Positions 1-46,169 of a stretch of DNA of 46,169 nt are shown here, one piece after another. Position numbers and translations under genes: made by a program. Source of the stretch: Nitrospinaceae bacterium (GTDB taxonomy: Bacteria > Nitrospinota > Nitrospinia > Nitrospinales > Nitrospinaceae); assembly GCA_024644405.1 (NCBI GenBank), contig JAHELC010000015.1, positions 1-46,169 of the forward strand. The letters are read 5' to 3'. How positions within the stretch are numbered: the stretch's first letter is position 1; every line of letters begins with the position of its first letter. The notes under the pieces are model-generated. The model was not told the origin of the DNA. It ran no database searches and saw nothing but the letters and a program-made list of their open reading frames with translations.

Positions 1-234
1 CCTGTCGGGCTGGACCCGAAACTGAAAGTCAGCAACCAGTTTGGCGTGATCAGCCTGCCCACCACGTTTTTGATCGATCCCCAGGGCAAAATCATCGGCG
101 TTTTAAACGGTGCGGAAAACTGGGTGGATCCCAAAACCCTTCTCTATTTTGATCAACTGCTCGCAACTACCGAGAAAGCCGCGGAAACACCGCAATCCTC
201 TCCATGCCAAAACAATCAACAGGCACCATGCTGA
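1..234 (+). CDS. TlpA-like thioredoxin-fold protein, C-terminal part (5' end outside window)
   Basis: The reading frame is open from the first base, so only about the last 77 residues are present. The visible part has the SLPTTFLID segment, which is the cis-proline loop and following strand of TlpA/ResA-type periplasmic thioredoxins, then the GKIIGVLNGAENW strand and a C-terminal helix. The CXXC motif would lie upstream of the window. The tail is Gln/Cys-rich (two Cys near the end). Its stop (232-234) overlaps the ATG at 228 of the next gene, giving an ATGCTGA coupling, so it is probably co-translated with a CcdA-type reductant donor. This context supports a thiol-disulfide role in the periplasm, though the substrate cannot be told. 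Confidence 0.75.
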   Translation, partial: PVGLDPKLKVSNQFGVISLPTTFLIDPQGKIIGVLNGAENWVDPKTLLYFDQLLATTEKAAETPQSSPCQNNQQAPC

Positions 235-2042
235 AATTTTTAAGGACGCTGGCCCTGGCAACCCTGGTGATGTGCGCCACCCCACTGGTCTGCTGGGCGC
301 ATGACAACGGGCCGGACAGTCCGCTGGAAGGGGATATGGTGTTCATTCCCGCGGGGCAGTTCGTGTTCGGGACCAACCAGACCGACGAACCCGGACTGGG
401 CGCATCCATGGGCATTCCCAAACCCCTGTACAAGGACGCCCATCCCGAGCAGAAACCGTTTCTCAAGGGATTTTATATCGACCGGTTTGAAGTGAGCCAT
501 CGCCGCTACCAGGCATTCCTGAAAGACCTGCCGACGCATCCCGATTACCAGGCCATCGTCGAAACACTCGGTTATTATGCGTCACCCAGGGGTTGGCAGA
601 AAACCCGATTTCCCGAAGGCCTGGGCGATCACCCGGTGGTCTGGGTGAGTTGGTTCGACGCCGCCAATTTCTGCCAATGGGCGGGAAAGCGCCTGCCCAC
701 CGAAAAGGAATGGGAACGCGCCGCACGCGGCACCAAAGGGAGCGCCTATCCCTGGGGAAATGAATTTGAACGCGATCGCGCCAACCTTCCCAACAAATTA
801 GGTTCCAAAGCCGCGCTGTCCAAAGTCGGTACTTTCAAAAAGGGCGCCAGCCCCGAAGGAGTGGAGGATTTGGTCGGCAATGTCTGGGAATGGATCGACG
901 CGGACTACGCGCCCTACCCCAATAACAAATTCAAGTTCGACGATTTCAACCAGGGTTACAAAGTGATCCGGGGTGTCTCGGTTTCCGATATCGGGCATTT
1001 CCCCGGTGAATTTTACGTCCAGGTGCTGAAAGAGTTTGCGCGGGCCGGATACCGACAGTATGCCGATCCCGATCAGGGGGCATCGGATGTCGGGTTTCGC
1101 TGTGTCAGCAGCAACGCCCCGAAAGCGTTCAAGGAATCTTCCTCCAGCGCACAGGTACAGAACAGCTCATCTTCACTGCCGACTCCTGGTGGCAATCTAT
1201 TTTCAGGATCCCCCGAAGCATCGGAGTCAGAGGCCGGCGCAGATACTTCCATCAATCCGTTTGAACCGGAAGCCAAGCTCCCGGAATCCGGGATACTGGT
1301 GTTGGCCCTGCTATCCCTGTTGGCCGGTCTGTTCAGTTTTCTATCACCCTGCACCCTGCCCATCCTGCCGGCCTATTTTGCGATCACCGCCCAGACCAGC
1401 CGGGGGCGGATGACCCTCAACTCCTTCGCCTTTTTTTGCGGATTGGCAGCCCTGTTTGTGGCGATGGGGGCGTCGGCCAGTTTTATGGGAAGTATATTGC
1501 GCGAGTACCTGGATTCCCTGACCTACTGGGGCGGCGTGCTGATCATCCTGTTCGGGATTATGACTTTGGCGGGGAAAGGTTTTTCCGGAGCCCAATTCAA
1601 AAGCGCTCCCACGGCGACCCTGGCCGGGTATTTTCTATTTGGAGCCACGTTCGCCCTGGGCTGGACCCCGTGCGTGGGACCGGTGCTCACCGGTATTCTG
1701 ATTCTCGCGGCCTCGGACAAAACCGTGTTGCAGGGCATGACCCTGCTGTTCTTTTATGCCGTGGGATTGGGCTCCCCGCTCATCCTGATCGCGTCGGTGT
1801 GCAGTCACCTTTCAAAAGACGGCTGGTTCTGGCGGCTGTTGCGGGGCAAGGCCTGGGACCTTAAAATCGGCAAACGCACCTTCCTGCTCCACACCACCAA
1901 TATATTCAGTGGACTCTTGCTGATATTACTCGGAACCGCCCTGGCCCAGGGATATCTGACCTACTTCAACAACCTCATTCCCATCGAACTGCAAATCTGG
2001 TTCAGCGGGTTCGAAGAGAAAGTCCTGCATTGGTTTGGCTGA
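228..2042 (+). CDS. FGE-like domain fused to CcdA/DsbD-type transmembrane domain
   Basis: Numbering here is from the upstream ATG at 204; I prefer the ATG at 228 because it opens with a clear signal peptide (MLKFLRTLALATLVMCA) and overlaps the preceding stop. Residues about 42-303 are a formylglycine-generating-enzyme/SUMF1 fold: MVFIPAGQF, DRFEVSHRRY, PVVWVSWFDAANFC, GKRLPTEKEWERAARG, GNVWEWI and the closing GFRC (Cys300). The catalytic CX4C pair of true FGE is absent, so it should not make formylglycine. After a Ser-rich linker, residues about 365-600 are a polytopic CcdA/DsbD-beta domain with its two redox cysteines in SPCTLPILPAY (Cys383) and GWTPCVGP (Cys490). Known CcdA proteins carry electrons from cytoplasmic thioredoxin to periplasmic partners; the TlpA-like gene immediately upstream is the obvious acceptor. 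The fusion itself is unusual; the role of the FGE-like part (binding or targeting) is inference. Confidence 0.85.
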   Translation: MLKFLRTLALATLVMCATPLVCWAHDNGPDSPLEGDMVFIPAGQFVFGTNQTDEPGLGASMGIPKPLYKDAHPEQKPFLKGFYIDRFEVSHRRYQAFLKDLPTHPDYQAIVETLGYYASPRGWQKTRFPEGLGDHPVVWVSWFDAANFCQWAGKRLPTEKEWERAARGTKGSAYPWGNEFERDRANLPNKLGSKAALSKVGTFKKGASPEGVEDLVGNVWEWIDADYAPYPNNKFKFDDFNQGYKVIRGVSVSDIGHFPGEFYVQVLKEFARAGYRQYADPDQGASDVGFRCVSSNAPKAFKESSSSAQVQNSSSSLPTPGGNLFSGSPEASESEAGADTSINPFEPEAKLPESGILVLALLSLLAGLFSFLSPCTLPILPAYFAITAQTSRGRMTLNSFAFFCGLAALFVAMGASASFMGSILREYLDSLTYWGGVLIILFGIMTLAGKGFSGAQFKSAPTATLAGYFLFGATFALGWTPCVGPVLTGILILAASDKTVLQGMTLLFFYAVGLGSPLILIASVCSHLSKDGWFWRLLRGKAWDLKIGKRTFLLHTTNIFSGLLLILLGTALAQGYLTYFNNLIPIELQIWFSGFEEKVLHWFG

Positions 2043-2127
2043 TTTTCCCCCTTTGCAAACCGGATGGAGTTTCTGGTAGAATCGGGCCATTCAATTCGAT
2101 TGTTAATCTCTACATCAGGAACCGACC

Positions 2128-2607
2128 ATGAACAAATGGATCGTTAGCGGCTTGGCCTTGATTATGTTTCTGGGCGCCTGCTCGGGAGCCCAGACCGTAA
2201 CGCACAAACGGTGGGAAAAAGACCTGAACAAGGTTTTTCTGCATGATATCACGATCAAAAACAACACCCTGCAGGAGGCCGGATCCCGGCTTCGCCTGGC
2301 CTTGGAAAATCGCCTGGATGACTCCCTCTTCATTGTGGGAGAAGAGGCCAAAGAAGCCAAGTATGAGTTGAAGTACAAAATCATCCGTTTTGAAGGCGGC
2401 AGTCGGTGGAAGCGGCTGGCCACCTTCGGAATCGACGAAGGTTCCCGCGCCCTGTTGAATGTCAAAATCGCTTTGATCGGTAAAGAAGGGGTACTGGGAG
2501 CGTGGCAGGTGAAAACCTGGGTCAAAGGCGGCATCACGGGGGGTTCCCAGGACAAGCTCTTCACGCAGGCAGCCGAACAAATTTTGCAGCATTTGAAAGG
2601 TTATTAG
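2128..2607 (+). CDS. DUF4410-like outer-membrane lipoprotein
   Basis: A 159-residue protein with a lipoprotein signal peptide; the lipobox is LGAC with Cys18 as the lipidated residue. The mature part has the features of DUF4410-type lipoproteins: an N-terminal beta-alpha segment, a central strand region with the GGSRWKRLATFGID and GSRALLNVKIAL segments, and a C-terminal helix. An AGGA ribosome-binding site lies about 8 bases before the ATG. It lies 85 bases behind the CcdA fusion gene and may be cotranscribed, but nothing links the functions. No enzymatic motif is visible, and the family has no established activity that I can cite. Confidence 0.6.
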   Translation: MNKWIVSGLALIMFLGACSGAQTVTHKRWEKDLNKVFLHDITIKNNTLQEAGSRLRLALENRLDDSLFIVGEEAKEAKYELKYKIIRFEGGSRWKRLATFGIDEGSRALLNVKIALIGKEGVLGAWQVKTWVKGGITGGSQDKLFTQAAEQILQHLKGY

Positions 2608-2754
2608 GAGAATATAGACCCCGGACGTTTCCCGTTGAGATCCTCTTTCTCCGGCCTTGCCTCCAATCTCGACCTTGTCAGGCAGATAACCCCTTTATCG
2701 GTAAGAGTTAACCCCTCGAAAAATAAATACCCCATACGGAAATTCCTTTTTGAC

Positions 2755-2783
2755 TTTTCAGGGTTAGTAAGTCAATCTATATA
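2755..2783 (+). promoter_or_regulatory. weak candidate promoter for the 2.8-3.0 kb RNA
   Basis: TTTTCA (2755-2760), a 17-base gap and TATATA (2778-2783) would start transcription near 2790. An overlapping TTGACT (2750-2755) is a better -35 match but its spacing is too long (22 bases). The -35 match is poor, so this is tentative and rests mainly on the terminator-ended, hairpin-rich segment that follows. Confidence 0.3.
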
Positions 2784-2860
2784 CAACCTATAGAATGCCA
2801 GGAGCGCCAGGGGAGCTTTTGGCGTTAAGGTTCACCCCCTGGAAGAAAGGAGGTGATCCA

Positions 2861-2905
2861 TTGTCTAGCGCAAGAACAATGGGAGCTTCCGGAGATAAGG
2901 GCTAA
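2861..2905 (+). CDS. possible 14-codon leader peptide (very tentative)
   Basis: TTG at 2861 lies 7 bases downstream of the AGGAGG of an extended, perfect Shine-Dalgarno sequence and opens a 14-codon frame (MSSARTMGASGDKG) that stops at TAA 2903-2905, inside the loop of the 10-bp stem at 2881-2925. A second possibility is GTG at 2853, overlapping the Shine-Dalgarno itself, giving a 20-residue peptide to TAA 2913-2915. Either would be an unusually strongly translated micro-ORF inside a terminator-ended transcript. There is no evidence beyond the ribosome-binding site and position, and the signal may instead act as RNA. Confidence 0.2.
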   Translation: MSSARTMGASGDKG

Positions 2906-2938
2906 CCTTTTTTAAGGAAGCTCCCTGATTATTCCGGG

Positions 2939-2972
2939 GGGCTCCACTTTTATAGTGGAGCCCTTTTTTTTT
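2939..2972 (+). terminator. strong intrinsic terminator
   Basis: Perfect 9-bp stem GGGCTCCAC/GTGGAGCCC (2939-2947 with 2955-2963), a 7-base loop and a run of nine T (2964-2972). It ends the structured RNA candidate and separates it from the sensor kinase gene, which starts 131 bases later. Confidence 0.85.
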
Positions 2973-3103
2973 GGTAATCGCTCTAAACCCCTGAGTCCAT
3001 TATTAATAGAAACGTCCACCGACTCCTCTATCGCCTGGACCCGGGACTCACCCCTTGAAAGATACTCGCCGTCACGGCGAATGAATCAAGAGATTGCAAA
3101 CGT

Positions 3104-5698
3104 ATGGATTTTTTAAAAAACGTTTCGATACGCGACAAGCTCAACCGGATCATCATGCTGACCACCAGCGTGGCCCTGCTGTTGGCCGCGCTCGGGTTTT
3201 GTCTGTATGATCTGCTGACGTTTCGCAATAACCAGGCGCGTGAGCTTGAAAGTGTCGCCCATATCATCGGTGCCAACAGTACAGCGGCCCTCCAATTTCA
3301 AGATCCCGCTTCCGGCCGGGAAACACTGGAAGCCTTAAGCATCGATCCCCGCGTCGTTGCCGCCGGATTGTATACCCAGGATAATAAAATTTTCGCGGCT
3401 TATTACCGGGCCGGCAAAAACAAAGTCGCCCTGCCATCCCAACCTCGGCAATCAGGCAACTATTTTGAACAAGGGCAAATTCTGACATTCAGGCCAATCC
3501 TTCTCAACGACAAGAAGATTGGCACTATTTTCATTCATTCCGACCTTCAAAATTTTTATCAACGTCTTCGGCAATACGGCATCATCGCGTTCATAGTACT
3601 GGTCATCTCCCTCCTCGGAGCCTTTCTTCTGTCATTCAAACTGCAGAAGACCATTTCCTCCCCGATCCTGCACCTGTCCAACCTGGCGAAACGGGTCTCC
3701 ACTGAAAAAAATTATGCCCTGCGCGCCGTCAACGAGAGCCAGGATGAACTGGGAGAGCTCGTCAATCAGTTCAACGACATGTTGAGCCAGATCCAGAACA
3801 GAGACATCGCACTCCAGGAAGCTCATGACGAACTGGAGGGAAAGGTCCGGGAGCGCACCCATGATCTGGAGCATGAAATACAGATCCGCCGGAAATCGGG
3901 ATCCGCGCTTCGGGAAAGTGAAGAGCGCCTGAGGAATATCCTGGACCATGCCACGACCGTGATTTATATGAAGGACACTGATCTGAGTTATGTACTGGTC
4001 AACCGTCAGTTTGAAAAAGTATTCGGCGTTACGAATGAACAGGTCGAAGGAAAAACGGATTCACAGATTTTTCCACAAGATTTAGCCGATCGCTTGACCC
4101 GCCGGGACCGCCTCGTCTTCGAGTCCGGCGAACCTGTGGAGGCCGAGGAACAATTGACGATCAAGGGACGAACCGAAACCTACATTTCGATCAAGTTTCC
4201 CTTGCGGGATACTGATGGCAAGATTTACGCCGTTTGTGGTCTGAATACCAATATCACGGACCGGAAAAACTTTGAGATGGAATTGCAAAAAGCCAAAATT
4301 GGAGCGGAATCCGCCAACTCGGCCAAAACTGCCTTTATCGCGAATATGAGCCATGAAATCCGGACTCCCTTGAACGCCATTATGGGTTATTCGCAGATTC
4401 TGCAAAGAGACACCACGTTGACCCCCGAGCATCACAAGGCTTTGGAACGCATCGATTCCAGTGGGAAAAACCTGCTTGCCATTATCAACGACATTCTCGA
4501 TATCTCCAAAATTGAAGCGGGACGGATGGAACTTCACTTGGGGGATTTCAACCTGAGCCAGGTCATCGAAGGCATGACCACTCTTTTTAAATTGAAATGC
4601 CAGGAAAAAGACTTGTCTCTTAAAATTCCCCCGGTTCATGACAACTGGTGTCATTTATATGGGGATGAAGAAAAACTAAGACAAGTGCTGATCAACCTCT
4701 TGGGGAATGCGGTCAAGTTTACCGATTCGGGAACCGTTTCCCTGGACATCATTCCCGGCAAGAACGACGAATACCGATTTGAAGTCAGAGACACTGGAAA
4801 GGGCATTTCGAAAGAAGCTCAAAAAACCATCTTTGAACCTTTCAAACAGGATGCCGAGGGAATCAAAAAGGGCGGCACTGGATTGGGGCTGGCCATCTGC
4901 AGGAAACAGATCCTGCTGATGGGTTCGAATTTATACGTATCCTCGACCATGGATAAAGGGTCCTGCTTTTATTTCACCCTCCATCTACCTCCCTCCAGAG
5001 GAAAGCCTGAGTTCGCGAAAAAAATAAACAAGAAGGTAATTAAAATTGCAGGCGAACATCATGTCAAAGCCCTGGTTGCCGACGATAACTCGGATAACCG
5101 GACCGTGCTGAGTCATCTGCTGAAAAATATCGGAGTCAACGTCATTGAAGCGGAAAACGGACTGATCGCTTTGGAAAAAACACGCCAACACCTGCCGGAT
5201 ATTATTTTCATGGATATTCGAATGCCCATCATGGACGGCAAGGAAGCCATCACCAAAATTTTGGAGGAATTCGGAAATGACCGGTTCAAAATAGTGACCA
5301 TCACTGCTTCGGCCATGCAACATGATCGGGAACAATTCTTAAAACTGGGTTCTCATGAGGTGGTTCTCAAACCTTTTCGGTCCGCAGAAGTTTTTGAATG
5401 CCTGAAAAATCTTCTTAACATTGATTACGTTTACTCAGAGGCGCCTCCGAAGGACACTGAACTTAAATTGTCGCACACCATGGATTATTCTCAAATGCAT
5501 ATCCCCAAAGACGTCCACCACTCGCTCAAGGAAGCGGCAAAGCTGCATTATGTCACTGGCATTCGAGAATCACTGCCGTTACTCGTTGAGTCGGGAGAAG
5601 AAGGAAAGAAACTGGCGGATAATCTGAATCTCTGTCTCAAGAATTATGATATGAAAAAAATTCTAAGCATTCTCGATGAGGTCAACTCAGAGGGATAG
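3104..5698 (+). CDS. hybrid sensor histidine kinase (CHASE8-like, HAMP, PAS, HisKA, HATPase, REC)
   Basis: An 864-residue membrane sensor. A first membrane segment (about 19-39) is followed by a periplasmic region of roughly 120 residues that resembles CHASE8 sensors (the SVAHIIGANSTAALQFQDP stretch), then a second membrane segment (about 160-182) and a HAMP linker with a coiled coil. A PAS domain follows (about 270-395, IVLDHATT-like start and GLNTNITDRK end). The dimerisation/phosphoacceptor domain has NMSHEIRTPLNAIMG with His417; the ATPase domain has the N-box NLLGNAVKF and the G-boxes DTGKGI and GGTGLGLAI. The receiver domain begins at ALVADDNSDN (Asp660) with the phosphoacceptor Asp704 in IFMDIRMPIMDG. 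The roughly 95 C-terminal residues are helical with no HPt His motif, so a separate HPt protein is expected; one is encoded at 17859. The signal sensed is unknown. Confidence 0.93.
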   Translation: MDFLKNVSIRDKLNRIIMLTTSVALLLAALGFCLYDLLTFRNNQARELESVAHIIGANSTAALQFQDPASGRETLEALSIDPRVVAAGLYTQDNKIFAAYYRAGKNKVALPSQPRQSGNYFEQGQILTFRPILLNDKKIGTIFIHSDLQNFYQRLRQYGIIAFIVLVISLLGAFLLSFKLQKTISSPILHLSNLAKRVSTEKNYALRAVNESQDELGELVNQFNDMLSQIQNRDIALQEAHDELEGKVRERTHDLEHEIQIRRKSGSALRESEERLRNILDHATTVIYMKDTDLSYVLVNRQFEKVFGVTNEQVEGKTDSQIFPQDLADRLTRRDRLVFESGEPVEAEEQLTIKGRTETYISIKFPLRDTDGKIYAVCGLNTNITDRKNFEMELQKAKIGAESANSAKTAFIANMSHEIRTPLNAIMGYSQILQRDTTLTPEHHKALERIDSSGKNLLAIINDILDISKIEAGRMELHLGDFNLSQVIEGMTTLFKLKCQEKDLSLKIPPVHDNWCHLYGDEEKLRQVLINLLGNAVKFTDSGTVSLDIIPGKNDEYRFEVRDTGKGISKEAQKTIFEPFKQDAEGIKKGGTGLGLAICRKQILLMGSNLYVSSTMDKGSCFYFTLHLPPSRGKPEFAKKINKKVIKIAGEHHVKALVADDNSDNRTVLSHLLKNIGVNVIEAENGLIALEKTRQHLPDIIFMDIRMPIMDGKEAITKILEEFGNDRFKIVTITASAMQHDREQFLKLGSHEVVLKPFRSAEVFECLKNLLNIDYVYSEAPPKDTELKLSHTMDYSQMHIPKDVHHSLKEAAKLHYVTGIRESLPLLVESGEEGKKLADNLNLCLKNYDMKKILSILDEVNSEG

Positions 5699-5748
5699 CA
5701 TCCAATCCAGCCGCCAAGTCCCAGTCCAGCCAACCCTCGATTCAACCA

Positions 5749-6486
5749 TCAACCCGAATCGCTTGCGACGTCTTGAGCGCATCGAAAACCGATAAAATTG
5801 TAACGCGCTGTCGGTTCCATGTAGTTGCGTGCCCAGGTGGGGGAAAAGTCGATCTTCAGGTGCGACTGGTACAATCCGCCCCGGATCACTTTGTATAACC
5901 CTTTCTCCTTGCCCGACATACCATTGTAACTCCAGTCGTCCGCCGTCCATTCCCACACGTTGTGGCCCATGCCATATATTCCGTACGGACTGATCCATTC
6001 CGGCCGCCTGTCGACCCGCTCTGGAAGAAACCCTGAAAATCCATTGTTGGGATGCGGCTGATATCTGCCCCACGGCCACTTGCCTCCATCGGGTCCACGC
6101 GCCGCTTTCTCCCATTCCGGTTCCGTCGGCAGACGCTTGCCAGCCGATTCACAGTACGACTTTGCTTCTGCAAAAGGAACCCAGCTGACCGGGAATTTTT
6201 CCTTCCCGGCGCCAAATTCATAATCCGGCCTGAGCTTTCCGTATTCGCCGCGTGACACCTCATACCGATCGATCAAATACGCTTTCAGATATACTTTCCG
6301 GCCGAGAGCGGTCTTCGGGTCTTCGGCATGACCGTAAGTGAATTCACCTTCCGGAATGTACACCATCGCTTTCGGAACTTTAACGTGGGCAGGAACCTTT
6401 ACGGGAATCTGCTGGACGCCGCTATCGGAGCAGGAAAAAAACCAAAAGGGTAAGGTCAGCAATAAGGAGAATCGTCGCCATTTCAT
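5749..6486 (-). CDS. FGE-like (SUMF1-fold) lipoprotein
   Basis: A 245-residue exported protein; the signal peptide ends in FFSC with Cys19 as a probable, slightly atypical, lipid-attachment residue. The rest is a compact FGE-like fold: MVYIPEGEFTYG, LIDRYEVSRGEYG, FPVSWVPFAEAKSYC, GKRLPTEPEWEKAARG, GHNVWEWTADDW, VIRGG and the final GFRCAQ. The CX4C catalytic pair of genuine sulfatase-modifying enzyme is missing, so a structural or accessory role is more likely. Its ATG overlaps the stop of the MsrP-like gene upstream on the minus strand by four bases (ATGA), which argues for coupled translation and a shared job with that molybdoenzyme. It is the last gene of the dapF-dapA-dapB run. Confidence 0.85.
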   Translation of the reverse strand: MKWRRFSLLLTLPFWFFSCSDSGVQQIPVKVPAHVKVPKAMVYIPEGEFTYGHAEDPKTALGRKVYLKAYLIDRYEVSRGEYGKLRPDYEFGAGKEKFPVSWVPFAEAKSYCESAGKRLPTEPEWEKAARGPDGGKWPWGRYQPHPNNGFSGFLPERVDRRPEWISPYGIYGMGHNVWEWTADDWSYNGMSGKEKGLYKVIRGGLYQSHLKIDFSPTWARNYMEPTARYNFIGFRCAQDVASDSG

Positions 6487-7250
6487 TGCCGTATTATGGA
6501 TGGAGCGGGCCGCTGGTCAAAAAAGTGAAACACTTCCCCGCCATTGATCGGCAAGGGTTTCTTCTGGTAGTCGAGGGGATGGTCGATACCCGGCTGGATG
6601 GTCCCGTCCACCGAGTAGGGACCGAAGTCCGCCCAGTAATTGCGTTTGCGGGTATCGGTAAACTCGATTTGGGTGATGTACTTAATGTTCTTGTAACCGT
6701 ACTTGAACGGCGCAATCAGGCGCAGGGGAAATCCGTGCTCCCGGGTCAACGGCTGATCGTTCATGCGCAGAACCATCATCACCCGCGGCCTCAGCAATTC
6801 TTCCAGCGCGTAACTTTCGTAATACGAATCGGCGGATTTAAACGTAACATATTTCGCCCTGGGATCCGGTTGCACCCGGTCGACCAGCTCCTGAAACTTG
6901 AATCCCTCCCACCTGGCCTTGGCCGACCAGCATTCCACGCACTTGAGCCGCGAGACCTGCGACACGATGGGAAAACCGAACAGGTCTTCGTACCCCAGGG
7001 CCAACTTGTGTTTCACCAGGCCCGTGACGGCGAGACCCCAGTCCTGTGCATTCACGCCCAGAAACGGATTGGCGCTCCGGATAAAAAATCCGGGCATGTC
7101 GCGGTTCTGAATATAATTCGGGGGAATATTCTTGTTGGTTTGAAAATTAACCGTCCCCGCACTCTTCTTCGGCCACAACGAAGCCAGCGCGGAAAGTGAA
7201 AACACCTTCAGAAACACACGGCGGTTCAATTTGGATCGCAAACCAAACAT
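6483..7250 (-). CDS. MsrP/YedY-like molybdopterin oxidoreductase (Tat-exported)
   Basis: 255 residues with a twin-arginine signal (NRRVFLK at 9-15, followed by a short hydrophobic stretch), as expected for a folded molybdoenzyme sent to the periplasm. The sulfite-oxidase-type fold is recognisable from VTGLV, the LKCVECWSAKARWEGF segment and RMNDQPLTREHGFPLRLIAPFKYGYKNIKY. Cys104 of CVEC is at the position of the molybdenum-coordinating cysteine of E. coli MsrP; a second cysteine (Cys107) replaces Ala in the E. coli sequence. The known family enzyme repairs oxidised methionines in periplasmic proteins; whether this one does is inferred. The usual membrane haem partner MsrQ is not adjacent; instead dapB lies one base upstream and an FGE-like lipoprotein overlaps downstream. 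Confidence 0.88.
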   Translation of the reverse strand: MFGLRSKLNRRVFLKVFSLSALASLWPKKSAGTVNFQTNKNIPPNYIQNRDMPGFFIRSANPFLGVNAQDWGLAVTGLVKHKLALGYEDLFGFPIVSQVSRLKCVECWSAKARWEGFKFQELVDRVQPDPRAKYVTFKSADSYYESYALEELLRPRVMMVLRMNDQPLTREHGFPLRLIAPFKYGYKNIKYITQIEFTDTRKRNYWADFGPYSVDGTIQPGIDHPLDYQKKPLPINGGEVFHFFDQRPAPSIIRQ

Positions 7251-7251
7251 C

Positions 7252-8061
7252 TTATTTACCTCTCAGGCCCAGTACGTCCTGCATATCATACAACCCCGGC
7301 GGCTGTTCGACCACCCATTGGGCGGCACGGATGGACCCGCGCGCAAAAGTTTCCCGGCTTTGCGCCCGGTGAAAAATTTCCAGCGTCTCGCCCATGCCAC
7401 CAAACATCACCCGGTGCTCGCCGACAATATCCCCGGCCCGCAATGTATGCACGCCGATTTCTTTCGGCCCGCGCCCCTCGCTGAACCCTTTGCGGCCGTA
7501 AACGCCGACTTTGTTCAAATCGCGCTGCAGCGCTTCCGCCACCACCTCGGACAGGCGCACGGCAGTACCGCTGGGGGCATCCTTCTTGAACTTGTGATGC
7601 GCTTCCACAATCTCGACGTCATACGCGTCGCCCAGTATCTTCGCGACGTCCCCTGCCACCTTGAACATCACGTTGACCCCGATACTCATGTTGGGCGCGA
7701 ACACGCAACGAATGGTTTTGGCCGCTGCTTTCAACTGCTTCTTCTCCGCTTCGGACAATCCGGTGGTGCCAAAGACCACGGATTTTTTCTGCGCCACGGC
7801 CTCCTTCAGTGTCCGCAGGCTGGACTCGGGCGTGGAAAAATCGATGACCACGTCGCAGGTGCGCATCATGTCAGCCAGGTCGTCGTGCAGGGAAATATTT
7901 TTTTTGCCGATTCCCGCCAACTCGCCCACGTCCTGACCCAGCGCAGGATTGCCCTCAGCCTCGGTGCCGCAACACAGAGCCACGCCGTCCGTATCCTCAA
8001 TGCAGGCAACAATGGTTTTTCCCATGCGCCCCGCCGCACCGACTACCCCGATTTTAATCAA
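7252..8061 (-). CDS. dapB: 4-hydroxy-tetrahydrodipicolinate reductase
   Basis: 269 residues, the normal length for DapB. The N-terminal dinucleotide-binding loop is GAAGRMGKTIV; the substrate-binding and catalytic region EAHHKFKKDAPSGTA contains the conserved His-His and Lys; VVIDFSTPE and FGTTG are also typical. The enzyme reduces 4-hydroxy-tetrahydrodipicolinate with NAD(P)H in the lysine/meso-diaminopimelate pathway in the cytoplasm. It sits between dapA (61-base gap) and the MsrP-like gene (one-base gap), so it is part of one minus-strand operon. A GGAGG ribosome-binding site (CCTCC at 8068-8072 on the plus strand) precedes the ATG. Confidence 0.96.
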   Translation of the reverse strand: MIKIGVVGAAGRMGKTIVACIEDTDGVALCCGTEAEGNPALGQDVGELAGIGKKNISLHDDLADMMRTCDVVIDFSTPESSLRTLKEAVAQKKSVVFGTTGLSEAEKKQLKAAAKTIRCVFAPNMSIGVNVMFKVAGDVAKILGDAYDVEIVEAHHKFKKDAPSGTAVRLSEVVAEALQRDLNKVGVYGRKGFSEGRGPKEIGVHTLRAGDIVGEHRVMFGGMGETLEIFHRAQSRETFARGSIRAAQWVVEQPPGLYDMQDVLGLRGK

Positions 8062-8122
8062 TTCAACCTCCTGGAGAACAATTATTTTTTATCCAGCGGA
8101 CAACAACTCTAATAGGAAGGGC

Positions 8123-8998
8123 TTAAATCAACGCGTACTGTTTGAGAATCGTCTTCAACTGCTCGACATGATCTTCAGACATGTGGGCCAGAGGCGCGCG
8201 CAACTCGTCGGATATTTTGCCCATCAATGCGAGAGCGGTCTTCACCGGCACCGGATTGGTTTCGATGAACATGGCGTCGTTCAGCACCATCAATTCATAA
8301 TGCAGTGCCTGGGCGCCATCCACATCGTGATGAGCGGCGCGTGCGCACATCAATGCCATTTTCTCCGGCACCAGGTTGGCGGAAACTGAAATCACGCCCT
8401 TGCCCCCGACTGCAAGAATGGGCCACAGCAAGCCATCATCTCCCGACAACAACGTAAAATCGTCGCCACACTGGTCGATCACCTCGCTGATCTGGCCGAG
8501 CGAACCCGACGCTTCTTTGATGCCGACGATGTTCTTTTGATCCTTGTGGAGTCGCGCTACCGTTTCCGGCAACATGTTGACCGAGGTGCGGCCCGGTACG
8601 TTGTACAGTATGATCGGCAGGTCGGTTTCCCTGGCGACCGCCATGAAATGCTCATACAGCCCCTGTTGGGACGGCTTATTGTAATACGGCGTGATCAACA
8701 ATGCGCCGTCGGCCCCCGCCTTCTGGGCAAACTGGGTCAACTCGATCGCTTCGCGGGTGGCGTTCGACCCGGTGCCCGCCAGCACGGGAATCTTGTCCTT
8801 GCACATCTCTACCGCGATGGAGATCACCTGATGGTGCTCTTCATTGGTCAGCGTGGCGGACTCGCCGGTGGTGCCGCACGGCACGATCCCGTTGGTTCCG
8901 TTCTCAATATGAAACTGGAGCAAATCGCGAAACGCCCGTTCATCCACTTGCCCGTTCTTGAACGGGGTGACGATGGCCACCAGAGATCCTTCAAACAT
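8123..8998 (-). CDS. dapA: 4-hydroxy-tetrahydrodipicolinate synthase
   Basis: 291 residues, full length. This TIM-barrel class I aldolase family member shows GSLVAIVTPF at the start, the CGTTGESATL loop, ITPYYNKPSQQG, the catalytic YNVPGR tyrosine (Tyr132) and the Schiff-base lysine Lys161 in GIKEASG. It condenses pyruvate with aspartate semialdehyde, the first committed step to diaminopimelate and lysine. It lies 20 bases downstream of dapF and is followed by dapB, forming a compact biosynthetic operon on the minus strand. Confidence 0.97.
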   Translation of the reverse strand: MFEGSLVAIVTPFKNGQVDERAFRDLLQFHIENGTNGIVPCGTTGESATLTNEEHHQVISIAVEMCKDKIPVLAGTGSNATREAIELTQFAQKAGADGALLITPYYNKPSQQGLYEHFMAVARETDLPIILYNVPGRTSVNMLPETVARLHKDQKNIVGIKEASGSLGQISEVIDQCGDDFTLLSGDDGLLWPILAVGGKGVISVSANLVPEKMALMCARAAHHDVDGAQALHYELMVLNDAMFIETNPVPVKTALALMGKISDELRAPLAHMSEDHVEQLKTILKQYALI

Positions 8999-9018
8999 GA
9001 GTGTCCTTTAACGGGTGA

Positions 9019-9837
9019 TTACAGTTCAACGATGTGGCCCTCAAACGTGATCTTGGTCAGCCCTTCGAGATAGACCACGGGCAGGGAACCGTTTGCGGGT
9101 TCGATATGGACTTTTAATATTTCACCGCCGCGTGTTTCCACGTTGACGGGTGATTCGATCTTGAATTTGTGCGAAGCAATGATCGCCGAGGCTACCACGC
9201 CGGTGCCGCAGGCCAGGGTTTCCCCTTCCACGCCGCGTTCGTAAGTGCGGACTTTGAGAGCCCCGCCGTTTTTCTTTTCAACCAGATCGACATTGGTGCC
9301 CGCCGGCGCGAATACGGAATGGTAGCGGATGCCACTCCCAATTTTCTGGATGTCTTCTCCATCCACATCCTCGGAAAATACGATGGCATGCGGCACCCCG
9401 GTGTTGATGCTGTCCACTTTATACTGCTGACCGTCGAACGCCACCTGCACATCGTTCTGCAAACTTTCCGGTCGGGTCAGCTTCACTTTCACTACAGGGC
9501 CGTTGACTTCCGCTTCAATGATGCCGGCGATTGTTTCAAAGGAATGGTTCTGCGGCGCGATGCCCTTTTCGAACGCGTAGCGGGCGACACAGCGGCCGCC
9601 GTTGCCGCACATCTCGGCGGAGGAGCCATCGGGATTGTAAAAATCCCACTTGTAGTCGGCTTGCTCGGAGTTCTCGATGAAAATCACCCCGTCGGCACCG
9701 ACCGAGTTTTTCTGCTGGCAGACCTTCCTGGCGAAATCCCGCTTCGTCTCCGGGTCCAGTACCGGCTCGCGATTGTCGATGATGACGAAATCGTTGCCGC
9801 TGCCGCTCATTTTTGTAAAGGGAATGCCCACAACCAC
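9019..9837 (-). CDS. dapF: diaminopimelate epimerase
   Basis: 272 residues. Both catalytic cysteines of this pyridoxal-phosphate-independent racemase are visible: Cys77 in AEMCGNGGRC and Cys210 in ETLACGTG. The start FTKMSGSGNDFV is typical of the family. The frame opens at GTG 9837; GTG 9831 or the ATG at 9810 are alternatives, and I see no strong ribosome-binding site to decide. The enzyme converts LL- to meso-diaminopimelate for peptidoglycan and lysine. It is the first gene of the minus-strand run dapF-dapA-dapB-MsrP-like-FGE-like. Confidence 0.96.
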   Translation of the reverse strand: MVVGIPFTKMSGSGNDFVIIDNREPVLDPETKRDFARKVCQQKNSVGADGVIFIENSEQADYKWDFYNPDGSSAEMCGNGGRCVARYAFEKGIAPQNHSFETIAGIIEAEVNGPVVKVKLTRPESLQNDVQVAFDGQQYKVDSINTGVPHAIVFSEDVDGEDIQKIGSGIRYHSVFAPAGTNVDLVEKKNGGALKVRTYERGVEGETLACGTGVVASAIIASHKFKIESPVNVETRGGEILKVHIEPANGSLPVVYLEGLTKITFEGHIVEL

Positions 9838-9910
9838 ACCATTTTAAAGGGATAACTTTAAATTAAGATGAAAAACCAAGGGATTGGATTCATCTCCGTC
9901 AACTGCGGCG

Positions 9911-9939
9911 ATTCTAACACAGGCCCGAAACCCGGTCAA
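9911..9939 (-). promoter_or_regulatory. sigma-70-type promoter of the dapF operon
   Basis: Read on the minus strand: TTGACC (complement of 9934-9939), a 17-base spacer and TAGAAT (complement of 9911-9916). Predicted start near 9904, about 67 bases before the dapF start codon. It fires away from the divergent TATAAT promoter at 9977-10006. Confidence 0.6.
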
Positions 9940-9976
9940 ACCCGTCCGCCCTAGCAAAACAAGGGTTTTCGCGTCA

Positions 9977-10006
9977 TTGGGGTGGCAATTAGAGAGCAGA
10001 TATAAT
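9977..10006 (+). promoter_or_regulatory. promoter for the 10.0-10.2 kb RNA candidate
   Basis: TTGGGG (9977-9982), an 18-base spacer and a perfect TATAAT (10001-10006) predict a start near 10013. What follows is hairpin-rich non-coding sequence rather than a close gene; the cupin gene begins about 270 bases later. Confidence 0.5.
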
Positions 10007-10009
10007 GCC

Positions 10010-10165
10010 CCTCCTGCCCGAGGTGTCGCCACCCCGGACAGGAGGAACTGGGAGGGCCCAACCTCTTGCGAGGCTGGGGGAGAATTCGCTCACCCTTTGA
10101 GTACTGCATGAGGAGAGAGACGGGCGAATTCTGTTGGGTAGTCGGGACACTTACTGACTCCTTAC
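10010..10165 (+). ncRNA. candidate structured RNA (6S-like rod possible)
   Basis: No coding frame; strong pairing. An outer helix AGGTGTC/GACACTT (about 10021-10027 with 10146-10152, one G-U pair) can enclose CCCAAC/GTTGGG (10057-10062 with 10133-10138), a small CCTC-TTGC-GAGG hairpin (10062-10073) and an 8-bp perfect stem GAATTCGC/GCGAATTC (10082-10089 with 10124-10131). A 5' stem CCTCCTG/CAGGAGG (10010-10016 with 10039-10045) competes with the outer helix. A long irregular rod with an internal bubble is the architecture of 6S RNA, but I do not recognise a sequence signature and I see no T-tract terminator at its 3' end. It could also be the untranslated leader of the cupin gene. Confidence 0.4.
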
Positions 10166-10283
10166 ATTAAAAAATCGCACACCGGATCGGCGTCGTCAAA
10201 ACTCTTTTAAAATTAAGGATTCAGGGTGACAGGGGTGTATTGCAGATTGGGATGGCGTTAAAATAAAGGCTGGAGGTGTGACC

Positions 10284-10685
10284 ATGTCCAAAAACAAACA
10301 AACCCAACTGGTTCGAGTGCGGCCCGACGAAGCATTCACGACCAAGCGCAACCTCAACTATTTTCCCGGCTTATCAGAGAAAACGGCAGGCACTACCGGC
10401 TTGTCCATGATGCTGGTGCGCATCCCACCCGGCGGCCAGGCGGAACCGCATTACCATGACGGATTCGAATCGGGGATCTATATCCTGGGGGGTAAGGTGG
10501 ACAACCGGTTCGGCGACGGGCTCAAGCAATCGGTCGTCACCGAGAAAGGCGATTTCCTGTTCATCCCGCCCGGCGTGCCGCATCAACCCCGAAACATGAG
10601 CGATACCGAACCGGCACTGGCCGTCGTCTCCCGCAACATCGCCAGCGAACAGGAACCGGTGGTGCTGTACGAGGTAAGGGAATAA
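10284..10685 (+). CDS. cupin-domain protein
   Basis: 133 residues from the ATG at 10284, chosen because GGAGGT (10272-10277) is six bases upstream; a GTG at 10278 would overlap it. It is a single small beta-barrel cupin: motif 1 is in PHYHDGFESGIYILGG (two His plus Glu as metal ligands) and motif 2 in GDFLFIPPGVPHQPRN (the last ligand His). The function is unknown; such small cupins act as isomerases, dioxygenase-like enzymes or sensors. It is convergent with the radical SAM gene on the minus strand, with 13 bases between the stops, so the two are not an operon. Confidence 0.8.
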   Translation: MSKNKQTQLVRVRPDEAFTTKRNLNYFPGLSEKTAGTTGLSMMLVRIPPGGQAEPHYHDGFESGIYILGGKVDNRFGDGLKQSVVTEKGDFLFIPPGVPHQPRNMSDTEPALAVVSRNIASEQEPVVLYEVRE

Positions 10686-10698
10686 AAGGAAGAAAAAA

Positions 10699-12516
10699 TC
10701 AAACCATGCCGACGGGGTTGTTGTAGACGGAGGGGCGTTGGTCGGGGCGGATATGGAGTTGGGTGAGTTCGTTGGTGCCGAAATGATCGATGTATAAAAA
10801 GATGTACTCGCGCACGGCGGTTCTGAGGTCCCACTTGCCGTCGTGGTTCTGCTCGAATTCCGAAAATACTTCCATGGCGTCCTGGATGCTCAACCCTTCA
10901 TCCACCGTAAAATAATAATCCAGCGCCAGGTCCCATTCCGGATTTTTGTAGGCGGACACGCCGAATTTTTCCGGTTCCATCGCCACCGGGCTGAACTTGC
11001 CCAGCACGAAAGTCATGAATCCGAGCGAGTGAATATTCTGGCGGTTGTCGTGCACGAACTGTTTGCTGTCTTCCGCCTCTTCCTGCGTCTCGCCGGGGAA
11101 CCCGAAAAATCCCATGATGTGGTTCCAGATGCCGTACTTCGCCGACATGGCCAGGTTGGTGCGGATGGCGTCGAGGTTGGTCGCCTTGTCCATCAGTTTC
11201 AGCACCCGGTCGTTGCCGGACTCGTAGCCGAAATGCAGGTACCGGCAGCCGGATTTCGCCGCGTCGTCCCATACCTCGTCGTCGAGCAGGGATTCTTCAA
11301 ACCGCATGTGGGTGGTCCAGGCGATGTCGATTTTGTTGTCTATGAGCGACCGGGAAAGCTTGCGGAACAGTGCCGGGGGATACGACTCGTCGGTAAAATG
11401 GAAATGCCGGTTGCCGTACTTATCCTGCAGGAACTTGATCTCCTCGGTGATCTGTGCGATCTGCTTGGTGCGGTAACCTTCGACGTAGCCCTGAAAATGG
11501 TCGCAGAAGGTGCACTTGCCCCAATAACAGCCGCGCGTCGCCAGGTACGGCAGGATCAGCTTCGGCACGAAATATTTTTCGAGCGGCAGGCCGTCGAAAT
11601 CCGGCGGCGGCAATTGGTCCATGTTCTCGGCGAACACTTCCTTGTTCTGCTGGATGGCGCCGGAGGCGTCCTTGTGGATGAGATTGGGCAGTGCCGACAA
11701 ATCCGTCTCACCCCGGCCCAGTGCATCGACCAGCTTAACAAATGCGCTTTCGCCTTCGTACAACACCGCCGTGTCGAACAGATCGAACAACCCCTTGCTT
11801 TCCTTGATGGCGTCGCGCAGGCGCGTCACGATGTTGCCGCCGATGGTGATGTGCGTTTTCGGGAACTTTTCCTTGATCATTTTGCAGAAGGTAAACGTCG
11901 AAATCAGCTGTTTCTGCTGGACGATGGAAATGCCGACCACGTCCGGCTTCTCCTTCTCCATGACCTCGGCGATGAGAAATTGGTACACGTCCCGGTACAC
12001 GTTGATCTGGTCGTCGTCCAGCGCCTCCAGGATCTCCGAGGACATGAACGGTTTGTAGATCAGGTCGGTTTCGATGGGGGGAAAGCAGAGTTGCGCCGGG
12101 TAATAACCGAGCGAGACCACTGCCATGGTTTCGTGGAGGCATTGCGTGGCCCATTCCAGTTTGTCAATCTCGTAGAAATCGTCGTTCCGGAGAATGCGCT
12201 TGGCCTCGGTCACGTCGTCGATCAGGCGGACGAACCGCTCCTCGGTGAGGGACTCCAACTGCTCCTTGAGGCCGGCTTCCTCTTCGGTCAATTCGTTGCG
12301 GTCGGCCACCACCTGCAGGTGCCTCAGCTCGAATCCGATGCGGCCCTGGACGTGGCGCAGAAACTTCCCGCTGAACATCAAGTCGTACATCTCGACGTTG
12401 ATATCCTTCTGGATCACTTCATGCCCTGCCGGCCGGAGCACCGAGGTCAGCGCCGGAAGGCTCAGATAGGGCTCCGAGGGTAGCCAGTCGGGGGGAAATA
12501 ACAGCAATATTTTCAT
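10699..12516 (-). CDS. B12-binding domain radical SAM protein
   Basis: 605 residues. The N-terminus MKILLLFPPDW and the long alpha/beta region up to about 300, including VVGISIVQQKQL and HITIGGNIVTRL, match the cobalamin-binding Rossmann domain of class B radical SAM enzymes, although the usual DxHxxG is not obvious. The radical SAM core starts at LPYLATRGCYWGKCTFCDH with cluster cysteines Cys330, Cys335 and Cys338, i.e. CX4CX2C rather than the common CX3CX2C. HFTDESYPP and GYESGNDRVLKLMDKATN are typical core strands and the S-adenosylmethionine-binding part. Members methylate or rearrange unreactive carbons, or make natural products; there is no adjacent biosynthetic gene to suggest a substrate. 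It is encoded alone on the minus strand, divergent from the NHL-repeat gene. Confidence 0.88.
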   Translation of the reverse strand: MKILLLFPPDWLPSEPYLSLPALTSVLRPAGHEVIQKDINVEMYDLMFSGKFLRHVQGRIGFELRHLQVVADRNELTEEEAGLKEQLESLTEERFVRLIDDVTEAKRILRNDDFYEIDKLEWATQCLHETMAVVSLGYYPAQLCFPPIETDLIYKPFMSSEILEALDDDQINVYRDVYQFLIAEVMEKEKPDVVGISIVQQKQLISTFTFCKMIKEKFPKTHITIGGNIVTRLRDAIKESKGLFDLFDTAVLYEGESAFVKLVDALGRGETDLSALPNLIHKDASGAIQQNKEVFAENMDQLPPPDFDGLPLEKYFVPKLILPYLATRGCYWGKCTFCDHFQGYVEGYRTKQIAQITEEIKFLQDKYGNRHFHFTDESYPPALFRKLSRSLIDNKIDIAWTTHMRFEESLLDDEVWDDAAKSGCRYLHFGYESGNDRVLKLMDKATNLDAIRTNLAMSAKYGIWNHIMGFFGFPGETQEEAEDSKQFVHDNRQNIHSLGFMTFVLGKFSPVAMEPEKFGVSAYKNPEWDLALDYYFTVDEGLSIQDAMEVFSEFEQNHDGKWDLRTAVREYIFLYIDHFGTNELTQLHIRPDQRPSVYNNPVGMV

Positions 12517-12882
12517 AGTGTTTCAATGAATCCGGGAAAAGCTGGGATTGATCGGCCTGGGTATCCTTCTCATCCCGGAAGTTGCGTGTTTTCAAGTGAG
12601 ATCATCATATCACTTTTGGAATTGTTGTCATAGAAATTACAGAGGCACCAAATTTTCAAAAGCCATTGACATCGAACCGAAGGTCCGTATAATTCGAAAA
12701 ATTCGAAAAATTCAAGGGTTAAGCAGCTTTTCCCCAAGTTGGGGAAATATTTATTAAAACCAAAAATTGCGGTTGCCAAAGGCCACCGAAAAAATGGTAA
12801 GCTGGCTCTTATCTCAGGACATTCAATCTTTTTGGTAACTCTAACAAAAAATAAACTTATGCATTCATATTCCCCGACACCC
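12517..12882. promoter_or_regulatory. divergent control region with operator-like palindrome
   Basis: This gap separates the minus-strand radical SAM gene from the plus-strand NHL-repeat gene. It holds a perfect interrupted palindrome, TTTCCCCAA-G-TTGGGGAAA (12729-12747), of a kind typical for dimeric regulator sites, and directly before it the short tandem pattern AATTCGAAA repeated around 12690-12712. The region is AT-rich relative to its flanks. I see no convincing -35/-10 pair and no gene in it; a frame reading through from a TTG at 12739 lacks a signal peptide start and is not used. Confidence 0.45.
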
Positions 12883-15045
12883 ATGAAACTCAAAATTTCG
12901 ATACTCCTGTGCCTCCTGCTGATTCCCTCTTGGGCATTGGCCGTCAATAAACCGATTAAAGCCACTACCGTTTCCATATCGCTGGTAGACGGCATGGCGG
13001 TGTCTCCCGACGGTGACATTTATATCGCCCGCCGCGCTCACAACGTGATCAGCCGGATTGATCAAAAGGGAATGTTGGTCAACGTAGTGGGCTCTGGCGC
13101 TTCCGGTTACTCCGGAGATGGCGGTCCCGCGACTCAGGCGGAAATGAATATTCCCGCCGGACTGACTTTTGACCGGCACGGCAACCTGTATATCGCCGAC
13201 CGGGCGAACCATCGCGTGCGCAAAGTCGACACGAAAGGCATCATCACCACAGTCGCCGGCAACGGCACCGCTGGATTCAGTGGAGACGGCGGTCCCGCGA
13301 CACAAGCCAGCCTCAACCTGCCCTCCGGCGTGGTGGTGGACCCCAAAGGCAACCTGTACATTGCCGACCGGTCAAACAACCGCGTGCGCAGGGTAAATAC
13401 CAGGGGCATCATCCAGACTTTTGCCGGCACCGGGAGCGACGGGTACCACGGTGACAACATGCCGGCCCTGAAGGCGACTCTCGACAAACCGTTCGGCCTC
13501 GCGCTTGACAAGGATAACAACCTGTACATCGCCGACCGCGGCAACAACCGGATCCGCAAAGTCGATTCTTCCGGTCTGATCAGCACCGTGGCGGGCGACG
13601 GCGGATTTTATTACATCGGCGACAACGGCCCCGCTTACCGGGCCAGCATTGCCGGTCCCACGGGTGTCGCGGTCGACGGCAAGGGCAATATCTATATTGC
13701 CGACCGCAGCAACAACCGGATCCGAATGGTCGACAAGCTGGGAATGATCCGCACGGTCATGGGTACCGGCCAGCAGGATTACAACGGCGATTCGGAACTG
13801 GCGCGGGAAACCAACCTGCACCTGCCCTTCGGCGTGGCATTGGATAAAAACGGCGACCTGCTGGTGATCGACCGCTCGCATTACCGCATCCGCAAACTCA
13901 TCATGAAAGGCAACAAAGTCACCACCCTGGCGGGGAACGGAGTCAAGCAATTTGCTGGAGACGGCGGCCCCGCGCAAGGCGCGAATCTGGAGTTTCCGCA
14001 CGGGATTGATGTGGACAGCAACGACAACGTGATCTTCGCGGACAAGGCTCATTACCGCATCCGAAAAATCACTCCCAAAGGCATTATTTCCACCATCGCG
14101 GGCACCGGAATTCGAGGAAACATCGGTGATGGGGGCCCTGCCCTAAAAGCCTCCGTGTATCCCATGCGCCTGCGGCTGAACCACAAGAACGAAATCTTTT
14201 TTATCAGTCCCAGCGGATTCGTCAGTCTGGTCCGCAAAGTGAACTCCAAAGGCATCATCAACGAATACATCACCACCGGGGATGCGGGGTACCAGAAAGC
14301 CGTGCTGGCCTCCGGATCGGGCGCCTCAACCAAATCTGAAATTACGGTGATCTCGCAGTTTTCCGATCTGGCGCTCGACAAAAAAGGAAATGTCTATCTG
14401 GCGGACCGGATCAATCACCAGATTCGAAAACTGTACCCCAATGGTAAGATCAAGACCATCGCCGGTACTGGAGAATCGAATTACTTCGGCGACGGCGGCC
14501 CGGCCACCAAAGCGGCGTTTCGGGATCCGGCGGCTATCACCCTGGATGATGCGGGCAACCTGTATGTTGCTGATGCGGCCAATAACATGATCCGCAAAAT
14601 TGACACCCAAGGCATCATCTCCACCATCGCCGGTAACGGCAAGCATAAAGACAGCGGCGACGGCGGCCCGGCATTGGAAGCAAGTTTGAGGTCGATCGAT
14701 TCCCTGGCGTTCAACCCGGATGGAGAACTGCATATCGTCGAAACCAACACCCATCATATCCGCAAGATCAAAAAGGATGGCACCATTGTCACGGTTGCCG
14801 GCCGGCCCGGGATCCAGGGAAATTTTGGAGACGGCGGACCCGCCACCCGGGCCATGCTCAAGCAACCGTCGGATATCGCGTTCGACTCCAAGGGCAACAT
14901 GTACATTACCGATATGGGAAACAACAGTATCCGTAAAGTCGACACGCAGGGGATCATCACCACCCTGGCAGGGGCCGGGATCTATAGTGCGGGCTGGGAT
15001 CCTGAAGGGGAACACACAGAAATTCTTTTCGGGAATTTCCCTTAA
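12883..15045 (+). CDS. exported NHL-repeat protein
   Basis: 720 residues starting at the ATG at 12883, which gives a clean signal peptide (MKLKISILLCLLLIPSWALA). The mature protein consists of about a dozen NHL repeats of roughly 55 residues. Each has a strand pair like GNLYIADRSNNRVRRV and a linker with GDGGPATQA. The repeats should close into one or two beta-propellers in the periplasm or outside the cell. Some repeats (for example around residues 425-490) are degenerate. NHL propellers bind proteins or peptides or carry peptidyl-alpha-amidating-lyase activity, but no catalytic residues can be assigned here. Another small exported protein follows 66 bases downstream. Confidence 0.88.
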   Translation: MKLKISILLCLLLIPSWALAVNKPIKATTVSISLVDGMAVSPDGDIYIARRAHNVISRIDQKGMLVNVVGSGASGYSGDGGPATQAEMNIPAGLTFDRHGNLYIADRANHRVRKVDTKGIITTVAGNGTAGFSGDGGPATQASLNLPSGVVVDPKGNLYIADRSNNRVRRVNTRGIIQTFAGTGSDGYHGDNMPALKATLDKPFGLALDKDNNLYIADRGNNRIRKVDSSGLISTVAGDGGFYYIGDNGPAYRASIAGPTGVAVDGKGNIYIADRSNNRIRMVDKLGMIRTVMGTGQQDYNGDSELARETNLHLPFGVALDKNGDLLVIDRSHYRIRKLIMKGNKVTTLAGNGVKQFAGDGGPAQGANLEFPHGIDVDSNDNVIFADKAHYRIRKITPKGIISTIAGTGIRGNIGDGGPALKASVYPMRLRLNHKNEIFFISPSGFVSLVRKVNSKGIINEYITTGDAGYQKAVLASGSGASTKSEITVISQFSDLALDKKGNVYLADRINHQIRKLYPNGKIKTIAGTGESNYFGDGGPATKAAFRDPAAITLDDAGNLYVADAANNMIRKIDTQGIISTIAGNGKHKDSGDGGPALEASLRSIDSLAFNPDGELHIVETNTHHIRKIKKDGTIVTVAGRPGIQGNFGDGGPATRAMLKQPSDIAFDSKGNMYITDMGNNSIRKVDTQGIITTLAGAGIYSAGWDPEGEHTEILFGNFP

Positions 15046-15111
15046 TAAACTCAAGCGACTTAATTTTGAAAACCATTTGAATGACATCATTTGAATTAAT
15101 GGAGAAGTTTC

Positions 15112-15621
15112 ATGTTGAATATAGCTAGAATCCTAACCACCCCGGTACTTCTGATGAGTTTGGCGTTTGCGCCGAATCTGTCTCTGGCCGGCGAAACGGA
15201 TGCACTGACCGATCTTTTAAAACAGGTGGACAAGCAGGTATGCCAATCCCCAAAAAAAATTATGGATTTTTATTCCAAGGACACGGTGATCATCTCCGAT
15301 GACAAGCGCGTTCTGCCCGAGCATCGTATCAAGGACTATGAAGTGATGATCGCCGAACTGCAGGGGATGAAATGCAACAACAAGCGCACCGTTCTCGCAG
15401 GCAACGTCGGGGAAAACCTGGGTTTCCTGCTGGTGGATGAATTGATCAGTGTGTCCTCTCTCCACAGCACCGACGAGCGCCAACACAGTGTCTGCACCTA
15501 CATATTTACCAAGAACGGCCGTCGGTGGAAAATCAAACAGGAGCATTGCTCCAGCCTGCCGGATTACAGTATTGTACCGGGAGATGATGCGTTATATTAT
15601 TTTCACAATCCGGTCTATTAG
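15112..15621 (+). CDS. exported SnoaL/DUF4440-like protein
   Basis: 169 residues with a signal peptide (cleavage near LSLA-GE, about residue 26). A GGAG ribosome-binding site precedes the ATG. The mature part, with ALTDLLKQVDKQVC, IMDFYSKDTVIISDD and a C-terminal sheet ending in FTKNGRRWKIKQEHCS, looks like the cone-shaped alpha/beta fold of the NTF2/SnoaL/DUF4440 group. Four cysteines in the mature part may form disulfides. The assignment is by pattern, not by a specific motif; the protein's job is unknown. It lies between the NHL-repeat gene and glgX. Confidence 0.5.
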   Translation: MLNIARILTTPVLLMSLAFAPNLSLAGETDALTDLLKQVDKQVCQSPKKIMDFYSKDTVIISDDKRVLPEHRIKDYEVMIAELQGMKCNNKRTVLAGNVGENLGFLLVDELISVSSLHSTDERQHSVCTYIFTKNGRRWKIKQEHCSSLPDYSIVPGDDALYYFHNPVY

Positions 15622-15694
15622 CAGAACGGGATACCCACCCGGGGTGGCAAACTGCCGCCGGCAATATTAAAACTTCGATTGGCGAAGTTAACTG

Positions 15695-17752
15695 ATGGAT
15701 CCCTCCGTCCCGCCCCAGCAAAATTTGCACCCGGCCTTGGCCGGGCCGATTAGTCCGGCGCTTACCGAGACGGGTATTCATTTTTCGTTGTACTCCGAGC
15801 ACGCCACTGCGGTTGAGCTCTGCCTGTTCGAGACCGCTTCCTCCGCCAAAGAATCGCAACGCATCGCCCTGGAGAAAGGTGCTGATTCCGTCTGGCGCGC
15901 TCACGTCCCCAACCTGAGAACCGGGTGCCTTTACGGTTACCGGGTGCACGGACCTTATCGCCCGGCCGAGGGTCACCGTTTCAATCCTTCAAAAGTACTG
16001 GTCGACCCCTGCGCCAAAGCCCTGGGACGAACTCTGCAATGGCACGAAGCGTTGCAGTCTGTTCCGCCGGGTACTTCGGATCAGGACGATCAACCTCCGA
16101 ACATGCAGGACAGTGCCCCGTATGCGCCTCTCTCAAAGGTAATTGATACTTCGTTTGATTGGGACGACGACCGGCCGCCAGCCATTCCCTGGGAGGAAAC
16201 CGTGATTTATGAAGCGCATGTCAAGGGGATGACCCAACAACACCCTGATATCCCGGAACACTTGCGCGGCACTTATGCCGGTCTCGCCTCGGAACCGGTG
16301 CTGGCCCACCTGAAACGCCTGGGCATCACCGCCATCGAATTACTGCCGGTTCATCAGATTGCGGATGAATACCATCTGCATAAAAACGGGTTGACCAATT
16401 ACTGGGGGTACAATCCCCTGCTGTTTTTCGCGCCGGATGTACGATTCGCCGGGCAAAAAGATTCCGACCCGGTCTCGGAATTCAAGCAAATGGTGCGGGC
16501 CTTTCATCAAGCGGGTATTGAGGTGATTCTCGACATGGTGTTCAATCACACCGCCGAGGGTGACTTGCACGGCCCCACCGTTGCCTTTCGCGGTATCGAC
16601 AACGCGGTTTATTACCGGACGGACCCGGATCACCCGGCGCGCTACACCAACCTCACCGGATGCGGCAACACGTTCAACCTTCACCATCCACAAGCCCGGC
16701 AGTTGGTCCTGGGCGCCCTTCGGTACTGGGTCGAAGAAATGCACGTCGATGGATTTCGGCTGGACCTGGCGGTCACTGTGGGACGCGGCCGGGAATCATT
16801 TGAACCTGAAGGAAATTTTTTCAAGTCGATCCAGGACGATCCGGTGCTCTCCCGGATAAAATGGATCGCCGAACCCTGGGACCTGGGACCGGACGGCTAC
16901 CAGCTGTCGAACTTTCCCAATGGATGGTCGGAATGGAATGACCAGTACCGGCAAACCATCCGCAAATTCTGGAGGGGTGATCCCCACCAGACCCAATCAT
17001 TGACGAAACGGGTGTCGGGTAGTCACGACCTGTTTGGTTCCAGGGGCCGTCCACCGCACTCTTCCATCAATTATATTTCCAGTCATGATGGGTTCACCTT
17101 GCAGGATGGAGTCACTTACGAGCACAAACACAACGAAGCCAATGGCGAAAACAATCGTGACGGTCACGACGGCAACGACAGTTGCAATTACGGAGTGGAG
17201 GGACCGTCAGACGACCCGGACCTGAATGCGCTCCGCCAGCAACAGAAAAGAAATTTACTGGCGACGCTTCTACTATCGGCGGGCACACCGATGATTTCGG
17301 GAGGCGATGAAATCGGTCGTTCCCAGCAGGGTAACAACAACGCCTATTGCCAGGACAATCCGATCACTTGGTACGATTGGAATCTTAATGCAGATCAAAA
17401 AAGTTTTTTGGATTTCGCCCGGTATGCCATTCAACTGAGAAAACGATATCCATTAACCCGGACCTCATGGCAATGGTTCCAGGCAGACGGGCACACAATC
17501 GATCCCTATGGGCATGAATCCATCGACGCTCCCTGTCTCGGATGTGTATCCTCCGGAGACGTCTCTCTTTTGATTCTGTGGAACCAAGGCGATCAGAATT
17601 GCGATGTCAATTTACCCGGTAACTCCCGAAACTGGAAAATGTTACTGGACACGTCGGCCCCATTGAAAACAGATACCCTCACCTCCGGAAAATCGTTGAA
17701 AACTCTCAATATAGCTCCGCGTTCCCTGAAGGTTTTAACCCTTGTGGAGTAG
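15695..17752 (+). CDS. glgX: glycogen debranching enzyme, isoamylase type
   Basis: 685 residues. An N-terminal CBM48-like domain (about 20-120: GIHFSLYSEHATAVELCLFE, YGYRVHGPYRP) precedes a GH13 barrel. Conserved regions: EAHVKGMTQQHP, DMVFNHTAEGD, the nucleophile Asp357 in DGFRLDLA, the acid/base Glu393 in WIAEPWDLG and Asp465 in SSHDGFTLQD. This is the GlgX/TreX pattern; the enzyme hydrolyses alpha-1,6 branches of glycogen or phosphorylase limit dextrin in the cytoplasm. Length and domain order are normal. No other glycogen gene is nearby, so it appears to be transcribed alone or with the preceding small gene. Confidence 0.93.
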   Translation: MDPSVPPQQNLHPALAGPISPALTETGIHFSLYSEHATAVELCLFETASSAKESQRIALEKGADSVWRAHVPNLRTGCLYGYRVHGPYRPAEGHRFNPSKVLVDPCAKALGRTLQWHEALQSVPPGTSDQDDQPPNMQDSAPYAPLSKVIDTSFDWDDDRPPAIPWEETVIYEAHVKGMTQQHPDIPEHLRGTYAGLASEPVLAHLKRLGITAIELLPVHQIADEYHLHKNGLTNYWGYNPLLFFAPDVRFAGQKDSDPVSEFKQMVRAFHQAGIEVILDMVFNHTAEGDLHGPTVAFRGIDNAVYYRTDPDHPARYTNLTGCGNTFNLHHPQARQLVLGALRYWVEEMHVDGFRLDLAVTVGRGRESFEPEGNFFKSIQDDPVLSRIKWIAEPWDLGPDGYQLSNFPNGWSEWNDQYRQTIRKFWRGDPHQTQSLTKRVSGSHDLFGSRGRPPHSSINYISSHDGFTLQDGVTYEHKHNEANGENNRDGHDGNDSCNYGVEGPSDDPDLNALRQQQKRNLLATLLLSAGTPMISGGDEIGRSQQGNNNAYCQDNPITWYDWNLNADQKSFLDFARYAIQLRKRYPLTRTSWQWFQADGHTIDPYGHESIDAPCLGCVSSGDVSLLILWNQGDQNCDVNLPGNSRNWKMLLDTSAPLKTDTLTSGKSLKTLNIAPRSLKVLTLVE

Positions 17753-17767
17753 CCGACTGACCCATCA

Positions 17768-17808
17768 AAACAGGATTGAAACCCAACCCTTCAAGGCTTA
17801 TCCTGTTT
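17768..17808 (+). terminator. possible hairpin terminator after glgX
   Basis: Inverted repeat AAACAGGAT/ATCCTGTTT (17768-17776 with 17800-17808) with an inner CCTTCAAGG hairpin. The following T-tract is short, so termination would be weak. Confidence 0.4.
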
Positions 17809-17858
17809 ACACTTAATAATAAATACTCAATCATGCTACAATTCAGTCAGCTAAGTCT

Positions 17859-18179
17859 ATGAAACATCAGGATTCACAGTCGGAAAAAATTCGGGTTCGC
17901 GTTGACCCGGTTTTGCAAGATCTGATTCCCGATTACCTGGAAAACAGATTAAAAGACCTGCTCGTTTATCGACAAGCTTTGGAAAAGGGCGATTTTGATT
18001 CAATTGCTGTCCTGGGTCATTCCATGAAAGGTTCCGGCGGGGGATATGGATTCAATGATCTAACCAGTATCGGCCGTGCTATTGAAAAAGCCGCCAACAA
18101 CAGGGATAAGGAATCCGTCCGCAAATCCATCATCGACCTTACGGATTTTCTAAATAAGGTGGAAATCATTTACGATTGA
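17859..18179 (+). CDS. stand-alone HPt phosphotransfer protein
   Basis: 106 residues forming one helical HPt domain. The phosphorylatable histidine is His54 in LGHSMKGSGGGYGF, with Lys57 and the Gly-Ser turn typical of the family; the N-terminal IRVRVDPVLQDLIPDYLENR helix and the KKVEII-like end fit. Such proteins shuttle phosphoryl groups between receiver domains. No histidine kinase or regulator is adjacent. The hybrid kinase at 3104-5698 lacks its own HPt and could be the donor. The gene lies 68 bases upstream of a cluster of multihaem cytochromes and in the same direction, so cotranscription is possible. Confidence 0.85.
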   Translation: MKHQDSQSEKIRVRVDPVLQDLIPDYLENRLKDLLVYRQALEKGDFDSIAVLGHSMKGSGGGYGFNDLTSIGRAIEKAANNRDKESVRKSIIDLTDFLNKVEIIYD

Positions 18180-18247
18180 TCCCCGGCCCTGTCCCTCAAG
18201 AACCGTTCATTTACCTTAATAAAACTGAGTTTCACTTAAAGTTTTTG

Positions 18248-20326
18248 ATGCCTGCTCCCCTCAAGTTCAAATTCACAGCCCGTCTTGCAGTGCTGTTCAT
18301 ACTGTTCATCTCCACCGTCAGTGCCCATGCGGAGAATCCTGCAGGAGTGGCCGCCACCGTCGGAGTCACCGGCAACGAGGAGCGATGCCTCACCTGCCAT
18401 CAGGGGATTGAAGAAATCAGCCGCTCGCATCCTCTTCAACTGGGGTGCACCTCCTGCCACGGCGGCAATGGTGCGGCGGAAGACAAAGTTGAGGCTCACG
18501 CCACGCTCATCTATGACCCGGCAGCAGGAACCGGCAAACGTAATCCTTCTTCCCTGAAAGTGGTCCAATTCAGCTGTGGCAGAGCCCAATGCCATTCCGG
18601 CCATCAGGATGAAACCCGCAACCACGTCGACCGGGTCCGCAAATCCATGATGGGAACTCTGTCCGGAGTCATTACCGGCCTGCGGTACCAATGGGGCGGC
18701 CAGCCGGAAAAATCGGCGCGTTACGGAATCTATGAAATAGAAGATAAAGACGGCACGTCTCCGGAAACCCTCGGCGCCCTGAACCGTCTTGAAGAGCTTC
18801 CTTATTTTACCGCCTACCATTGGCGGCAACATCAAACCGCACCAAAAGGAGCACCCCGTAAAAAAATTTCCAATCACATCGGTGACCATGTGTTGCGCGA
18901 ACGATGTTTTCAATGCCACATCGATGCGCCTCCCCCAAAAGGAGAATACCGCTCGCAGGGATGCGCCGCCTGCCATTTCAGGTATCACCCGGAAGGGAAA
19001 TACCTGGGCAGCGATCCGATGATTCCCAAAGACAAGGCGGGATATCCGGCATATCATCGCATGACGGTATTGCCCTCCAGCAACCTGTGCATCCAATGCC
19101 ACAAATCTTTCCTGTCGCAGATGACCACGGAAAAGTTTTCCATTCCCTTTCCTCAACGCGATCGCCGGGGAAAAGTACCCTTCCCGGGTGCCGGCCAACC
19201 CCGCATGGACGTTCATCTGGAACGGGGAATGGAATGCATTGACTGCCATACGCAGTCTGATATTATGGGAGACGGTAACATCTATTCCCGGCAATATCAG
19301 GCGGTGGAAATCCGTTGCGAAACCTGCCACGGCGACAGCACGTCGTATCCCCGGATCTCAAAAATCAAGACGTCCCAGGACCCGGCCGTTCGGTTGAGTC
19401 GCCATTATAAAGGTTTCACCAACAAGGTCGGCGACGCCATGGCGGTTTCTTCGAAGCAGCAAAAATTGACCAACGTCAAAGCGCAGGGTAAAAAATTCGT
19501 CACCTATAGCAAACGTACTGGAAAAGTGCGCGTCATCCCCCTGGCCAAGGATCAGCGTTGGGGACACAATATTCCCGGACACCGGGAAAAACTGGCCTGC
19601 ACGGCATGCCATTCGCAGTGGGTACCGCGTTGTGAAGGATGTCACATGACTCTGAAGTCGGGGAAAGGCGACGGTTCGGTACGTCCCAGCACCTGGAACC
19701 CGTTTCAATTCACCATGAAACATGAAACCCCGGCGTTGATGGTCGGCCCGCGCGGCAAAGTGGTTCCCATGCTGGCTCAACCTTCACATACCCTGACGGT
19801 TTTGGATCAACAGGAAAAAATAGTTCCGGTCGTTGACGACAATGGCGATTCACCGGGAGAATACCGTCATTGGGAATTCACCAACTCCGCCGGAGTCTCG
19901 GGTTCCAATCTGGCTTATGGCGCCCAACCGCATTCGGTAAGCAAGAAAGTGCGCACCTGCGCAAGCTGTCACCTGTCTCCGAAGACTCTGGGGATGGGAG
20001 AAGGGGATTTGTACATCAGGAAAAACTCGTCCGGCAAATACGATAAGTTCAACCCGCTGGTACGAACCAACCGGGTGCTGAACAAATCGAAATACGGACC
20101 TCAGGCCAAAGTCAATCAACGGGGGCTGGCGATCGCCGGCTCCGGTCAACCCGGAGCGCGGCCGTTCAACCAGGAGGAGATCACTCGTATCCTGAAAGTC
20201 GGCAACTGCATTCCCTGTCATACTGGTTATACCGACAAAATTTATAGAAACCTGAAAGAGAGTTACAAGTTTTCGATTAACATCAAACACCGCCGATTGA
20301 GAGACAAAATTTTAAAGAAGCGCTGA
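18248..20326 (+). CDS. exported dodecahaem c-type cytochrome
   Basis: 692 residues from the ATG at 18248, chosen because it begins a proper signal peptide (MPAPLKFKFTARLAVLFILFISTVSAHA). Twelve haem-binding motifs can be counted: eleven CXXCH from CLTCH (Cys47) to CIPCH (Cys654), plus one CX4CH, CGRAQCH, at Cys110. Several extra histidines are available as distal ligands. The N-terminal block CxxCHxGIEEIS...CxSCHGGN...AH...C..CH...GVI...WG is shared with the next protein, so the two are paralogues. Haems are spread through the length without a recognisable catalytic domain (no NrfA, HAO or Otr signature), so it is most likely an electron carrier in the periplasm or at the cell surface. It starts a four-cytochrome run. 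Confidence 0.9.
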   Translation: MPAPLKFKFTARLAVLFILFISTVSAHAENPAGVAATVGVTGNEERCLTCHQGIEEISRSHPLQLGCTSCHGGNGAAEDKVEAHATLIYDPAAGTGKRNPSSLKVVQFSCGRAQCHSGHQDETRNHVDRVRKSMMGTLSGVITGLRYQWGGQPEKSARYGIYEIEDKDGTSPETLGALNRLEELPYFTAYHWRQHQTAPKGAPRKKISNHIGDHVLRERCFQCHIDAPPPKGEYRSQGCAACHFRYHPEGKYLGSDPMIPKDKAGYPAYHRMTVLPSSNLCIQCHKSFLSQMTTEKFSIPFPQRDRRGKVPFPGAGQPRMDVHLERGMECIDCHTQSDIMGDGNIYSRQYQAVEIRCETCHGDSTSYPRISKIKTSQDPAVRLSRHYKGFTNKVGDAMAVSSKQQKLTNVKAQGKKFVTYSKRTGKVRVIPLAKDQRWGHNIPGHREKLACTACHSQWVPRCEGCHMTLKSGKGDGSVRPSTWNPFQFTMKHETPALMVGPRGKVVPMLAQPSHTLTVLDQQEKIVPVVDDNGDSPGEYRHWEFTNSAGVSGSNLAYGAQPHSVSKKVRTCASCHLSPKTLGMGEGDLYIRKNSSGKYDKFNPLVRTNRVLNKSKYGPQAKVNQRGLAIAGSGQPGARPFNQEEITRILKVGNCIPCHTGYTDKIYRNLKESYKFSINIKHRRLRDKILKKR

Positions 20327-20333
20327 CATATAT

Positions 20334-23021
20334 ATGAAATTCCTGTTTTCGAAAATAACAATTCTGACACTGTTCACCACACTTTCTCTGGCATGGACCC
20401 TCCCCCAGTTGATGGCTCAGGAAGGCTGGCCGGCGCCTTTCAACGATGAAAAACCGAACGACGAGCACTCCCCCGGCGGTTTCGAAAAGAACATGGTGGA
20501 CATTCCACCGCAGGAGGAGAAATCGACGATTGATGCATCCGATTTTCGGGATCCGTTCTTTTTTCTGAAAAGAAATGGCACCGATTCCAAAGAAGCTCTG
20601 AAGCCGGGCACAACGGTTGACGGCCTGCGGTTCAATACCTACAACAGCTCTAAAAGTTTTGTCGACCGCTATTACAAGAATTCCAATTTCGTACTGAAGG
20701 ATGTTTTCGGCCGCATCGAACTGGTCAACAAGGAAGCGGGATGCCTGAATTGCCACCGCGGCATTGAGGAAATCAGCCAGAACCACCGGTTTTCCTGCAC
20801 CCGATGCCATAATGGCAACCTGAGAGGTAAAACCGCTGCCGAGGCTCACCGGGGTCTCGTGTCCAATCCTTCCGACCTGAAACACGCGCCCAAATATTGC
20901 GGCACATGCCATGAAGAACAAATCGAGAAGGTGAAAAATTCGTTGATGACCACCGCGCGCGGCGTCATTGAAATCACCCGGGAAGCCTGGGGCGAAGCTC
21001 CTTTGAAACAACCCAGAAGAAGCAAGAAGAAGGGCAAGGTTCCGCCGTGGACCTACACCAGCGCCGGCAAACCGGTGGACGATTTTCTGCAGAAGAAATG
21101 CCTGCGCTGCCATGTGCAATCGCCGTCCCCGCACCGTGCGGGAGATTACCGGGCCACCGGGTGCGCTTCCTGCCACATGATCTACACCAACGAGGGAACT
21201 TCCCTGACGCGTGACCGCGCCATCCAGGAAGCGCAAAAGGCGGACCCGAAATATTTGAGAAACCGGTTCAACCGGGATGTCGCTTCAAATTCCCTGAATA
21301 ATCGGCGGGGGTATCCGTTACTGCACAAGTTCACCGTTGCGATACCCAGTGTCCAGTGCGAGCATTGCCATAACTACAACGGTGTCGGTAATGAATTCGA
21401 AGGTTTGTTCGGAAAACCGGCCCGCCCCAAAACCTCACAGATCGAGGTCGAGAAGGACCAGCCTGTGCTGTATGGACGGTCACACGACTTTCTCCTGCCG
21501 GATATTCATCGCGAAAAAGGCATGCACTGCATCGACTGCCACGGCGCCAACGAGATCAAGGCGGATGCCAACAAAAACCGGACCCAGCACGATGCGGTCA
21601 AGGTCCGGTGCGAAACCTGTCATGGTACCAACAGCCGGGCCCCTACCGGCATCGAGTTGAAAGCAGAAGACCCCAGGGCGGAAGAGTTGATCAAGAAAAA
21701 CCAACTCAATCCCAACCTGATGAAGAAAATAAAACTCGGCGACACGATTATGACCGACTTGGATGGGCAACTTCAGCCTCATATTTTACTGGTCGATGGC
21801 AAATGGATTCTATACTCCAAGGTCACGGGTAAGGAACATCAGATCCCGCTTTTAAAATTCATGAAACAGCGCCCGTATGCCCATCAGATACTCGGCCATA
21901 TGAAAGATACGGAATGTTCCGCCTGTCATGCGCGCTGGTCGGCCAGCGAATGGGGAATGCACGTGATCCGGGAAGACAACATCAATCCGAACCAGTGGCA
22001 GGACTGGTCTCTGAATGATCCCACTTTGCAACAAAAATTGTGGGGAGGGAAACGTGAAAAGGCTCAAATCAAACAACCTGCCGGAATGCTGAACTGGACT
22101 TCGGCGATCAACACCCCGAACGGTCCCCGGGGAAGCTGGACGAAAGGCATCTGGAGCCATGTCTTTTCCGAAACGGGTTGGAGCAGTCTGATCCTCGGAA
22201 AAAACAAGCGCAAACGCTACACGATCATGAAGCCGCATTATCAATATTTCCTGACCGATCTTTCCAATCAGGAGGGCCGGCCCACCCTGAGAGCCAAAGT
22301 GCCTCTGGCGCGCAACGGCAGACCGGGTTGGGTGATGACTCCCCATACCCCGCATACGATCCGGGCCACCACCCGACCCTGTGAGAGCTGTCACGAAAGC
22401 ACGCTGGCGACGGGACTCGGAGAATCGACGTTGAAATACGTGGAGGATGGAAAACCGTTTTTGAGCGAATTAAAACGCTCCAACCGCATCCTGCCTCAAT
22501 TTCAGATCAAACAGATGGTGTCGCGCAACGGCTGGAGCCTGCAGAATCCCATGCCCAAGGGAAAACTGCGGTTTTTGAAATCCAAGGAAATCAACTCCCT
22601 GTTTAAAAAATCGGACCGGTATCGCGCTTACCATTATCTGGCTCTGAGAAGGGCCGGACAATCACGCCTGTTGATCCGGGAGGAATTCCCTTACGATTTA
22701 CAGCATAAAATCAACGAAGATAAATTCGGTCCGCCCACGAAAAAAGAAACTCTTTATTATTATGATTTGGATCAACACAGTTTTTTCGAAAGTCAGCGGC
22801 CGGAGCCGACTCCGGCATCTGCACCCGATACAATCCTGGAGGAGCCGACGGCCGTCGAATCGCAGACAGGACAGGTGGTCCCTGCCCCTTCGCCTCCACC
22901 CAAGATGCCAGAAAATTCCGGTCCGAAATTTTTTATTGACCTGATGCCAAACGTGACCAAACCCACTCCAACCCCCCAGCCGCTTCCCGAAAAAGGGTTT
23001 TTGGAAAATGGAAACCCCTAA
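20334..23021 (+). CDS. exported decahaem c-type cytochrome with Pro-rich tail
   Basis: 895 residues with an N-terminal signal sequence (MKFLFSKITILTLFTTLSLAW). Ten CXXCH motifs occur between CLNCH (Cys137) and CESCH (Cys683): CLNCH, CTRCH, CGTCH, CLRCH, CASCH, CEHCH, CIDCH, CETCH, CSACH, CESCH. About 110 acidic/polar residues precede the first haem and about 200 haem-free residues follow the last, ending in a proline-rich tail (PTPTPQPLP). The first haem block parallels that of the upstream dodecahaem protein. No known catalytic family is recognised. It begins eight bases after the upstream stop and its 3' end overlaps the next gene by 14 bases, so the cluster is one transcription unit. Confidence 0.9.
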   Translation: MKFLFSKITILTLFTTLSLAWTLPQLMAQEGWPAPFNDEKPNDEHSPGGFEKNMVDIPPQEEKSTIDASDFRDPFFFLKRNGTDSKEALKPGTTVDGLRFNTYNSSKSFVDRYYKNSNFVLKDVFGRIELVNKEAGCLNCHRGIEEISQNHRFSCTRCHNGNLRGKTAAEAHRGLVSNPSDLKHAPKYCGTCHEEQIEKVKNSLMTTARGVIEITREAWGEAPLKQPRRSKKKGKVPPWTYTSAGKPVDDFLQKKCLRCHVQSPSPHRAGDYRATGCASCHMIYTNEGTSLTRDRAIQEAQKADPKYLRNRFNRDVASNSLNNRRGYPLLHKFTVAIPSVQCEHCHNYNGVGNEFEGLFGKPARPKTSQIEVEKDQPVLYGRSHDFLLPDIHREKGMHCIDCHGANEIKADANKNRTQHDAVKVRCETCHGTNSRAPTGIELKAEDPRAEELIKKNQLNPNLMKKIKLGDTIMTDLDGQLQPHILLVDGKWILYSKVTGKEHQIPLLKFMKQRPYAHQILGHMKDTECSACHARWSASEWGMHVIREDNINPNQWQDWSLNDPTLQQKLWGGKREKAQIKQPAGMLNWTSAINTPNGPRGSWTKGIWSHVFSETGWSSLILGKNKRKRYTIMKPHYQYFLTDLSNQEGRPTLRAKVPLARNGRPGWVMTPHTPHTIRATTRPCESCHESTLATGLGESTLKYVEDGKPFLSELKRSNRILPQFQIKQMVSRNGWSLQNPMPKGKLRFLKSKEINSLFKKSDRYRAYHYLALRRAGQSRLLIREEFPYDLQHKINEDKFGPPTKKETLYYYDLDQHSFFESQRPEPTPASAPDTILEEPTAVESQTGQVVPAPSPPPKMPENSGPKFFIDLMPNVTKPTPTPQPLPEKGFLENGNP

Positions 23022-23685
23022 AAAGATTTTCTTGATTGGACTGTTCTTTCTCACCGCCGGAGGGTGGTGTATCGGAGCCGAGGCATCACCCGCACTGGTC
23101 CAAGAAAAACAATGCGACACCTGCCACCGGTTTTCTAAAAACGATGCCATAAAATCAGCCCCCGATTTGTTTTTCTCCGGTGACAAGTTTCAAAAGGAAT
23201 GGCTGGAAAATTTTTTGAAGCGGCCCGGGACGATACGACTGGCAGGACCTACGCGAGACCCCGGGTTTTTAAAAGGCAAGCCGCAATATACAGGTCCTCA
23301 TCCCGCCTTGAACTCCAAAGAAGCTCGACAAATAACGGATCATTTGATGTCCCTGAAAACCCTGAAGGATCTTGCTCCGCTGGAATTACCGGAATTATCC
23401 AAAGGCGCACGCGTCCGAGTGAAAATATTGTTTGAGCGGGACTACAGTTGCATCGCCTGTCACCAGAGTTACAATCTGGCCCGGCAACCGCGGGGCGGGA
23501 TCTCCGGTCCTTCGCTGATCGACGCCGGCCGTCGCCTGCGCACCGAGTGGGTGTACCAATGGCTGAAGAATCCCAAACAATTTGTCCCCCAGGGAAGGAT
23601 GCCGCTTTACGCGTTTGATGAAGAGACCCTGCGGAAAATGACCCAGTACATCATGTCCCACAAAAAGGAACCTGAAAATAAATGA
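23008..23685 (+). CDS. exported dihaem cytochrome c (two class I-like domains)
   Basis: 225 residues. After a signal peptide (METPKKIFLIGLFFLTAGGWCIGAEA; its Cys could alternatively be a lipid site, but the lipobox is poor) come two cytochrome c-like domains: CDTCH at about residue 36 with a PDLFFSGDKFQKEWLENFLKRP helix, and CIACH at about 148 with GPSLIDAGRRLRTEWVYQWLKNP. Candidate distal Met ligands lie in the GRMPLYAF segment of the second domain. The architecture resembles cytochrome subunits that hand electrons to oxidases. It overlaps the decahaem gene by 14 bases and the next gene by four. Confidence 0.88.
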   Translation: METPKKIFLIGLFFLTAGGWCIGAEASPALVQEKQCDTCHRFSKNDAIKSAPDLFFSGDKFQKEWLENFLKRPGTIRLAGPTRDPGFLKGKPQYTGPHPALNSKEARQITDHLMSLKTLKDLAPLELPELSKGARVRVKILFERDYSCIACHQSYNLARQPRGGISGPSLIDAGRRLRTEWVYQWLKNPKQFVPQGRMPLYAFDEETLRKMTQYIMSHKKEPENK

Positions 23686-24122
23686 ACCGTGACTTGATTT
23701 TAATTTTGGGAGTCGCACTGATGGCAATACTCGCCGGCTGCGAACCGGACGCCGCGGATGAAAAACCGTCACCCCCTACTGTTGCATCGGCCCCATCCGT
23801 CCCTTCCCCAACGCCCCGTATGTATCCGGTCACTGCGGCAACCCGCGAAACCTATCAGTTTTACTGCGCCCAGTGTCATGGCACCAAGGGGCACGGCAAC
23901 GGCATCAACGCTCCCTACCTGACCGTACCGCCACGCGACCACACCAAGGCGGACTATCTGGAGACCCGCACCGACGAACATTTGTTCACCGCCATTCAGC
24001 AAGGCGGTTTGGCGGTCGGCCGCGCGCCCTGCATGCCCAGTTGGCAACACACACTGGATGAGAACACCATGCACTCCCTGGTGAGTTATATCCGCGAATT
24101 GTGCCAGTGCGAAGCCCTGTAA
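23682..24122 (+). CDS. monohaem cytochrome c lipoprotein
   Basis: 146 residues. The signal peptide ends in LAGC, so Cys20 is probably lipidated. A Pro/Ser-rich tether of about 30 residues leads to one class I cytochrome domain with CAQCHG (Cys63-His67) and a C-terminal helix SLVSYIRELCQC. The likely distal ligand is the Met of APCMPSW. Three further cysteines (in PCMP and CQC) may form disulfides. The start overlaps the stop of the dihaem gene (ATGA). It is the last gene of the cluster and probably tethers the chain to a membrane. Confidence 0.88.
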   Translation: MNRDLILILGVALMAILAGCEPDAADEKPSPPTVASAPSVPSPTPRMYPVTAATRETYQFYCAQCHGTKGHGNGINAPYLTVPPRDHTKADYLETRTDEHLFTAIQQGGLAVGRAPCMPSWQHTLDENTMHSLVSYIRELCQCEAL

Positions 24123-24260
24123 CCCCCAATTGTCATCTGATCCCAAAGATAGTATATTGAGCCTCCAATGATTTCCGCGGCGCCCCAGGGGAGCCTTGCC
24201 TTACCCCGGTGGCCGGATCATGAATCCATCATCTCATTTCAAACCGACAGGAAGTGACCC

Positions 24261-25553
24261 ATGGTAGAAGTCGTGCCGTTCAACGGCCTGCGTTACAACG
24301 AGAAAAAATCCGGCCCGCTCGCCGAGTTGATTGCGCCGCCGTATGATGTCATCCGCCCGGACCTGCAGGAGGAGTTGTACGCGCGCAACCCGCATAACGT
24401 GGTGCGACTCATCCTGGGCAAACAATTTGATGACGACACAGATGCCAATAGCCGCTACACGCGGTCGGCACGGGACTTTGCGGATTGGCAATCCCGTGGA
24501 ATTTTAAAAGAGGATGTGCAACCGTCGTTTTACGTGTACAGCCAGGAATACACGTTCAACGGACAAACCAATAATCGCATCGGTTTTTTCGCGCGGGTGC
24601 GTCTGGAGGATTTCGACAAGGGTAATATCTGCCCGCACGAGTTTACCCTCGCTAAAGCCAAACAGGACCGGGCGCAATTGATCCGCGCCTGCCGTGCCAA
24701 CTTCAGTCCGGTGTTCGGTCTGTTTTCAGATCCCGGCGGAACGATTGACGGCAAACTCGCGACAATCATCAAACAACCGCCCCTGTCGGAAATCGATGAA
24801 GACTCGGTGATCCACCGGATGTGGCGGGTGGATGATCCAAAAATCGTTGAGTTTTTATCGGGAAGTTTCCAGGATAAAAAAGTTTATATTGCAGACGGAC
24901 ACCACCGTTACGAAACTTCGCTGGCCTATCACAAAGAACATGGCGCGGAGGTTCCCGATTCGGCGCATGTGATGATGTTTCTCACCAACCTGGATGCGCA
25001 GTCGCTGGCCATTTATCCGATCCACCGCCAGTTGAAATGCCCCAAACCTTTCAACCGGCAAACATTCATCGAACAACTGGAGCCCTATTTCAACGTTGAG
25101 CAATTACCTGAAGGACAGACCGCGGACCAGCTCACTGCCTTACTTGAACAGGCGGGAAAGAACGGAATCGTCTTCTGCGCCTATCTGGATCAGGGCGGGG
25201 CTCTCCTTTTAAAACTCAAGGACATTGAAAATGTCGTTCCCTTTATGGAGGATGACTCCAACGACCTGAAGGTTCTGGACGTGTATCAACTCCACACATT
25301 GGTTTTAAGGGAACTTCTGGGAATCGACACGCGCAAGCCCGAGCATCAGCAGTACATCACTTACAATGTCCGCACCGCAGAGTCGATGGCCAACATCGAC
25401 GCCGGAACATTCGACCTGGTGATCTTCATGAATGCGACACGCATGGGACAGGTCCGGGAACTCGCCGAAAAGGGAATCCGCCTGCCGCAGAAAGCCACCT
25501 ACTTTTATCCAAAACTGCTTTCGGGTCTGGTGATCAACCGGTTTCGGCCATGA
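24261..25553 (+). CDS. DUF1015 family protein (ParB/SerK-like core)
   Basis: 430 residues with the hallmarks of DUF1015: the start VVPFNGLRYN, the LIAPPYDVI segment, NPHNVVRLILGK, and the ADGHHRYETSL motif near residue 215, which resembles the nucleotide-binding ADGHHR motif of ParB-like/SerK-type serine kinases. Family members are cytosolic and are often found near amino-acid or tRNA genes; free serine kinase activity has been shown for relatives, so a kinase role is possible but not proved. The stop overlaps the EngB start by four bases, so the two are translationally coupled. Confidence 0.85.
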   Translation: MVEVVPFNGLRYNEKKSGPLAELIAPPYDVIRPDLQEELYARNPHNVVRLILGKQFDDDTDANSRYTRSARDFADWQSRGILKEDVQPSFYVYSQEYTFNGQTNNRIGFFARVRLEDFDKGNICPHEFTLAKAKQDRAQLIRACRANFSPVFGLFSDPGGTIDGKLATIIKQPPLSEIDEDSVIHRMWRVDDPKIVEFLSGSFQDKKVYIADGHHRYETSLAYHKEHGAEVPDSAHVMMFLTNLDAQSLAIYPIHRQLKCPKPFNRQTFIEQLEPYFNVEQLPEGQTADQLTALLEQAGKNGIVFCAYLDQGGALLLKLKDIENVVPFMEDDSNDLKVLDVYQLHTLVLRELLGIDTRKPEHQQYITYNVRTAESMANIDAGTFDLVIFMNATRMGQVRELAEKGIRLPQKATYFYPKLLSGLVINRFRP

Positions 25554-26140
25554 AAATCATTTCCGCCGAGTTTATAATCAGCGCGGTGTCCGATCAGCAG
25601 TACCCGCGCGGGGAATTGCCGGAGATTGCTTTCGTCGGGCGTTCCAATGTCGGCAAATCGTCCCTCATCAATTCCCTGCTCAACCGGAAAAAACTGGTCA
25701 AGACCAGCGCCACCCCCGGCAAGACCCAGATGATCAATTTTTTCGACGTGAATCACGAATTTGTGTTCGCCGATCTCCCCGGTTACGGATTCGCGAAAGT
25801 GCCCAAGGCCGTCCAGAAAAAATGGCAGACCCTGGTCGAACAGTATTTGACCAGCCGGGAGAATCTGCGGGCGGTGATCCTGATCGTCGACATCCGCAGA
25901 AAACCGACCGACCTCGACCTGCACATGCAGGAATGGCTGGAGCAAGTTGAGGTGGATTACATTCTGGTGGCAACTAAAGCCGATAAACTGTCCCAGGCGG
26001 AGCAAAGCAAACAGCTCAAACAGATTCGGCAGGCGTTTTTGAAAGATACGGGCCAGGAACTCGTGGCCTACTCCAGTAAAAACCAGAGAGGCCGCAAAGA
26101 GCTCTGGAAACTTCTGCAAAACCGGATCGAAGAAAACTGA
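25550..26140 (+). CDS. engB: ribosome biogenesis GTP-binding protein EngB/YsxC
   Basis: 196 residues. All G motifs of the TrmE-Era-EngA-EngB group are visible: G1 GRSNVGKSS (30-38), G2 around the TPGKTQMINFF loop, G3 DLPGYGFAKV, G4 TKADKLS and G5 YSSKN. EngB is needed for large-subunit assembly. Length is normal. It overlaps the DUF1015 gene by four bases (ATGA). Confidence 0.97.
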   Translation: MKIISAEFIISAVSDQQYPRGELPEIAFVGRSNVGKSSLINSLLNRKKLVKTSATPGKTQMINFFDVNHEFVFADLPGYGFAKVPKAVQKKWQTLVEQYLTSRENLRAVILIVDIRRKPTDLDLHMQEWLEQVEVDYILVATKADKLSQAEQSKQLKQIRQAFLKDTGQELVAYSSKNQRGRKELWKLLQNRIEEN

Positions 26141-26453
26141 TTGTTTGTACAAATAAAGAGGCCAACCTCATCCAATCCGGATCAAGTGACCCCGGCGGAG
26201 ACCCTCCGCAGGTAATATAAAAGACAAAGTCTTTCCTTCGACAAGCTCAGGGTGACAGGCAGGAATTAGCGAGAGCAGCATTGGACCCGAACTCTAATAT
26301 GCGCCCAGGGATATTCATTTGGACGCAATTGTCAGCCCGTTTCCCCTCCGGGCAGGAGGCGGCGAACCGCCGCAAGTCAATTAAAAATGTGAATTGCGCT
26401 CAATGAATCACGATAGCTGGAAACTGTTAGCCATCTCCCCCTCCGGGTAGGAG
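26141..26453. other. gene-free 313-base gap with small inverted repeats
   Basis: It contains the CCTTCGACAAGCTCAGGGTGAC dispersed motif, a CCTCCGGGCAGGAGG hairpin (26345-26359), a GGCGG-CGAA-CCGCC hairpin (26358-26371), and a second CCTCCGGGTAGGAG copy just before the ferredoxin gene stop. No promoter, RNA gene or coding frame could be supported. It separates convergent genes (EngB on plus, ferredoxin on minus), and the hairpins may serve as weak terminators. Confidence 0.5.
26235..26258 (+). repeat. dispersed short repeat motif (CTTCGACAAGCTCAGGGTGAC)
   Basis: This motif is familiar to me as an abundant intergenic repeat in several environmental phyla. Shortened or diverged versions are visible in this window at about 10220-10234 (TCAGGGTGACAGG) and about 37214-37238 (CTTCAACCGACTTAGAGTGACAT), always outside genes. 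Its function is unknown. Confidence 0.4.
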
Positions 26454-26780
26454 CTAGCCCCACATTTCTTCCGGGAGTTCCAATCGTTCGACTTTCTTGC
26501 CGCCGATGATATGGGAGTCCAGAATTTCTTCCACGTCATCCGGTTTCACTTTGGTGTACCAGACGCCTTCCGGGTAAACGACCACAACGGGACCCATCGA
26601 GCACGGCCCCATGCACCCGGCGGTGGTGATCAACGCTTTTCCAAACAGCATTTTTTGTTCGATGCCCATGCTCAGTTTTTCAAAAACCTCATTGGCCTGA
26701 TGCTCTCCACAGGAACCCCTGGGATGCCCCGGCGGCCGTTGATTGGTACACACAATTATATGATGGGTTGGTTTCGGCAT
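26454..26780 (-). CDS. thioredoxin-like [2Fe-2S] ferredoxin
   Basis: 108 residues. Four cysteines in the spacing of thioredoxin-fold ferredoxins (the NuoE/hydrogenase-associated kind): Cys11 in IVCTNQ, Cys24 in RGSCGEH, Cys56 and Cys60 in AGCMGPCSMGP. The PVVVVYPEGVWY strand and the VKPDDVEEILDSHI helix complete the fold. The protein carries one [2Fe-2S] cluster in the cytoplasm. It stands alone on the minus strand, so its redox partner is unknown. Confidence 0.92.
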   Translation of the reverse strand: MPKPTHHIIVCTNQRPPGHPRGSCGEHQANEVFEKLSMGIEQKMLFGKALITTAGCMGPCSMGPVVVVYPEGVWYTKVKPDDVEEILDSHIIGGKKVERLELPEEMWG

Positions 26781-26907
26781 ATTCCTCCTCCAAATTATAC
26801 GGATACAGTTCTGGTTTTGGATGTTCAGAACCCATAAACGATTTGCTAATTTTAAAAAAAGATTCCTTACAAACGAAAAACCACCCCTTGAGGCGAACCG
26901 CTGGGGT

Positions 26908-26937
26908 TTGCTCCCGGAGGTGATGCGGTAGTATACT
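26908..26937 (+). promoter_or_regulatory. candidate promoter for the AmgK/LptG/Ppx operon
   Basis: TTGCTC (26908-26913), an 18-base spacer and TATACT (26932-26937) give a start near 26944, about 70 bases before the AmgK-like gene. The -35 is imperfect. Confidence 0.4.
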
Positions 26938-27014
26938 ATAACTTGTAATTAGTTCGGCCACCTGTTTCGATTATTTGCTTTTACCAGTCCAAAATTTATG
27001 ACTTTCAGGATTTC

Positions 27015-28085
27015 ATGCCCAAAAATACCCTGGTAGGAAACCAATTTGCGGAGCCGCGATTTGATGAGCAGTACCTGGCGGAAGTGGCGCATAAGGCTCT
27101 GGGCCGGGCCGTGGCTCAGGTCGGGTTCTCCCCGCTGCAGGGTGATGCCTCGACCCGCCAATACTACCGCCTGTCCCTGGAATATCAAGAGAGCGTTGCG
27201 GAACCGCAGACCCTGATCCTCATGCAATTGGAAACCCCCAAAGTCCGGGGCGAAACCGATTTCATCCGCATTTTAAAATTCCTGCAGGGCATCCACCTGC
27301 CGGTGCCGGAATTGTTTCATTTCGATGCGGAGCGCGGATTGTTGCTGTTGCAGGATTGCGGAGATCTCACGCTGGAGACACACCTGCAATCCGCCGATCC
27401 GGCTACGCTGAAGAGCTGGTACGTTAAAGCCGTGCACCTGCTCGCGACCATGCAAACCGATGCCACGAAAACGATCGATGCGGATTGCCCGGCGTACCAC
27501 CTGAAATTCGATGTGGAAAAATTGATGTGGGAAATGGATTTCATGCTGGAGCATTTCATCGAGGGCGCCCTGCAAAATAAACTGAAGGCCGCCGCCCGGA
27601 GGGCAATCCGCAAACAATTGATCGCCCTGTGCTCCCACCTGGCCGCGCAAACTCTTTGGTTCACACACCGGGATTACCATAGCCGCAACCTGATGGTCCA
27701 CAACGACGGCTTGGTTCTCCTGGATTTCCAGGACGCGCGTATGGGACCAAGCCAGTACGACCTGGTGTCTTTGCTTCGCGACTCCTATCGGCCCCTTCCC
27801 GATGCACTGGTCTGGGAACTGGTGGACACCTTCATTCAAAGGAAACAGGTGCTGGAGAATCATACCATCGAACGGGAAGAGTATGTTCGCGTTTTCGATC
27901 TGATGTCGATTCAAAGAAACCTGAAAGCCATCGGCACCTTTGCCTACCAGAAAAAAATCAATAATAACGATCGTTATATGAGGTATATTGCCCCCACGCT
28001 GGAATACGTTCGTCAGGCCTTCAAGAGACGGTCGGAACTGGAACCCTTATACGCTGTTTTGTCGGAAGCGATTCCTGAACTGTAG
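27015..28085 (+). CDS. AmgK-like sugar kinase (aminoglycoside phosphotransferase fold)
   Basis: 356 residues in the APH/choline-kinase fold. Seen: GDASTRQYYRL (nucleotide loop), LILMQLETP (ATP Lys region replaced as in this family), the catalytic HRDYHSRNLMVH with its Asp, and the metal-binding DFQDARMGP. The order matches the cell-wall amino-sugar kinase family (AmgK, COG3178) that phosphorylates N-acetylmuramate and N-acetylglucosamine at the anomeric position for peptidoglycan recycling. AmgK's usual partner MurU (nucleotidyltransferase) is not adjacent; the next gene, 25 bases on, is an LptG-type permease. Confidence 0.82.
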   Translation: MPKNTLVGNQFAEPRFDEQYLAEVAHKALGRAVAQVGFSPLQGDASTRQYYRLSLEYQESVAEPQTLILMQLETPKVRGETDFIRILKFLQGIHLPVPELFHFDAERGLLLLQDCGDLTLETHLQSADPATLKSWYVKAVHLLATMQTDATKTIDADCPAYHLKFDVEKLMWEMDFMLEHFIEGALQNKLKAAARRAIRKQLIALCSHLAAQTLWFTHRDYHSRNLMVHNDGLVLLDFQDARMGPSQYDLVSLLRDSYRPLPDALVWELVDTFIQRKQVLENHTIEREEYVRVFDLMSIQRNLKAIGTFAYQKKINNNDRYMRYIAPTLEYVRQAFKRRSELEPLYAVLSEAIPEL

Positions 28086-28109
28086 AATCCCAATGCGGAA
28101 AGTTCCTTC

Positions 28110-29213
28110 ATGAGTATTTTAAAACGTTACATTCTTGGACAATTTATCAAAACCTACGTTCTCACGGTGGGCGGCCTGGTGGGAATGTTCGTTGTGATAG
28201 ACGGCTTTGAACGGCTGGATGAATTCGTCAGCAAAAGCGCTGATGTGAGTGACTTCCTGATTTACTACTTTTTGAAAATTCCGTTCATCCTGTCCTACAT
28301 GGCGCCGCAGTCGGTACTCGTTGCTACTGTGATCACACTGGCCACCTTGTCCCGGAATAATGAATTCACCGCCATGAAAGCCTGCGGCATCGGGGTTACC
28401 GGCCTCACGCTTCCCATTATCAGCTTCTCGGCGTTTCTGGCTTTGAGCCTGGTGATTTGCAATGAATTTGTTACCCCCGTCACCAGCCAGAAAATGAATT
28501 ACGTCTATAACATCAAGGTGCGGGGTGCGGTGGATCAGTCCAAGCAGGCGCGCGACCGGTTATGGATACGGTCCGGCAATGGTTCCATCTGGAACATCAA
28601 CTATTATGACCCGGTGAAGGCTCTGATGAGGGGAGTCAGTTTGTACACGTTCGACCCGAACCGGCCCGACATCCGCCACCGGATTGATGCGGAAAGTGCA
28701 CTATGGAACGGCCAGCAATGGGAATTCTTCAACGGATATATCCGTTTTCTCAAACACGACGGGGTGGATTCTGCCCGATACTTCAAAAGAGAAGCTTTTC
28801 CAACGCTCGAAAAACCCGCCGATTTCAAAAAACTTCAAAAACGTCCTGAAGAAATGAGCGCTCGATATATGTACGAAACAATTCAGAAACAGGAAAAAGA
28901 AGGCTTGGATTCGACCCGTACCTGGATCGATCTCCACCAGAAACTATCCTACCCCTTCATCAGCGTGGTTTTGGCCCTGATCGGCATACCGTTGTCGATC
29001 CGCTCCAGCCGCAAAGGCGGCCTGTTGTTCTGCGTCTGGATAAGCCTGGTGACCGGATTTATCTTTTCCTTCTTTTATGCAATGGGAATATCTTTTGGGT
29101 ATAAAGGAGTGTTCTCCCCTGCCCTCGCGGCTTGGGGGCCTTGCCTGTTGTTTATCTGCATCGGTTTTTACATGCTGCTGACCATAGACAGCGAAAAACT
29201 GCTGCCCACCTAG
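28110..29213 (+). CDS. lptG: LPS export permease of the LptF/LptG family
   Basis: 367 residues: two N-terminal transmembrane segments with an interfacial helix (MSILKRYILGQFIKTYVLTVGG), a third at about 95-115, a periplasmic beta-jellyroll of about 130 residues, and three C-terminal segments ending near residue 360. The NEFTAMKACGIG coupling motif after the second segment is diagnostic. These permeases work with LptB ATPase to extract lipopolysaccharide. LptF and LptG are hard to separate by eye; LptG is my preference because it is the last-named partner and no second permease follows here. The gene runs into Ppx/GppA with a four-base gap. Confidence 0.85.
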   Translation: MSILKRYILGQFIKTYVLTVGGLVGMFVVIDGFERLDEFVSKSADVSDFLIYYFLKIPFILSYMAPQSVLVATVITLATLSRNNEFTAMKACGIGVTGLTLPIISFSAFLALSLVICNEFVTPVTSQKMNYVYNIKVRGAVDQSKQARDRLWIRSGNGSIWNINYYDPVKALMRGVSLYTFDPNRPDIRHRIDAESALWNGQQWEFFNGYIRFLKHDGVDSARYFKREAFPTLEKPADFKKLQKRPEEMSARYMYETIQKQEKEGLDSTRTWIDLHQKLSYPFISVVLALIGIPLSIRSSRKGGLLFCVWISLVTGFIFSFFYAMGISFGYKGVFSPALAAWGPCLLFICIGFYMLLTIDSEKLLPT

Positions 29214-29217
29214 CCCC

Positions 29218-30141
29218 ATGAACCATTTTGGATCGATTGACATCGGCTCCAACACGGTCCGTCTTCTCATCATGGAAGCGGATGATGCGGGAGGCTTTAA
29301 GGAAGTGGACTCCGAACGGGTCATTTGCCGCCTGGGCGAAGGCATCAACTCCGAAAAACGATTGCTTCCCCACCGAATGGATCTGACGCTGGACGTGTTG
29401 CAACGATTCCGCGACCAATGCCGAAAGTACGGCGACATTCCGATCCGGGTGGTGGCCACCAGTGCTGTCCGGGAAGCCTCGAACCGTGAGGAGTTTGTGC
29501 ATCTGGCGCAAGAGCGGGCCGGACTGGACGTGGAAATCATCTCATGGGAAGAAGAAGCCCGGCTGACGGTCGAGGGGGTGTTCTGGCGGCTTCCTTCATC
29601 CGGTAAAACACTCATCTTTGATATCGGCGGCGGGAGCACCGAGTTTATCTTTTCTCAGGACAAACAGGTGTTGGCCTCCACCGGCACCTACCTCGGCGTG
29701 GTGCGCCTTACCGAACAGTTCATCTCCCAGCACCCGGTCGACGCCGGGGAAATTGAAAACTTGAGAAACCATATCCGGGAACAACTGGACCGGGTCCATT
29801 TCCGGTTGGGCGAACCGAGCCCGGAAAAACTGATCGGCACTGCCGGTACGGTGACCACCCTGGCGGCGATGGACCGTAACATTTTTCCCTATGATCCAGA
29901 GAAAATCCACGGCCTCGTCCTGCCACTGGATAACATCCAACGCCTGTTCGAGGACCTGAAAGTAAAATCCCTCGAACAGCGGCTGGAAATTCCTTCCCTG
30001 GAACGGGGCCGCGAAGACCTGATCATCGCCGGCACCACCCTGGTCCTGGAAACCATGGCAGCCTTCCAATGCACCCACTTGACCGTCAGCGAATACAGCC
30101 TGCGTGAGGGGATTTTGCTGCAAGCCTTTCGGGACCGGTAA
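29218..30141 (+). CDS. Ppx/GppA phosphatase
   Basis: 307 residues with an actin-like ATPase fold: the start FGSIDIGSNTVRLLIME is the phosphate-1 loop, VVATSAVREASNREEF follows, the catalytic Glu region is ISWEEEARLTVEGV, phosphate-2 is FDIGGGSTEF and the adenosine part is IGTAGTVTTLA. It lacks the C-terminal extension of long exopolyphosphatases, giving the short Ppx/GppA type that hydrolyses polyphosphate or pppGpp. It starts four bases after the lptG stop. Confidence 0.93.
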   Translation: MNHFGSIDIGSNTVRLLIMEADDAGGFKEVDSERVICRLGEGINSEKRLLPHRMDLTLDVLQRFRDQCRKYGDIPIRVVATSAVREASNREEFVHLAQERAGLDVEIISWEEEARLTVEGVFWRLPSSGKTLIFDIGGGSTEFIFSQDKQVLASTGTYLGVVRLTEQFISQHPVDAGEIENLRNHIREQLDRVHFRLGEPSPEKLIGTAGTVTTLAAMDRNIFPYDPEKIHGLVLPLDNIQRLFEDLKVKSLEQRLEIPSLERGREDLIIAGTTLVLETMAAFQCTHLTVSEYSLREGILLQAFRDR

Positions 30142-30478
30142 TCCTTCTGCTCGGTCCCCCTTCTCAGCAACCCGGGATTTCCACAAGATTTTCCTGCGTT
30201 GCAACTTTCCGCCAGACTGTTAGGAAGACAGTAAATTGGCAATGTACTAAACCTATATGTTTAAAGGGTTAATAGGCACTGACGTGCATTTCAATGGAAA
30301 TACAGTGAAACTCTAAGTAAACTAATAAGACTGAGCCTATATACGCGATAAGAAGGATTCGGACGATCAAGCGAAAACGGAGCCCCAGGCTTGAGGAGGG
30401 GTGCCCGGACCTTCCTGCGATGAAGTTATGGAGGTGGGTCTGAATTCATTAAGGAATAGAAGGAATAGTGAAGCTCCC
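30142..30478. other. 337-base gap without a recognised gene
   Basis: Between the Ppx/GppA gene and a lipoprotein gene. The first 200 bases are AT-rich, including TTTAAAGGGTTAATAGG; the last 100 bases are GC-rich and purine-rich (GGAGCCCCAGGCTTGAGGAGGGG). I could not fit a riboswitch or a tRNA. A frame that starts at 30401 runs into the lipoprotein gene but lacks a signal peptide start. Confidence 0.4.
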
Positions 30479-31018
30479 ATGATTACTCTTCGGTGGTTTG
30501 GCCTGCACTGCATTTTTCTGGGGTTGTTGGCCTGTTCGACCACAGCGCCAAGTCCGGCAGTGCAACACACGAAGAAACCCGGGGGACCCCCGGAGCCGCT
30601 CGCGCAAAACTATGTGGGACTCAAAATACCGCCCATGCCCAAAGGGCATGAAACCGAAGTGGGGTATTTGTTAGGGCCGGGAGATCAGGGCAAGTACGCC
30701 GTTGAGGTGGTGAGCTTCGGATCAAATAAGATAGTCTGGATGGGGCGTTTTCTCTACCACGATGAGCAAGGCAGGGCGCACTGGGAAATTATTGCGGCGC
30801 TCCCGCCACGGCCCTTGCCGACGGGTTACCATTTTTCAGGCGGCAACTGCCTAAATCATAACCAGCCGCAACCGGAAATCGTGGCCATTTTTAAAGCAAA
30901 AGACAAGAAAACGTCGGCCAGAATTCATAAGGCGTGGAAGGCAAATCCACAGAGCAAATCATTTGAACAATTGCCCCTCGAAGGCATTCAATGCATCGAA
31001 GAAAGAACGAACCATTAA
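30479..31018 (+). CDS. hypothetical lipoprotein
   Basis: 179 residues from the ATG at 30479, chosen because it gives a lipoprotein signal (MITLRWFGLHCIFLGLLACS, lipobox LLAC, Cys19). The mature part carries a Pro-rich linker and a sheet-rich body with LGPGDQGKYAVEVVSFG, RFLYHDEQGRAHW and GGNCLNHNQ. I do not recognise the family. It precedes two paralogous lipoproteins but shares no clear similarity with them beyond the signal. Confidence 0.6.
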   Translation: MITLRWFGLHCIFLGLLACSTTAPSPAVQHTKKPGGPPEPLAQNYVGLKIPPMPKGHETEVGYLLGPGDQGKYAVEVVSFGSNKIVWMGRFLYHDEQGRAHWEIIAALPPRPLPTGYHFSGGNCLNHNQPQPEIVAIFKAKDKKTSARIHKAWKANPQSKSFEQLPLEGIQCIEERTNH

Positions 31019-31111
31019 CACAATTTTTTTCTGAAAAATTTATTAACTGCTCTCAGAAAACCATTATCAATGACAATACAACTCAATCATCACTTTGAGA
31101 AAGGAAAAATT

Positions 31112-31810
31112 ATGAAGCGTATTTACTTGTTCATGTTCCTGGCCGTATGGATGTTTGCAGCCTGTTCATCCACCAGTGACACGGTAAAAACGGATGCGTC
31201 CGTTATGGATGCACCGGTTGAAACACAGGCCGCCGCTCCGCCAGAAACCAGCGCCAGCGCAAGTAGCAGCGAAGTGTTTCATCATCCAGGCGCAGGCTTT
31301 AGCATGACCAAGCCCATGGGGTGGAAATATTTATCCCCGGAAATGGTCAAAACGGCAAGCGAATCCATGAATTGGAACGATGCAGAACTGGAAAAGGCAA
31401 TCAAGGAGAACCCCAATGCACCTCTGGTTGTGCTGACCCGCTATCAGGAGCCTTATCCGACGCTCAACCCGAGTGTAGCCGTCACCATGGTTAATTTGCC
31501 GGTCGAGGGGATGCCTCCGAAAGATATCTTGAATATGTCAACGGAAGTGCTGAAACGCGCGTATCCTGACCTGACCTATGTGGATGCGGTCCAGGATGCC
31601 AATGTGGATGGCATCAACGGAGCTTACACCAAGATCAAATACACCATGGCCGCTGGGAACCAGAAATTTCCGACCCTGACCCGCATGTGGCTGGTACCCC
31701 GTGGGAAAATCATGTTCACGGTCGGCATGTCCGGACCCCAGGATGGTCCTGATGTTTCCGAGGAAGCCTTCAAGGAAATCCTGAAATCCATCAAGATCGA
31801 GCAAAAGTAA
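31112..31810 (+). CDS. lipoprotein, tandem paralogue A
   Basis: 232 residues from the ATG at 31112, which is preceded by an AAAGGA ribosome-binding site and gives the signal peptide MKRIYLFMFLAVWMFAACS (lipobox FAAC). An Ala/Ser-rich tether leads to a folded body: GAGFSMTKPMGWKYL, LVVLTRYQEPYPTLNPSVAV, DGINGAYTKIKY, RMWLVPRGKIMFTVGMSGPQ and DVSEEAFKEILKSIKI. The layout is that of PsbP/DUF1795-like single-domain lipoproteins (a gene-family guess by shape). The next gene is a diverged copy. Confidence 0.7.
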   Translation: MKRIYLFMFLAVWMFAACSSTSDTVKTDASVMDAPVETQAAAPPETSASASSSEVFHHPGAGFSMTKPMGWKYLSPEMVKTASESMNWNDAELEKAIKENPNAPLVVLTRYQEPYPTLNPSVAVTMVNLPVEGMPPKDILNMSTEVLKRAYPDLTYVDAVQDANVDGINGAYTKIKYTMAAGNQKFPTLTRMWLVPRGKIMFTVGMSGPQDGPDVSEEAFKEILKSIKIEQK

Positions 31811-31822
31811 TTTCCGAATGTT

Positions 31823-31858
31823 GAGGACGGCTCCGAGGAGCCGTCCTTAAACATTTTT
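31823..31858 (+). terminator. hairpin terminator between the lipoprotein paralogues
   Basis: Perfect stem GGACGGCTC/GAGCCGTCC (31825-31833 with 31838-31846), four-base loop, followed by TTAAACATTTTT. It lies between the two paralogues, so they may be separately or partially transcribed. Confidence 0.65.
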
Positions 31859-31874
31859 AAAGCCCACCCAATTT

Positions 31875-32597
31875 ATGAAACAACTTCCAATATTCTCAAT
31901 AGTTTTACTGTTGGGTATGTTTGCGGCCTGCTCCACTTCCCCCGAAGGGACCGCTCGACCGGATGTCCAGAGCACCTCCGCTCCCTCTGGAGTGACCGCG
32001 GAAGCCACTGGCCCCGCTGCCGAAAACAATCCGACCCCAACCTCTGAAAACCGGGAACCGGACAACACCTATCATAATTACGGGGTCGGCTTCAGCATCA
32101 CCAAACCCTCAGATTGGTTGTACACGGACCCGCAACTCGTCAAAGCCCAAGTGGACAAGGCCCGGCTTGACGACAAAGATCTGGAGGCATTGGTCAAAAA
32201 TGGAAAGACGCCTCTGGTGGTGATCACCCGGTATCCTTTATCCACGCCCAAGCTCAACCCGAATGTAATCGTCAAGTTGACCGCCGTTGAAAGTGATAAC
32301 TTCCCTCTCAGGGTCCTGATGAATTTTTCTCTGCAAATAATCAAACGTTCATCCCCCGATTTGACTCTTGTGGATGAAATTCAAGACACCGAAGTCGACG
32401 GCATTGCAGGAGTTTACAGCAAGTTTACATATACGCTATCCCCGATGGCCAGGAATCAACCGATCCTGGCCCGCATGTGGTTGCTTTCAAGAGGCAAAGT
32501 TATATTCGGTATCATTATGACGGGACCCCAGGAGGGCCCGGATGTTTCCGAGGAAGCCTTCGAGGAAATCCTGAATTCCATCAAGATTGCCCGATAG
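31875..32597 (+). CDS. lipoprotein, tandem paralogue B
   Basis: 240 residues; signal peptide MKQLPIFSIVLLLGMFAACS with lipobox FAAC. The body follows copy A segment by segment: GVGFSITKPSDWLYT, LVVITRYPLSTPKLNPNVIV, DGIAGVYSKFTY, RMWLLSRGKVIFGIIMTGPQ and DVSEEAFEEILNSIKI. The last roughly 45 bases of the coding sequence are almost identical to those of copy A although the middle is well diverged. Function unknown; probably a membrane-tethered binding domain. Confidence 0.7.
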   Translation: MKQLPIFSIVLLLGMFAACSTSPEGTARPDVQSTSAPSGVTAEATGPAAENNPTPTSENREPDNTYHNYGVGFSITKPSDWLYTDPQLVKAQVDKARLDDKDLEALVKNGKTPLVVITRYPLSTPKLNPNVIVKLTAVESDNFPLRVLMNFSLQIIKRSSPDLTLVDEIQDTEVDGIAGVYSKFTYTLSPMARNQPILARMWLLSRGKVIFGIIMTGPQEGPDVSEEAFEEILNSIKIAR

Positions 32598-32700
32598 GCG
32601 TCCCCCTTTTCCGATCATCTTTAAAATTCCCTCTAAATTTGCAATTTCAGCCCCTCCTGTGTTTATATATTCAAGTCGTTTCTCCCCCGGGAGTTTGGAT

Positions 32701-32729
32701 TTGACATCAATTTTCATTTCAGATATGTT
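32701..32729 (+). promoter_or_regulatory. promoter of the acetolactate synthase gene
   Basis: Perfect TTGACA (32701-32706), a 17-base spacer and TATGTT (32724-32729). Predicted start near 32736, only about 30 bases before the ATG at 32766, so there is no room for a leader attenuator. Confidence 0.65.
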
Positions 32730-32765
32730 GGGTTTTACACCTTAAAAATTAAAAGTTTATCGACC

Positions 32766-34562
32766 ATGACCCCTAAACAGACGTCCGCAAAAAAAATTAT
32801 CAGTATCGACAAGGCCAAGAAATCCCAGAAACCCATGAAGGGCCGGGATATCATCGTAAAAGCGCTTGAAAATGAAGGGTGTGAGGTTCTTTTCGGGTAC
32901 CCCGGCGGCACCTCGATGGAAATCCACCAAGCACTCACCCAGAGTAAAAAGATCCGGATGGTGCTGCCCCGGCACGAACAGGGCGGAGCATTTGCGGCGG
33001 CGGGATACGCCCGCGCGACCGGTCGCCCCGGGGTATGCATGGCCACTTCCGGACCCGGAGCCACCAACCTCCTCACCGGCATCATGGACTCCAAGCTGGA
33101 TTCCATCCCGCTGATTGCTATCACCGGCCAGGTTGCGACCTCGGTGATGGGTAGCGACGCGTTCCAGGAAGCTGATGTTGTTGGCGCTACCTTTCCGCTG
33201 GTCAAGCACAGCTATCTGGTGACGGATATCAACGATATTCCGCGGATCATCCACGAGGCATTTCACATTGCCAGTACCGGACGGCCCGGACCGGTCCTGA
33301 TCGATATTCCAAAAAATATTCAACAGCAGGAAGGGGTCGTGGATTTCGACGTTCGGTTCGATGTCCCCGGCTACAAGCCCAACCTGAAACCGGCGCCCCA
33401 GCAGATCAAAAAAGCCGCCCACATGATCAAGGAAGCCAAACGGCCGCTCATATATGCAGGCGGGGGTATCATTTCCTCCGGCGCGTCCGAGGAATTGCGC
33501 AAACTGGTCAAAAAGACCGGCATCCCGATCACCAACACCGTCATGGGTCTCGGTACGTTTCCGATGGACGACCCCCTGTCTCTGCACATGCTGGGGATGC
33601 ACGGCGCAGTATACGCCAATATCGCCATCAATCATGCCGACCTGGTTATCGCCCTCGGCGTCCGGTTCGACGACCGCGTCACCGGCAAGCTGTCCGAGTT
33701 CTGCAAGAATGCCAAATTCATTCACGTCGATATCGACCCGTCTGAGATCAATAAAAATATTGTGGTCGATGTGCCGATTCAGGGCGATCTCAAACAGGCT
33801 CTCAAAATGCTGAACGATGCGGTGGAACCGAAAAAAGATATCGCGCCGTGGGTCCAGCAAATCGACGGCTGGAAAAAAGAGTTTCCACTGGCTTACCAGC
33901 TGGACGAAAAAGCCATCGTTCCTCAGCACGTTGTGGTCGAAGCGCAGAAACTGGCTGAGAAAGACTGTATTGTCTCGGTCGGCGTCGGCCAGCATCAGAT
34001 GTGGGCGGCGCAGTTCTGGCGGTTCCATACCCCACGTTCGTGGTTGTGTTCTTCAGGATTGGGTTCCATGGGCTTCGGCCTGCCCGCCGCCATGGGCGCG
34101 CAGGTGGCGTATCCCGACCGGCAGGTCATCAACATCGACGGCGACGGATCGTTCCTGATGAACATTCAGGAACTGCAAACGCTGAAAATCGAAAACATCC
34201 CCGTCAAGAACATCGTGCTGAACAACGCGCATCTCGGCATGGTGGCGCAGTGGGAGGACCGGTTCTACAAATCCCTGCGCGGCCATACCTTCATCGGCGA
34301 CGCGGATTTCGCGGAGATCGCCGACGCCTTCGGCATCAAGGGGGAAACCATCAGCAAACCGGAGGAAGTGGGACCGGCCCTGAAGCGCATGTTCAAGCAC
34401 AAGGGACCGTACGTGCTCGACGTCAAGTACCCGTACAACGACCAGAGCCACGGGCACGTTATCCCGATGATCCCCGGGGGGCATACCTATCTCGACACCA
34501 TCCTCGACCAGAAGTACAACCTGCGCGAGTACTGGAAAGAAAAAGGGGTTGTACCTGAATAA
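32766..34562 (+). CDS. ilvB: acetolactate synthase, catalytic (large) subunit
   Basis: 598 residues. A Lys-rich N-terminal extension of about 25 residues precedes the thiamine-diphosphate enzyme core: FGYPGGTSMEIHQAL, the catalytic Glu in RHEQGGAFAAAGYARA, TSGPGATNLLTG, the FAD-contact region LGVRFDDRVTGKL, and the cofactor motif GDGSFLMNIQELQT. NNAHLGMVAQWEDRFY is the acetolactate synthase signature. It condenses two pyruvates, or pyruvate and 2-oxobutyrate, in branched-chain amino-acid synthesis. No small regulatory subunit (ilvH/ilvN) follows: a terminator comes about 30 bases after the stop. Confidence 0.95.
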   Translation: MTPKQTSAKKIISIDKAKKSQKPMKGRDIIVKALENEGCEVLFGYPGGTSMEIHQALTQSKKIRMVLPRHEQGGAFAAAGYARATGRPGVCMATSGPGATNLLTGIMDSKLDSIPLIAITGQVATSVMGSDAFQEADVVGATFPLVKHSYLVTDINDIPRIIHEAFHIASTGRPGPVLIDIPKNIQQQEGVVDFDVRFDVPGYKPNLKPAPQQIKKAAHMIKEAKRPLIYAGGGIISSGASEELRKLVKKTGIPITNTVMGLGTFPMDDPLSLHMLGMHGAVYANIAINHADLVIALGVRFDDRVTGKLSEFCKNAKFIHVDIDPSEINKNIVVDVPIQGDLKQALKMLNDAVEPKKDIAPWVQQIDGWKKEFPLAYQLDEKAIVPQHVVVEAQKLAEKDCIVSVGVGQHQMWAAQFWRFHTPRSWLCSSGLGSMGFGLPAAMGAQVAYPDRQVINIDGDGSFLMNIQELQTLKIENIPVKNIVLNNAHLGMVAQWEDRFYKSLRGHTFIGDADFAEIADAFGIKGETISKPEEVGPALKRMFKHKGPYVLDVKYPYNDQSHGHVIPMIPGGHTYLDTILDQKYNLREYWKEKGVVPE

Positions 34563-34591
34563 ACCGTCTTCAATCAACCGGTATCAAAGTA

Positions 34592-34626
34592 AAAACCCCC
34601 TCCCATTAGAGAGGGGGTTTTATTTT
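34592..34626. terminator. bidirectional terminator between ilvB and the MBL-fold gene
   Basis: AAAACCCCCTC (34592-34602) pairs with GAGGGGGTTTT (34611-34621), followed by ATTTTT. The A-tract on the 5' side lets it also end the convergent minus-strand gene. Confidence 0.85.
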
Positions 34627-34652
34627 TGGAGGGTGCTGACGCTGGGTCAGGT

Positions 34653-35519
34653 TTACTGTTTGGCGCTGTATTCGACGTAGGCGCGGACGATGTTTTCTTC
34701 GACCCGTTCGAAGTGTTTCCAACCGGAATATTTGGTTTTGAGTTGCTCTTTGACGAGGGTGATGGTGTCAGGCAGGTTTTTGTCGTCCTCCAGCGCGTCG
34801 TTGACGAATCGTTTCAATTCCATGAGGTAATGTTTCATCTGGGTGACAATCGGTTTACCGCCGACGACACCGTGGCCGGGCACAATCACTTCGGCGTCGA
34901 GGTTTTCCATTTCCCGCAGGGCATGCAGCCACGGCTCGATATAGCTGTCACCCATAAAAGGAATGATGCGGTTCAGCACCAATCCGCCGGTGATCAGAAT
35001 GCGCCATTTGGGAATGTAGATGTACAGGTCGCCATCGGTGTGTGCCGGGCCGGGATGGATCAGCTTGAGATGATACTTGCCCAGCTTGAGTTCCAACTTT
35101 TTATCAAACGAAAGATTGGCCGGGGTGACCTTTCGTTTTTCCCGTTCAGCTTCGAGAATCGTCATCGCCTGCGCCCGTTTCTGCGCGATGATGGTGCGGG
35201 CGGATTTGAAGACGCCGTTACCGGAAATATTCTTTTTATGGAAATGGGTGTTAATGACGTAGACCACGGGTTGGTCAGTCTCATTTTGGATGGCTGCGAG
35301 CACTTCCTCGGCTTCTTTTTCGCTCCCCCGCGTGTCAATAACAATCACACCTTCATTCGTGATGATAAAGCTCGTGTTGGCGCCATTTCCAGTCGGATCC
35401 ATCATACAATAAATATTCGGGAGGACTTCGGTCAGCTGCATTTCCTGCGCGAACACTGCGCCGGTACCATTCATCCACACCAGAAATCCCACGCACAAAC
35501 AATTGAAAAACCGCATCAC
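34653..35519 (-). CDS. exported metallo-beta-lactamase-fold protein with degenerate metal site
   Basis: 288 residues with a signal peptide (cleavage after AVFA, about residue 24). The fold is clear: NTSFIITNEGVIVIDTRG, VVYVINTHFHKKN, PGPAHTDGDLYIYIP, and VIVPGHG. The usual HXHXDH reads H92-F-H94-K-K96-N97, so the Asp and last His of the second metal site are replaced; the bridging Asp in the normal TGD is Gly179. Site-1 ligands His92, His94 and His160 remain, plus His216. It may bind one metal or have lost hydrolase activity. Relatives include periplasmic hydrolases in methanol/PQQ systems; none is nearby. The C-terminal 70 residues are helical. Confidence 0.85.
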   Translation of the reverse strand: MMRFFNCLCVGFLVWMNGTGAVFAQEMQLTEVLPNIYCMMDPTGNGANTSFIITNEGVIVIDTRGSEKEAEEVLAAIQNETDQPVVYVINTHFHKKNISGNGVFKSARTIIAQKRAQAMTILEAEREKRKVTPANLSFDKKLELKLGKYHLKLIHPGPAHTDGDLYIYIPKWRILITGGLVLNRIIPFMGDSYIEPWLHALREMENLDAEVIVPGHGVVGGKPIVTQMKHYLMELKRFVNDALEDDKNLPDTITLVKEQLKTKYSGWKHFERVEENIVRAYVEYSAKQ

Positions 35520-35621
35520 GAGCCGTTTCCTTTCTATTCTTCAGTATGAAAGATAAGCCTTTTATTAATGGTAACATTGATGGACTTTAAGTAGCTACCA
35601 ATTTGTGGTAGTTTAACGGTC

Positions 35622-36083
35622 ATGACACAGGACAATAAAGACAAGCATGACTTTCTGAATGACATGCTGAGTAAAGGCGATGCGATGGTCTGTCTTGATG
35701 CGCGCCAGTCGGATGTCGAAGTTCCGAAATCGCACAAGACCAATGCCATGTTGAACCTGGTACTCAGTATGAACTTCCGTCGGCCCATCGATATTTTGGA
35801 GGACGGAATTTACGGTTCACTGTCATTCGGCGGTCGACCGCACAAGTGCATCATCCCCTTCACCGCGGTGTGGGCGATTTACGAACCCGACACACAGAAG
35901 GGTCAGGTCTGGGAAGCCAGCATTCCGGAAGACATTGACTGGGGCGACGTGGCGGGTACCGCGTCAGGCACCCCCTCATCCGACCAGACTTCGGAGAAAC
36001 TTTCGTTGAAGACCGTTGACGGTTCCGGCAAGTCCGACAAACCCCTCAAGCGGGACCGCAGTCATTTGCGGGTCATTAAATAA
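35622..36083 (+). CDS. sspB: SspB-type ClpXP adaptor
   Basis: 153 residues. The first 110 residues match the SspB substrate-binding domain: LSKGDAMVCLDAR, VEVPKSHKTNAMLNLVLS, GIYGSLSFGGRPHKCIIPF and VWAIYEP. A Ser/Lys-rich flexible linker follows, ending in LRVIK, the short C-terminal motif that docks on ClpX in known SspB. It delivers ssrA-tagged proteins to ClpXP. The order of the strands resembles the alphaproteobacterial type. The gene is divergent from the MBL-fold gene, and a CTACCA/TGGTAG inverted repeat lies at about 35594-35610 between them. Confidence 0.88.
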   Translation: MTQDNKDKHDFLNDMLSKGDAMVCLDARQSDVEVPKSHKTNAMLNLVLSMNFRRPIDILEDGIYGSLSFGGRPHKCIIPFTAVWAIYEPDTQKGQVWEASIPEDIDWGDVAGTASGTPSSDQTSEKLSLKTVDGSGKSDKPLKRDRSHLRVIK

Positions 36084-36195
36084 AACTCCGGCCACCGACC
36101 CGATATTCCCAGAAAAGCCGAGGGCTATCGAGATTTCATTCAAAATCAACGATTTAGACGAGTCACCCGCCATGGGTGCGCATTTGAAATTTCTT

Positions 36196-36224
36196 TTTAC
36201 AAAAGCGGGACGGATAGTTTAAAC
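36196..36224 (+). promoter_or_regulatory. weak candidate promoter for the tRNA-His/tRNA-Arg unit
   Basis: TTTACA (36196-36201), a 17-base spacer and TTAAAC (36219-36224), about 43 bases before tRNA-His. The -10 match is poor. Confidence 0.3.
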
Positions 36225-36266
36225 TGCGTAACTGTTCAAAACAACGGACACAACAACTGAAATTAT

Positions 36267-36343
36267 GGTGGGCGTAGCTCAGCCGGTAGAGCTCTGGATT
36301 GTGGCTCCAGTGGTCGCGGGTTCAAATCCCGTCGCTCACCCCA
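36267..36343 (+). tRNA. tRNA-His (GTG)
   Basis: Acceptor GTGGGCG/CGCTCAC (36268-36274 with 36333-36339) with the extra G-1 (36267) opposite C73, the identity mark of tRNA-His; anticodon GTG at 36301-36303; T-loop TTCAAAT; encoded CCA. Confidence 0.95.
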
Positions 36344-36353
36344 TATTTAATAC

Positions 36354-36430
<77 letters not shown>

Positions 36431-36449
36431 AATTTTCAAGGAGACCCCC

Positions 36450-37166
36450 ATGCGTACGACGACGATCCATTCCCTTCCAGGTTTGTTCCTGGCATTTATT
36501 TTACCGTTGACTCTGCTGACGGTTCCCGATTCGGCATGGGCCGATGAAGCGCAACTCGCACAGGCAACGGTTGCACCGGAGGTGGCCGAAGCACCCAAGT
36601 CCGAGGGAAGCAAAAGTAAAAGCTACCGCCACGGATCACCGCATGGCATGAAAAGCAGTCCGCATGGCAAATCCGAAGGCTCCGGTTCCAAACACGGATA
36701 CGGCAAAGGCTACGGCCATGGCTCGAAACACGGAGGTTACGGCAAAAGAGAAGGAAGTCATGGCAAACGCGGGTATGGCAGTCACGGCTACGGCAAACAT
36801 GGCTACGGCGGCAGAAGTCATGGTGGCCACCGCGGACACGGGAAAGATCCGTTCCGTCACGTGTTGAAATTTGCCGGGACTTTGGGTTTGACCGATGCAC
36901 AGATCAGCCAGATCAAAAACATGAAATTCGAATTCGCCAAAGAAAGAATCATGCTGAAAGCGCAACACGAAATCGCCCACATGGATCTGGACCAATTGGT
37001 GCACTCCGGCGAAGTGGATGAATCGAAGATGCGGGCTATCGCCGACAAGATCGTCGAAATCAAATCGAAAAAGATTTATGGTATGGTGGAAGCCAAAATA
37101 AGCCTGCTTAAACTGCTGACACCGGAGCAGAGAATGAAAATTTCCGAACTCCATTCGAAGCATTAA
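36450..37166 (+). CDS. exported Spy-like (LTXXQ) protein with His/Gly/Lys/Tyr-rich segment
   Basis: 238 residues with a signal peptide (cleavage after AWA, about residue 31). Residues about 55-130 are a low-complexity region built of short Gly-His-Gly-Lys-Tyr units (for example GYGKGYGHGSKHGGYGK), rich enough in His to bind metal ions. Residues about 135-238 are all-helical with LGLTDAQISQIK and a final LTPEQRMKISELH, the LTXXQ motifs of CpxP/Spy-type periplasmic proteins. Known relatives are chaperones or metal-stress sensors (Spy, CpxP, CnrX/ZraP). AAGGAG lies seven bases before the ATG. The gene is inserted between tRNA-Arg and tRNA-Pro, apparently cotranscribed with the tRNAs. Confidence 0.85.
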   Translation: MRTTTIHSLPGLFLAFILPLTLLTVPDSAWADEAQLAQATVAPEVAEAPKSEGSKSKSYRHGSPHGMKSSPHGKSEGSGSKHGYGKGYGHGSKHGGYGKREGSHGKRGYGSHGYGKHGYGGRSHGGHRGHGKDPFRHVLKFAGTLGLTDAQISQIKNMKFEFAKERIMLKAQHEIAHMDLDQLVHSGEVDESKMRAIADKIVEIKSKKIYGMVEAKISLLKLLTPEQRMKISELHSKH

Positions 37167-37260
37167 TTGAAGGCTCCCTTGTTGAAAAGGGAACAGAGGC
37201 CATAGCTCTGGCGCCCTTCAACCGACTTAGAGTGACATCGCACATAAAATTTTAATTAAT

Positions 37261-37338
<78 letters not shown>

Positions 37339-37346
37339 CCGGCGAG

Positions 37347-37394
37347 CCGCCGGAGGCAACTTTAGATTGAGTTGTCTTCGGCGGTTTCTTTTTT
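37347..37394 (+). terminator. strong terminator of the tRNA-Pro unit
   Basis: A 15-bp stem with two G-U pairs (37347-37361 with 37370-37384), 8-base loop, followed by TTTCTTTTTT. Confidence 0.85.
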
Positions 37395-37551
37395 ATCCCT
37401 TATTTATATCCAAAATAGGTTTCGTGCCGAACGACGTGCCGCTGGACCTGATAAGGAAAATCCATGTGGGTTCAGCGGTTTTCTTTTGGCGGGCTTTTGG
37501 GATCGAAAAACCGTGAATTTTGATCCCGGATTTATGACTTGGACTTTTTAC

Positions 37552-37803
37552 TCAAGCCTTCTTGACAAAGCTCATCAGGAAAAGCAAAACCACGGCGCCG
37601 GCGGTCGCTGTAATGATGGCCCCGATGAGTCCTCCGGCTGTGATATCCAGGAAATCAAACAGGATGCCGCCAAGAACGGCTCCAATGACCCCAACTATTA
37701 AATTACCGACCAGCCCCAACCCACGCCCTTTCATCAGGTTTCCAGCAATCCAACCCGCTACCAAACCAATAAGAAGAAAAGTGATTAATCCTGTGGCATC
37801 CAT
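37552..37803 (-). CDS. GlsB/YeaQ/YmgE family small membrane protein
   Basis: 83 residues with three hydrophobic segments and the family glycine pattern: LIGLVAGWIAGNLMKGRG, GNLIVGVIGAVLGG and GGLIGAIITATAGAVVLLF. The family, once called transglycosylase-associated, is induced in stress responses, but its biochemical role is not known. AGGAGGT (complement of 37809-37815) precedes the ATG. Single gene on the minus strand. Confidence 0.92.
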   Translation of the reverse strand: MDATGLITFLLIGLVAGWIAGNLMKGRGLGLVGNLIVGVIGAVLGGILFDFLDITAGGLIGAIITATAGAVVLLFLMSFVKKA

Positions 37804-37939
37804 GGTGACCTCCTATTTTGCCCAGCCTGATGAAAAGTTATGAGTCAAAATCAATTAGCCGGAGCATCTCGCATTTTGAATAAACTATCAATAAAAATAT
37901 CCGGCTATTCCCCTTAAATTCCTTAGCCCACAATACCGA

Positions 37940-38005
37940 GGTAAGGGTTTAGGGCGGATGGCCATGGGCCTTTTTTTGGTTGATATTCCAAGCCAAACCC
38001 TTACC
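37940..38005. repeat. 11-bp inverted repeat in a divergent intergenic region
   Basis: GGTAAGGGTTT (37940-37950) and AAACCCTTACC (37995-38005) pair perfectly around a 44-base loop that itself contains GGCCATGGGCC followed by seven T. It lies between the divergent GlsB-like and UPF0114 genes, where it could be a terminator, an operator pair or a leader structure. Confidence 0.5.
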
Positions 38006-38056
38006 CTATTTTAATAACCCTTAATCATCCTTGGAAACCTTTTCAAAGAGCTATCG

Positions 38057-38641
38057 ATGACTCGTCCACATAAAAGATCCAGCGCCTCCAAAAAAACTGA
38101 AAGTACCCGCGCCATCGTACTGGATAACATTGAAAACGGTATGGAAGTCACCATTTTCAACAGTCGGTGGTTGTTGGCACCGTTCTATCTGGGGTTGGTG
38201 GTCAGCATTGGCCTGCTCTTTGTTAAATTTTGCCAGGAGCTCTACCATTTAACGCTCCACGTCACCACTGCTTCCGAACATTCCGTGATTATCGGCATTT
38301 TAGCCCTGGTGGATATGGCCCTGGTCGGATCGCTCCTGTTGATGATCGTTTTCTCAGGTTATGAAATCTTTGTATCGAAGATCGATGTCGCCGAGCACAA
38401 GGATAGACCTGAATGGATGGGCAAAGTGGATTTCAGCGGCCTCAAACTGAAAGTCATCGGAGCGATCGTTGCGATCTCCGCCATCGATCTTCTCAAAACA
38501 TTTATGGAAATTCCAGCCCACCCGACTGAAGTCAATTCCTCAATGTTCCTGTGGAAAGTGACCATCCACATGGCCTTTGTCCTGAGCGGCGTCCTATTCG
38601 CAGTGATGGACCGCATCTCCGCCGGAACCAAATCGCATTAG
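38057..38641 (+). CDS. UPF0114/YqhA family membrane protein
   Basis: 194 residues. After a basic N-terminus of about 35 residues come three to four membrane segments: FYLGLVVSIGLLFVKF, ILALVDMALVGSLLLMIVFSGYEIFVS, LKVIGAIVAISAIDLLKTF and HMAFVLSGVLFAVMDRI. The SGYEIFVSKID and GKVDFSGLKLKVIGAI motifs are typical for UPF0114. Its function is unknown. Single gene. Confidence 0.92.
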   Translation: MTRPHKRSSASKKTESTRAIVLDNIENGMEVTIFNSRWLLAPFYLGLVVSIGLLFVKFCQELYHLTLHVTTASEHSVIIGILALVDMALVGSLLLMIVFSGYEIFVSKIDVAEHKDRPEWMGKVDFSGLKLKVIGAIVAISAIDLLKTFMEIPAHPTEVNSSMFLWKVTIHMAFVLSGVLFAVMDRISAGTKSH

Positions 38642-38925
38642 GTTCGAATCGACCCAAACGCCACGCGCACCCTTTCCTACCTGTCTATTGCTCATAATTT
38701 CAACAAGTTAAAGACAATTCACTTGTGTTCTGCAGATTCTGGTGTAAGGTGCGCAAACTGTGTTACGATAATGGAGATGTCTTTTGGCACTGCCCGCCTG
38801 AGCCAATTGTTTGGGTTCCATGTTCGCGGTTTCCTGTCAAAATTTCGTTTCTCGCAGGTTATCCTTCCTCCTCCGAGGAATTTTTTTTATTTCATTCCAT
38901 TTTATTATTTTATTCAGGTGAGACT

Positions 38926-39432
38926 ATGACCAGGAATTTGAAACGGGTAGCGATACTATTATCTATGTGCGGATTTTTAGTGTGTGGGTTAGCGGTATGG
39001 GCTTCAGCTGTTTTCGCTGAAGACCGGATGGCGAAGGATGGAGATACCGTGGCGATTCATTATACCGGGAAGCTTGAGGACCAATCCGTGTTCGACACCT
39101 CGGAAAACCGGGAGCCCCTGGAATTCACTCTGGGAGAAAAAAACATCATACCTGGAATGAACAACGCCATCCGCGGGATGAAAGCGGGCGAATCGAAAAC
39201 CGTGTCCATTGCTCCGGCCGAGGCCTATGGCCCTTACAATAACGAACTGGTGTTTGAGGTGCCAACCAAGAATCTGCCGCCCGGAGTCAAGGCTGGCACG
39301 CCCTTGAGGGATCCGCAGGGCAACATGGTGCTGGTGAAGGAAGTGAATGCCGAGAAATCACTTCTGGATGCCAATCATATTCTGGCCGGTAAAACCCTCA
39401 TCTTCGACATCAAGCTGGTGAGCATCAAATAG
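38926..39432 (+). CDS. exported FKBP-type peptidyl-prolyl isomerase (SlyD-like)
   Basis: 168 residues from the ATG at 38926, chosen because AGGTGAG lies just upstream and the N-terminus is then a signal peptide (MTRNLKRVAILLSMCGFLVCGLAVWASAVFA). The domain has the FKBP/IF architecture of SlyD: VAIHYTGKLEDQSVFDTSE, IIPGMNNAIRGMKAGESKTV, PAEAYGPYNNELVFEV and the inserted flap, ending NHILAGKTLIFDIKLV. It should catalyse proline isomerisation and chaperone proteins in the periplasm. It lacks the His-rich tail of the cytoplasmic homologue encoded at 43158. Confidence 0.92.
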   Translation: MTRNLKRVAILLSMCGFLVCGLAVWASAVFAEDRMAKDGDTVAIHYTGKLEDQSVFDTSENREPLEFTLGEKNIIPGMNNAIRGMKAGESKTVSIAPAEAYGPYNNELVFEVPTKNLPPGVKAGTPLRDPQGNMVLVKEVNAEKSLLDANHILAGKTLIFDIKLVSIK

Positions 39433-39483
39433 CCTGGCCAGGCTCAGAGGGTAAAACTCCTCCCCTTACCCGGGGGAGCACAG

Positions 39484-39524
39484 AAAAAAAGGATTGGGGA
39501 GCGCTCTCTGATCCTTTTTATTTT
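39484..39524. terminator. bidirectional terminator between FKBP and TPR-FGE genes
   Basis: AAAAAGGAT pairs with ATCCTTTTT (39486-39494 with 39510-39518) around a GGGGAGCGCTCTCT inner stem, with A and T tracts on the two sides. It separates convergent genes. Confidence 0.7.
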
Positions 39525-39531
39525 GTTCGTC

Positions 39532-40857
39532 TTATTGGGAAGATTTTGCACAACGAAAGCCGGTACCTTCCGGCCTCAGTTGAAAATGCGAATCGCGCCG
39601 GTTGGCGGACCGCAACGCCCCCGCGTTTTCGTTCCACGCTCCGCCACGGTACACTTTATTGGTAATGGATTGCGCACCTATGCAGTCTACCCGCATGCAC
39701 GCATCCAATTCCGAGTGCGGACCCCGCGGGTCCTTTTCCGGGCTCATCAGATAGTAATTTTCTTCCACGCCCATCCAATCCTGAACCCACTCGCTGACAT
39801 TGCCCGACATATCGTAGAGTCCGAAAGAATTGGGTGGGAATGATCCCACCGGCGCGGTGTGTTTGAATCCATCGGTGACACGCGGTTCCCGGATGTTCAA
39901 CTCACAGGAGCTGTCGCAGAAGTTGGCTTCCTTGCCGGAAACGGTGGATCCCCAGTAAAACGGAGTTGTGGATCCGGCGCGCGCGGCGTATTCCCATTCG
40001 GCCTCGGTCGGCAGGCGCATGCCGATTTTTTTACAATAATCGCTGGCCTCATCCCAGGTCAGGCTGTCGACCGGCAGGTTTGCCCCTACATTTTGAGAGG
40101 GATTGGCTCCCATTACCGCCTGGAAATTTTTCTGCCGCACCTCAAACTTGCCCATTTGAAACGACGAGATGCAGACTTTATGGACCGGCCGCTCATCCGG
40201 ATCACCCTGCTCACTGCCCATTTGAAAACAGCCGGCGGGAACCGTCACCATTTCCTCATCGGCTCTACCGTGCTGGGTGGAAATGATGCTTTTCTGAATC
40301 TCAGCCTTTAACGCCAGAGCCTGATCCCGCGTCGCGGTGGGAATGCCTTTGTATTGGATTCGGGTTTTGTCTTTCGGCAGCAATTTCATCTTGCCGGTTT
40401 TCATGAAATACACCCGGTAGTGCGGAACCTGCTTCGCCACGTCACCCCGGATAAACGATTGGGATTGTTCTTTCTCCTGGGCGGCGGACTCATCCACCAC
40501 CATCACCGTTTCATCCACCACTTCCGCTTCATGAGGATTCGGATCGCCTTCGACATAGACCAGCACATTCCGCCCTTTGACGACTGGCATTTTCAGAATG
40601 CGGTCAACGAGGGTTTCCGCCTCCTGGAATTTTTTCAATTTGATTTTGGTTTCTGCCAGGGCACGAAGCGCTTTGTGGTCATCCGGCGCCCGGGCAACCA
40701 CTTGACTGAAAAACTTTTCGGCTTCTGTATACTTCCCCTCACTGTAAGCCTTTTGGCCCGCCTGGAGAAGGTCAGCCTCCCCTGCCTGTGAAACTCCAAG
40801 AAGGGAAAACATCAAACCCACCATCAATAGAACCCATACCGGAAAAGTATTTTTCAT
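39532..40857 (-). CDS. exported TPR plus FGE-like protein
   Basis: 441 residues. Signal peptide (cleavage near VSQA-GE, residue 26), then two TPR repeats (AGQKAYSEGKYTEAEKFF; ALRALAETKIKLKKFQEAE) and a linker of about 100 residues. Residues about 200-440 are an FGE-like domain: MVTVPAGCFQMGSEQGDPDE, GKFEVRQKNFQ, PVDSLTWDEASDYC, GMRLPTEAEWEYAARAG, GNVSEWVQDW, VYRGGAW and the last GFRCAKS. The CX4C catalytic pair of true sulfatase-activating enzyme is absent. Several Cys in DSSCEL and CMRVDC could form disulfides. This is the third FGE-like protein in the window. Role unknown, most likely a periplasmic binding module. Confidence 0.88.
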   Translation of the reverse strand: MKNTFPVWVLLMVGLMFSLLGVSQAGEADLLQAGQKAYSEGKYTEAEKFFSQVVARAPDDHKALRALAETKIKLKKFQEAETLVDRILKMPVVKGRNVLVYVEGDPNPHEAEVVDETVMVVDESAAQEKEQSQSFIRGDVAKQVPHYRVYFMKTGKMKLLPKDKTRIQYKGIPTATRDQALALKAEIQKSIISTQHGRADEEMVTVPAGCFQMGSEQGDPDERPVHKVCISSFQMGKFEVRQKNFQAVMGANPSQNVGANLPVDSLTWDEASDYCKKIGMRLPTEAEWEYAARAGSTTPFYWGSTVSGKEANFCDSSCELNIREPRVTDGFKHTAPVGSFPPNSFGLYDMSGNVSEWVQDWMGVEENYYLMSPEKDPRGPHSELDACMRVDCIGAQSITNKVYRGGAWNENAGALRSANRRDSHFQLRPEGTGFRCAKSSQ

Positions 40858-40926
40858 GGAACGTGTTCCTCAGTTCAGAAAATATCGCATACTATGACGC
40901 AATCAAATGAGAAATGCGACTTAAAT

Positions 40927-41904
40927 TTAACGGGAAACGTGTGGCGGATATAGCGCTCGATACGCGAATACCGCCGTCCCGGTAACCTGCAAAAGGGCAA
41001 AGTAGATCACCGTCCACTGGCTGGCGGGGTATTCCAGCTTATCGGGCCAGTAAATCCATGTGACCGCGCTGCTCCCTACCACCACTGGAGCCACCCATAC
41101 CAGATATATCAAGCCCCTTCTCCCACCTTTAAACCAAATCCATACATTCAGGACACTCATGAAAACGACAAAGAGCAGTACGAACTCGACCGGCTCAATA
41201 CCGCGAATTCCCTTTTGCGCCAACTGCCGGTGAACTTGTTCCATCCTCGCCAACTCCTTTAGAGCCGTGCAACTGTGTTGTGCATGTTCGGCATTGCGCT
41301 CGCAATCGAATTGAAAAAGATCCCGTGCCCGATTCCATTGCCCGGTTTGCTCGAATCCTTTTGCCAGGTGGTAGCAGGGACCATAATTGGCGGGATCGGG
41401 GGGGCGAAAATGGTTTCGGCACAAGGGTTCCAAATGGCGGGCCGCTGCCTCCATTTGGACCAGCTTTAAATACTCTTGTCCCAGGTAAAAACAAGTGACG
41501 GGGTTTCCTTCCTTACAACGGTTCTCGAGAGGCGCCACTTCCTCCTCCAACCGGTTCATTTTCCAGGCCAGGTTCAGTAATGGGGTGCAGGCACGCAGGT
41601 GGCCGGGAGTGCGATGGTTTTTGCATGCGTAGCGGTAGAGCTCCAAAGCCCGTTCCGGGTGCTCCGCCTTCTCTTCTTTAATACCCAGCGCGATGCAATA
41701 TATGGTTTTCCCCTTGAAACATTGCTCACGCGCCTGATCATCATTCAGCATTTCTTCTTCAGCATAGGCACTGCAAACCCAAATAAATAAAACGGTAATT
41801 GTCAGGAGAGCCTTCTTTAAAAACTCAAATCCTGATGCGGGAGACAAATCATAAAACAACCGGCATAGCGGCCCGGTTAGGGAATGATGCGTGAAGTGAA
41901 TCAA
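40927..41904 (-). CDS. TPR-like exported membrane protein
   Basis: 325 residues. The N-terminus is long before its hydrophobic segment (residues about 30-47, ALLTITVLFIWVCSAYA), so the true start may be later, but no alternative start codon with a good ribosome-binding site was found. The middle is a Cys-rich helical-repeat region (QCFKGKTIYCIALGIK, YRYACKNH, NRCKEGNPVTCFYLGQEYL) like Sel1/TPR units. Three membrane segments end the protein (about 233-253, 263-281, 292-312). No family name can be given. It lies 69 bases upstream of the TPR-FGE gene and in the same direction, so the two may be cotranscribed. Confidence 0.6.
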   Translation of the reverse strand: MIHFTHHSLTGPLCRLFYDLSPASGFEFLKKALLTITVLFIWVCSAYAEEEMLNDDQAREQCFKGKTIYCIALGIKEEKAEHPERALELYRYACKNHRTPGHLRACTPLLNLAWKMNRLEEEVAPLENRCKEGNPVTCFYLGQEYLKLVQMEAAARHLEPLCRNHFRPPDPANYGPCYHLAKGFEQTGQWNRARDLFQFDCERNAEHAQHSCTALKELARMEQVHRQLAQKGIRGIEPVEFVLLFVVFMSVLNVWIWFKGGRRGLIYLVWVAPVVVGSSAVTWIYWPDKLEYPASQWTVIYFALLQVTGTAVFAYRALYPPHVSR

Positions 41905-42163
41905 AGGAACCTTGAGAAAACAGTTGGATTGGGTCTATAGGTCATCAGACCTCTCTATGTTAGCACAATTGTTCCTGTTCGATGATGATTTGGACCGGAG
42001 GTAACCTGCATTGAAATAAATCCATTGAAAATTAAATGTTTAGGGTGCCTCCCGGACATATTTGGTGATTCCCCGGAGTGTATATGAATCCATCGATGAT
42101 CCCAAGGCATCTTAAAATCATAGAACTTGAATCCATTGGTATTCTATTTCTCAGGAAGACACC

Positions 42164-43033
42164 GTGGCCAAGGCATCACTACAATTAAAAGAAAATGTCG
42201 AAGGAAATTTTTTTGTCGATTCGACTTGCATCGATTGCGGAGCCTGCCGACGGTTCGCACCGGCCGTGTTCGGAGAAACCGGAGAGTATTCCTTCGTGTA
42301 CCGGCAACCGCAAACGGACGCGGAAGAGCTGGAAGCCCAACGGTCCTTGCTTGCCTGCCCCACCGCATCGATCGGCACCCACCACACCGCTGATCTGAAC
42401 CAGGCCAAACAATCTTTTCCTTTGGAACTGGTTCCCGGGATACACATCAACGGATTCAACGCCCGCGACTCGTTCGGCGCGGACAGTTATTTCATCAGAC
42501 ACCCCCAGGGAAACTGGCTGGTGGACTCGCCACGGTTTACGAAACATCTGGTGAAAGTGTTTGAGGCCAAGGGCGGGATTGATACAATTTTCCTGACCCA
42601 TCAAGACGACGTCGCCGACGCGCGTGACTATGCCCGCCATTTTCAAGCCAAACGCATCATTCACCGATTGGACGCCGGCGCGGCCAAGGATGCCGAAATT
42701 ATTGTGGAGGGTGAAGAGGATACCCAAATCGGTCCGGGAACGATTATTTTCACTCCCGGCCACACGCGCGGGCACCAGGTGCTGTTATGGGAAGATAAAT
42801 TTCTCTTCACGGGCGATCATTTTTCCTGGTTTCCGAAGTTGAACCGTTTTGGCTCATTCCGGGGCGCCTGTTGGTTTTCATGGGACGTTCAGATTCAATC
42901 GATTGAAAAATTAAAATTATATCAAAATGTGGAATGGGTGTTTCCGGGACACGGTCATCGAGGCAAAGTAGAGCAACAGTCATTTCCGGATTACGTCGAA
43001 GAAGCGGTCACCTGGATGAAGTCCGTTCAGTAA
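42164..43033 (+). CDS. ferredoxin-metallo-beta-lactamase fusion
   Basis: 289 residues from GTG 42164, preceded by AGGAAG at about the right distance. Residues 1-70 are a one-cluster [4Fe-4S] ferredoxin with CIDCGAC (Cys22, Cys25, Cys28) and a last ligand in CPTA (Cys65). Residues about 85-289 are a metallo-beta-lactamase fold: DSYFIRHPQGNWLVDSP, FLTHQDDVADARDYA, FTPGHTRGHQVLLWE, LFTGDHFSWFP and FPGHGHR. The first motif reads THQDDVAD in place of THXHXDH; I recall related plant and cyanobacterial members with THRDDVAD, so this is a subfamily trait rather than decay. A redox-linked hydrolase or oxygen-reactive role is inference. Confidence 0.85.
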   Translation: MAKASLQLKENVEGNFFVDSTCIDCGACRRFAPAVFGETGEYSFVYRQPQTDAEELEAQRSLLACPTASIGTHHTADLNQAKQSFPLELVPGIHINGFNARDSFGADSYFIRHPQGNWLVDSPRFTKHLVKVFEAKGGIDTIFLTHQDDVADARDYARHFQAKRIIHRLDAGAAKDAEIIVEGEEDTQIGPGTIIFTPGHTRGHQVLLWEDKFLFTGDHFSWFPKLNRFGSFRGACWFSWDVQIQSIEKLKLYQNVEWVFPGHGHRGKVEQQSFPDYVEEAVTWMKSVQ

Positions 43034-43157
43034 TGAGCACCGTTGAACGCGGTGAATGCACAGCCTATAAGGGCTAAAATATAGAAGGAGGTTGCTTTTT
43101 CAGCGTTTTCTTATATATTAGGACCAAATACAATTATTACTTTTGGAGAAAATATAA

Positions 43158-43637
43158 ATGGTTAAAAAAGACGCCGTAGTTTCGTTGAGTTATACTTTGA
43201 CAAATTCCGATGGACAGGAATTGGACAAATCTGCTCCTGACAAACCGTTTGCTTATCTTCATGGGAATAAACAGATTGTGCCGGGACTGGAAAATGCCCT
43301 GGAAGGCATGGTCGTCGGCGATAAAAAGGAAGTCACGGTGCCTCCGGCGGAAGGTTACGGCGAGTTGGTACCCGGTCTGAAAATGGACATTGAGCGCTCC
43401 AATTTTCCCAAAGATGTCGAAATCCAGCCCGGAATGCAGTTTTCCGCGGAAGTCAGCGGGAACAACCAGATCTTCACAGTAACCGGACTTGAAGGCGACA
43501 AAGTCCAGGTCGACGGTAACCATCCACTGGCCGGCCAAACCCTTAATTTCGATGTCGAAGTTGTTGAAATTCGTGACGCCACAAAGGAAGAATTGGAACA
43601 CGGGCATATACATGGCCCCGGCGGTCACAACCATTAA
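43158..43637 (+). CDS. slyD: SlyD-type FKBP peptidyl-prolyl isomerase
   Basis: 159 residues without a signal peptide. VSLSYTLTNSDGQELDKS, IVPGLENALEGMVVGDKKEV, PPAEGYGELVPGL, the inserted flap and NHPLAGQTLNFDVEVVEI give the normal SlyD order. The C-terminus HGHIHGPGGHNH is a short His-rich metal-binding tail, as in SlyD proteins that deliver nickel. TTTGGAGAAAATATAAATG provides a GGAG ribosome-binding site. Expected location is the cytoplasm. Confidence 0.95.
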   Translation: MVKKDAVVSLSYTLTNSDGQELDKSAPDKPFAYLHGNKQIVPGLENALEGMVVGDKKEVTVPPAEGYGELVPGLKMDIERSNFPKDVEIQPGMQFSAEVSGNNQIFTVTGLEGDKVQVDGNHPLAGQTLNFDVEVVEIRDATKEELEHGHIHGPGGHNH

Positions 43638-43856
43638 CTCCAACTGGCGCGGGTGCGCGGCACACCCTCGTTGCCCCACAATTCTCCTTGACGCGTTTCC
43701 TCTGCAGCACTCAGGAAATTGACAATCAGTTTCATTATTTGAAATTTCCTGTCCTGCCACCCGTTTTTTTGCAGCTCCCTCCCTGCTGAAGGGCCTATAT
43801 TTAGATTGAGAGATCAATCATTACTTTATCAACCTGTCAGGAAAACGGAGGTTGTC

Positions 43857-44063
43857 ATGTTTCCTGTGAATGAAGGTGACTTTGACCGTGGTATCCGGAT
43901 CTTTGCGGGTTTCGCCCTGATTCTCACCGGCTTGGTGGTCGGTGGTAATGCAGGTTTGATCATCGCGGGTGTAGGGCTGATTCCCCTGCTTACTGGAACA
44001 ATCGGCTGGTGTCCCATTTATAGCCTGTTTCATATCGACACCTGCGGATTAAACAAAACCTAG
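43857..44063 (+). CDS. DUF2892 (YgaP transmembrane-type) protein
   Basis: 68 residues from the ATG at 43857, chosen because GGAGG lies seven bases upstream. NEGDFDRGIRIFAGFALILTGL and AGLIIAGVGLIPLLTGTIGWCPIYSLF form the two-helix DUF2892 membrane module, with Cys in the WCPIYSLFHIDTCG end. In other bacteria the module is fused to rhodanese; here it stands alone. Confidence 0.9.
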   Translation: MFPVNEGDFDRGIRIFAGFALILTGLVVGGNAGLIIAGVGLIPLLTGTIGWCPIYSLFHIDTCGLNKT

Positions 44064-44152
44064 GAAATTTCGGTTTGTTATCGCTGGATCAAAGTTAAAG
44101 AGGGGTGGGGTTTCTGGACTTTCCGGGTGGCTCAGAATATCACGATAGTGAT

Positions 44153-45769
44153 TCAAGCATTCGTGATAGGCTTCAGGATCTCCATCGATTCCTGCTCGGT
44201 CTGTTCGTTTTCTGTAAGATCGCGTATGAGACCGGTAAACATCCGTTTATCCTCGATTACGGTTTCACTGACCACCAATTCTGCGGATAATGAAGTACCA
44301 TCTTTTTTTCTCGCCGTGAACACGCGCCGTAACCCCAGAGCGGCTGATTTCTTCGATTGAAGAAGAGTCTTGAAGTAATCAACACGCTGCGAGTCATCCG
44401 GTCCTGACAACAGGTCGTCGATGTTCTGTCCGAGTGCGTCCTCAGTTTTATAACCGAATAGAATTTCCGCTGCGCGATTGAACGAATGGATGATCCCCTC
44501 TTCATCAATAGTAATAAGACCATCGGCCACATTATCCATTATTTTGATCAAATAATGTTCATTGGCCTCAAAAGCCTCGAGAGCCTGTTTCTGCTCGTTG
44601 ATTTCTATTTGAAGTTCTTTGTTTGATATCGTCAAATCCAAAGTGCGCTCGTGGACTTGCTTATCAACATCTTGATGAGCTGTGCCGAGCAAATTCTTTA
44701 ATTTTTTCCGGTCGGATATATCCTGAACAATAGCGACGAACTGCGGGCGTGTTTCAGTTCTTGAGAGTTGGAGCCGGATATCAACAGGATAAAGAACTCC
44801 ATTGTTTCTTTTGAAAACCGTTTCAAAAGCAGTGACCGATTCAATTCCTCTCTTCAGCGAATCGGTCAATACCTCAAACTGCTTCCAGGTAAACTCCGGT
44901 AACAGGTCTACCGGGGTCATCTTGTATAATTCTGTCATGGTGTATCGCAGATTGAGTCGAGCCGCCAGATTCACTTTGGCAAACTTATAAGTTTCCGCAT
45001 CAAAAATATATATCTCGTTAAAAGATTTATCCAAAATGCGTCCCAAGCGAGTTGCCAGATTCTCCGCTTCTTTCCGGTCGGTGATATCTTGCAGGGTTCC
45101 CAAAATTTGAACCGGCTTCCCTTTTTGGTCCAGATAAATTTCTGAACGTTGCTTGACAATGCGGATTGAACCATCCCGACGAACGATCCGGTGGGTGAGA
45201 TTAAATGCCGTTCCCTGTTCCAGCGATTTCTGGATTTCCTTTTTCACAAAACCGCGGTCATCCAGATGAACGGATTTCAAAAATCCCTGTAAATTCATGT
45301 TCGAGTTTTTCAAACTGCAATCCAGGATCCTTTGGGTTTCATTGGACCACTGCATTCTCTGACTCGGTAATTCGAGCAGCCAGTTCCCGGTTTTGGATAT
45401 TTCCTGGGCGCGGGCTAACTCTTTCTCAACTTTTTCACGTCTGGCGATTTCGTCTTTCCAGTTTTTCCGGAGACGCTCGCCTTTCCGCCACATATTGATT
45501 GCCAAACCGGTAATGAATGCAAGAAAAACGCCCATCGCAACCAGCAATATTCCCACCACTATATTAAATTGTCTGGGCATCCATTCCGAATAGACCTGCC
45601 TCAGTACCGGAGTGCTCAAATACCAGGTGATAAGCAAAATTACCCCAAAAAATATGGAGAAAATGCTTAAAACTTTTACAGCAATCAAGAACCGGCTCCG
45701 GTCGGTCTCCAGATTAAGGGAATCCGCAGATTGCTCATTCTGATCAATTTTCAGGAATTTTTTCTTCAA
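44153..45769 (-). CDS. membrane PAS sensor without output domain
   Basis: 538 residues. Two transmembrane segments (about 29-50 and 67-91) with a short loop, a coiled coil, then three PAS domains: about 115-240 (the PAC end TLQDITDRKEAE), about 243-370 (IVQDISDRKKL) and about 415-530 (GLIRDLTENEQTE). Between the second and third lies a coiled coil (AHQDVDKQVHERTLDLTISNKELQIEINEQK). The protein stops 14 residues after the last PAC motif. No kinase, GGDEF, EAL or phosphatase domain follows; the next gene is DUF2892. It may be a sensory adaptor, or the product of a lost 3' half; a frameshift or stop was not visible. Confidence 0.85.
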   Translation of the reverse strand: MKKKFLKIDQNEQSADSLNLETDRSRFLIAVKVLSIFSIFFGVILLITWYLSTPVLRQVYSEWMPRQFNIVVGILLVAMGVFLAFITGLAINMWRKGERLRKNWKDEIARREKVEKELARAQEISKTGNWLLELPSQRMQWSNETQRILDCSLKNSNMNLQGFLKSVHLDDRGFVKKEIQKSLEQGTAFNLTHRIVRRDGSIRIVKQRSEIYLDQKGKPVQILGTLQDITDRKEAENLATRLGRILDKSFNEIYIFDAETYKFAKVNLAARLNLRYTMTELYKMTPVDLLPEFTWKQFEVLTDSLKRGIESVTAFETVFKRNNGVLYPVDIRLQLSRTETRPQFVAIVQDISDRKKLKNLLGTAHQDVDKQVHERTLDLTISNKELQIEINEQKQALEAFEANEHYLIKIMDNVADGLITIDEEGIIHSFNRAAEILFGYKTEDALGQNIDDLLSGPDDSQRVDYFKTLLQSKKSAALGLRRVFTARKKDGTSLSAELVVSETVIEDKRMFTGLIRDLTENEQTEQESMEILKPITNA

Positions 45770-46091
45770 TTAGGTATACCGAAATTATATGGACACTATC
45801 TTCACTCTATCTCTCTATTAAATGCAATTATGGGGCCAAAATCCTAACCGCTGTAAACGTGAGGATTAGACCCGGTTCCAGATCCGGAACTCGCTGTTCA
45901 GACCAACTGGACTGTTTCAATTCTGATATTCTGTTTCATATTTAACTGCGAGAAAATCGCATTCTCCAACAGCAGAAGATATTCGAAAATTACGGCGGCG
46001 ACATTTTCTGGTATATTAAATGCCTGAAAAAGGGAAGCCGCTTGGAATCCAACGCCCTTTTGCACTCAGCCGAAAACCGGAATATCCCTAC
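45770..46091. other. 322-base gap before tRNA-Arg
   Basis: Between the divergent PAS gene and tRNA-Arg. It contains an imperfect inverted repeat GGTTCCAGATCCGGAACTC around 45873-45893 and AT-rich sequence near 46005-46020 (TTTTCTGGTATATTAAAT) that could hold the tRNA promoter. No gene or known RNA element could be supported. Confidence 0.4.
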
Positions 46092-46168
46092 GCGCCTGTA
46101 GCTCAGCTGGATAGAGCAGCGGACTTCTAATCCGCAGGTCGTACGTTCGAGTCGTACCAGGCGTACCA
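46092..46168 (+). tRNA. tRNA-Arg (TCT)
   Basis: Acceptor GCGCCTG/CAGGCGT (46092-46098 with 46158-46164, first pair G-U), anticodon stem GCGGA/TCCGC with loop CTTCTAA and anticodon TCT at 46126-46128, T-arm GTACG-TTCGAGT-CGTAC, A73 and encoded CCA. Confidence 0.94.
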
Positions 46169-46169
46169 A

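Follow-up and report, generated by a model that had tools for sequence, protein, structure and literature searches.

A conserved 25-haem cytochrome cluster of Nitrospinota as a probable detached arm of an octahaem Rieske/cytochrome b complex

The closest described relatives of the cytochromes considered here are ExtM and ExtN (GSU2935 and GSU2934) of the Geobacter extHIJKLMNOPQS cluster, which carry 12 and 10 haems, respectively, and are encoded next to each other in a cluster whose further genes include one for a Rieske protein and one for a cytochrome b (PMC5877670), and that has been proposed to specify an inner-membrane bc complex (PMC2825233). A second relevant system is the bc-like operon of N. 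gracilis, for which the genome paper, in its treatment of this operon, names an octahaem protein as the sole putative cytochrome c subunit and notes operons of the same type in Kuenenia and Methylomirabilis (PMC3578206). Kuenenia complexes of similar make-up are described with an NAD(P) oxidoreductase, and in the same account Kustd1480-1485 has no agreed favourable redox partner (PMC12954380).

The stretch of DNA analysed here (the window, 46,169 nucleotides of a Nitrospinaceae bacterium, GCA_024644405.1, contig JAHELC010000015.1) contains four co-directional genes for exported c-type cytochromes at positions 18248-24122 of the plus strand, which we named A, B, C and D. Gene A (18248-20326) encodes an ExtM-like dodecahaem protein with 11 CXXCH motifs and one CX4CH motif, and B (20334-23021) a decahaem paralogue of A with the motif pattern of ExtN; these are followed by C (23008-23685), a dihaem class-I cytochrome (PF00034/PF13442), and D (23682-24122), a monohaem class-I cytochrome lipoprotein (PF13442) with a conserved C-terminal CxC. 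The genes are tightly packed, with 7 bp between A and B, and overlaps of 14 bp between B and C and 4 bp between C and D. Apparent signal peptides are present at the N-termini of A, B and C, that of A beginning at the ATG at 18248 although the open reading frame reaches an upstream TTG at 18176, and D has a lipobox (LAGC) whose Cys20 is invariant in 15/15 Nitrospinota. The codon pattern of CXXCH, TGYN6TGYCAY, occurs 26 times in the window, against about 2.5 occurrences expected from shuffling, and 24 of the 26 fall inside A-D. An initial annotation of this DNA had described four exported cytochromes with 12, 10, 2 and 1 haem motifs (25 in total), the last a lipoprotein, and its coordinates and counts proved right, the 12 of A including the CX4CH motif.

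This unusual motif (CGRAQCH, residues 134-140 of the open reading frame, with Cys134, Cys139 and His140) is invariant in all 21 Nitrospinota sequences and in 27/27 aligned homologues, those from Desulfobulbia included. Given that it aligns, as haem 3 of A, with an ordinary CXXCH of ExtM, 12 is a fair haem count for A. Only about 8-9 non-motif histidines are invariant for these 12 haems in the alignment of homologues, and Met159, Lys435 and Lys446 are invariant as well, and thus some haems in A may not be bis-His ligated. In D the haem motif CAQCH, Met118, Cys117, Cys141 and Cys143 are invariant in 15/15 Nitrospinota. Three of these cysteines lie outside the haem motif; Cys117, beside the presumed axial methionine (APCMP), is found in Nitrospinota only, and the C-terminal CxC is common to Nitrospinota and Desulfobulbia. 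The extra cysteines could possibly form a disulphide or a metal site.

Searches with the NCBIfam profiles related A and B to the Geobacter pair. A matched NF040943 (ExtM) with 278 bits (E 1.4e-82, residues 65-692), the equivalog cut-off being 800, and B matched ExtM with 183 bits and NF040967 (ExtN) with 69 bits, the cut-off of the latter being 200; the ExtM cut-off was exceeded in none of the 77 genomes of the phylum. When the proteins were aligned together, every one of the 12 motifs of A fell in register with a motif of ExtM, and motifs 10 and 12 were missing from both B and ExtN. On these sequence grounds A and B are homologous to the ExtM/ExtN pair and, since both score below the NCBI equivalog cut-offs, constitute a distinct subfamily within the ExtM/ExtN superfamily. 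The likeness extends to gene order, a 12-haem gene followed by a 10-haem gene, and to the link with Rieske and cytochrome b genes, which is direct in Geobacter and likewise in those relatives of A and B from Desulfobulbia that are discussed below. The two systems differ in that A is about 28-31% identical to ExtM and has CX4CH at haem 3, B has about twice the length of ExtN, and the A-D cluster lacks ExtHIJKL, ExtOPQ and ExtS and has the class-I cytochromes C and D instead. In phylogenetic trees Nitrospinota A and Desulfobulbia A formed one clade with support of 1.0, as did the B proteins with support of 0.95, and the branching of ExtN with respect to B did not resolve. A search of PDB sequences with A and B returned nothing significant (weak matches, E 0.065 and worse), and AlphaFold2 models built from 21-sequence alignments had mean pLDDT values of 43.7 (A) and 46.9 (B) and pTM values of 0.31 and 0.36. 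Thus, of the profile search and structure prediction that the initial annotation had advised, the former produced the ExtM/ExtN match, but the models were too poor for use, haem stacking included.

Both arrangements of the 12-/10-haem pair occur within the Desulfobulbia class, where one genome (G117, locus L189) has a genuine extM-N-O-P/Q-S cluster with ExtM (1075 bits), ExtN (665 bits), Rieske, ExtQ and ExtS. A simple A paralogue of 588-608 aa, present in many Desulfobulbia and not beside bc genes, was set aside.

Matches to A in genome contigs came almost entirely from Nitrospinota/Nitrospinaceae metagenome-assembled genomes. At E <= 0.001 B was matched in 54 of 61 relatives and in 27/28 near-complete genomes (G029 through A only), and the ExtM model found matches in 56/64 genomes of the order and in 1/13 from the rest of the class. 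In every one of the 21 neighbourhoods recovered from four families A and B lie side by side, and C and D follow them in 20 of these, the exception being G031; conservation of the four-gene order, which the initial annotation had wanted checked, is thus upheld. The common flanking genes are NHL-repeat, SnoaL-like and glgX genes upstream and DUF1015 and EngB genes downstream; at five loci (L049, L050, L052, L054 and L057) the flanks are different, yet A and B are still together. Conservation of the order, and cohesion of the genes despite altered flanks, show A-D to be a real unit. We found no description of it in the literature on N. gracilis and Nitrospinota that was searched.

The host genome also contains a type-II DMSO reductase-family operon in which an alpha subunit, cut by the contig end, adjoins a beta subunit and an EB_dh gamma subunit. 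Given that this alpha subunit matches subunit A of the Kuenenia nitrite oxidoreductase (7b04) with 1401 bits over 940 residues, the host is presumably a nitrite oxidiser. NxrB itself was unusable as a presence trait, being seen in 23/77 genomes, and many assemblies probably lose near-identical copies. One genome of 1.7 Mb and 97% completeness (G015) has nitrite oxidoreductase (NXR) and a bc octahaem operon, and neither A nor B was found in it, which looks like a secondary loss from a small genome; therefore the A-D arm is not essential to nitrite oxidation.

No Rieske or cytochrome b gene lies beside A-B at any of the 21 Nitrospinota loci, in contrast to the Geobacter cluster. In Desulfobulbia, however, relatives of these genes form a single operon with a bc core in the order Rieske, cytochrome b6, subunit IV, octahaem cytochrome, D-like monohaem cytochrome, A, B, monohaem cytochrome. 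This operon was seen at six loci in five or six genomes and is complete in L151/L111, L184, L185 and L200, the copies in L186 and L187 being cut by contig ends; a further locus (L114) has the order cytochrome, A, B. The core of this operon has a counterpart in the host genome on another contig (C28, 79.7-84.7 kb), where Rieske, cytochrome b6, subunit IV and an 899-aa octahaem protein are encoded without A or B. Identities to the Desulfobulbia proteins are 49% for Rieske, 66% for cytochrome b, 43% for subunit IV and 35% for the octahaem protein, and the two other cytochrome b genes of the host are only about 38-40% identical to the Desulfobulbia cytochrome b. By these comparisons the C28 operon is orthologous to the Desulfobulbia core. 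Similarity is also found in the two small cytochromes: D shares 44% identity and a C-terminal LRELCxC with the Desulfobulbia monohaem cytochrome whose gene lies between the octahaem gene and A, and C aligns with a dihaem region of the Desulfobulbia octahaem subunit, residues 511-694 (31.5% identity over 203 aa, E 3e-26). Thus A, B, the D-like protein and the bc core of the Desulfocapsa/Desulfobulbaceae operon (L111, L184, L185 and L200) have orthologues in Nitrospinota, and what is one operon in Desulfobulbia is two loci in Nitrospinota. Desulfobulbia have no separate C, and their D-like protein lacks a clear lipobox and Cys117.

Operons of the C28 type are kept across the order (11 loci; the host copy likewise), in the order NAD(P)-oxidoreductase-like gene, Rieske, b6, subunit IV, octahaem. 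In the host the first of these, a pyridine-nucleotide-disulphide oxidoreductase-like gene (L062:8265-9596), lies immediately upstream of Rieske; its position is kept across the order, and its products are 32-41% identical, far below their neighbours. As they are described, the anammox complex (Kustd1480-1485) and the N. gracilis bc-like operon resemble the C28 operon in having split b6/subunit IV, a Rieske protein, an octahaem protein replacing cytochrome f and an adjoining NAD(P)-oxidoreductase-like gene; the likeness to Kuenenia is one of description, and the passages dealing with these complexes do not mention an attached 12-/10-haem pair (PMC12954380, PMC3578206). A relative from the class but outside the order (G061, L212:5773-16000) has two Rieske-b-IV-octahaem operons in tandem, one of which includes a 9-motif protein, and between the operons lies a 2-haem D-like gene; A and B were not found in this genome.

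Orthology of the core, combined with the likenesses of C and D to the Desulfobulbia operon, is a classical mark of a single complex with its genes divided between two loci. Given that homologues of A and B sit with Rieske and cytochrome b in Geobacter and Desulfobulbia, and that the orthologous core is encoded in the host, as would be expected of a member of an octahaem Rieske/cytochrome b complex, we consider it probable, with some reserve, that A-D form the periplasmic electron-transfer arm of such a b6f-like complex. The initial annotation had called the cluster an uncharacterised electron conduit; an electron-transfer module it does appear to be, but it is no longer unplaced, since A and B match a pair that is bc-associated in Geobacter and Desulfobulbia. 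Several observations count against this assignment: A-D lie beside the bc core at no Nitrospinota locus, the NCBIfam scores of A and B are far below the equivalog cut-offs, and G015 has the core without A or B, so that the core can work without them. We infer the physical partnership of A-D with the core in Nitrospinota from gene neighbourhood in another phylum, and likewise the order of the carriers and the direction of flow.

Nitrospinota are major marine nitrite oxidisers, and a nitrite oxidiser needs reverse flow, by which high-potential electrons from nitrite reach the quinone pool. In the proposed arrangement the membrane core on the other contig (NAD(P)-oxidoreductase-like protein, Rieske, b6, subunit IV and octahaem) would be extended by A and B as a haem chain leading outward from the octahaem subunit, and electrons would pass, in either direction, between the quinone pool, Rieske, the octahaem protein, the 22 haems of A and B, and C and D. 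Through these class-I cytochromes the A/B chain would be connected with soluble cytochrome c; D, which its lipid would tether to a membrane, would exchange electrons with the pool of soluble cytochrome c, NXR and oxidase. Flow could be forwards, with oxidation of quinol, or reverse, from nitrite to quinone; in reverse flow A-D would be a natural port, and forward flow on stored glycogen would be equally possible. A more specific version, which we put forward only tentatively and think rather unlikely, has A-D as the entry port of nitrite-derived high-potential electrons into the complex, the latter and its NAD(P)-oxidoreductase partner driving reverse electron transport, so that the whole would be a split supercomplex of 33 c-type haems (25 + 8). 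A conserved 25-haem module with relatives in one operon with the same bc complex is a concrete candidate for that complex's missing electron-transfer partner, and it offers further, independent grounds for associating ExtM/ExtN of Geobacter, a pair that has been little studied, with bc complexes.

The initial annotation had directed the electrons to the cell surface or a terminal acceptor, and both destinations were weighed. With 22 haems in two large exported proteins and a lipoprotein at the end, A and B might span the periplasm and D sit at a membrane, so as to reach an extracellular acceptor or donor, much as MtrCAB and other porin-cytochrome conduits use multihaem electron transfer in the periplasm; in Geobacter, moreover, ExtM has been recovered from the fractions of both membranes, outer and inner, as well as from the periplasm, and a porin-like gene belongs to the ext cluster (PMC5877670). 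The A-D cluster, however, has no porin, no MtrA-family decahaem and no surface decahaem protein, no porin or beta-barrel gene lies beside it at any of the 21 loci, and the host has a separate PF11854 porin locus of different distribution, PF11854 being present in 11/31 relatives and A/B in nearly all. All genomes with PF11854 have A/B, but so few lack A/B that this association is uninformative (Fisher p = 0.54, not significant). Because no copy has a porin and an MtrB-type porin/decahaem locus exists elsewhere, a surface conduit is disfavoured, and we hold it improbable. As the initial annotation had stated, NapC/CymA and alternative complex III genes are likewise absent from the cluster by Pfam and NCBIfam profiles, as are NrfA and HAO genes.

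That A, or A with B, instead reduces or oxidises a small molecule such as an oxyanion as a terminal enzyme, with a catalytic haem and with C and D feeding in electrons, would suit the scarcity of invariant histidines, the invariant Met159, Lys435 and Lys446 and the CX4CH haem, and the ext operon has been tied to selenite/tellurite reduction through extI (PMC5877670). Residue invariance has many causes, though, and an alignment does not stand in for a structure; it is extI, and not extM/N, that the selenite phenotype goes with, and neither A nor B matches the PF02335 (NrfA), HAO or OTR families in Pfam and NCBIfam, which bears out the earlier view that they match no recognised catalytic multihaem family. 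We regard an enzymatic role as quite unlikely. Alternatively, A-D could store electrons in the periplasm or carry them between NXR and the terminal oxidase, with no relation to bc in Nitrospinota, the Desulfobulbia operon then being a different use of the same proteins. The cluster is unlinked from the bc core in Nitrospinota, the host has NXR, and C and D resemble NXR-to-oxidase carriers; but the relatives of C and D are themselves parts of the Desulfobulbia bc operon, and G015 has NXR without A/B, and we give this explanation little credence.

The porin locus of the host (contig C6, L061:6368-14328) comprises a 10-haem DmsE/MtrA-type cytochrome and an 11-haem NrfH-fusion cytochrome, directly followed by an MtrB/PioB-family porin (PF11854, E 1.6e-98) that the contig end cuts, and adjoins a second set of Rieske and cytochrome b genes, which includes two pentahaem proteins. 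MtoA genes have been reported in Nitrospinota metagenome-assembled genomes (PMC11442690).

Upstream of A, on the same strand, the window encodes a 106-aa Hpt-domain protein (17859-18179; PF01627, 2e-6) with a canonical HSMKGSG motif. Its gene is directly upstream of A in 18/21 loci, even where the other flanks differ, and the protein is possibly a regulatory companion that would place the A-D operon under phosphorelay control.
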